Origin: Clostridia bacterium
GTDB taxonomy: Bacteria; Bacillota; Clostridia; Peptostreptococcales; Acidaminobacteraceae
Length of the DNA stretch: 37,184 nucleotides
NCBI GenBank assembly: GCA_016937975.1
Contig: JAFGVN010000106.1
Location: 1-37,184 of the forward strand
Direction: 5' to 3'
Of this stretch, positions 1 through 37,184 are shown piece after piece; within the stretch, counting starts at the first letter, position 1, and the number at the start of each line of letters is the position of its first letter. The notes under the pieces were generated by a model, which saw only the letters and a program-made list of their open reading frames with translations, was not told where the DNA came from and did not search any database. The translations under genes and the position numbers were made by a program.

Positions 1-9
1 ATGGCTAAT

Positions 10-75
10 AATCAACTCTCTGCGAGACTCACCGCCTTCACTCCATTTAGAGGCGGGAGAATTAGTTGATTTTTT
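10..75 (+). terminator. Nested hairpin followed by T-run, end of an element lying upstream
   Basis: Outer arms AATCAACT (10-17) and AGTTGATT (64-71) enclose a second GC-rich stem CCGCCT (32-37) / AGGCGG (51-56), and a run of six T follows on the plus strand. This reads as an intrinsic terminator for something entering from the left edge. A nested, GC-rich hairpin of this kind is also seen at right ends of IS200/IS605-type elements, but no transposase lies inside the window, so that alternative is only a possibility. Confidence 0.45.
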
Positions 76-88
76 CAGTTAAAAATAG

Positions 89-111
89 AAAAACGAGGGC
101 ATAGCCCCCGT
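89..111 (-). terminator. Intrinsic terminator of ribU
   Basis: On the minus strand the arms CGGGGGC and GCCCTCG around a TAT loop (one mismatch) are followed by TTTTT. It lies 12 bases past the ribU stop codon. Confidence 0.75.
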
Positions 112-122
112 ATTTCCATATA

Positions 123-704
123 TTAATAAGTTTCAGATTTGCTTAATTGCGGAATAATGAAACGATAAGTTAATAACATAATTACACTGATAATTGTACC
201 TTTTACAATATTAAAGGGTACTACACCAAACAACACCAAAGTTTCAAAACTCTTAATACCGCTGAAAACTGCAGTATAAGTATCCATAAAAATATATTCA
301 CTGTAGGCTGGTAACAATACATAAAGATTCATTAATGCACCAATAACTGTCATAGATACTGTACCCACTACAACACCGATTACAGCACCTTTGAAGCTTT
401 TATTTTTCATATACAACCATGATGCCGGTAGTACAAAAGCTGTACCAATGAGGAAGTTGGCAATTTCACCAATACCAATTGTAATTGTACCTTGAATCAA
501 CAAGTTTAATAGATTTTTCAATGCTTCAATTAAAACACCTGCAATAGGACCTAAAAGAAATGCACCTATTAGAGCTGCCAAATCCGAGAAATCGAATTTT
601 AAGAAATCGATAGGACTTGGAATCTCAAACAGCATGATTACCGTAGCGACAGCACTGAATAGTGCCACCTTAATTAAATAGTTCAAATTAGACTTTCTTT
701 TCAT
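123..704 (-). CDS. ribU: Riboflavin ECF transporter substrate-binding subunit RibU
   Basis: Membrane S-component that binds riboflavin and works with a shared ECF energising module (EcfA/A'/T), which is not in this window. The 193-residue product is almost entirely hydrophobic with about five to six membrane segments; the N-terminal stretch (FEIPSPIDFLKFDFSDLAALIGAFLLGP, broken here only for description: motif FDFSDLAALIGAFLLGP) is typical of the RibU family. The start was set at 704 because GGAGG stands just before that ATG; a longer frame would begin inside the riboswitch terminator hairpin. Control by the FMN riboswitch directly upstream strongly supports riboflavin as the substrate. A terminator follows the gene, so it is probably monocistronic. 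Confidence 0.93.
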   Translation of the reverse strand: MKRKSNLNYLIKVALFSAVATVIMLFEIPSPIDFLKFDFSDLAALIGAFLLGPIAGVLIEALKNLLNLLIQGTITIGIGEIANFLIGTAFVLPASWLYMKNKSFKGAVIGVVVGTVSMTVIGALMNLYVLLPAYSEYIFMDTYTAVFSGIKSFETLVLFGVVPFNIVKGTIISVIMLLTYRFIIPQLSKSETY

Positions 705-744
705 AACGCCTCCTAAAATATAGAATACTTTTAGAAGAATAGAT

Positions 745-775
745 AAAAAATGCTCTGACAAAAAAAGTCAGAGCA
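745..775 (-). terminator. Riboswitch-controlled terminator of ribU
   Basis: Arms TGCTCTGAC and GTCAGAGCA are separated by seven T and followed by TTTTTT on the minus strand. It sits between the FMN aptamer and the ribU start, so FMN binding most likely favours this hairpin and stops transcription. Confidence 0.88.
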
Positions 776-790
776 TCTGAAAACTACCTT

Positions 791-900
791 ATTCTTCTCC
801 CATCCAGACTTTACTGTCGGTCTTGGAATTTCACCAAGTCAACCCTTTCGAGTTCGTGGACTATCACCACCGGTCGGGAATTTCACCCTGCCCTGAAGAT
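791..900 (-). promoter_or_regulatory. FMN riboswitch (RFN element)
   Basis: The minus strand carries the hallmark aptamer blocks in order: AGGGCAGGGTGAAATTCCC, GACCGGTGGTGATAGTCC, ACGAACTCGAAAGGGTTGA, TTGGTGAAATTCCAAGACCG, ACAGTAAAGTCTGGATGGGA. The closing stem is made of TCTTC at the 5' side and GAAGA at the 3' side. It lies between a good promoter and a terminator ahead of ribU, which is the standard transcription-attenuation layout of this class. Confidence 0.97.
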
Positions 901-915
901 TATTCAATTAAGTGT

Positions 916-944
916 ATCTTACCAAAGAACACTTTGTTTGTCAA
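916..944 (-). promoter_or_regulatory. Sigma-A promoter of the FMN riboswitch / ribU transcript
   Basis: TTGACA (939-944) and TAAGAT (916-921) on the minus strand with a 17-base spacer. The -10 box is 16 bases before the riboswitch, as expected for its transcript start. Confidence 0.85.
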
Positions 945-958
945 TAAATTAACATCAA

Positions 959-2107
959 TTATACAACAGATGGTTCAAAGACCATTTCACCACGATCGAA
1001 TCGATATAGGTTTAAAGAACTGATATCAATAGATGTTGGTTCACCCATAATAATTTCCGACATTAATATCCCTGTTGCAGGTCCAAACATAAAGCCATGA
1101 CCACTGAATCCAACAGCTAAATAGAATCCTTTAATCTCTTTTACAGGACCTAATATCGGTTGACGATCTGGTGTGATATTGTATAAACCTGCCCATTGTC
1201 TTATCACCATCGCTTTCTTTAGAGGTGGTAAAAGTTTTGTAATGGTTCTTGCCATTTCCTCTAAAAAATGCCATCCAGAATTAATATTGCCATCTCTTGG
1301 TTCTCCTGCATCACCACGGCCCATAACAATGCCACCATGGGGCACTTGTTGACAATAAAAATTACCTGTAAAAGACATGACCATTGTTGACAAAATTGGA
1401 TCTACTGGCTCAGTGACTAAAATTTGATGACGCTCAGAATAAATTGGCAATTCAAGTCCAACCATTCTAGCAATGTCTTGTGATTGACCACCAGCTGCAT
1501 TAACAACTCTAGAAGTTTCAATGTATCCCTTTGTGGTTTGAACACCTATGATTTCATCACCATTCACATCAATGCCTGTGACTTCTGTGTACTTCATAAA
1601 AGTAACACCTAATTTTTCTGCAGCCTTAACAAAAGCCAAAGTCGTATGAAATGGATTTAAGTGTCCATCTTTATGATGATAGGCAGCACTAACAAAACCC
1701 TCAGTATTGAGCATTGGAACAATTTCTTTTGCTTCTTCTAAAGACAATGCTTTAGAAGCAATCCCCAAACGGTTTTGAAGGGCAATATTTCTTTTAAACT
1801 GCTCTTCTTCTTTTTCATTTGATGCTAATAATAAATAACCACCTTGTTTAAACTCGATATCTCCCTCATAACCTAAGATTTCATTTGCATTTTCGAAGAA
1901 TTCACAAGACATTTTTGCAATCTTGCAATTCATTTCAGTTCCCCACTGTTGTCTAATGCCAGCACCACATGCACCTGTAGCACCACTTGCAATAAATCTT
2001 TTTTCCACTACAACAATATTCTTCATTCCTTTTTTTGCCAAGTTATAAGCAATTGCAGCACCAGAGATACCACCGCCAATAATGACAATATCAGCTTTCA
2101 TAGTCAT
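959..2107 (-). CDS. FAD-dependent amine/imino-acid dehydrogenase, DAO/SoxB-type catalytic subunit
   Basis: Flavoprotein of the glycine/D-amino acid oxidase superfamily (pfam DAO), 382 residues. An N-terminal dinucleotide-binding motif (IVIIGGGISGAA) opens the FAD domain, and the C-terminal PDRQPILGP and GFSGHGFMFGPA stretches match the family signature. It corresponds to HcnC, OoxB/NoxB, LhpB or the beta subunit of archaeal L-proline dehydrogenase: the subunit that oxidises the C-N bond of the substrate. It is the last gene of the five-gene operon and overlaps the [2Fe-2S] gene by 17 bases. Electrons should pass to the FAD/NAD and Fe-S subunits. Substrate is not settled by sequence: proline, hydroxyproline, sarcosine or an opine are all possible. 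The start at 2107 follows GGAGAGG; the methionine two codons later is an alternative. Confidence 0.82.
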   Translation of the reverse strand: MTMKADIVIIGGGISGAAIAYNLAKKGMKNIVVVEKRFIASGATGACGAGIRQQWGTEMNCKIAKMSCEFFENANEILGYEGDIEFKQGGYLLLASNEKEEEQFKRNIALQNRLGIASKALSLEEAKEIVPMLNTEGFVSAAYHHKDGHLNPFHTTLAFVKAAEKLGVTFMKYTEVTGIDVNGDEIIGVQTTKGYIETSRVVNAAGGQSQDIARMVGLELPIYSERHQILVTEPVDPILSTMVMSFTGNFYCQQVPHGGIVMGRGDAGEPRDGNINSGWHFLEEMARTITKLLPPLKKAMVIRQWAGLYNITPDRQPILGPVKEIKGFYLAVGFSGHGFMFGPATGILMSEIIMGEPTSIDISSLNLYRFDRGEMVFEPSVV

Positions 2108-2375
2108 GGTCCTCTCCTTCCGCTATGGCTCCTAAACTGACAGCGTTAACCGGTGGTCTTTTTCTACCTGGATTTAAGTCTTCCTGAGGTATCCCTGTCA
2201 TAACCGAAATCTCTCTTAATATCAAAGGCATACAAGTTCTACCTTGACATGAACCCATACCCGTTCTCAACACTCTCTTAATCTCATCGAAAGTAGTATA
2301 GCCATCAGAAATCGCTTGTCTTACTTCCTCTAATGTAATATCTGAACATCGACATATAATTGTTTTTGGATCCAT
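2091..2375 (-). CDS. BFD-like [2Fe-2S] protein subunit
   Basis: Small protein of 94 residues with the bacterioferritin-associated ferredoxin-like cluster motif: C8-x-C10 near the N-terminus and C43-x4-C48 (GSCQGRTC). Such domains are usually fused to the C-terminus of the HcnB/OoxA subunit; here the domain is a separate gene, as in the delta/gamma small subunits of archaeal proline dehydrogenases. It should carry electrons between the flavin subunits. The start codon overlaps the stop of the preceding 4Fe-4S gene by one base, showing tight translational coupling. Confidence 0.83.
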   Translation of the reverse strand: MDPKTIICRCSDITLEEVRQAISDGYTTFDEIKRVLRTGMGSCQGRTCMPLILREISVMTGIPQEDLNPGRKRPPVNAVSLGAIAEGEDHDYES

Positions 2376-2863
2376 TATTTCACCACCTTAATATTTCTAA
2401 AAGTTTTCAAATATGCTTTATCAACTGCCAAAGTTATCACTGGTGTTCTATCCATGGCCTTCGTATTTTGCACCTTCAACACTTTTACATCACATAAATA
2501 TTGGCCCTCACGATCCAGTCCCTGAACGAAATCACCCTCCGACGGAAGTGGTATAAATTCATATGGAATTTTAAAGGTTACTTCAGTTTCTGAATATGTA
2601 TAGTCAATTACCATAATTGCTAATCCTGGACAATTGAAAACACATAGTGAACATCCATTACAAGTTTCATGTTTAATATTTGGTAAATCATTAATATCCT
2701 CAAAAGGTACTATTGCACCACGTTTACAAGAGGTTGCACAAGGATTGCAAGGTATTCTCTGAAAACATTCAACTATTGCGACAGGACCTTGCATTAATCT
2801 CTCCATACTTGGAAAACTACTGTTCACTTGTTCCAAAGATGGAATGCCAGTTGTCTCTAACAT
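2375..2863 (-). CDS. 2[4Fe-4S] ferredoxin-like subunit
   Basis: 162-residue iron-sulfur protein. Two cysteine groups are visible: C33, C39-x2-C42-x3-C46 and C68-x2-C71-x2-C74-x3-C78-P, the second being a classical [4Fe-4S] pattern. The C-terminal half (about 90-162) has no cysteine and is predicted beta-rich. A subunit of this sort is found in the clostridial and archaeal versions of the enzyme but not in HcnABC of Pseudomonas, and suggests that ferredoxin or another low-potential carrier, rather than oxygen, takes the electrons. The gene overlaps the FAD/NAD gene by seven bases. Confidence 0.8.
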   Translation of the reverse strand: MLETTGIPSLEQVNSSFPSMERLMQGPVAIVECFQRIPCNPCATSCKRGAIVPFEDINDLPNIKHETCNGCSLCVFNCPGLAIMVIDYTYSETEVTFKIPYEFIPLPSEGDFVQGLDREGQYLCDVKVLKVQNTKAMDRTPVITLAVDKAYLKTFRNIKVVK

Positions 2864-3948
2864 GATGCCTCCTTAATCAATGCCTTGCTCATACCTGCTC
2901 TGATATGGTCCCCTGCATGTCCAGCTCTTAAAGCTTCCAATTGTTCATTATAATCCACATAAACCCTTTCAAACTCAGGATGCTCATAACCTATACTCTT
3001 TGCAGCTGCAAGGCCAGCAAGATGTCCTTCTACCATAGCACTACTTGCTTCTTCAATACCACCAACATCACCTGCAATATAAATCTGAGGATTGGTTGTT
3101 CTTAAATGTTCAGTTCTTAAAGGGACATATCCACCAAATTCTCTAACCATTTTCATTTCACACCCTGCTTGAAATAACAGCTCCGATAACGGTGATAAAC
3201 CTACTGAAACACACATAACGTCTACATCAAATTCTTTTTCAGAACCTGGAATTGGTTGCCAACGTTCATCGAGTTCAACGACAGTAGCATGTTCTAAACT
3301 GTCTTTCCCATCAGCTTTTAGAACAGTATGTCTTGTTAAAATTGGAATACCCATTCTTCTAATTTTTGACGCATGAACCAAGTAACCACCAATTTTAGGT
3401 GAAGCATCCAATATTGCTTTTACGTTAACACCAGCTTGCATTAACTGATAAGATACAATTAAACCAATATTCCCTGCACCAACCATCAAAACATTATGAC
3501 CCGGTTTAACACCATGAATATTCATTAAGGTTTGAACAGCTCCTGCACCATAAATACCTGGCATATCATTATTTGGAAAAGCCAGAGATTTTTCACTTGC
3601 ACCAGTCGCAATAATCACTCTTTCTGGTTTTACTTTAATGTATTTATGATTTTGCTCTAAAGTAATCACACCATCTTCATAAATAGCCAAAACCGTTGCA
3701 TTGTTTAACACTTCGATGTTCTCTGAATTTGCAATTTCATCTGTTAGTATTGTTGAAATATCAATTCCACGGGTTCCCGCGTATTGTTTTTCAGAACCAA
3801 AAAACATATGAGTTTGCTTTATAAGTTGTCCACCTAAGTGATCGTGTCGTTCCACAAGCATAACTTTTGCCCCAGATTGAGCAGCAGATATTGCTGCACA
3901 TAAACCTGCTGGACCACCACCAACTATTAAAATCTCAATATGTTTCAT
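2857..3948 (-). CDS. FAD/NAD(P)-binding oxidoreductase subunit (HcnB/OoxA alpha-like)
   Basis: 363-residue pyridine-nucleotide-disulfide-oxidoreductase-fold protein. The FAD motif IVGGGPAGLCAA is at residues 7-18 and a second Rossmann motif, VLMVGAGNIGLI, lies near 150-161; IYIAGDVGGIEEASSA near 290 is the FAD-closing motif. There is no redox-active CxxC, so it is not a thioredoxin reductase. It matches the alpha subunit of HcnABC, opine oxidase and dye-linked proline dehydrogenase, which passes electrons from the DAO subunit to NAD or Fe-S centres. It overlaps the preceding [2Fe-2S] gene by four bases (ATGA). Confidence 0.83.
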   Translation of the reverse strand: MKHIEILIVGGGPAGLCAAISAAQSGAKVMLVERHDHLGGQLIKQTHMFFGSEKQYAGTRGIDISTILTDEIANSENIEVLNNATVLAIYEDGVITLEQNHKYIKVKPERVIIATGASEKSLAFPNNDMPGIYGAGAVQTLMNIHGVKPGHNVLMVGAGNIGLIVSYQLMQAGVNVKAILDASPKIGGYLVHASKIRRMGIPILTRHTVLKADGKDSLEHATVVELDERWQPIPGSEKEFDVDVMCVSVGLSPLSELLFQAGCEMKMVREFGGYVPLRTEHLRTTNPQIYIAGDVGGIEEASSAMVEGHLAGLAAAKSIGYEHPEFERVYVDYNEQLEALRAGHAGDHIRAGMSKALIKEASC

Positions 3949-4250
3949 TCAAGTGCCCCCTTACCTTCCTGTGTTTTCACAATCATCCCTTCCTTAAGAG
4001 GTTCAACGCAGATTCTCACATTTGGTACACCATCAACTTCCATCAAGCATGACGAGCAATTGCCAATTGCACAGTAGAATCCCCTTGGTCTATGATTTTG
4101 AATCGAGTGCTTTAAAACTTTTATTCCTGCTGCATGTAATGCTGCTGCAATGGTTTCACCTTCATAACCGACAACAATTTCTCCATTACATGTAAATTCA
4201 ACTTCTCTACCTTTTTCATAAGTCAAAACTGGATGTTCATGTATTCTCAT
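3945..4250 (-). CDS. [2Fe-2S] ferredoxin-like subunit (HcnA/SoxA N-terminal type)
   Basis: 101-residue plant-type [2Fe-2S] protein with C60-x4-C65-x2-C68-x12-C81 (CAIGNCSSC ... RIC). HcnA, OoxA-associated small subunits and the N-terminal domain of heterotetrameric sarcosine oxidase alpha share this form. It is the first gene of the operon, starting about 23 bases downstream of the expected sigma-54 transcript start, with a GGAGG site just upstream. Confidence 0.84.
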   Translation of the reverse strand: MRIHEHPVLTYEKGREVEFTCNGEIVVGYEGETIAAALHAAGIKVLKHSIQNHRPRGFYCAIGNCSSCLMEVDGVPNVRICVEPLKEGMIVKTQEGKGALE

Positions 4251-4283
4251 AAATTCCTCCCTAATCTCACTGGGAACTATATA

Positions 4284-4299
4284 TGCATATTTGATGCCA
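4284..4299 (-). promoter_or_regulatory. Sigma-54 (-24/-12) promoter of the dehydrogenase operon
   Basis: On the minus strand TGGCATCAAATATGCA fits TGGCAC-N5-TTGCA with the GG and GC doublets exactly ten bases apart. The expected transcript start lies about 23 bases before the first operon gene. The adjacent gene encodes a sigma-54 activator, which supports the call. Confidence 0.82.
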
Positions 4300-4326
4300 A
4301 GTTTAAAGGGCCGAAAATCAATGTAT

Positions 4327-4359
4327 AAAAAAAATATGTGTCAGAATCCTGACACATAT
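4327..4359 (-). terminator. Intrinsic terminator of the activator gene, overlapping an enhancer-type palindrome
   Basis: An 11-bp perfect stem (arms ATATGTGTCAG and CTGACACATAT, four-base loop) is followed on the minus strand by eight T. It is 160 bases beyond the activator stop codon and would separate that transcript from the operon. The same palindrome matches the two other putative activator sites nearby, so this stretch may have two jobs. Confidence 0.75.
4337..4356. promoter_or_regulatory. Putative activator-binding site 1 (UAS)
   Basis: TGTGTCA-N6-TGACACA, a perfect palindrome, about 40 bp upstream of the sigma-54 -24 box. It is one of three similar sites in this interval. Confidence 0.6.
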
Positions 4360-4499
4360 CCAAAGCTTTGTAAATTCAATGTATTTATACTAATTTTGTG
4401 CAAATTATTCTGATTATTTTCAAACATCTGGAAAAACTTAATTTTCAGATTTTTTTAAATTTTTTGTTAACTTTGTTAATTTAATAACTATTTTTACAA

Positions 4500-4519
4500 T
4501 GTGTCAACATTCTGACGCA
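4500..4519. promoter_or_regulatory. Putative activator-binding site 2 (UAS)
   Basis: TGTGTCA-N6-TGACGCA, one mismatch from the palindrome of site 1. It lies about 200 bp upstream of the sigma-54 promoter, a normal enhancer distance. Confidence 0.6.
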
Positions 4520-4538
4520 ATGTCAACTTTCCGACACA
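4519..4538. promoter_or_regulatory. Putative activator-binding site 3 (UAS), inside the 3' end of the activator gene
   Basis: AATGTCA-N6-CGACACA shares the half-sites of sites 1 and 2. It abuts site 2 and covers the last codons and stop of the activator gene, so coding and binding sequence overlap. Confidence 0.5.
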
Positions 4539-6289
4539 TTGTCGATTTGATATTTGTCCATCTTAAAATATAATGTACTTCTTGGAATCTTCAGTAGTTT
4601 TGCAGCGTCAGCCTTTGATTGTGATTTTGACAAGGCTTGAATAATTGCTTCCTTTTCAGTTTTTTCTATTAAATCATTCAAGGAATAGGACGGTCCAACC
4701 TTCATTCTAATCGCCATATTTCGAATCACATCAGGCAAAAACTGATCTGACACCACTTGATTGCCATTGTTTTTTGACAAGATGACCATACGCTCTATAA
4801 TATTCTTAAGTTCTCGAATATTGCCTTCCCAATGATAATTCTCAAGAAGGTCCAGTATGTCATGGGTTAATTCCAAATATGGATAACCATAGGTCTGCTT
4901 GAAGTCTTCAAAGAATTTTACGGCTAATAACCGTATATCACCAGGTCTTTCCCTTAATGGTGTCAAATGTACACCAATACCATTTAAGCGATAGAATAAA
5001 TCTTTTCTAAAAAGGTTTTCATTTGAAAGCTTAAGCAAATCTTTGTTAGAAGCTGCAATTACACGAACATCTACTTTTATAGGTTCATTACCACCTATAG
5101 GAATAACTTCACTATCTTCAAGAACTCTCAGCAATTTTGCTTGAAGTTCAAGGGGCATATCACCTATTTCATCTAAAAACAACGTTCCTTTATTGGCGAA
5201 CTCAAACTTTCCGATTTTTCCTTCCTTTGAAGCACCTGAAAATGCGCCAGAGGCATATCCAAACAGTTCACTTTCAAATAAATCCTTTGGAATAGCAGAA
5301 CAGTTAATTGGTACAAAATAGCCCTTTCTTTGACTCTCAAGATGTATGGCTCTAGCCAATACTTCTTTTCCTGTGCCACTTTCTCCAGAAATCAAAATAT
5401 TTAACATCGATTTTGAAACCATCTTTGTTATTTTTAAAGCCTCTATCCACTTCGGATCTTGACCAACCATATTCTCAAAGGTATAACGTTCTTCCCCTAT
5501 TTTTTCAAGTTCACTTTTTAAGACTTGAAGATTTGTCTCTGTAGCTTTTAAACTCTCTGCAATTTTTATTTGTTCGGATATGTCTTTATCGTAGCTTATA
5601 GCACCAATCAAGACCCCTTTATTATAAAGTGGACTCGCACTGATTAGGTTGTGTGCATTTTCTCTTGGCAAATTGTAAACATTACTAAAGACCCTCTTGG
5701 ATTGTATCACTTCAGGCAGCAATGCTTTTGGAAAATAATCGGTTAACTTCTGATCCAATATTGTCTCTCTACTGATACCATAAAGCTTTTCCGCACTTTT
5801 ATTCCAAAACTTTACACGGATCTTTGTATCGACTATACAAATAGCGTCGTGAATATTATCTAATATAGAAGTGATGAGCTGTGAATTATCCTCATCCACT
5901 TGTTTATATAACGATAAAATTTTGTTTTTATCCACAATTCCATAAACAGTCTGTTTATCACGAATAGGAAAATAACATTTTTCAGCATTTTCATATTGAC
6001 TAAAAAATTCTCCTAGGTTCATTTCATCTGAAAGTGGAATTGTCCATGAAGACTTTTGCTCCATATACTCATGAATTGAAATCTGTTTTATGGACATAAA
6101 CATTAGATCTTCGGTGTTTAATACGCCACATCTATTTTTATCTATGATAAGAACCAATTTATATTTTCCATCAATACAGTCCTCAAGAAGATTATTTATG
6201 TCAAAATTTTTCAATGACGTGATTTTAACTTGAGGATCTACTACCGTTTTTAAAAGTGTCTTATCGACTAAAGATTTCTCAAATAACAT
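4523..6289 (-). CDS. Sigma-54-dependent transcriptional activator, CBS-PAS-AAA+-HTH (PrdR-like)
   Basis: 588-residue enhancer-binding protein that should open sigma-54 promoters with ATP. Residues about 1-130 look like a CBS-type sensory module and about 135-245 form a PAS domain (NIHDAICIVDTKIRVKFWNK). The AAA+ core has Walker A GESGTGKE at 302-309, the sigma-54 contact loop GAFSGA at 348-353 (usual GAFTGA with T to S), and Walker B TLFLDE near 369-374. A Fis-type HTH (SKADAAKLLKIPRSTLYFKM) ends the protein. This domain order is that of PrdR, the activator of proline metabolism in Clostridia. It lies immediately upstream of the dehydrogenase operon, which has a sigma-54 promoter, so it is its likely local activator. 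The ligand is unknown. Confidence 0.88.
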   Translation of the reverse strand: MLFEKSLVDKTLLKTVVDPQVKITSLKNFDINNLLEDCIDGKYKLVLIIDKNRCGVLNTEDLMFMSIKQISIHEYMEQKSSWTIPLSDEMNLGEFFSQYENAEKCYFPIRDKQTVYGIVDKNKILSLYKQVDEDNSQLITSILDNIHDAICIVDTKIRVKFWNKSAEKLYGISRETILDQKLTDYFPKALLPEVIQSKRVFSNVYNLPRENAHNLISASPLYNKGVLIGAISYDKDISEQIKIAESLKATETNLQVLKSELEKIGEERYTFENMVGQDPKWIEALKITKMVSKSMLNILISGESGTGKEVLARAIHLESQRKGYFVPINCSAIPKDLFESELFGYASGAFSGASKEGKIGKFEFANKGTLFLDEIGDMPLELQAKLLRVLEDSEVIPIGGNEPIKVDVRVIAASNKDLLKLSNENLFRKDLFYRLNGIGVHLTPLRERPGDIRLLAVKFFEDFKQTYGYPYLELTHDILDLLENYHWEGNIRELKNIIERMVILSKNNGNQVVSDQFLPDVIRNMAIRMKVGPSYSLNDLIEKTEKEAIIQALSKSQSKADAAKLLKIPRSTLYFKMDKYQIDNVSES

Positions 6290-6487
6290 ATATTACTCCT
6301 TTAGACCATTTTAGCATAGAATTCAAATGATAATCGAGGAGAAACCTCCCTAAATTGTTTAAAAACAGGATTTTCTACATTTTACTAAAGTCACAGGGTG
6401 GTCTCTTTTTTGTCCATAAATTTTACACGAGTACAAAAGAAACACAATCAATCCAGTAAATAAAATTAAGATTATCTAGCCAATAAC

Positions 6488-6512
6488 AGAAGCAGACTAT
6501 ACGTCTGCTTCT
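6488..6512 (-). terminator. Terminator at the end of the diguanylate cyclase gene
   Basis: Perfect 10-bp stem (AGAAGCAGAC / GTCTGCTTCT, loop TATAC) that includes the stop codon of the gene. The following T-run is weak, so efficiency is uncertain. Confidence 0.55.
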
Positions 6513-8674
6513 ATTTCATCTGTATCGAAAAAGCATATTTGATTTCTTCCTTTATCTTTTGCAAAATAAAGTGCTCGATCTGCAAAGTGAATGACTTGTT
6601 CCATAGTGTGATTTTGATGTGGGACAAGTGTTATGCCACCAATCGTAATGGTAATAATGTCCTCAATTGGGGAATACACATGCTCCAAAGCAGCTTCTTT
6701 AATATTGAGTACCATTTGTTCTGCCACCTGATATGCACCATCTTCGTCAACGGCAGACATGACCGCAACAAATTCATCACCACCATAACGTGCAACAAAA
6801 TCAATTTCTCGTTTCATAGCATCTTTCAAATGGGATGCAACAGCAGTTAAGCATCTATCACCTTCCACATGTCCATAATTGTCATTGTATTCTTTAAAAT
6901 AATCAATATCAATAATGAGTAATGCAATTGATTCATGCTGCCTTTTTGCTCTGAACAACTCTCTTGAAAAGTAATCCACAAAGGAACGACGATTTGGAAT
7001 TTGAGTCAACGCATCCATATAAGACATTCTTGATAATTTTTCATTTAATATTTCAAGTTCATTTTGAGTTTTAATACGTTCCTGTATTTCTTGTGATAGC
7101 TTCAAAGATTCCTGAGAATTTTTAATTGCTATAGAAATATAGGAAGCAAGGGCTTTAATCAAGTTGAAGTGATAATCTTTATAGGCATCCATTACACCAC
7201 TTTGCACCGTAATCGCACCAATTGCTTCATCCTGAAGGATTAGTGGAACCATGATGAAAGAACGGCTAGTAGGTCCTTGTAAAACTTTAGGCAAGAAAGC
7301 TAAGTCATTTAATCCTGCCTCTTCATCATAATTATTGCTCATTAAGGCTTCTTTGTTTCGAATAACATAAGCAGCCAAACTATTTTGATCTTCCAAATTT
7401 ATCGGAGAAGAAGGTGTTGGTTGACCATAAACGAGCATCAATCTTGTATCCAACTGATTTTTCTCCTTATCTAACAGAATGATACCAAAGGCTGTTGCAT
7501 CCATTAGTTTATTAATATTCTCATAAAGGAGATACAACACTTTCTTTATATCCAAGGTTGAAGTAATATCCTGACCAATATTGTTGATAATCTTCATATC
7601 ATTATAAAGCTTCTGGATTTCTTCAGTTTTCTTTCTTAACTCCACATTCTTTAAGCGATAGATTTCTTTTTCATGTTCAGCACGGTTAATCTTAATCTGA
7701 GTATTTATGTTGTTTAATTGTTCATCACCTTTTTGCTTTTCATAATCTAATCGTGCTTTCACATAGATTTTATGATACTTCAAGGATTCTTGAAACTCTG
7801 TTCTTTCTTCATGAATTTTAGCAGCCAATAAAGCAATTTCTGCAAGTTCTTTCGGAGAATTTAAACGTTCTGAAATATCAATACCATCTTCAACATATTC
7901 CAGTGCTTCATCTAATTTCTTCTCGTCTATTAATATGTGAATCATTTCTATATAGGCTTGATTTAAATTAAAATGATCTTGAAGCCTTCTCATGATATCT
8001 ATTGTTCTTTGTATATCTTCTTTGGCTTTTTCATCTCTTCCCTCAGCACGATGAATCTTACCCAAAACAAAATAAGCATATGAAAGACTTACAAAATCTT
8101 CTTGTTCTGTAAAGTATTTTAATGCGATATTTGCATATTCAAAGGCATCATCATAATTTTTTTGTTTATAACAAGATTCACCAAAGTTCAACTGTGCTAG
8201 GCCATAAAGGGAAAGATCATTTATTTCTTTAGCGATATTCATACTTTGTGCATAATAATTTTGAGCTTCACCATATGCTTCCAAAGACAAATAGATTTCC
8301 CCTATATTATTCAGAACAGCTGCCTCTGTACGTTTCTCACCAGCCTTCATGGCAAAATTCAATCCTTGTCGGTAAAACTCCAGGGCTTTCTCTACATTTG
8401 ACAAATCATAATAAACATTACCAATTACATTGAGTGCTCTTGAGCGATAAGACGCATCTGTATCCTCTTGAGACAATTCAACTAGGATTTTCGCCCTTTC
8501 AACAGCTTCATCAAATCGACTCATCAGCCATAAAGACCTAATTTCTATATACAACGCATCTTTAACAACCTGCTTGTCATCATTATTTTGATAATCATTC
8601 ATTACTGCTATATCATAAGCATTCATCGGATTGCTTCTTAAAATGCTTTCCGCATATTCTAATTGCTTTATCAT
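6497..8674 (-). CDS. TPR-GAF-GGDEF diguanylate cyclase
   Basis: 725-residue cytoplasmic signalling protein that should make cyclic di-GMP from two GTP. Residues about 30-300 are tetratricopeptide repeats (for example ALNVIGNVYYDLSNVEKALE and AAVLNNIGEIYLSLEAYGEA), followed by a coiled coil near 310-350 and a GAF domain near 360-520. The GGDEF domain is intact: G631-G632-D633-E634-F635, with the product-inhibition I-site RxxD at 622-625. No EAL domain and no membrane segment are present. The TPR part suggests that activity is set by a protein partner, and GAF by a small ligand. It stands alone between the activator and the divergent kinase gene. Confidence 0.92.
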   Translation of the reverse strand: MIKQLEYAESILRSNPMNAYDIAVMNDYQNNDDKQVVKDALYIEIRSLWLMSRFDEAVERAKILVELSQEDTDASYRSRALNVIGNVYYDLSNVEKALEFYRQGLNFAMKAGEKRTEAAVLNNIGEIYLSLEAYGEAQNYYAQSMNIAKEINDLSLYGLAQLNFGESCYKQKNYDDAFEYANIALKYFTEQEDFVSLSYAYFVLGKIHRAEGRDEKAKEDIQRTIDIMRRLQDHFNLNQAYIEMIHILIDEKKLDEALEYVEDGIDISERLNSPKELAEIALLAAKIHEERTEFQESLKYHKIYVKARLDYEKQKGDEQLNNINTQIKINRAEHEKEIYRLKNVELRKKTEEIQKLYNDMKIINNIGQDITSTLDIKKVLYLLYENINKLMDATAFGIILLDKEKNQLDTRLMLVYGQPTPSSPINLEDQNSLAAYVIRNKEALMSNNYDEEAGLNDLAFLPKVLQGPTSRSFIMVPLILQDEAIGAITVQSGVMDAYKDYHFNLIKALASYISIAIKNSQESLKLSQEIQERIKTQNELEILNEKLSRMSYMDALTQIPNRRSFVDYFSRELFRAKRQHESIALLIIDIDYFKEYNDNYGHVEGDRCLTAVASHLKDAMKREIDFVARYGGDEFVAVMSAVDEDGAYQVAEQMVLNIKEAALEHVYSPIEDIITITIGGITLVPHQNHTMEQVIHFADRALYFAKDKGRNQICFFDTDEIEADV

Positions 8675-8790
8675 AATCGTCTCCTTCTACCATTATCATA
8701 CCACTTATTTTGCATTTCATAACAAAATTTTACAATCTTCGAAGTGCATAAATTAAATTTTTCGTGGTATAAATGTATTAGGAGGACATT

Positions 8791-9744
8791 ATGTCAGTAC
8801 AACGGTATTCCAGACTAGAAATGCAGGCCATCATTCAAAACATCCTCAACAAACCTGTTACAATATTGCCCATAGGTAATCACGAGTTACGTAGACATTT
8901 AGTCTATAAGGTAAAAACTGAAGACGGCGACTTTGTATTTAAATATTATTATCAAAACGGTTATGGTGGAAGAGAAATTTCAACTTTAAAGCTGTTGGAA
9001 AACAGCTCTGTTAAACATGCGAAACTTATTGATTACGGTACATTTGGTCAAGACCGCGAATGGCTCATGATGACCTTGCTTGACGGCATGCCTTTTGATA
9101 AAATAAAAAGCCATCTCACTGAAGACAATCTTATTCGTTTGTATGAAACTATGGGTGAAGAACTTGGTAAAATTCACGAGTTAAAAGTATTTGACCATTT
9201 TGGCTCACTTAAGGAGAATGGCGATTTTGTCAAAGCCTATGATAACCTTTCCAATGCTTTCATGGCAAATAATGCCTATGCTTTCAAAAAAATCTATGAG
9301 GACAAATGCTCTGCTAAAGACATTCTTATTATGGCCATAAAAAAAATTGAACAAAATGCCGATACCTTAGACGAAGTAAAGGAACCTCGTTTGACACACT
9401 TCGATTATTCACCAAGAAACATTTTTGTTCATAAGGAAAATGATCAAAGAACTTTAGGTGCAGTGCTGGATTTTGAGTTGGCAAGACCATGGGACAAAAA
9501 TGCTGATTTTTGTCATTTGATTCTTAGAGATTTTCCAGAAAATCCGTCTTTTGAAACAGCCTTTTTCAAAGGCTACAAGAAGTATTCTTCACTGGATCAC
9601 AATTTTCATCGCCACTTGGATTTGCATATGCTTAACTTGTGTGTTGGGGTTTGCTCATGGGCAGAACACTTAGCACCAAACTACTATGAGATTGCCCTTA
9701 ACAAAATCATTCAAATACTCAATTCGTCCAAAAACTTAAAATAG
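8791..9744 (+). CDS. APH-family (aminoglycoside phosphotransferase-fold) small-molecule kinase
   Basis: 317-residue phosphotransferase-fold protein. The catalytic loop LTHFDYSPRNIFV (H-x-D-x4-N) and the metal-binding DFE in AVLDFELARPWD are both present, and the N-terminal EDGDFVFKYYY supplies the ATP lysine. It therefore looks active. Similar proteins phosphorylate choline, homoserine, sugars or antibiotics; nothing in the neighbourhood fixes the substrate and resistance should not be assumed. AGGAGG lies eight bases before the ATG. It is one of two plus-strand genes here and converges on the large mosaic gene with a shared terminator. Confidence 0.8.
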   Translation: MSVQRYSRLEMQAIIQNILNKPVTILPIGNHELRRHLVYKVKTEDGDFVFKYYYQNGYGGREISTLKLLENSSVKHAKLIDYGTFGQDREWLMMTLLDGMPFDKIKSHLTEDNLIRLYETMGEELGKIHELKVFDHFGSLKENGDFVKAYDNLSNAFMANNAYAFKKIYEDKCSAKDILIMAIKKIEQNADTLDEVKEPRLTHFDYSPRNIFVHKENDQRTLGAVLDFELARPWDKNADFCHLILRDFPENPSFETAFFKGYKKYSSLDHNFHRHLDLHMLNLCVGVCSWAEHLAPNYYEIALNKIIQILNSSKNLK

Positions 9745-9801
9745 CATGTCATAGGATCTTTATCTTGGAAAATGAAGTTTTAATTCTAAATACAAAAAAT
9801 T

Positions 9802-9827
9802 ATCACCTCTACAATTGTAGAGGTGAT
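9802..9827. terminator. Bidirectional terminator between convergent genes
   Basis: A perfect 26-bp palindrome (half-arm ATCACCTCTACAA and its complement) sits between the stops at 9744 and 9831. The minus strand is followed by AA and six T, and the plus strand by TTTCTT, so it can serve both genes. Confidence 0.8.
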
Positions 9828-9830
9828 TTC

Positions 9831-12800
9831 TTAGTTAAAGAAAGCCTGCTTCATTTTCTTGAGTCGCTCCAAATCATTTTCCAAGAGCGTAGATGGTGTT
9901 TGAAAAACATCGTATTGAATATGGGCACCATTATCAGGAATCCTCGGGGTAATCATAACTTCTCCAAGTCCATCTAAGGTCAATGCCCTTCTGTTGATTT
10001 GAAGGTAAATGGCTTCAATGGTATGCAAGATATCAATAGCATTCTCCAAACAGATAAGAGAAAGATGATATAATTTGGATCGATCCACGCCTTTAATATA
10101 TTTAGGATATGAAAATGGCAACATTAAATTTGCAGAGATCAAACCATATTGGGAGACATTAGATGGTCTCTCCACTGAATCCCCACCAATGAAAGGATAC
10201 AAGTCCGCCTCATTAAACCATACTTTGATATTTGGAATATAGTATGCGCCTTTAACGGCAATTTTCTTGTCATTAAACTTTTTCTTGCCCCTTTCAGACA
10301 AGATACCAACAACCACTTGACTAATCGTAACCCCTGATTCCTGAAGAGGTACTTGAAAAGCTTCCAATCTCTTTCCTTTATCCAAAATATCATCTACTAA
10401 AATGATTGGCAGATCAAAGGCTTTTAACACTTTTACTTGATTTTCAATACTTAAATAACCAGGATAAGCTTTCACATCATATTCTTCCAAAGTCGGTTTA
10501 TAATACCTTTCTGTATGAAAAGCCTTTGTGATGGTATTTGGCAAGAGCCATCTTTTGAAAATATCTCCATAAGGCACACACATATGGGAACCCAATGAAG
10601 TGCCATGGTGAATGGACACATCATTTTGGCTTGTAATCAAACGTATTAAATGATTGTAAAGCATGGATCTGTCAAAGGACAACACAAGACAACCGGGATA
10701 AAGATTTACAATGGCATGTTGCAAATCTGATCGTACTAGCTTTATTTGTTCCCTAATTTCATCATTTTGTCGATAAGCGCTCTTCATCCTCGTTGTGCCA
10801 TCTAAATTCAGTACAACAGGGGATGACATATCCACCCCAAACAATTGTTGTTTGGTATAATGACACTCATATTCCTTAAAACCGCTTCTTAATAGGACAC
10901 CATGAATATCAGGGGAAACATCTTGTTGATTCAGCCATTTCACAACACCATACTGATAGCCTTTTGAAATGGAAATCATCAAAGTTTCCGTTAAAATAAT
11001 TTGATCCAAGGCATGGATATCATGGGTTGGTTTCATCAGGACATAATCAATGATTAAAATTTTGTTCAACTTTTTATTGGCGATTTCCTCCAGAATATCC
11101 AAGCACTTTATTTCATCAAATAAATTTTTGGGTTCTGCCATAGCAAATATAGATAATGCGACAATCTTTTGCTCAGTTTCATGCATGATCTTAAGAATAT
11201 ACCTTTCTGGCAAAGGTTCTTGATTTAAATCCAATGGATTACGGCCTTGCAAATAAGTTAAATAGTTATAATTCATACCAAAATTTTCGCATAAGGCTTC
11301 AAGATTCTTTTCATCCTTTAACTTCTGTAACTCCAAACGAATTGGAGTAATCGGTACTATAGATTTAAATTGAGGTTCGTTTTTATAAATGTTCCTACTG
11401 TTGATAAATCGAGTTGCCAAATCATCAATAACATTGAAACCATCCCAATTGTTATCAATATTTCTACGGATTTGATCCACATCAATGGTTTCAAATTCCT
11501 CTTTTAGAGTTCTAATGAGAGCACCACCTGCAATATGCTGAATACGTGACTCGATTATGGCTTTATCTTCCTCGGCATAATTAAAATTACTCCGCTTATA
11601 GATAATATGTGGCCACTCATATACAGGATGATCTTCCTGCTGGTAAATGGAATCATGAAGCAACGCATCTTCACCGATGATCAAATAAATTTTTTTATCT
11701 TCAAACAATCGTTTTAATTGATTCAAATCCTCTTTTCTCTTTAAATGAATAGGTAGATTTTGAGGAAATGTATACAGGTAAAATTGATCCCCAATGGTCA
11801 TTTCTGCAATTTGCTTGCGAATTAAACTTGGTTGTGTTCTTCGCTTCCAGTGGAATTCAGATATTGCAACATAAACATCCAGCCCAAGGGATACTGCATC
11901 CATGGCAGCTTCCTTCTGTCCCAATGAAAAGGGATCAAAGGTTCCAGAGTAAAAGGCTATGTCCCTTGGTTTCTCAAACATCATCTCACCATAATAGAAA
12001 GAATAATCTGTAATAAAATGATAAATATAATGCATTGCCACAGAGAAATTAAGCAAGTCAAGTTCTGAATAACGATGCTCATCCAACAAGAAATTATTGA
12101 GTTTTCTATACACAATTTTAAAAATCTTATAGCGTTTTTCCAAATGAATTTCATTGTTGCCTAAAATCTTCTTTGAAAGTACATGTAAGGCGATTTGTGT
12201 AACTAATTTGTGACCCGAATAAAAACCTTTAAAAATCAATCCTAACAAAGGATTTAAATCATAGGATAGGTCATCTTTTAAAATAGCTGAAATCATAACA
12301 CCTAATGTATCTAAGAGAAGAATTCGAACATGTGCCCCTGCATTTGAAATTTTAAAGGTTACATCCTGAACAATTTCAAAATATTCCTTCTCCGGTAGCG
12401 TTGGAATTAATTGCCCTAAATATTGAGGAATATACTGAGTAAAACCATAGCCTTCTATTTCAAGAGCACGAATCAGTTCAATAACAATATCATTTTTTTG
12501 CGCAGTGCTTAGATTTGGAAACAAATCCACCAAAAATTTACCAGCTAAATTACGAACCACTTCAAATTCACTGACTTTTATAAGGTTACAATAGTGCATT
12601 GCTGTATAAAACTGAGCTTCAGGCGTTTGTGTCAAACTGTTTACATAAAGCATTTCAATTTGTGCCTGTTTAACTGTTTTATATGTTGCAGCCTTCAAGT
12701 TGGATAAAAACATCTCTGAATTATTCTCAATTGGCATTCTCATTGCATTTGGATCAAACAACTGATAAATTTCAAATCCCAAGAATTTTTCAGGCAAGGA

Positions 12801-14687
12801 TCGATTTAGTTTGAAGTAATTGTTAAGTATCATTTCATGTTCAAGAAGTTTATCTTTCACCTGTGGAGACTTCAGCAAATACTTTCTCAATTGACTAATT
12901 GCCAATAGTCTCAATTCTTCACTTTCGTTCAAGCATCTTATTAAGAATTGAATAATGCTTGATTCCTCATTAGCTGCAAGAACTTTCTCGTCCATTTCAC
13001 CAATAACCTGGATTAAAAACTTCATACCATAAATGGCAATTTCATCATCAAAGTAAGACATTAAAAGGTTAGTAACCTTTGACTTAAAGTAATCATCCAC
13101 ATAGAAATATAAGGTTCTGATTATTTCTAAATAGCTATAAACCTGTCGATTTTTCTTCACACTGGTTAAACGTGTTTCACTTAACAAAAAATCATCCAGT
13201 AAAGATTTCAACTTTTGATATTTTGTTTCAACGGTATAGGTCACTTGTGCACGTTCAGGTAATTCTTTCGTATAATTTTCATCGTACAAAGCCAACAATT
13301 TGCCGATGAGACGACTACTGTCCTTTCTTACATCCTCCTCTATATGCATGATGTATCCCAATAAAAATTGCAAGGTAATCATTTTTTGATGAGGTGTAAA
13401 ATAGATGCAGAATTCTTCAAAAATGAAAATGTATCTTCTGAAAAAATAAATATCCTTCTCTGCCAACGCTTCTTGAATAATTGCATTTAAGGCTTCAGCA
13501 TGTCTAAGTTTATGCATCATGCGTACACTTTTATCAATGGCGATATATTTAAGATGATCAACAACCTTTTTCCCGCAATCCAATGCTGAAAAATAATCTG
13601 TAATGTCTTTATTTTGTGGTGGCAACAAAGGTTCTGAAATATAATTCTCAATAGTGGTTTCAATGCCTAATGAAATCATAAACTCGGAAAAGTTCTTTAA
13701 TTTCTGATAAACTTTTTTATAGCGATTTCGCTTTTGGTCATTTACATTGTCCAATTTACTTAAGATCACTTGAAAAGCTTCATCTACTGTTAAAAATTTC
13801 ATTGCGAACTTTCCGGGTTTTTCCTTTGAACGTTTCACACAAAAATCCGCATAAATTAAAATTAATGACTCTATACTTAAACTTTCAATTTCCAAGTCCC
13901 AGGTAGAGTGATATACAGCAACATTCTTTATATAAGTCAAATTGAGATTTGAAAACCACATATCTGTATAATAATAGTGATAATATGCAATCTTGTGATT
14001 TTCTTCAGGTCTACAGCCAAACTTACCTATATCATGTCCTGCTGCCGCACCGGATACGCGACCAAGATCTACAGGCAAACCTCTTTCTTTTAATGACCGT
14101 CCCAAATGCATGGCTAAATAATGGACTCCTAAGATGTGTTCAATGGTGGAATGACCTGTAACCTCATAGTTCAACTTCATCATGGTATAAATATTTTGAG
14201 CATCAAAAGCTTCTTTAAAAATCTTATACTCTTCAGGTTGATCCAGTGCTCTCAACTCATCTTCACTTAGCAACTCCAAAGGATAAGTACTTAAATAAGT
14301 GCCATCCTGACTTTCCTTTTGAAAATCATTGATGACTTCCATATATTTCAAAAATAATACATACACCTTTTCAGAGTACTTGGAAAAATCCTCTGTAACA
14401 GCATCTGGAAAAGCCTTGGACAGAGTATATTGATATGCCAACCCTATAAAATCCTGTTCAAGGCTTTGATTGGTTAAATACATGGCAATAACATTCAGTC
14501 CTTCTACAGAACCTTTACAAGAATAATCCTCTTGAGAAACCTGATCAAAAACCATGCTGTAAAACTGTTTTTGATTGACAGCTTCCAACAATGTATTTTT
14601 TTCGATTTTGTTTTCAAAGAGAAAACGCCAGGTTGTAGCTTCTCGTTTAAACTTCGTAATCACATGTGCAGCAAGTTCTTTTTTCAT
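9831..14687 (-). CDS. Giant mosaic protein: HD, helical repeats, NadD-like nucleotidyltransferase, GNAT-like, phosphoribosyltransferase-like
   Basis: 1,618 residues, no signal peptide or membrane segment. An HD-phosphohydrolase-like domain covers about 178-285 (H184, H218-D219 in AAGHDIGKFG, H260 in VYHSTWD, D281 in YADFCVK). About 290-895 is leucine-rich helical-repeat-like sequence. A nucleotidyltransferase fold begins at SGTFDPFSLGQ (914-924); compared with NadD the HxGH motif is replaced by SLGQ, and ISSTxIR by IDVDQIRR. About 1120-1290 resembles a GNAT acetyltransferase (SPDIHGVLLRSGFKEY). About 1300-1500 is phosphoribosyltransferase-like with a PRPP-loop-like IILVDDILDKGKR (V1431-D1432-D1433), the usual T-G-x-T replaced by K-G-K-R. 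The start was placed at 14687, after AAAGGAG. Function unknown; a nucleotide-related or regulatory role is inference only. Confidence 0.72.
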   Translation of the reverse strand: MKKELAAHVITKFKREATTWRFLFENKIEKNTLLEAVNQKQFYSMVFDQVSQEDYSCKGSVEGLNVIAMYLTNQSLEQDFIGLAYQYTLSKAFPDAVTEDFSKYSEKVYVLFLKYMEVINDFQKESQDGTYLSTYPLELLSEDELRALDQPEEYKIFKEAFDAQNIYTMMKLNYEVTGHSTIEHILGVHYLAMHLGRSLKERGLPVDLGRVSGAAAGHDIGKFGCRPEENHKIAYYHYYYTDMWFSNLNLTYIKNVAVYHSTWDLEIESLSIESLILIYADFCVKRSKEKPGKFAMKFLTVDEAFQVILSKLDNVNDQKRNRYKKVYQKLKNFSEFMISLGIETTIENYISEPLLPPQNKDITDYFSALDCGKKVVDHLKYIAIDKSVRMMHKLRHAEALNAIIQEALAEKDIYFFRRYIFIFEEFCIYFTPHQKMITLQFLLGYIMHIEEDVRKDSSRLIGKLLALYDENYTKELPERAQVTYTVETKYQKLKSLLDDFLLSETRLTSVKKNRQVYSYLEIIRTLYFYVDDYFKSKVTNLLMSYFDDEIAIYGMKFLIQVIGEMDEKVLAANEESSIIQFLIRCLNESEELRLLAISQLRKYLLKSPQVKDKLLEHEMILNNYFKLNRSLPEKFLGFEIYQLFDPNAMRMPIENNSEMFLSNLKAATYKTVKQAQIEMLYVNSLTQTPEAQFYTAMHYCNLIKVSEFEVVRNLAGKFLVDLFPNLSTAQKNDIVIELIRALEIEGYGFTQYIPQYLGQLIPTLPEKEYFEIVQDVTFKISNAGAHVRILLLDTLGVMISAILKDDLSYDLNPLLGLIFKGFYSGHKLVTQIALHVLSKKILGNNEIHLEKRYKIFKIVYRKLNNFLLDEHRYSELDLLNFSVAMHYIYHFITDYSFYYGEMMFEKPRDIAFYSGTFDPFSLGQKEAAMDAVSLGLDVYVAISEFHWKRRTQPSLIRKQIAEMTIGDQFYLYTFPQNLPIHLKRKEDLNQLKRLFEDKKIYLIIGEDALLHDSIYQQEDHPVYEWPHIIYKRSNFNYAEEDKAIIESRIQHIAGGALIRTLKEEFETIDVDQIRRNIDNNWDGFNVIDDLATRFINSRNIYKNEPQFKSIVPITPIRLELQKLKDEKNLEALCENFGMNYNYLTYLQGRNPLDLNQEPLPERYILKIMHETEQKIVALSIFAMAEPKNLFDEIKCLDILEEIANKKLNKILIIDYVLMKPTHDIHALDQIILTETLMISISKGYQYGVVKWLNQQDVSPDIHGVLLRSGFKEYECHYTKQQLFGVDMSSPVVLNLDGTTRMKSAYRQNDEIREQIKLVRSDLQHAIVNLYPGCLVLSFDRSMLYNHLIRLITSQNDVSIHHGTSLGSHMCVPYGDIFKRWLLPNTITKAFHTERYYKPTLEEYDVKAYPGYLSIENQVKVLKAFDLPIILVDDILDKGKRLEAFQVPLQESGVTISQVVVGILSERGKKKFNDKKIAVKGAYYIPNIKVWFNEADLYPFIGGDSVERPSNVSQYGLISANLMLPFSYPKYIKGVDRSKLYHLSLICLENAIDILHTIEAIYLQINRRALTLDGLGEVMITPRIPDNGAHIQYDVFQTPSTLLENDLERLKKMKQAFFN

Positions 14688-14758
14688 AAGAATCTCCTTT
14701 GGCAATATTATACCCTATTCATCCGTTTTTATCAGATTATTCAGAAAATTTACCAAAG

Positions 14759-14783
14759 AAAAAGCTTCTTGTTTCCAAGAAGC
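14759..14783 (-). terminator. Terminator of the ABC exporter operon
   Basis: Stem GCTTCTTG / CAAGAAGC with a GAAA loop, followed by TTTTT on the minus strand, just past the permease stop. Confidence 0.85.
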
Positions 14784-14788
14784 ATATA

Positions 14789-16396
14789 CTAAGCTGGATT
14801 ATCTAAATCTCTACGACTAAAAGCACTTATTCCTATAACAATTGTAATAGCTGAGATGAATATTAATATCAGACTACCTGTAAAATGATATGAATCTACA
14901 GGTAATTGAGGCACATGACCATAGGGCGATAGCTTAGGTACCCAATCAGGCAATTTCAACAATCCACCAAAGTATATTGAAATGAAGGAGAAGGTCAAGT
15001 AAAACCATATGCCCTTAGTCCATTTGGGGATTATACCTATCAACAGAGAACTTAATCCGATCATTCCCCAAACTGCCGGAAGATATACCCATGTGCCTTC
15101 AAGGATTTTCACAAAATTCAGTCCACCTTGGGTAGCTTGATTACCAGCAACAAATAGCCCCATTGCGCCACTGATACTCATAAGGATTGAAGTTAAAAAT
15201 GCAAATGTCAAATAACTGGTCATGAGCTTGTTTCTTGTAACAGATCTTGAAATCAGATGTTCTAAACGTCCTTTTTTCTCCTCTTTTCTCAACTTTAAGA
15301 TCATATTTAAGACAGGAATCGTTCCAAATAATGCAATAACCACATGAAGCATTGCCACAAACTGATCTATCACAGATCCATTTTCATTAATGTTTGAAAT
15401 CAGTTGACCATACATGCTGTTGTTCTCTAAAAACGAATCAACATCCCCCAATATGGAACCATAACTTGCACCTAAAATAAATACAGTGATCGCCCAGATT
15501 ACTAGGCTGTTCTTTTGCAATTTAACAATCAACCCGAATGGTGATGACAAGTATTTGGAAGCTTCAGCTTTTCCATTTTTTTGAGGTAAAAAGCCTGCAT
15601 CCAAGTCTCTTTTCATGTTTAATGAAATCGCAACATAGCCAATAAAGAACGAAGCAAATATCATAATAGTTAGAGGTATTAAAGAATTATCAACATAGGG
15701 TTTAGAACGCATCATCAGTCCTAAAGGTGAGACCAAGGATAAAGCTTCCGAACTAATATCTCCTATGGCGCGCATCATATAAAAAAGACCCAACAAAAGA
15801 AAACTTAATCCCAATGTGCCTCTTGAACTGCTTGAGAGTTGTGCCATTAATCCTGTTAACATCACAAAGATTATCCCTATGGCACTTAAGGTCAAACCAT
15901 AGACAATTGACCCCATCATATCCATGGATTCAATATGCATTAATTCCAATGGAATCCCTATGATTAAACCAATGATTAGATTCACAAACCCATATGTAAT
16001 GAGTGTTGCTTTTAAAGGTATGGTTTTCTTAACTGGCAGAGACTGAATCAACTCTATTAGACCATCTTCTTCATCTCGTCTTGTATGCTTTGTAACGAGT
16101 AATATATTCATGACAGCAACAGCTATACCTGTGAATATCAGCATTTCTGCTGCCATAATTGCTCCAAAGGTGTAATCCGGACCTCCATAAATAGGTCCAA
16201 GCATGGAGATCATGGCTGGATTTTCAAGCATTTGTGTCATTGCCATTAAGTCAGCCTCAGACGGAAAGAGATAAGGCATGGCTATGGCAACGTAAAAGGT
16301 GAAGCTTATTAACGAAAGAGACCAAACAAGAATACTGACTCGATCTTTTCTCAATATGACCTTCATCATCATAAAAAGCTTATTGTCTTTCAACAT
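14789..16396 (-). CDS. ABC-2-type exporter permease (polyketide/antibiotic exporter-like)
   Basis: 535-residue inner-membrane permease with about twelve hydrophobic segments in two similar halves of about six, the form of the ABC exporters of polyketide antibiotics and tetronasin-like drugs. The partner ATPase gene ends one base before the ATG chosen here, which follows GAGGAGG; a longer frame upstream would run into the ATPase coding sequence and has no ribosome site. It should form the membrane channel of a drug or lipid exporter together with the ATPase. The substrate cannot be read from the sequence. Confidence 0.85.
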   Translation of the reverse strand: MLKDNKLFMMMKVILRKDRVSILVWSLSLISFTFYVAIAMPYLFPSEADLMAMTQMLENPAMISMLGPIYGGPDYTFGAIMAAEMLIFTGIAVAVMNILLVTKHTRRDEEDGLIELIQSLPVKKTIPLKATLITYGFVNLIIGLIIGIPLELMHIESMDMMGSIVYGLTLSAIGIIFVMLTGLMAQLSSSSRGTLGLSFLLLGLFYMMRAIGDISSEALSLVSPLGLMMRSKPYVDNSLIPLTIMIFASFFIGYVAISLNMKRDLDAGFLPQKNGKAEASKYLSSPFGLIVKLQKNSLVIWAITVFILGASYGSILGDVDSFLENNSMYGQLISNINENGSVIDQFVAMLHVVIALFGTIPVLNMILKLRKEEKKGRLEHLISRSVTRNKLMTSYLTFAFLTSILMSISGAMGLFVAGNQATQGGLNFVKILEGTWVYLPAVWGMIGLSSLLIGIIPKWTKGIWFYLTFSFISIYFGGLLKLPDWVPKLSPYGHVPQLPVDSYHFTGSLILIFISAITIVIGISAFSRRDLDNPA

Positions 16397-16397
16397 T

Positions 16398-17285
16398 TTA
16401 TGCCTCCTCTTTGCCATAGTGATGCATAAATAAGTCTTCAAGTGTTGGCGGCATATTTTCAATGTATTCAATTTGATGATTTGCCAAATAAGTCATCACT
16501 TCACCAATTTGTTTTGCATCCACTTGAAACTGATAAACACCATCTTCTAAACGAACATCCTTAACACCTTCGAGTTGATCAATTTGTTCTAATGGTAATT
16601 TGGTTTTCACGCTCACCAAGCTTCTTGTAAGATGTCTTAATTCTTTCATACTGCCTGTTTCTATAATTTTTCCATTTTTTATAATACTGATGCGATCACA
16701 GAGTTGCTCCACTTCCGACAAGATATGAGAAGATAAGAAAATACTTTTGCCTTCTGCTTTTAAATCCATGATGCACTCTTGAAACACTCTTTCCATCAAG
16801 GGATCCAAACCTGAGGTTGGTTCATCCAGGATATACAAATCTGCTTCTGAAGCTAAAGCTGCAATTAATCCAACCTTTTGCCTATTGCCCTTGGAATAGG
16901 TACGACACTTTTTTGTTACATCCAAATCAAATTTTTCAATAAGCTTATATTTCTTGTCTTGATTTTTTTGTCCTCGAAGTCGTAAAAAGAGATCAATGAC
17001 TTCACCACCTGTTAAGTTGGACCATAAGTTTACATCACCAGGTACATAGGCAATTCTCTCGTGAATTTTAACGGCATCTGACCAGGCATCTTGCTCAAAA
17101 ACCTTTACTTCTCCACCGTTTGCTTTAAGGATTCCTAAAACCGTACGAATGGTAGTTGTCTTTCCTGCGCCATTAGGACCAATAAATCCATAGACTTCAC
17201 CAGGTTTAACTTCTAAATTAATCCCATTTATTGCTGGAAAATCTCCATATTTTTTGACTAAATCTTTTACTTCTAGTACATTCAT
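16398..17285 (-). CDS. ABC transporter ATP-binding protein
   Basis: 295-residue ATPase of the multidrug-exporter (CcmA) group. Walker A GPNGAGKTT is at 36-44, Walker B and D-loop are LYILDEPTSGLDP, and the H-loop is LSSHILSEVEQL. The signature sequence is YSKGNRQKV, a common variant of LSGGQ in this group. A C-terminal extension of about 90 residues follows. The start overlaps the end of the TetR gene by four bases, and the permease follows after one base, so the three genes are one operon under TetR control. Confidence 0.92.
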   Translation of the reverse strand: MNVLEVKDLVKKYGDFPAINGINLEVKPGEVYGFIGPNGAGKTTTIRTVLGILKANGGEVKVFEQDAWSDAVKIHERIAYVPGDVNLWSNLTGGEVIDLFLRLRGQKNQDKKYKLIEKFDLDVTKKCRTYSKGNRQKVGLIAALASEADLYILDEPTSGLDPLMERVFQECIMDLKAEGKSIFLSSHILSEVEQLCDRISIIKNGKIIETGSMKELRHLTRSLVSVKTKLPLEQIDQLEGVKDVRLEDGVYQFQVDAKQIGEVMTYLANHQIEYIENMPPTLEDLFMHHYGKEEA

Positions 17286-17917
17286 TGAAAGGCCTCCTTA
17301 TAATATAAAGTTTTAATGGTTTTAATCATATGATCAAATTCATCCCAATAAGGTGAATAATCAACCTTTAACAAGTTTTCAGATTTCATTCTTTTAATTA
17401 GATTTTCTACTGCGCCTTCAAATGTCCATGTGATCATTTTTATGGCTAAATTCACATCTAGATCTTCTCTGAAACAAGAAGTATCCAAATGCTCATATAA
17501 CAAGGTCGTGGCTTTTTCAATATACTTTTTATACGCTTCAACTTGTTTTTTTGACAGGCCTTGGAAGTTATTTAAAAACAGACTTCCTCCAAATTGAAAG
17601 GATAATGGGTATTCTGACATGGCTTGAAACTTCAATTTTGACATGACAACGTATCTTGAAACAAAATCATTTTTTTCAAACTGTAACTTATTCAAATAAT
17701 GCTCCAGTACAATATCTAAGTGCAATTTACATAAGTCCTGAAACAACTCTTCTTTATTATTGAAGTAGTGAAACAGCATCCCTTTACCTATTTCTGCCTT
17801 CTTTACAATTTGGTTGGTAGATGCCATTCTAAAACCCTTCTCAATGAACTCTTCAGAAGCAGCTTTAATAATTCGCTCTTGTTTCGACTTCTCTAACTGT
17901 AAAAAAGTATCATTCAT
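17282..17917 (-). CDS. TetR/AcrR-family transcriptional repressor
   Basis: 211-residue regulator. The N-terminal HTH (EKGFRMASTNQIVKKAEIGKG, shown as motif TNQIVKKAEIGKGMLFHYF) is canonical, and the C-terminal domain of about 140 residues would bind the inducer. It is the first gene of the exporter operon. The ATG at 17917 was chosen because it has GGAGGTG upstream; a longer frame would start inside the palindromic operator. The palindrome directly before the gene shows likely autoregulation: a compound exported by the ABC pair may be the inducer. Confidence 0.9.
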   Translation of the reverse strand: MNDTFLQLEKSKQERIIKAASEEFIEKGFRMASTNQIVKKAEIGKGMLFHYFNNKEELFQDLCKLHLDIVLEHYLNKLQFEKNDFVSRYVVMSKLKFQAMSEYPLSFQFGGSLFLNNFQGLSKKQVEAYKKYIEKATTLLYEHLDTSCFREDLDVNLAIKMITWTFEGAVENLIKRMKSENLLKVDYSPYWDEFDHMIKTIKTLYYKEAFQ

Positions 17918-17930
17918 GAAAACACCTCCA

Positions 17931-17947
17931 TAGACCACTCTGGTCTA
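17931..17947 (-). promoter_or_regulatory. TetR operator palindrome
   Basis: TAGACCA-CTC-TGGTCTA, a perfect 7-bp inverted repeat with 3-base spacer, just upstream of the ribosome binding site of the TetR gene. Position and form suit an autoregulatory operator. Confidence 0.8.
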
Positions 17948-17996
17948 CGAGAAAAATATACCCAACATTTTCTATCGTTAACATTTTTATTAAAAC

Positions 17997-18024
17997 AAAA
18001 AAACTATAATCCGAAGACTATAGT
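17997..18024 (-). terminator. Terminator of the metallo-hydrolase gene
   Basis: Minus-strand stem ACTATAGTC / GATTATAGT (one G-T pair) closed by a TTCG loop and followed by seven T. Confidence 0.8.
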
Positions 18025-18052
18025 AACTTTAAAATGACATTAACACTTTTAT

Positions 18053-18781
18053 TTACTTAACAAATTCTCGCCAATGCAAGAATTTAAATGGCTTTGTAAA
18101 ATGTGAAGTCGCGGTTTCAGTTGTACATGAATTCTCTGAATCCAATACTTTTTTTAAGTAACCTATTCGATTCTGTAACCCTTCCATAAAAACTTCACCT
18201 GCAATGGGACATTTCCCATGGGAAAGTAAATAAACACGATTCTTGGACAAGCTTTCCAGTGATTGTATATGAGTTTTAACCCCTGACCATTCTACATAGG
18301 GCAACGTATCTGTCCCATCATTCATAGTCATATATAAGTCTCCAATATGACAATAGGTTTCATTGATATGGATAGCCATAGTGCAATTTGAATGACCAGG
18401 CAAATGTTCAAACCTTAAATGAAATTTACCAAAAGCAAGTTCATCACCATCTTCTATTATATTTGTAGGTTTCAACTGACTTACATGTTCCGGTTCATAA
18501 CGTTCAAGGGGTTCGAGTGCATGTTGATTACCGTAAATTTCAACGCCTGGCAATTCAAGTATACCCAATACATGATCTGGATGGAAATGTGATGGAATCA
18601 CTTTTTTCACAGTCTGTTTTAAGTCTGACATGACTTCTTTCATATGCTGTTCATAGCCGCAATCAATGAGTAGAGCATCATCTTCATGGATTAGGGCTAC
18701 TATATTGGTTCCCAGTCTCCCTTCGCTATCAGGATCAAAGGTATACAAAATCAGATTTTCTTCTAAATGTTTCTTTATCAT
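18053..18781 (-). CDS. Metallo-beta-lactamase-fold hydrolase
   Basis: 242-residue protein with the full metal-binding set: H65-x-H67-x-D69-H70 (SHFHPDH), H130 in LPGHS, D148 in HIGDLY, and H188 in LLSHGK. This is the glyoxalase II / MBL group of intracellular hydrolases rather than a secreted beta-lactamase, as there is no signal peptide. The natural ester or thioester substrate is not apparent. AGGAGG precedes the ATG. It has its own terminator and lies between the exporter operon and the purine operon without clear link to either. Confidence 0.85.
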   Translation of the reverse strand: MIKKHLEENLILYTFDPDSEGRLGTNIVALIHEDDALLIDCGYEQHMKEVMSDLKQTVKKVIPSHFHPDHVLGILELPGVEIYGNQHALEPLERYEPEHVSQLKPTNIIEDGDELAFGKFHLRFEHLPGHSNCTMAIHINETYCHIGDLYMTMNDGTDTLPYVEWSGVKTHIQSLESLSKNRVYLLSHGKCPIAGEVFMEGLQNRIGYLKKVLDSENSCTTETATSHFTKPFKFLHWREFVK

Positions 18782-18860
18782 TTCTTCACCTCCTAGTAAA
18801 ATTATAAAATCAACTCGTAATCACTAATAGGTCTAAAATATTTTAAAAGATGAAAAAAAC

Positions 18861-18885
18861 AAAAAACCCTCTCAATTGAGAGGGT
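18861..18885 (-). terminator. Terminator of the purine operon
   Basis: A 20-bp perfect palindrome (half-arm ACCCTCTCAA) just after the purD stop, followed on the minus strand by six T. Confidence 0.9.
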
Positions 18886-18890
18886 CAGAT

Positions 18891-20141
18891 TTATAATTTT
18901 GCTATATCACTACGATACATCATATCCTTATATTGGATTTTAGATACATTTTCATACACTTTTTGTCTAGCCGCCTCTACGTTGTCCATTTTAGCAACAA
19001 CATTTAAAACGCGACCACCATTGGTTACAATTTCATTCCCCTGGTTCATCGTACCCGCATGAAAAACAAGGACGTCATCAACGTCTTCCAAACCTCTAAT
19101 CACTTGATGCTTCTCATATTCGCCAGGATAACCTCCAGAAGCTAAAACTACTGCTACTGTTTTTTCTTCTGACCACTCCAATACGATTTGATCCAAAGTA
19201 CCATCAATACAAGCATCAATCACATCCATCAAATCATTTTCCATACGAGGTAAAACCACTTGAGTTTCAGGATCACCCATTCTACAATTAAACTCAATGA
19301 CTTTAGCTTCATTGTTTTTAATCATGAGTCCAATGAAAATAATGCCCTTATAGTCAATACCTTCACACTGGGTTCCTTTGATAAAAGGTTTAAGTATCTT
19401 TTCTTCAATGTGTTTTTCAAGATTTTCATCAAATAAAACACTTGGAGAATAAGCTCCCATACCACCTGTATTCAAACCAAGATCGCCATCGTATGCCTTT
19501 TTATAGTCTTGAGCTGAGGTCATGGGAACAATGGTCTTACCATCGACAAAACATAAAACAGATGCTTCTATACCGGTTAAGAACTCTTCAAAAACAACTT
19601 TTTCACCAGCACGTCCAAATACTTTTTCATCCATCATATCATGGACAGCCTCTAAAGCTTCATGACGATTCTGACAAATCACAACACCTTTTCCAGCTGC
19701 CAAACCATCTGCTTTGATGACCAAAGGATAACCTAGCAAATCTATTTCTTCTTTCGCAGCTTCCAAGGAAGTAAACTCCAAGAACTTAGCTGTTGGGATT
19801 TTATACTTCTCTAAAAATGCTTTTGTAAAAGATTTACTGCCTTCAAATTCTGCACCGGATTTAGTCGGTCCAAATATTCTAAGATTGTTTTTCTTAAACA
19901 AATCTACAATACCCATCACCAAAGGAACTTCAGGTCCAACAACTGTTAAATCAATGTCTTCACTTAAAGCAAAATTCTTTAAGCCTTCCAAATCATCTGC
20001 TTTTAAATTCACACAGTCACAAAGATTTGCAATACCTGCATTTCCTGGTGCAGCATACAACTTGCTGACTCTATTGCTTTTTTTAAGCTTCCATATAATT
20101 GCATGTTCTCTTGCACCACTGCCAACCACTAAAACCTTCAT
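18891..20141 (-). CDS. purD: Phosphoribosylamine-glycine ligase (GARS)
   Basis: ATP-grasp enzyme joining glycine to 5-phosphoribosylamine, second step of purine synthesis. 416 residues is the usual length. The start VLVVGSGAREHAIIWKL, the ATP-grasp lysines in VIKADGLAAGKGVV and the EFNCRMGDPETQVVLP metal-binding motif are all present. It is the last gene of the purEC-F-M-N-H-D operon, eight bases after purH, with AGGAGG before the ATG. Confidence 0.97.
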   Translation of the reverse strand: MKVLVVGSGAREHAIIWKLKKSNRVSKLYAAPGNAGIANLCDCVNLKADDLEGLKNFALSEDIDLTVVGPEVPLVMGIVDLFKKNNLRIFGPTKSGAEFEGSKSFTKAFLEKYKIPTAKFLEFTSLEAAKEEIDLLGYPLVIKADGLAAGKGVVICQNRHEALEAVHDMMDEKVFGRAGEKVVFEEFLTGIEASVLCFVDGKTIVPMTSAQDYKKAYDGDLGLNTGGMGAYSPSVLFDENLEKHIEEKILKPFIKGTQCEGIDYKGIIFIGLMIKNNEAKVIEFNCRMGDPETQVVLPRMENDLMDVIDACIDGTLDQIVLEWSEEKTVAVVLASGGYPGEYEKHQVIRGLEDVDDVLVFHAGTMNQGNEIVTNGGRVLNVVAKMDNVEAARQKVYENVSKIQYKDMMYRSDIAKL

Positions 20142-20149
20142 AGAACCTC

Positions 20150-21682
20150 CTAGTGTTTAAAATGTCTCATTTTGGTAAATACCATGGTAATACCATATTT
20201 ATTCGCCATTTCAATTGATGCACCATCATTTACGGATCCGCCAGGTTGAATGATTGCCTTTACGCCAGCCTTTGCAGCTGTTTCAACACAATCTTCAAAA
20301 GGGAAAAATGCATCAGAAGCCAAAACTGAATTATCAAGTGGCATGAAACTGTTTCTAATGGCATTTTGTAACGCCCAGATTCTACTTACCTGACCTGGTC
20401 CAATAGACAAGGTTTGATCTGCATTAGACAGAACAATACCATTTGATTTAATGTGTTTACATACTTTCCAAGCAAAAGTCATTGCTTTTATTTCATTTTC
20501 TGTAGGAATTCTTTCCGTTACCACTTCAAATTCACCATCAAACAACAATTGATCAGCTTCTTGAACTAATATACCCCCACTTACTTTCTTAATATCCCAA
20601 ACTTTTTCTTGCTTTAAAATATCTTCTAAAATCATTAAACGAATATTTTTCTTTTTCATTAAGATTTCCAAGGCTTCATCTGTATAGCCTGGTGCAATAA
20701 CAATCTCAATAAAAATCTTGTTGATTTCCTTAGCTGTTTTTTCATCTATTATTCGGTTTGCTGCAATAATGCCACCAAAAATAGATTGAGGGTCACAAGC
20801 ATATGCCTTTTGATAAGCATCAAACAAATCAATACCTGAACCTACCCCACAGGCATTTGTATGTTTCACAGCAACAATGGTTGGATCTTCAAATTCTTTG
20901 ATTAACGCAAGGGCACCATTGGCATCATTGATATTGTTAAACGAAAGTTCCTTGCCATGAATTTGTTTTGCATCTGCTATAGTACCACTTGTTTTTTTCA
21001 CTTCTTTATAGAATGCAGCACTTTGATGTGGATTTTCACCATATCTCAAATCTTGAACCTTTTCATAGGCCAAAGTCAAAGTATCTGGATAAGTTTCCTT
21101 ATTTAATCGTTCTCTTAAATAGGTTGCAATTAAAGTGTCATACTCTGATGTATGTTGGAATACTTTAAGGGCTAAATCATATTTTGTTTCTAGAGAAACC
21201 GAATTTTGCTCTTTTAATTCTGTTAAGACTCTTGGATAATCTTCCGGATGTACAACAACTGTCACATCCTGATAGTTTTTTGCTGCTGATCTTAACATAG
21301 TCGGGCCACCAATATCAATGTTTTCAATAGCATCTTCCAATGCAACATTTTCTTTTTCAATTGTATTTTTAAATGGGTATAAATTGATAATCACAAAATC
21401 TATGGTTTCAATGCCCAATGATTTTAATTGCTCCATATGAGAGGCTTCATCTCTTCTAGCCAAAATACCGCCATGAACCATAGGATGCAAGGTTTTTACT
21501 CTACCATCTAAACATTCTGGGAAATTTGTAATCTCGGAAACATCGGTTACTTTCAAACCAGAATCTCTTAATCGCTTTGCAGTTCCACCTGTCGACAAAA
21601 TCTCAATATCCATTTTAATCAACTCTTTTGCAAACTCAACAATACCTGTTTTATCAGATACACTGATCAATGCTCTTTTCAT
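20150..21682 (-). CDS. purH: Bifunctional AICAR formyltransferase / IMP cyclohydrolase
   Basis: 510-residue enzyme for the last two steps to IMP. The N-terminal MGS-like cyclohydrolase domain (about 1-145) starts with [18 protein letters not shown] and holds [10 protein letters not shown]; the C-terminal transformylase part has the catalytic [10 protein letters not shown] and [12 protein letters not shown] near the end. Length and motifs are normal. It lies eight bases after purN and before purD. Confidence 0.97.
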
Positions 21683-21690
21683 AGCCCCTC

Positions 21691-22278
21691 CTATAATTCA
21701 TAAGAACAGAATTTTTGAATACCCTGAATCAAAATTCTGTGCTCGATTTCTAATACCCTTTTTTGTAATGAAGCTGGCGTTTCATTTTCTGAAACCTTAA
21801 GTGCCTCTTGTAAAATAATCGTACCGGTATCAACACCTGCATCGACAAAGTGTACCGTAGCACCTGAATAAACATCCTTGGATTCAATCACACTTTCATG
21901 CACCTTGATACCATAAAAACCCTTCCCACAGTGTTTAGGTATTAAAGAGGGATGAATGTTAATGATTTTTCCTTCATAAGCTTTTATGATTTTAGGACTT
22001 AAAATGGAAAGATAACCTGCCAATACAATCAAATCAGGATGCATATCATTTAAACGATTGAGTAGCATTTCATTTCTAACAGCAACATCAGAATACCTTT
22101 TTACGCCAATGTAATCATGGGCAATACCATGTTTTTTTGCACGTTCCAAACCAAAGGCATTTTCTTTATTTGAAATTACCCCTATCACTTTTGCATCTAA
22201 AACTTGATTTTCACAAGCATCAATAATCGCTTGCAGGTTTGTGCCACCACCAGAAATTAAAACTGCTATTCTTAACAT
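21691..22278 (-). CDS. purN: Phosphoribosylglycinamide formyltransferase (folate-dependent)
   Basis: 195-residue GAR transformylase using 10-formyl-tetrahydrofolate. The N-terminal [14 protein letters not shown] phosphate loop and the catalytic IHPSLIP followed by [13 protein letters not shown] are intact. Its ATG lies inside the last codons of purM (seven-base overlap), so the two are translated together. Confidence 0.97.
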
Positions 22279-23300
22279 AATTTTACTCCAGCTTCCTTTG
22301 TCACTTCGCCAATGACATAGGCTTCTTCACCAGTAGATTTTACGGCAGATATGAGAGCATCTACATCTTCTTTTTTTACAATCATGATAAAACCAATACC
22401 CATATTGAAGGTTTTATACATTTCATAGGTATCTACATTACCCGCTTCTTGCATAAAAGGAAAAACTTTTGGCATAGGCCATGCATTTAATTCAATATTA
22501 ACACCTAAACCTTCAGGCAATATTCTTGGAATATTTTCAACAAAGCCACCACCAGTCACATGAACCATCCCTTTTACTGAAACTTCTTCCAATACTTTTA
22601 AGACTGGTTTGACGTAGATTTTTGTAGGCGTAATTAGAGTTTCACCCACTGTAGCACCTAATGCATCTACATAATCATGCATATCAAGTGATAAAACATC
22701 AAAGAATAACTTTCGGACTAAAGAATAACCATTTGAATGAACACCCGTTGAAGGTAAGCCAACTAAAACATCTCCAGCTTCAATTGTAGAACCATCGATG
22801 ATTTTATCCTTGTCAACGATACCCACTGTAAAACCTGCCATATCATAATCATCTTCATCATAGAAACCTGGCATCTCAGCTGTTTCACCACCAATTAATG
22901 CAGCATTCGATTGCTTACAACCTTCAGCAATACCTTTCACCAAACCAGCAATTTTATCAGATGACAATTTGCCTGTTGCAATATAATCCAAGAAGAATAA
23001 AGGTTTTGCACCTTGTACTAAAATATCATTGACACACATGGCTACTAAGTCAATGCCTACAGTATCATGTTGATCCTTCATGATGGCAATTTTTAATTTT
23101 GTACCAACACCATCTGTACCTGAAACCAAAACAGGTTTAGTGTATCCCGTTAAATCTAATTCAAACATGCCACCGAAACCACCAAGGCCACCTAAAACGC
23201 CTTTTGTAAAGGTTTCTTTTACATAAGATTTCATTTTTTCTACCGCCAATGCACCTTCTTCTATATCCACACCAGCGTCTGCATAAGTTAATTTACTCAT
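22272..23300 (-). CDS. purM: Phosphoribosylformylglycinamidine cyclo-ligase (AIR synthetase)
   Basis: 342 residues, the usual length. TYADAGVDIEEG at the N-terminus, SGTDGVGTKLKIA and GGETAEMPGFY are family hallmarks. It closes the imidazole ring to give AIR. It is 44 bases downstream of purF with a hairpin between them, and overlaps purN by seven bases. Confidence 0.97.
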   Translation of the reverse strand: MSKLTYADAGVDIEEGALAVEKMKSYVKETFTKGVLGGLGGFGGMFELDLTGYTKPVLVSGTDGVGTKLKIAIMKDQHDTVGIDLVAMCVNDILVQGAKPLFFLDYIATGKLSSDKIAGLVKGIAEGCKQSNAALIGGETAEMPGFYDEDDYDMAGFTVGIVDKDKIIDGSTIEAGDVLVGLPSTGVHSNGYSLVRKLFFDVLSLDMHDYVDALGATVGETLITPTKIYVKPVLKVLEEVSVKGMVHVTGGGFVENIPRILPEGLGVNIELNAWPMPKVFPFMQEAGNVDTYEMYKTFNMGIGFIMIVKKEDVDALISAVKSTGEEAYVIGEVTKEAGVKLC

Positions 23301-23328
23301 TGTATATCCTCAATTCACTATAGTAAGG

Positions 23329-23354
23329 AAATACATAGCAAAAGCTATGTATTT
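23329..23354 (-). other. Intercistronic hairpin between purF and purM
   Basis: Perfect 11-bp stem (AAATACATAGC / GCTATGTATTT) with a four-base loop, overlapping the purF stop codon. It is AU-rich and has no T-run, so it is more likely an RNA processing or stability element than a terminator. Confidence 0.5.
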
Positions 23355-24772
23355 TGAATTTCTACGGCCTTGTTGCTCTCAAACATAAATTTGCTTTGAG
23401 ACTTAGGTACATCAATTGGATAATCACCATTGAAGCATGCAACACATAAATCATTGGGTCCTTTGTGCACTGAACGCATTAAGCCTTCCACACTGATATA
23501 TCCTAAACTGTCTGCACCAATCATGTTACAGATTTCATCTATCGTTTTCACTGCACCCACCAGTTCTTTTCTTTCTGGTGTATCTATACCAAAATAACAA
23601 GAATGGACAACTGGAGGTGAACTTACAAGCACATGAACTTCTGTAGCACCAGCTGCTCTTAAAGAAGCAACAATCTTTTTACTTGTGGTTCCTCTAACAA
23701 TAGAATCATCGATCATGATGACACGCTTACCTTTAATATTTTCTTTTAATGGATTTAACTTTAGTCTCACTGCCAATTCTCTTGATTTTTGATCTGGCTT
23801 GATAAAAGTTCTTCCGATATATTTATTCTTAATTAAACCAACGCCATAAGGAATACCTGAAGCTTCTGCATAACCAATGGCAGCATCAATACCAGAATCC
23901 GGTACAGCAATGACGAGATCTGCATCTATTTTATATTCTTCAGCTAAAATTCTACCTGCATCTCTTCTTGTGATATAAACTGATTCACCATCTATGGTAC
24001 TGTCAGGTCTAGCAAAGTATACATATTCAAAGATACAATGTGATTTTCTTTTTGTATCATCATAAATAATAGATTCCACACCATTTTCATCGATGATCAC
24101 CATTTCACCTTTTTCGATGTCACGGATGAATTCAGCACCCACAACGTCTAATGCACAACTTTCAGAGGCTAAAACATAACCAGATTCTAATTTCCCTAAA
24201 CAAAGTGGTCTCAAGCCATTTGAATCCCTTACACCGATCAGTTTGTTTTCACAGATAATAGTTAAGGCAAAAGCTCCTCTGATTTCCGAAATGGTCTGTT
24301 TAATCGCTTCTTTGAAACCTAAAGAATACTTTCTCGCAATAAGGTTGGCAATGACTTCTGAATCAATTGAAGTTTGGAAAATAGAGCCCTCATCTTCCAA
24401 GCGATTTCTGATTTCACCAGCATTTACTAGATTACCATTATGAGCAAGTGCAATACTTCCACCTTTGTAATTCACGACTAAAGGTTGTGCATTGGAAACA
24501 TAACTTTCACCTGTTGTTGAATATCTTACATGACCAATGGAAACATCACCGTGCAAACGCTCTAAAATCTTATTGGTAAAAACATCTTGTACTAAACCCA
24601 TGTCTTTAAAATAATTGATCATGCCATTTGTAGAAGTTGCAATACCTGCACTTTCCTGACCACGATGTTGTAAAGCTACTAATCCAAAACCCATCATATG
24701 GGGCAATGCTTCTTCACCAGGTGCATAGATTCCCAATACACCACATTCTTCTCTTAATTTATCTGAAGTCAT
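23345..24772 (-). CDS. purF: Amidophosphoribosyltransferase
   Basis: Commits PRPP to purine synthesis using glutamine. In the 475-residue precursor a nine-residue propeptide precedes the catalytic Cys10 (EECGVLGIY), so N-terminal processing is expected. The PRPP loop is VIMIDDSIVRGTTS. Cysteines in SHCIFEY, VHSCYFGI and DLCVACF match the four ligands of the oxygen-sensitive [4Fe-4S] cluster of the Bacillus subtilis-type enzyme. It is followed by purM after a hairpin and lies 13 bases downstream of purC. Confidence 0.97.
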   Translation of the reverse strand: MTSDKLREECGVLGIYAPGEEALPHMMGFGLVALQHRGQESAGIATSTNGMINYFKDMGLVQDVFTNKILERLHGDVSIGHVRYSTTGESYVSNAQPLVVNYKGGSIALAHNGNLVNAGEIRNRLEDEGSIFQTSIDSEVIANLIARKYSLGFKEAIKQTISEIRGAFALTIICENKLIGVRDSNGLRPLCLGKLESGYVLASESCALDVVGAEFIRDIEKGEMVIIDENGVESIIYDDTKRKSHCIFEYVYFARPDSTIDGESVYITRRDAGRILAEEYKIDADLVIAVPDSGIDAAIGYAEASGIPYGVGLIKNKYIGRTFIKPDQKSRELAVRLKLNPLKENIKGKRVIMIDDSIVRGTTSKKIVASLRAAGATEVHVLVSSPPVVHSCYFGIDTPERKELVGAVKTIDEICNMIGADSLGYISVEGLMRSVHKGPNDLCVACFNGDYPIDVPKSQSKFMFESNKAVEIQNT

Positions 24773-24785
24773 TTTTCCTCCCAGA

Positions 24786-25487
24786 CTACTTTAATCTGCT
24801 TAATACCTCTTGATAAGCATCTTCAACGTCACCTAAATCTCTTCTAAATCTGTCTTTATCCAATTTCTTGTCGGTTTCAGCATCCCATAATCTGCATGTA
24901 TCAGGTGAAATTTCATCTGCTAAAATCACTTCTCCTTTATATACACCAAATTCAATTTTAAAATCTACCAACTTAATGTTTCTTTCTTTAAAGTAGTTGA
25001 CTAGAACTTCATTAATTGTAAAAGCATACTTTTTAATTAAAGCTACTTGTTCTTCTGTTGCCAAGTCAATTGCAGCAATATGATAATCATTGATCATTGG
25101 ATCACCTAAATCATCATCTTTGTAGCAGAATTCTAAAACTGTCGATGCCATTACAGTACCTTCTTCTAAACCAAGACGTTTCGCTAAAGAACCTGCTGCA
25201 ATGTTTCTAACAATGACTTCTAAAGGTAAAATCTTAACTGCTTTCACCAACATTTCTCTTTCATTGATTAATTCAACAAAATGAGTTGGCACACCTTTTT
25301 CTTCCAGCATTTGAAATAAAATTGCTGACATTTGATTGTTTACTGCGCCTTTATCTAAAATTGTACCTTTTTTTACACCATTGAATGCAGTAGCATCATC
25401 TTTATATACGATGTGGAAAATATCTGGTTCTGAAGTTTTGTATACTTTTTTTGCTTTACCCTCATATAACATTTCTAATCTTTCCAT
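24786..25487 (-). CDS. purC: SAICAR synthetase
   Basis: Phosphoribosylaminoimidazole-succinocarboxamide synthase, 233 residues. [15 protein letters not shown] at the N-terminus and [15 protein letters not shown] are the family signatures. The ATG at 25487 was chosen because GGAGG stands five bases before it; an ATG 12 bases further upstream overlaps the purE stop and itself contains that GGAGG. Confidence 0.96.
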
Positions 25488-25498
25488 AAAATCCTCCA

Positions 25499-25984
25499 TT
25501 ATAATTGAGATTGCAAGTTTGCATCTTTCTTTTCTACTGCTTCTGCCATTTGTTTTTTATAATCATGAAATTGTGCTCTAATTTCAGGATATTTGATACT
25601 TAAAATTTGAAGTGCCAACAAACCTGCATTCAAAGCACCATTGATTGCAACAGATGCTACAGGTACTCCACTTGGCATTTGTACAATTGATAATAACGAA
25701 TCCAAACCATCCATGGTAGACGATTTGATAGGTAATCCTATCACTGGAAGTACTGAACAACCTGCTAATACGCCAGGTAAATGAGCCGCTTTTCCTGCAG
25801 CACCTATGATTACTTCAAAACCCTCATGCTCTGCATTTTTTGCAAATGCAATTGCTTTATCTGGTGTTCTGTGCGCTGACATAACACGACATTCTACAGT
25901 TACACCAAATGATTTTAAAATGTCATAGGCATCTTTTACGACTGGAAAATCCGAGTCACTTCCCATTATGATTGCTACTTTCAT
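25499..25984 (-). CDS. purE: N5-carboxyaminoimidazole ribonucleotide mutase, class I
   Basis: 161-residue mutase converting N5-CAIR to [21 protein letters not shown] and the catalytic MSAHRTPD are intact. No purK is seen in this window, so either purK is elsewhere or the class I enzyme is fed in another way. It opens the purE-C-F-M-N-H-D operon, read from its own promoter. Confidence 0.95.
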
Positions 25985-26047
25985 GATTTCTCCTTTACTT
26001 TCATTTGTAAAATTTTTAAGTTAATTGTCTTTTAATGAGCTACCTTC

Positions 26048-26076
26048 ATCATAACAAAGGTCGGTCATTCATTCAA
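26048..26076 (-). promoter_or_regulatory. Promoter of the purE-purD operon
   Basis: TTGAAT (26071-26076) and TATGAT (26048-26053) on the minus strand, spacer 17. It lies between purL and purE, so purE-D need not depend on read-through from purL. Confidence 0.65.
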
Positions 26077-26079
26077 TTC

Positions 26080-26095
26080 AAAACACGAATGTTTT
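26080..26095. promoter_or_regulatory. Palindrome next to the purE promoter, possible operator
   Basis: AAAACA-CGAA-TGTTTT, a perfect inverted repeat ending four bases before the -35 box. The CGAA core recalls the PurR box of Bacillus, but flanks differ, so a purine repressor site is only a suggestion. A second near-palindrome centred on TACGTA is at 26111-26125. Confidence 0.35.
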
Positions 26096-26140
26096 TATTA
26101 CATTTATATAAAAAGTACGTATTTTGTATTTGTATACTTT

Positions 26141-29100
26141 TTATAAGCCTTTAAAATAATTCACACCAGCTTCAAATATTTGCATATCCTTCTCACCATA
26201 AATGTTCTTTGCAACATTGGATCCAATACGCTCAGAATGTCCCATTTTACCTAAAATCCTGCCATCTGCAGAAGTAATTCCTTCAATGGCAAACAAAGAG
26301 CCATTCGGATTGATGCGACCATCATAGGAAGGTTTGCCGTTTTCATCGACATATTGGGTGGCTATTTGACCATTTTGAATCAAAGTCTTTAACGTTTCTT
26401 CATTAGCATAGAAACGACCTTCACCGTGAGACAAAGCTACTTCGTGTACATCTCCAACTGAAACCCCTTGCAACCAAGGTGATAAGTTAGATGCCACTCT
26501 TGTTTTTACATATCTTGCAACGTGACGACCTATCTTGTTGAAAGTAAGTGTTGGTGCATCTTCTTCTAAGGATTGGATTTCACCATATGGCAATAGACCT
26601 AATTTGATTAAAGCTTGGAAGCCATTACAAATACCAATCATCAAACCATCTCTATTGTTTAATAAATCATGTATTGCATCTTTTACTTTAGGATTTCTAA
26701 AAATTGATGCAATAAATTTACCTGAACCATCGGGTTCGTCACCTGCACTAAAACCGCCTGGTAAAGCAACAATTTGAGCGGTCGAAATGGCTTCAACCAA
26801 TTCCTCTACAGAAGCTTCAATCCATTCTGGTTTAAGGTTTCTAATAATAACTTGTTGTACATCAGCACCCGCTTTTACAAATGCTCTCTTTGTATCATCT
26901 TCACAGTTTGTACCTGGGAAAGCTGGAATAACCACTTTAGGCTTATCATAAATTTTCTTTGCTTTTAATTTTCTTGAAGCATTGTAACTTACTGCGTCAA
27001 CCTCACCAGACAAACCTTCTTCAATTGGGAATACTGAATTTAAAGTATTCTCCCATTGCTTCTCTACTTCATAAAGATCAACAACTTCATCACCAACAAT
27101 CATTTTAAATGCCTTGTGAGTATGACCTACCACTTCAAAATGTCCGTCATAGTTATTAAGTGCATCTGTGTTTTTTAATTCCACTACAATCGATCCAATA
27201 TTACGATCTAGCATTTGAGCAAGACCCTTTTTATTTAATTCAAAACCGATCCCATTACCAAAACTCATCTTAGCTAAGGCAGCCACTAAACCACCTTCTG
27301 AAAGGGTATAAGCTGAAAGAATATCACCTGATTGAATCAATTCATAAACTTTATTGTAATTTTTCTTTAACCCTTCAAAATCAGGGGTCTCATCTGCTTT
27401 TCTCACAGCATGGAACACAACTAATGATGAGTTTTCAGATTTAAATTCTGGTGTAATGATGGTTCTAACATCTACAGGTTTTACAGCAAATGAAATCAAA
27501 GTAGGTGGTACATTAATATCTTTGAAGGTACCCGACATAGAGTCCTTTCCACCAATGGCAGCTGTTTCAAAAGCATCCTGAGCGATGTTGGCACCTAATA
27601 AAGCTGCCATAGGTTTACCCCATTTTTCTGGTTGGTTCCCTAATTTCTCAAAGTATTCTTGGAAAGTTAATCTTACACCTTTATAATGTCCACCCATAGC
27701 TACAACTTTAGCAATAGAGTCAACAACTGCATACATACCACCATGGAATGGTGACCACTCTGCCAACTCTGGATGGTAACCATGGGTCATAATTGTACCA
27801 GTATTGGTTTCAATACCTTTAACAGGAATCTTTGCAACCATACCTTCAATTGGTGTTTGATAACGCTTACCACCAAATGGCATCAAGACCGAACTTGCAC
27901 CAATGGTACTGTCAAAGTGCTCCACCATCCCTTTTTGTGAACAAACATTGAGTTGTCCCATAGTCTCAAGAGCAATGGTTTTAATCGATTCAATTTCTGG
28001 CTTCCTATTAAAGAAACTATCTTCTAAAGATGCAGAATTCAATTGAATAGAAATCTTTGATCTAACGCCATTTGTATCTAAGAAACTTCTTTTAATGTCA
28101 AAGACAACTTGATCTTTCCAAGTCATTCTCAATCGACCAGTATCTGTAATTTGAGCCACTTCTACAGCTTCTAAGTTTTCAAGAGCAGATATAGCTTTAA
28201 AACGCTCTACATTTTCCTTTGTAACCACTACAGCCATTCTCTCTTGTGATTCAGAGATTGCTAATTCAGTACCATCTAAACCTTCATATTTTTTTGGTAC
28301 TTGATCTAATTGGATATCAATAGAATCTGCAATTTCACCAATGGCTACAGAAACACCACCTGCACCAAAGTCATTACAACGTTTGATCATTTTAGATAAT
28401 TCTGCATTTCTGAATAATCTTTGTAACTTTCTTTCTACAGGTGCATTCCCTTTTTGAACTTCTGAGCCGCACTCCAAGATAGAATCTTCTGTATGTTCTT
28501 TTGAAGAACCTGTTGCACCGCCACAACCATCTCTACCCGTTAAGCCACCAACCAGTAAAACAACATCTCCTAATTGAGGTACAGTTCTGATGACTTCTTC
28601 TTTAGGTGTTGCTGCAATCACTGCACCCACTTCCATTCTCTTTGCTAAGAATCCACTGTGGTAGTATTCTTTGACAAAGCCTGTTGTCACACCAATTTGA
28701 TTACCATATGAACTATAGCCTTTAGCAGCGCCTATGGTAATGGTTCTTTGAGGCAATTTCCCTGGGATTGTTGCTTCTAATGGTACAGTTGGATCTGCTG
28801 CACCTGTAATTCTCATCGCTTGATAAACATAAGCTCTACCTGAAAGCGGATCTCTAATGGCACCACCTAAACAAGTCGCTGCACCACCAAAAGGTTCAAT
28901 TTCTGTTGGATGGTTATGTGTTTCATTTTTAAACATCACCAAGTAGTCTTCTTCTTGACCATCTACATCTACAGTAACTTCTATGGAACATGCATTTATT
29001 TCATCAGAAATATCTAAGTCTTCTAAGTTACCTAATTTTCTTTGTTTTTTTGCACTGATGGTTGCCAAATCCATTAAGCACATCACTTTGTCTTTATTAC

Positions 29101-29884
29101 CATGAAGGACTTTACGATCTTCATAATATTGTTGAAGCGCTTCTGTTAAAGCTTCTGAAAAATCACCTGACTCAATTTCTACTTTTTCAATTTCAGTCAT
29201 AAATGTAGTATGTCTACAATGATCTGACCAGTAAGTGTCAATTGCCTTTAGCTCTGTCACGGTTGGATTTCTTTTTTCTTCTATAAAGTAATTCTGAATA
29301 TGTTTTAAGTCTTCACCAGTCATCGCAAAACCTTGGGAAGCTTTAAAATCTTCAAGACCCTTTTCATCTAATGTAATAAATTGCTCAAATACATGTACAG
29401 CTTCTGGTTGACTCATTGCCATTTCCAAGCTTAATTTGGTTTCAAAACCAATTTCATGAGACTCTACAGGGTTAATCATATAGCTTTTAATTTGATTTCT
29501 ATCTGCTTCAGATAATTTACCTGTAATGGCAATGACTTTTGATGACTGGATTAAGGGTCTCTCTCCTTGTGTAATCAATTGAACACATTGTTCAGCTGAA
29601 TCGGCACGTTGATCAAATTGACCTGGTAAAAGAGCCATTCTAAATACAAAATCTGCATCAGAAAATTCATTTTTATCTTCATAAACCCTATCAACGTTAG
29701 GCTCTGAAAACACATTTTCTTTTGCAGTATTAAAAGTTTCTTCATCCATTTTTTCTATTTCATAACAATTGATAATTCTCACTTGTTGAATATCCAACTT
29801 CAAATTACCTCTTAAGTCTTTTAACAGGTGATCTGCTTCTACAGTGAAACCTGGTTTCTTCTCTACAAAAATTCTTTTTACCAT
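26141..29884 (-). CDS. purL: Phosphoribosylformylglycinamidine synthase, single-chain (long) form
   Basis: 1,247-residue FGAM synthase, with synthetase and glutaminase in one chain, so separate purS and purQ are not needed. The ATP-binding KNETHNHPTEIEPFGGAATCLGGAIRDP region (motif NETHNHPTEIEPFGGAA) is near 320. The C-terminal class I amidotransferase starts at PAFPGTNCEDDTK and has the catalytic cysteine in IGICNGFQAL and the His/Glu in SHGEGRFYA. Its start follows GGAGG. It is the first of the purine genes, about 150 bases ahead of purE. Confidence 0.97.
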   Translation of the reverse strand: MVKRIFVEKKPGFTVEADHLLKDLRGNLKLDIQQVRIINCYEIEKMDEETFNTAKENVFSEPNVDRVYEDKNEFSDADFVFRMALLPGQFDQRADSAEQCVQLITQGERPLIQSSKVIAITGKLSEADRNQIKSYMINPVESHEIGFETKLSLEMAMSQPEAVHVFEQFITLDEKGLEDFKASQGFAMTGEDLKHIQNYFIEEKRNPTVTELKAIDTYWSDHCRHTTFMTEIEKVEIESGDFSEALTEALQQYYEDRKVLHGNKDKVMCLMDLATISAKKQRKLGNLEDLDISDEINACSIEVTVDVDGQEEDYLVMFKNETHNHPTEIEPFGGAATCLGGAIRDPLSGRAYVYQAMRITGAADPTVPLEATIPGKLPQRTITIGAAKGYSSYGNQIGVTTGFVKEYYHSGFLAKRMEVGAVIAATPKEEVIRTVPQLGDVVLLVGGLTGRDGCGGATGSSKEHTEDSILECGSEVQKGNAPVERKLQRLFRNAELSKMIKRCNDFGAGGVSVAIGEIADSIDIQLDQVPKKYEGLDGTELAISESQERMAVVVTKENVERFKAISALENLEAVEVAQITDTGRLRMTWKDQVVFDIKRSFLDTNGVRSKISIQLNSASLEDSFFNRKPEIESIKTIALETMGQLNVCSQKGMVEHFDSTIGASSVLMPFGGKRYQTPIEGMVAKIPVKGIETNTGTIMTHGYHPELAEWSPFHGGMYAVVDSIAKVVAMGGHYKGVRLTFQEYFEKLGNQPEKWGKPMAALLGANIAQDAFETAAIGGKDSMSGTFKDINVPPTLISFAVKPVDVRTIITPEFKSENSSLVVFHAVRKADETPDFEGLKKNYNKVYELIQSGDILSAYTLSEGGLVAALAKMSFGNGIGFELNKKGLAQMLDRNIGSIVVELKNTDALNNYDGHFEVVGHTHKAFKMIVGDEVVDLYEVEKQWENTLNSVFPIEEGLSGEVDAVSYNASRKLKAKKIYDKPKVVIPAFPGTNCEDDTKRAFVKAGADVQQVIIRNLKPEWIEASVEELVEAISTAQIVALPGGFSAGDEPDGSGKFIASIFRNPKVKDAIHDLLNNRDGLMIGICNGFQALIKLGLLPYGEIQSLEEDAPTLTFNKIGRHVARYVKTRVASNLSPWLQGVSVGDVHEVALSHGEGRFYANEETLKTLIQNGQIATQYVDENGKPSYDGRINPNGSLFAIEGITSADGRILGKMGHSERIGSNVAKNIYGEKDMQIFEAGVNYFKGL

Positions 29885-29921
29885 GTGAAAGCCTCCGTTA
29901 TCTTAGTCTCTTCTTTACCCC

Positions 29922-29949
29922 TTGATTTTAACACAATACTATATATAAT
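29922..29949 (+). promoter_or_regulatory. Promoter of the LysR gene
   Basis: TTGATT (29922-29927), 16-base spacer, TATAAT (29944-29949). It lies in the short divergent gap between purL and the LysR gene. Confidence 0.6.
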
Positions 29950-29988
29950 TATAATTAATAATAATAATGAATTTGATTAGGAGTGCTA

Positions 29989-30879
29989 ATGATAGATATT
30001 AATTTCGAACTGTATAAGATTTTTTATTTTACCGCTCACTATATGAGCTTCACAAAAGCCGCAGACGCCTTGTTTGTCACACAATCTTCCATTAGTCAGT
30101 CTATAAAGCAACTCGAAGAAAAAATGGGCGTGCAATTGTTTAAACGCAATAAAAAAAGAATCGCCCTTACAAAAGAAGGTGAAATTCTTTTTACCCACGT
30201 TGAGCAAGCCTTTCATCACATTAAGACTGCAGAAAGGAAAATTGAAAACTATAACATCGGTGAAATCCATGTCGGTGCCAGTGACACCATTTGCAAATAT
30301 TATTTACTTCCTTATTTAAAAGATTTTCATAAAAATAATCCAGAAATTAAAATCAACATTGTCAATCAACCTTCAAGAAGAACCTTAGAGATGATTCAAG
30401 AAGGTTTAATGGATTTTGGTATTGTAGCAGTCTCAGAGGATAGGAACTTTGAAGACATTGAGCTTTCAACTTGGAAAACGTATGATGAAGTCTGTATTGC
30501 TGGAGAATATTATTTCAACCTTTTAGGTCCAACCTGTCAATTAGAAGACTTAATGGAATGCCCCATGATCACCCTAAGAGAAAATACCAATACAAGACAA
30601 TTTCTAGATGAAGCCTTTCAATCAAGAGGTCTGTATTTACAGCCTGAATTTGAGATGGTCAGCGTGGACTTGATTATCGAAATGGTAAAAGCTGATTTAG
30701 GAGTAGGTTTCGCCATGGAAGACACTTTAAAGGATTTAGAGGTTCATAAGGATCTCTTTCAAATTAAAATCAATCCTCCACTTAAATCTCGTAAAATATC
30801 TTTTGCAGTCAGTCAATCACAACCCTTGTCAGAAGCCTCAAAAAAATTCATTGACCACGTTAAAAAAATGGTAAAATAA
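29989..30879 (+). CDS. LysR-family transcriptional regulator
   Basis: 296 residues. The N-terminal winged HTH (FTKAADALFVTQSSISQSI) is canonical; the C-terminal substrate-binding domain covers about 90-295. ATG at 29989 was chosen because AGGAG lies five bases upstream. It is divergent from purL with about 100 bases between starts, so it could control purL or only itself. A regulatory link to the selenium genes 1 kb further on is possible but not shown. No co-inducer can be named. Confidence 0.88.
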   Translation: MIDINFELYKIFYFTAHYMSFTKAADALFVTQSSISQSIKQLEEKMGVQLFKRNKKRIALTKEGEILFTHVEQAFHHIKTAERKIENYNIGEIHVGASDTICKYYLLPYLKDFHKNNPEIKINIVNQPSRRTLEMIQEGLMDFGIVAVSEDRNFEDIELSTWKTYDEVCIAGEYYFNLLGPTCQLEDLMECPMITLRENTNTRQFLDEAFQSRGLYLQPEFEMVSVDLIIEMVKADLGVGFAMEDTLKDLEVHKDLFQIKINPPLKSRKISFAVSQSQPLSEASKKFIDHVKKMVK

Positions 30880-30902
30880 AAATCCGATTGCTCGGATTTT
30901 TT
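30879..30902. terminator. Bidirectional terminator between LysR and DUF975 genes
   Basis: Stem AAAATCCGA / TCGGATTTT with a TTGC loop between convergent stops; T-runs occur on both strands. Confidence 0.8.
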
Positions 30903-31521
30903 ACATTTCGATAGGATTTACTTCTTTTAGTTTTTCATAATAATGCTTTTGTGATGCTATAAAGTATGGATACAAGAACAAGAATCCTATACCGACTGTA
31001 ATCAAACTGAGCAGCAACCAACCAAAGAAAGACAAGACAAACTTAAAATAATCCATTTTATAGCCTTCCATTAAGGCTTTACTTAATGCCATCGCTTCTG
31101 TTGCCGTAACATCTTCAACATCTCTCATGATGAAATATCCCATTGAATACCGCATAGCAAGCATAACGCCTGGTACGATAAAGAAAATCATACCCAACAT
31201 GATCAATAAAGATGTTAAAATGTGATAAACCAAAGTATCGCTAAATCTTTTGAACCCGCTGAAAATTAATCCGATATCCTCATTCCCCTCTAAAAAACTT
31301 GTGATAAACAACACAAAGCCTAAAGACAAAGGACCTGTCATCATCATACTAATAAGACCAGAAAAGTTCATTTTAATAGTGCCGAATGCCATAGTCGTAG
31401 ATGTCCCAACAAACAAACCATTACCACTTAAAACTGTAACCAGTAATGCTGCTACAGCTGCTGTAATCCATCTGCCGGATAAAGCATCTTTCGCTTGATT
31501 TTTAAATTCAAAGTGATTCAT
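30901..31521 (-). CDS. DUF975-family integral membrane protein
   Basis: 206 residues with about four to five membrane segments. The N-terminus FKNQAKDALSGRWITAAVAAL is typical for DUF975, a group common in Clostridia and Lactobacillales of unknown function. AAGGAGGTGGG precedes the ATG. It ends at the terminator shared with the LysR gene. No partner gene is adjacent in operon form; the next gene upstream is the selenoprotein with its own terminator. Confidence 0.78.
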   Translation of the reverse strand: MNHFEFKNQAKDALSGRWITAAVAALLVTVLSGNGLFVGTSTTMAFGTIKMNFSGLISMMMTGPLSLGFVLFITSFLEGNEDIGLIFSGFKRFSDTLVYHILTSLLIMLGMIFFIVPGVMLAMRYSMGYFIMRDVEDVTATEAMALSKALMEGYKMDYFKFVLSFFGWLLLSLITVGIGFLFLYPYFIASQKHYYEKLKEVNPIEM

Positions 31522-31580
31522 AATCCCACCTCCTTCTTTATTGTACCGGAATCGTATGAATTATGCGACTTTTTATTTTC

Positions 31581-31614
31581 AAAAAAAAAAAAAGAAAGCG
31601 CTAATTAGCGCTTT
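31581..31614 (-). terminator. Terminator of the HesB-like selenoprotein gene
   Basis: Perfect palindrome with half-arm AAAGCGCTAA, followed by C and a run of thirteen T on the minus strand, three bases past the stop codon. Confidence 0.92.
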
Positions 31615-31617
31615 AGT

Positions 31618-31932
31618 TTAACCGCAACTTCCGCTGCAAGATCCACAAGCAGATTCACCTTGTTCAACTGGTCTTACTAAATAGCCACCACCAGTTAATT
31701 GAACAATTACATCACCTATTTGATCATAAATATCTTCTTCCATGATGAATGTAACATCATTTGTATCGTCCACAACGTCAGTATCACTTAACTCATCCAG
31801 AGTTAAACCAAAGCTTGGACCGCCTCAGCCCATACCAGCAATATAAATTCTAATATTGCTAGGTTGGTCTGCTTGCTGATCAATAATTGCTTTAATAGCA
31901 TTTACTGTTTCTTGATTCGTTTGAATCTTCAT
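31618..31932 (-). CDS. HesB/IscA-like selenoprotein (UGA = selenocysteine at codon 36)
   Basis: 104-residue product read from ATG at 31932 through an in-frame TGA at 31825-31827 to TAA at 31618. The residues around the TGA are IAGMG-U-GGPSFGLTLDE, the A-type carrier (HesB/IscA) position normally held by a cysteine that binds Fe-S. The other two ligand cysteines are in the C-terminal CGSCSGSCG tail. The HesB-like selenoprotein family is established; here the TGA is followed at +19 to +37 by a 7-bp SECIS hairpin. A stop reading would leave a 35-residue stub without active-site residues, while conservation continues through the TGA. AGGAGG precedes the ATG. Next to DUF3343, TusA and YedE, this makes a selenium block. 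Likely role: Fe-S or selenium handling; exact function unknown. Confidence 0.9.
31788..31827 (-). promoter_or_regulatory. Bacterial SECIS element and UGA of the HesB-like gene
   Basis: The UGA is at 31825-31827. A perfect 7-bp stem TTAACTC / GAGTTAA (31788-31806) with loop TGGAT starts 18 bases after it; the loop carries a G at its second position, about 27 bases from the UGA. Both distance and loop G agree with SelB-binding bSECIS elements. Confidence 0.85.
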
Positions 31933-31986
31933 ACAAACCTCCTATGATTTTAAACTTTGCTTTTACAAAGTAAGGGTCAATTTATA

Positions 31987-32005
31987 CCTTACTAAATTAG
32001 TAGGG
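31987..32005. promoter_or_regulatory. IscR-like operator at the transcript start of the HesB-like gene
   Basis: CCTTACTAAATTAGTAGGG fits the E. coli IscR type 1 pattern (YYGACTRWWWYAGTCRR) at 17 of 19 positions, differing only by T and A in place of the inner G and C. It lies just downstream of the -10 box, a repressor position. An Rrf2-type Fe-S sensor is the likely ligand. Confidence 0.6.
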
Positions 32006-32013
32006 TTTAATTC

Positions 32014-32042
32014 ATTATACATTGTGTCAGACACACTGTAAA
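32014..32042 (-). promoter_or_regulatory. Promoter of the HesB-like selenoprotein gene
   Basis: TTTACA (32037-32042) and TATAAT (32014-32019), 17-base spacer on the minus strand. The spacer contains a 13-bp palindrome TGTGTC-A-GACACA (32023-32035). Confidence 0.8.
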
Positions 32043-32235
32043 GTGCTAAAACATTACTTTACATATTGTTAATAACTTCACCTGCATAATTTTCTGTTAC
32101 AGTGTACCATAGATTTTTTTTATAAACAAGCACTTATGTATTAGTTTTTCATAATTCTTAGCTTTTTACTGCGAATTAATCCATTCTAATGAAAATCTAA
32201 GCCTTCATAATATTTTTATTCATTTTTTCATAAAA

Positions 32236-32263
32236 ATAACTATTAGCTAAAGCTAATAGTTAT
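32236..32263 (-). terminator. Terminator of the yedE-tusA-DUF3343 operon
   Basis: 12-bp perfect stem (ATAACTATTAGC / GCTAATAGTTAT, four-base loop) that includes the DUF3343 stop codon and is followed by TTTTT on the minus strand. Confidence 0.75.
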
Positions 32264-32501
32264 CAAATTTCAATATGTAGTTTTCTTCCCATATCTCATA
32301 AATTCTATGAATATTATTTGTGTTGATTTCCTTTATGAACCCATCAAAGTCATCACACTCAAATACAATGGACACACCACAGTCTACACTCAGTTTTCTA
32401 GGTGCAGGCATGGTTTCATAAGGCATTTTTAGTGATTTTAAACTTCTTTCAAGTTGCATAACTCCTGAGAAAGTATGAAATATAACCAAATAGCTTATCA
32501 T
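32253..32501 (-). CDS. DUF3343 protein, putative selenium/sulfur carrier
   Basis: 82 residues. YLVIFHTFSGVMQLERSLK at the N-terminus and the PAPRKLSVDCGVSIVFE centre (the conserved P-R ... D-C-G) are DUF3343 marks. The single conserved cysteine in DCG is the likely carrier site. This family is known to occur next to YedE and YedF in selenium-using bacteria. Its ATG overlaps the tusA stop (ATGA), so it is coupled to it. Function is inferred from family and neighbours only. Confidence 0.85.
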   Translation of the reverse strand: MISYLVIFHTFSGVMQLERSLKSLKMPYETMPAPRKLSVDCGVSIVFECDDFDGFIKEINTNNIHRIYEIWEENYILKFDNY

Positions 32502-32689
32502 TTAGATCCCTTAATAAGAAAGTCCTCTGTAGTGATTTCATACTTTTGACTTTTTAAAAATCTTGATACATTTTGTAAAGCTGCTGTATTGTCTACTATT
32601 ACTTCAATGTAAGCCGGTTTGTCCTTAAGTGCCTTTTTTGTTTTAAGTACTGGTTCAGGACAAGATAAACCCGATGTATCGATTCTCAT
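32498..32689 (-). CDS. TusA/YedF-family sulfurtransferase-like protein
   Basis: 63 residues, the size of a TusA-fold domain alone. The conserved active-site motif is LSCPEPVLKTKKAL (C-P-x-P), giving a persulfide or perselenide cysteine. In selenium-using Clostridia such YedF-like proteins accompany YedE and are thought to carry selenium. Two ATG codons follow AGGAGG; the second (32689) has the better spacing of five bases, the first would add one methionine. It lies between yedE (seven to ten bases upstream) and DUF3343 (four-base overlap). Confidence 0.88.
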   Translation of the reverse strand: MRIDTSGLSCPEPVLKTKKALKDKPAYIEVIVDNTAALQNVSRFLKSQKYEITTEDFLIKGSK

Positions 32690-32698
32690 CATAACCTC

Positions 32699-33730
32699 CT
32701 AATCTCTATTTATGATACTTACAAACAATAAGAATATTGCGAGTACACAAAGTGCTGGAACAACTCTTTCAGAAGCGCCTACTAAACCTAAATTATGCGC
32801 TAGACCAGCACCCATCATCAAGCCCATAATGGTTACAGAAGAATCCACATTACCTTCAGAAGATAATATTAATTGTCTAAGTGGACAACCACCCAATAAC
32901 ACAGATCCCCATCCTGCGACAAGCATGCCAAAGAAATTCACATACCATACGCTATGTGCTGCAGGTTGACCTTCAAATCCCATATGGAAATTACCAAATA
33001 CTAAATTAGAAACTAATGCACCAAGAAAAATACCGATAAATCCGATGATTAAATAATAATCTCTAAACAATGCAATGTCTCTAATACCACCTACCATACA
33101 TAAACGTGTTCTTTGTGCAATCACACCAGCAACAACACCGACACCTAAGGATAAAAATATTGGTGCATGTGCTGGAAGGTTTCCGTCAGCACCCCATATC
33201 ATGAAGACAGGTTGAATCATCACCATTGCCAATAAAGCAACCATAATGACTGGCAACATCAATCCACCTGCTTTTGCTTGGTTGTAATTTCTTCTTAAAG
33301 AGAAACCTTTATTTAAGAAAAACACACCTATAATAATACCTGTTGCAAAACCTAAAATACCTAAAATCCCATTCAAATCTCCACCTGCAAGACGCAAGAT
33401 CATACGTAGTGGACAACCCAAGAATGCCAGTGCACCAATCATAACCGTCATTCCTAACAAGAAACGAATAAATGGTGCTGAACCACCTTTTACATTAAAT
33501 TCCTTCGTAATGTATGCTGCACCAAATGCACCAAATACAATACCTATGATTTCTGGTCTTACATAAGCTAATTTACTAGCACTATGCAATCCAAAGGATC
33601 CAGAGATATCTCTTAAGAAACATGCAATACAAACACCCATATTACCAGGATTACCATACTTCACTAAAACACCTGATAAAATACCAATAATTAAACCGCC
33701 TAATGCAATCATTAACTTTTTATTCTTCAT
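32699..33730 (-). CDS. yedE: YedE-family putative selenium transporter
   Basis: 343-residue membrane protein of the YeeE/YedE family with about nine to ten hydrophobic segments. It has the conserved cysteines of these thiosulfate or selenium importers: CIACFLRD, LGCPLRMILRLAGGD, RLCMVGGIRD and GGCPLRQLILSSEGN, the two GCPLR copies marking the internal duplication. With tusA and DUF3343 behind it in one operon it most likely brings selenium (or a selenium/sulfur compound) into the cell for selenoprotein synthesis, as for the adjacent HesB-like gene. Confidence 0.9.
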   Translation of the reverse strand: MKNKKLMIALGGLIIGILSGVLVKYGNPGNMGVCIACFLRDISGSFGLHSASKLAYVRPEIIGIVFGAFGAAYITKEFNVKGGSAPFIRFLLGMTVMIGALAFLGCPLRMILRLAGGDLNGILGILGFATGIIIGVFFLNKGFSLRRNYNQAKAGGLMLPVIMVALLAMVMIQPVFMIWGADGNLPAHAPIFLSLGVGVVAGVIAQRTRLCMVGGIRDIALFRDYYLIIGFIGIFLGALVSNLVFGNFHMGFEGQPAAHSVWYVNFFGMLVAGWGSVLLGGCPLRQLILSSEGNVDSSVTIMGLMMGAGLAHNLGLVGASERVVPALCVLAIFLLFVSIINRD

Positions 33731-33803
33731 GACAGCCTCCCTTAACGGTTTCAGTGTAACAGATAGTTAAATATCATAGAAATAGAATGTTGGTATGCTT
33801 ATC

Positions 33804-33835
33804 TAGTTAATAATCAGTTAACCAAATAGTTAACC
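33804..33835. repeat. Tandem AGTTAA repeats upstream of yedE
   Basis: AGTTAA occurs at about 33805, 33816 and 33829 with steps of 11 and 13 bases, and once more at 33765 near the gene. Repeats one helix turn apart ahead of an operon often bind a regulator. None is known for this sequence. Confidence 0.35.
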
Positions 33836-33896
33836 CACTAAGTATAAATTAAGTTTATAAATATTCTTATATTCAAATATTCAAATATAAGGCAAC

Positions 33897-33935
33897 AAAA
33901 AAACCTCCAATGGCTTTTTAAACCTTGGAGGTTTT
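33897..33935 (-). terminator. Terminator of the AGCS symporter gene
   Basis: Stem AAAACCTCCAA / TTGGAGGTTTT with a 14-base loop and seven T following on the minus strand, just past the stop codon. Confidence 0.9.
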
Positions 33936-33938
33936 GCA

Positions 33939-35399
33939 TTAAGAAGCTTTTTCTTTCTTTTCTAACTTTCTAACCCATAAATCTGCATTTTTGATACCTA
34001 ATTTTCTTGGGTCAAAGACAGGATCTAAACCTTGAGCCTTTTGTTTCTCATAGTCTCTCAAAGTCGCTACCCCTGGCTTTGTTAATATGATAATCGCTAT
34101 GATGTTAAGCCAAGCCATGATACCAACACCGACATCACCTAATGCCCAAACAGTTCCTGCTGAGTTAATAGAACCAACAACTACCATACCTAATAAAACA
34201 ACTCTTGTTACATTGAAAACAACTTTATGATTCTTTATTTTTTTTGCCAAATATGCAACATTAGACTCTGCATAATAGTAATATGCCAATAAAGTTGTAA
34301 AAGCAAAGAATAATAAAGCTATCGCAACAAACTTACTGCCCAAACCTGGGATTAAAGTATCTACTGCAGCTTGTGTAAACACAGGACCTGGATCAACGCC
34401 ATTCATAGATGCATGACTATATAAATACCCACCTGCGCCATCAACTGTATTGTACATACCTGTAATTAAAATCATAAATGCTGTTGCCGAACAAACGAAT
34501 AATGTATCTACATAAACTGAAAACGCTTGAACCAAGCCTTGTTTAGCAGGATGACTAACTTCAGCTGCTGCAGCTGCCATAGGACCAGTACCTTGACCTG
34601 CTTCGTTGGAATAGATCCCTCTTTTTACACCCCACATAATTGCTTGACCAATAATTGCACCGAAAGCAGCTTTTGTAGAGAATGCGTTTACTAAGATCAA
34701 TTTAAATACTGCAGGCACATCACCAATATTCATAACAATAATGATTAATGAAATGATAATGTATGCAATCGCCATAAACGGAACCAATACTTCAGCAGCT
34801 TTACCAATTCTTTTAACACCACCAAAGATAATTGCAGCTAATGCTAAAGCAACAATAATACCAGAAACAACTGTTGGAATACCAAATGCATTGTCCATTG
34901 CTAAGGCAATTGAGTTTGCTTGAATACCTGGTAAGAAGAAACCTACTGAGATAATTGCAGATACCGCAAAGACGACAGCAAAAATTTTACTTCCTATACC
35001 TTTTTCAATGTAATATTGAGGTCCACCACGATATTCACCATCCATTTCCTCTTTCCAGACTTGAGCCAATGCAGCCTCTATATAAGCTGAACCTGCACCT
35101 AAAAATGCAATTGCCCACATCCAGAACACAGCACCTGGACCACCAAAACCGATTGCTGATGCAACCCCTGCAATATTACCTGTACCTACACGGCCACCTA
35201 ATGCCATTGCAAAAGATTGGAATGAAGATACACCTGATTCAGAATCGCCACCTGTAAATAATTGACCAACCATATCCTTGATTAATCTAACTTGTGGAAA
35301 TAACAATAAGACCGAAAAATAAATACCTGCTCCCAAACACAAGTAAACTAAAAATTTACTCCAAATAATCGTGTTTAGAAAATCAACAACTTGTGCCAT
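33939..35399 (-). CDS. Sodium:alanine/glycine symporter (AGCS family)
   Basis: 486-residue membrane transporter with about ten to eleven segments. GGRVGTGNIAGVASAIGFGG (family signature) and NEAGQGTGPMAAAAAEV are conserved. It takes up alanine or glycine with sodium. The ATG at 35399 was chosen because AGGGGGA stands upstream; a longer frame of six more codons overlaps that site. It stands alone, with a sigma-54 promoter and a 5' hairpin in front and a terminator behind. This suggests uptake is switched on with amino-acid catabolism. Confidence 0.92.
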   Translation of the reverse strand: MAQVVDFLNTIIWSKFLVYLCLGAGIYFSVLLLFPQVRLIKDMVGQLFTGGDSESGVSSFQSFAMALGGRVGTGNIAGVASAIGFGGPGAVFWMWAIAFLGAGSAYIEAALAQVWKEEMDGEYRGGPQYYIEKGIGSKIFAVVFAVSAIISVGFFLPGIQANSIALAMDNAFGIPTVVSGIIVALALAAIIFGGVKRIGKAAEVLVPFMAIAYIIISLIIIVMNIGDVPAVFKLILVNAFSTKAAFGAIIGQAIMWGVKRGIYSNEAGQGTGPMAAAAAEVSHPAKQGLVQAFSVYVDTLFVCSATAFMILITGMYNTVDGAGGYLYSHASMNGVDPGPVFTQAAVDTLIPGLGSKFVAIALLFFAFTTLLAYYYYAESNVAYLAKKIKNHKVVFNVTRVVLLGMVVVGSINSAGTVWALGDVGVGIMAWLNIIAIIILTKPGVATLRDYEKQKAQGLDPVFDPRKLGIKNADLWVRKLEKKEKAS

Positions 35400-35438
35400 T
35401 AAATCCCCCTTAATCAAATACTATATAAAATCCCATAT

Positions 35439-35463
35439 AACCGGTAAGCCCTTTTCACCGGTT
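35439..35463 (-). other. Hairpin at the 5' end of the AGCS transcript
   Basis: AACCGGT / ACCGGTT, 7-bp stem with an 11-base loop, starting where the sigma-54 transcript should begin. It may protect the mRNA end or act as a binding site. Confidence 0.45.
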
Positions 35464-35474
35464 GACCTATATAA

Positions 35475-35490
35475 CGCAAGGTTGATGCCA
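35475..35490 (-). promoter_or_regulatory. Sigma-54 promoter of the AGCS gene
   Basis: TGGCATCAACCTTGCG on the minus strand: the GG and GC doublets are ten bases apart and the -12 box is a perfect TTGC. The first nine bases (TGGCATCAA) are the same as in the dehydrogenase operon promoter. Confidence 0.82.
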
Positions 35491-35523
35491 AATATTATTA
35501 AAATGTAATAATTGGTCATTTTA

Positions 35524-35638
35524 TTTCTCGATTCTTGCTGTTTAAAGGGTTTCTGTTGTTTGAAATTCTCGAATATTCAGTTTATTCAACAACAACTTGA
35601 GCATCTTTTTGCCCTTTAACGAGAAAAAAATTGCTCAA
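35524..35638. repeat. Inverted-repeat-rich region upstream of the AGCS sigma-54 promoter
   Basis: Contains TTTCTCG (35524) facing CGAGAAA (35620), TTTAAAGGG (35541) facing CCCTTTAA (35612), and TTGAGCA (35597) facing TGCTCAA (35632). This is at the right distance for enhancer sites, but the motif of the activator sites at 4337-4538 is not found here, so another activator may be involved. Confidence 0.35.
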
Positions 35639-35667
35639 AAGCGCACTGAGAAATTCAGTGCGCTTTT
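35637..35667 (-). terminator. Terminator of the PadR/membrane-protein operon
   Basis: Stem AAAAGCGCACTGA / TCAGTGCGCTTTT, five-base loop, just past the stop of the membrane protein gene. Confidence 0.8.
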
Positions 35668-35668
35668 T

Positions 35669-36529
35669 CTAGAATGAGTCATTTTCAAATTGCTTTCGTG
35701 CTAATCTTCTTTTCATAAAATTCATAAAGTAAACAGAAACCATAAAAGCGACTACAATCATGCTAAAATTTTCTATGGCATCCAACCACTTCACAGACTG
35801 ATTCATCCATTCTGACACCGCTCCTTTTGGCATGAGAATAAGACCTGCGAACAAACCAAATGGGACACTAAAGGGCAATACCAACCATAGTTTCTTTAGA
35901 TTGCTCCATTCTGCTTTAGCTGATTTTCTCATGGCAATCAGCAGCCAAGGCATAAAAACATATGAGATCAATGCATATACGATGAGAATGCCAACATCAA
36001 TGGATTCACTTTTAAAATGATCCATTGTAAAACTTCCTAACCGGATAACTTCATAAAGCTTCATAGCAATTATATATCCTAAGAAAAACGAAGTGCAATA
36101 AAAGAACCAGTAAGTTACACTCATTTTATGCTTGCTACTTTTGGTAAAATTCTCAATAAACACGCTAAAGTCCCCTGTTACCTCTTTTACATTTCTTCCA
36201 GCTAATGCTGCGTGTTCAAAGATTTCAAGGACCATGTCTAAATTTTCTTTCTTCATAGCTCTTGGCATCTGAGATAAATAAATGGCTTCCTGTGCATTGA
36301 TAAAGGATTTTTTATAGGGTTCTGGAAGATTCTTAATTTTCTCTTCATTCCTTTTTACACCTAAATAAGCAATCAACAAAGATAATAGACCTAATAGAAT
36401 AACAGCTATAAACAAAATTGCCAATCCAAAATTCAGTTCTGGAATGAGTATAAAAAAGGAGCCTGTTGAAATTATCAACAGTAAAACCATAATGATTTGC
36501 ACATACAAATGATTTCTACCATATTTCAT
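35669..36529 (-). CDS. Membrane protein cotranscribed with PadR regulator
   Basis: 286 residues with about seven hydrophobic segments: two near 15-65, and the rest after 140; the stretch 70-140 is polar and probably cytoplasmic. I do not recognise a named family. The ATG at 36529 was chosen because it lies one base after the PadR stop codon with GGTGGTGA upstream; a longer frame would lie inside the PadR gene. Genes in this position next to PadR are usually membrane proteins or small transporters controlled by it. Function unknown. Confidence 0.7.
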   Translation of the reverse strand: MKYGRNHLYVQIIMVLLLIISTGSFFILIPELNFGLAILFIAVILLGLLSLLIAYLGVKRNEEKIKNLPEPYKKSFINAQEAIYLSQMPRAMKKENLDMVLEIFEHAALAGRNVKEVTGDFSVFIENFTKSSKHKMSVTYWFFYCTSFFLGYIIAMKLYEVIRLGSFTMDHFKSESIDVGILIVYALISYVFMPWLLIAMRKSAKAEWSNLKKLWLVLPFSVPFGLFAGLILMPKGAVSEWMNQSVKWLDAIENFSMIVVAFMVSVYFMNFMKRRLARKQFENDSF

Positions 36530-36530
36530 A

Positions 36531-36857
36531 TTATTCACCACCTTTAAATATATTTTCCATAGTACTTTTAAGACTTTCCCACTCTCTTTTAAAATCATCT
36601 AAGAACATTTCACCTTGGGTGTTCATGTAAAAGTATTTTCTTTTTGGACCTAAAGCAGATTTTTTTGTTTCCGTTTTGACATATCCTTTTTTCTCCAATC
36701 GCATAAGAACTGGATAAACCGTTCCTTCATTTAGATCAACAAACCCTAGTTGGTTTAGTTTTTCAGTAATTTCATAGCCGTAGGTCTCACCTTCTGAAAT
36801 GATTTCTAAAATACATCCTTCGAGAAGTCCTTTAAGCATTTGTGCTCTCAATTCCAT
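36531..36857 (-). CDS. PadR-family transcriptional regulator
   Basis: 108 residues, the short PadR form. LLEGCILEIISEGETYGYEI and the wing LNEGTVYPVLMRLEKKGYV are the family marks; the C-terminal helix would make the dimer. Starts at 36857 (ATG) or at a TTG six bases downstream are both possible, as GGAGGTG lies immediately before the ATG. It is the first gene of a two-gene operon and probably represses its own promoter, which contains two repeats. Confidence 0.88.
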   Translation of the reverse strand: MELRAQMLKGLLEGCILEIISEGETYGYEITEKLNQLGFVDLNEGTVYPVLMRLEKKGYVKTETKKSALGPKRKYFYMNTQGEMFLDDFKREWESLKSTMENIFKGGE

Positions 36858-36860
36858 CAC

Positions 36861-36916
36861 CTCCGCTACTCTATAATATATAGTAGTATAATTTTATTAT
36901 ACTCCGCTACTCTATA
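36861..36916. repeat. Direct repeats at the PadR promoter, possible operator
   Basis: CTCCGCTACTCTATA occurs at 36861-36875 and again at 36902-36916, 41 bases apart; the second copy fills the promoter spacer. Between them AGTATAAT-TTT-ATTATACT (36885-36903) is a perfect inverted repeat. Both suit autoregulation. Confidence 0.6.
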
Positions 36917-36923
36917 TTGTCAA
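36896..36923 (-). promoter_or_regulatory. Sigma-A promoter of the PadR operon
   Basis: TTGACA (36918-36923) and TATAAT (36896-36901), spacer 16, both perfect to consensus on the minus strand. Confidence 0.9.
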
Positions 36924-36943
36924 GTAGCCATTTTTTAATAAAT

Positions 36944-36969
36944 AAAAAGACTATGATAACTCATAGTCT
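36944..36969 (-). terminator. Terminator downstream of the GGDEF remnant
   Basis: AGACTATGA / TCATAGTCT with a four-base loop, followed by TTTTTATTT on the minus strand. Confidence 0.75.
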
Positions 36970-36975
36970 ACAAAT

Positions 36976-37050
36976 CTAGATACCTACAACCAGATTTCGG
37001 CCTCTTTACTTGCCTTCATACATGGCATCGTCTGCTTGCTTAATGCGTAA
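36976..37050 (-). pseudogene. Remnant of a GGDEF-domain C-terminus
   Basis: Read on the minus strand, one frame gives LRIKQADDAMYEGK-stop-RGRNLVVGI-stop, the final part of a GGDEF domain (A-D-x-A-M-Y-x-x-K ... G-R-N). A TAA at 37006-37008 interrupts it and no upstream GGDEF motif is in the window. The same end is seen intact in the 6497-8674 cyclase (FADRALYFAKDKGRN). About 25 codons only, so confidence is moderate. Confidence 0.5.
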
Positions 37051-37065
37051 GAAAGCAGAGTCTTA

Positions 37066-37184
37066 AGACCCTGCTAGTGCGACTGCCTGTCCCACAAAAA
37101 GGGGCTGTCGGGAAATAGATAGTTTCTAAATTAACAAAAATTACCAAAAAGGAATCCTCCTATCTTATGTCGAATATATAAGTA
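37066..37184. other. Right edge with no gene seen
   Basis: No coding frame is supported. A GC-rich block near 37086-37112 (minus strand GACAGCCCC, then T-run and GTGGGACAG) resembles terminal inverted repeats of some insertion sequences, but no transposase is visible, and the element, if any, would lie beyond the edge. Confidence 0.3.

Follow-up and report, generated by a model that had tools for sequence, protein, structure and literature searches.

A HesB-like gene of a Clostridia bacterium with an in-frame UGA that is probably read as selenocysteine

A HesB/IscA-like open reading frame on the minus strand of the window, the 37,184-nucleotide stretch of DNA analysed here, extends over 104 codons from an ATG at position 31932 to the end of a TAA at 31618, with an in-frame UGA at codon 36. 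Considering recoding and family jointly, we conclude from conserved sequence features that this UGA is very probably decoded as selenocysteine (Sec) and that the gene encodes a HesB-like selenoprotein. The gene and its flanking signals are as follows.

31618-31932, minus strand: coding sequence of the HesB/IscA-like selenoprotein, 104 amino acids, putative Sec at residue 36, stop codon TAA at 31618-31620 (from the translation, family matches and homologues)
31825-31827, minus strand: in-frame TGA, codon 36, putative Sec codon (the sole inner TGA; Cys or TGA here in homologues; pN/pS)
31938-31943, minus strand: ribosome binding site AGGAGG, 5 nt before the ATG (from the sequence)
31595-31614, minus strand: terminator-like hairpin followed by a T run, 3' of the stop (from the sequence)
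32014-32042, minus strand: promoter-like TTTACA-17-TATAAT, 11 of 12 consensus matches (by consensus match only)
32023-32035, no strand assigned: perfect palindrome TGTGTC-N-GACACA in the promoter spacer, operator-like (from the sequence)

Promoter-type matches are not more frequent in this region than in shuffled sequence (3 found against a shuffle mean of 4.3). The palindrome was rejected as the mark of a regulon because the genome contains a single exact copy and one further site with one mismatch. Near the same place upstream of hesB, the congeners L065 and L066 carry a palindrome of different sequence, GTGATA...TATCAC, as judged by eye. A pattern search of viral contigs gave no match. The window also carries an FMN riboswitch aptamer on its minus strand (788-904; Rfam, 121.5 bits). 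The host genome comprises 4.03 Mb in 153 contigs, with 98.7% completeness and 4.6% contamination; the window is its contig C39.

The UGA codon and the decoding machinery

The residues around codon 36 translate to AGMG-U-GGPSFG. An earlier note on this DNA proposed that the TGA replaces the Cys of the A-type carrier motif and that similarity continues after it, and our comparisons support both points. In both alignments shown, those with HI1723 (PDB 2apn) and Aq_1857 (PDB 1nwb), residue 36 is paired with the first conserved Cys, and homologues with Cys or TGA at this position are conserved well beyond it. Purifying selection acts on the codons that follow the TGA, with pN/pS values of 0.255 and 0.225 against the two congeners L065 and L066. 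A TGA occupies the same codon in 45 other copies, with the frame open to a later stop; two of these, L111 and L123, have no tail and are possibly in decay.

These comparisons are based on 46 TGA copies (that of the window included) and 35 Cys copies with the respective codon at the same position, taken from 60 stretches that were chosen among the matches listed to spread over genera. Duplicates and near-copies (L018, L020, L021, L025, L026 and L027) are omitted from the hairpin sets, and an exact duplicate of L023 (L069) and a near-copy of L024 (L085) are omitted from the tree and the tail counts, which reduces the Cys set there from 35 to 33. A second copy at L104, with Ala instead of Sec or Cys, belongs to neither set. 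The genomes are a sample from a larger group, and a homologue is present in 173 of the 393 genomes of the window's order, a count whose weak matches may include distant IscA relatives. The host genome itself holds three family members, two with TGA (in the window and on contig C82) and one with Cys (on contig C49).

The earlier note had called for a search for selA, selB, selC and selD. The genome encodes a tRNA-Sec (70 bits against a cut-off of 47), which ARAGORN likewise reads as tRNA-Sec with anticodon tca, as well as selB (387 bits; cut-off 242), selA (616; 268) and selD (379; 125). The three protein genes lie together on contig C128 and not on the hesB contig. With this set the host decodes Sec, as is characteristic of hosts of HesB-like selenoproteins. 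Neither of the two outcomes that the note had set against its own reading, a genome without selB or selC and homologues that end at the codon in question, was observed. The selD gene (L031:7900-8938, on C128) has an in-frame TGA ahead of its longest open reading frame, within MTTAAG-U-AAKIG, and by its sequence SelD of the same genome is probably a selenoprotein as well.

The distribution of selA among genomes follows that of the TGA form. Every one of the 69 genomes whose listed matches include a TGA copy has a selA match, compared with 255 of 393 overall; in two of the 69 it is weak (G191, 1.2e-22; G239, 1.0e-42). Among 44 genomes with only inner-stop-free copies among the matches listed, four have no selA match. 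Such counts per form are lower bounds, in which a TGA copy means one TGA within the match, its position having been verified in the sampled loci.

The SECIS hairpin and its two registers

A candidate selenocysteine insertion element follows the UGA.

31786-31808, minus strand: bSECIS hairpin of nine contiguous pairs (two of them G-U), with loop UGGAU at 31799-31795, starting 26 nt past the UGA

The suitably spaced bSECIS-type hairpin described in the earlier note is thus confirmed. It satisfies the published bacterial model and provides the element expected for a HesB-like selenoprotein; the model, as given in PMC13188914, specifies a loop of 3-9 nt, a G in the first two loop positions, a spacing of 16-37 nt and an MFE of -7.5 or below. 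The 60-nt fold has -15.5 kcal/mol, and by plain dinucleotide shuffling the folding energy is unremarkable (24 of 200 and 11 of 200 shuffles as good in two runs). At gathering score, Rfam reports no SECIS in the window and only the FMN riboswitch. Plain folding energy is weak evidence for a SECIS, and a synonymous-codon test was used instead, in which the hairpin score of each gene is compared with those of 2000 shuffles drawn with the codon usage of its own surroundings.

In this test the window gene reaches p = 0.0015. Values below 0.05 were obtained for 38 of the 46 TGA copies and for none of the 35 Cys copies, a set that contains one exact-duplicate row. The scoring rule was written after the hairpins had been inspected and was then applied unchanged outside the order, where the hairpin is significant in 24 of 26 TGA copies and in none of three Cys copies, and where the best-scoring loop lies at +26 or +27 in all 26. 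This outside sample consists of 29 of the best 30 loci (the window's own omitted), some of them closely related to one another; 98 of 398 genomes gave a match.

Within the set of 46 TGA copies, the loop lies at +26 in 32, over codons for A/T-L-D-E, and at +22 in 12, where a GGTY or GCTT loop lies over codons for L-G/A-L-D. The remaining two fit neither register. One of these, L070, has its loop at +31 (p 0.01). At L109 (L109:7133-7232), a TGA copy in a genome with selA (G082), no hairpin fitting the bacterial SECIS rules was seen.

The +26 set (32 copies, 31 distinct) shares a seven-pair stem in which 90.3% of cells are paired. Five of the seven pairs have changed on both sides, and none of 500 shuffles reaches the covariation score; when the partners are slid against each other, pairing falls to 27-54%. 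In the same columns, 52.9% of cells are paired in 30 of the 35 Cys copies (all but L028, L029, L030, L069 and L085), a control that is not quite neutral, as 3 of 500 shuffles pair at least as well and 18 of 500 score at least as high for covariation. The +22 stem is 90.5% paired, and its covariation, reached by 42 of 500 shuffles, says little because the stem is nearly invariant. Of the eight TGA copies that miss p 0.05, six belong to the 12 of the +22 set and one to the 32 of the +26 set. Support for the +22 register is therefore weaker than for +26. On the tree, the +22 set requires six changes, at least two of them by well-supported branches. The hairpin thus occupies two registers over one protein motif, a less familiar feature of the family; in the passages of the literature that were searched, no statement of two registers was found. 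In the Cys copy L023:8001-8303, the codons GCT CTG GAT GAG that form stem and loop of the SECIS elsewhere are still present, which may be a relic of an earlier Sec codon.

A true stop at codon 36, as translation table 11 would place it, leaving a hesB pseudogene or a 35-residue peptide, would agree with the ordinary folding energy and the absence of an Rfam SECIS hit, but is barely credible in view of purifying selection beyond the TGA, a TGA at the same codon in 45 other copies whose frame stays open to a later stop, the results of the synonymous-codon, covariation and outside-order SECIS tests, and the full Sec machinery of the genome.

Family, fold and exchange of Sec and Cys

HesB-like selenoproteins are, as the earlier note stated, a known family (described in PMC1794560, PMC11097638 and PMC13188914). 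The best NCBIfam match of the window protein is to NF038090 (IscA_HesB_Se) with 54.9 bits against a cut-off of 85, followed by TIGR01911 (HesB_rel_seleno) with 46.6 bits against 66.35. Judged by these two models it falls outside the named families, and Pfam gives no match at E 0.01; that the gene was overlooked, as the earlier note had it, is plausible in view of these scores. Its relatives behave in much the same way. By an approximate conversion of bit thresholds to E-values, none of the 46 TGA copies reaches about 85 bits on NF038090 and six reach about 66 bits on TIGR01911, which leaves about 40 or more below both curated cut-offs. PF01521 matches 21 of the 46 at E 0.001, the window's copy not among them. 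We read the NCBIfam models as narrow, and the cut-off as a property of the model rather than of the protein family.

The window protein shares with HesB-like selenoproteins (TIGR01911, NF038090) its size, its best-matching family, a Sec-decoding host and a Sec that stands where IscA has its first Cys, in the UxGP motif (U36-G-G-P in the window), a motif given for the family in PMC13188914. It differs in its sub-threshold scores, in a Cys-rich CxxCxxxC tail and in the two SECIS registers among its relatives. Methanococcus maripaludis has a HesB-like selenoprotein that was identified through mutagenesis and 75Se labelling (PMC11097638). It is likewise a Sec-containing IscA relative, a likeness drawn from its description, but is archaeal; archaeal SECIS elements are mostly located in the 3' UTR (PMC13188914).

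A profile of the relatives matches the PDB entries of HI1723 (2apn), Aq_1857 (1nwb) and IscA (1s98, 1r94). The AlphaFold2 model of the window protein has a mean pLDDT of 85.8, with a tail from about residue 91 at pLDDT below 50, and Foldseek searches with this model return HI1723, IscA, Aq_1857 and SufA as best matches (five IscA-family chains, E 1.4e-4 to 4.4e-4). The product is accordingly predicted by modelling to have the IscA/SufA/ErpA fold.

A tree of 79 proteins, built with the Sec/Cys residue masked, requires 15 Sec/Cys changes, of which well-supported branches force at least nine, although it is based on few columns and has many open forks. Small, well-supported clades that contain both forms are L067/L068, L100/L102, L101 with L096/L098, L070/L124, and the window's genus with L022/L034. 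For HesB-like proteins, Table 1 of PMC1794560 reports two Sec-to-Cys and no Cys-to-Sec events. A Cys copy lies within the same stretch in 13 of the 46 TGA loci, and 31 of the 69 genomes with a TGA copy also have an inner-stop-free copy among the matches listed. These sequence patterns suggest that Sec/Cys exchange is frequent and that Sec and Cys paralogues often occur side by side. Gly follows the Sec in 32 of the 46 TGA copies, and Ser follows the Cys in 26 of the 35 Cys copies. At L104:7329 onward, a tandem HesB copy that has Ala-Asp where the Sec/Cys motif would stand adjoins a TGA copy.

Tail cysteines, neighbouring genes and function

In A-type carriers three Cys are required as ligands, and the second and third form a C-x-C motif close to the C-terminus. 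The window protein resembles the carriers IscA, SufA and ErpA (1r94, 2d2a, 2apn) in its predicted fold and the place of the first Cys; it differs in having Sec for this Cys and in lacking a C-x-C tail. Its tail, CGSCSGSC, contains three Cys, of which C96 is conserved in 90% or more of the TGA copies. Across these copies, a single Cys follows the Sec in 15, within the last two residues, none in two, and three or more in 29; the short-tailed copies come from few clades and do not count as independent. Three or more later Cys are present in each of the 33 Cys copies counted. C-x-C occurs in the last 22 residues of two of the 46 TGA copies and six of the 33 Cys copies.

The single later Cys in 15 of 46 TGA copies leans toward selenol-thiol chemistry over a three-Cys Fe-S carrier, and we tentatively favour such a function for the window protein, while acknowledging that the reading could well be wrong. 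SelB, bound to the UGGAU-loop hairpin just past the UGA, would bring Sec-tRNA to codon 36, and translation would continue into the flexible, Cys-rich tail. Sec36 would replace the first ligand Cys, with C96 as the most conserved tail Cys, and Sec36 together with a C-terminal Cys may act as a selenol-thiol pair in redox reactions or in sulfur or selenium transfer in anaerobes. The Cys paralogues would be selenium-independent forms.

A second possibility, if a somewhat doubtful one, is that the protein acts as an A-type carrier, binding iron or an Fe-S cluster with Sec36 and the tail Cys and delivering it to apoproteins. The IscA/SufA/ErpA fold and Cys position are consistent with such a role, and with three tail Cys, a number reached or exceeded in 29 of the 46 TGA copies, the window protein could still hold a cluster. 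The scarcity of C-x-C tails in both forms and the copies with a single later Cys argue against it, as does an unpublished observation given in PMC11097638 that a disruption mutant of the HesB-like selenoprotein of M. maripaludis is unimpaired in nitrogen fixation.

The selenol-thiol reading can be extended to this whole branch of HesB proteins, which would then be an IscA-fold selenol-thiol enzyme that is no longer an Fe-S carrier and has a minimal site of Sec36 and one C-terminal Cys. On this extension, Sec and Cys would have switched many times in the window's order, synonymous codons of the FGLxLDE motif would have supplied the SECIS in two or more registers, and the Sec and Cys paralogues would form a selenium-responsive pair. 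We consider this extended proposal unlikely to hold as a whole.

Upstream of hesB in the window, 320 bp away, are three genes that raise the possibility of a role in selenium handling.

32253-32501, minus strand: DUF3343 Se/S carrier-like protein (PF11823), 82 amino acids (57.1 bits; cut-off 25)
32498-32692, minus strand: SirA/TusA-like single-domain protein, 64 amino acids (best match the N-terminal part of YedF, 55.3 bits, below the cut-off of 110)
32699-33730, minus strand: YedE family putative selenium transporter (TIGR04112; 428 bits, cut-off 200)

YedE, YedF, DUF3343 and adjacent SirA-like genes are predicted selenium genes according to PMC5322559. The protein might then deliver or buffer selenide together with YedE, the SirA-like protein and DUF3343, an account that we regard as improbable. 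The three upstream genes, which belong to these predicted selenium families or close ones, recur in the congeners L065 and L066, and the family as a whole, Sec or Cys, co-occurs with selA (a selA match in 166 of the 173 genomes that have a homologue and in 89 of the 220 that have none), an association uncorrected for kinship. However, the neighbourhood is found in three of 68 mapped loci, all of one genus (15 of the 68 are covered for less than 3.5 kb on one flank); the distance to hesB in the congeners is about 1.0-1.2 kb, with two other open reading frames in between; hesB has its own promoter-like site; and the LysR encoded nearby is distinct from the selenium LysR. As a candidate for the latter, the window gene at 29983-30879 was rejected, since it scores 146 bits and ranks fourth, while another gene of the genome exceeds the cut-off with 291.

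No conserved HesB neighbourhood with a clear function was found among the 68 mapped loci, and the recurrent neighbours look like local synteny. They are PurL and LysR in the window's family, TrmB-like and AccC-like genes (read from sequence) in another family, and, in the clade of the C82 type, a KsgA-like gene (read from sequence), RecU and a YruB-type glutaredoxin, the latter two just under their cut-offs. Six loci of the family have a LysR gene no more than 3.5 kb from hesB; in five of these, as mapped, it is divergent from purL. The second TGA copy of the host genome, on C82 (L033:15536-15823), has a one-Cys tail and adjoins a CoA-disulfide-reductase-like gene (read from sequence). Six other loci of its clade have a glutaredoxin at most about 0.6 kb from hesB; the one searched is YruB-like, with 87.4 bits against a cut-off of 88.55.

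The window gene adds a well-supported copy to the known HesB-like selenoproteins. Most of the TGA copies sampled in the order score below the curated cut-offs, and some may therefore be cut short or missed in annotation. The synonymous-codon test offers a simple way to tell recoding from true stops in other families, and the many exchanges and side-by-side pairs of Sec and Cys forms are natural replicates in which to test what Sec adds.
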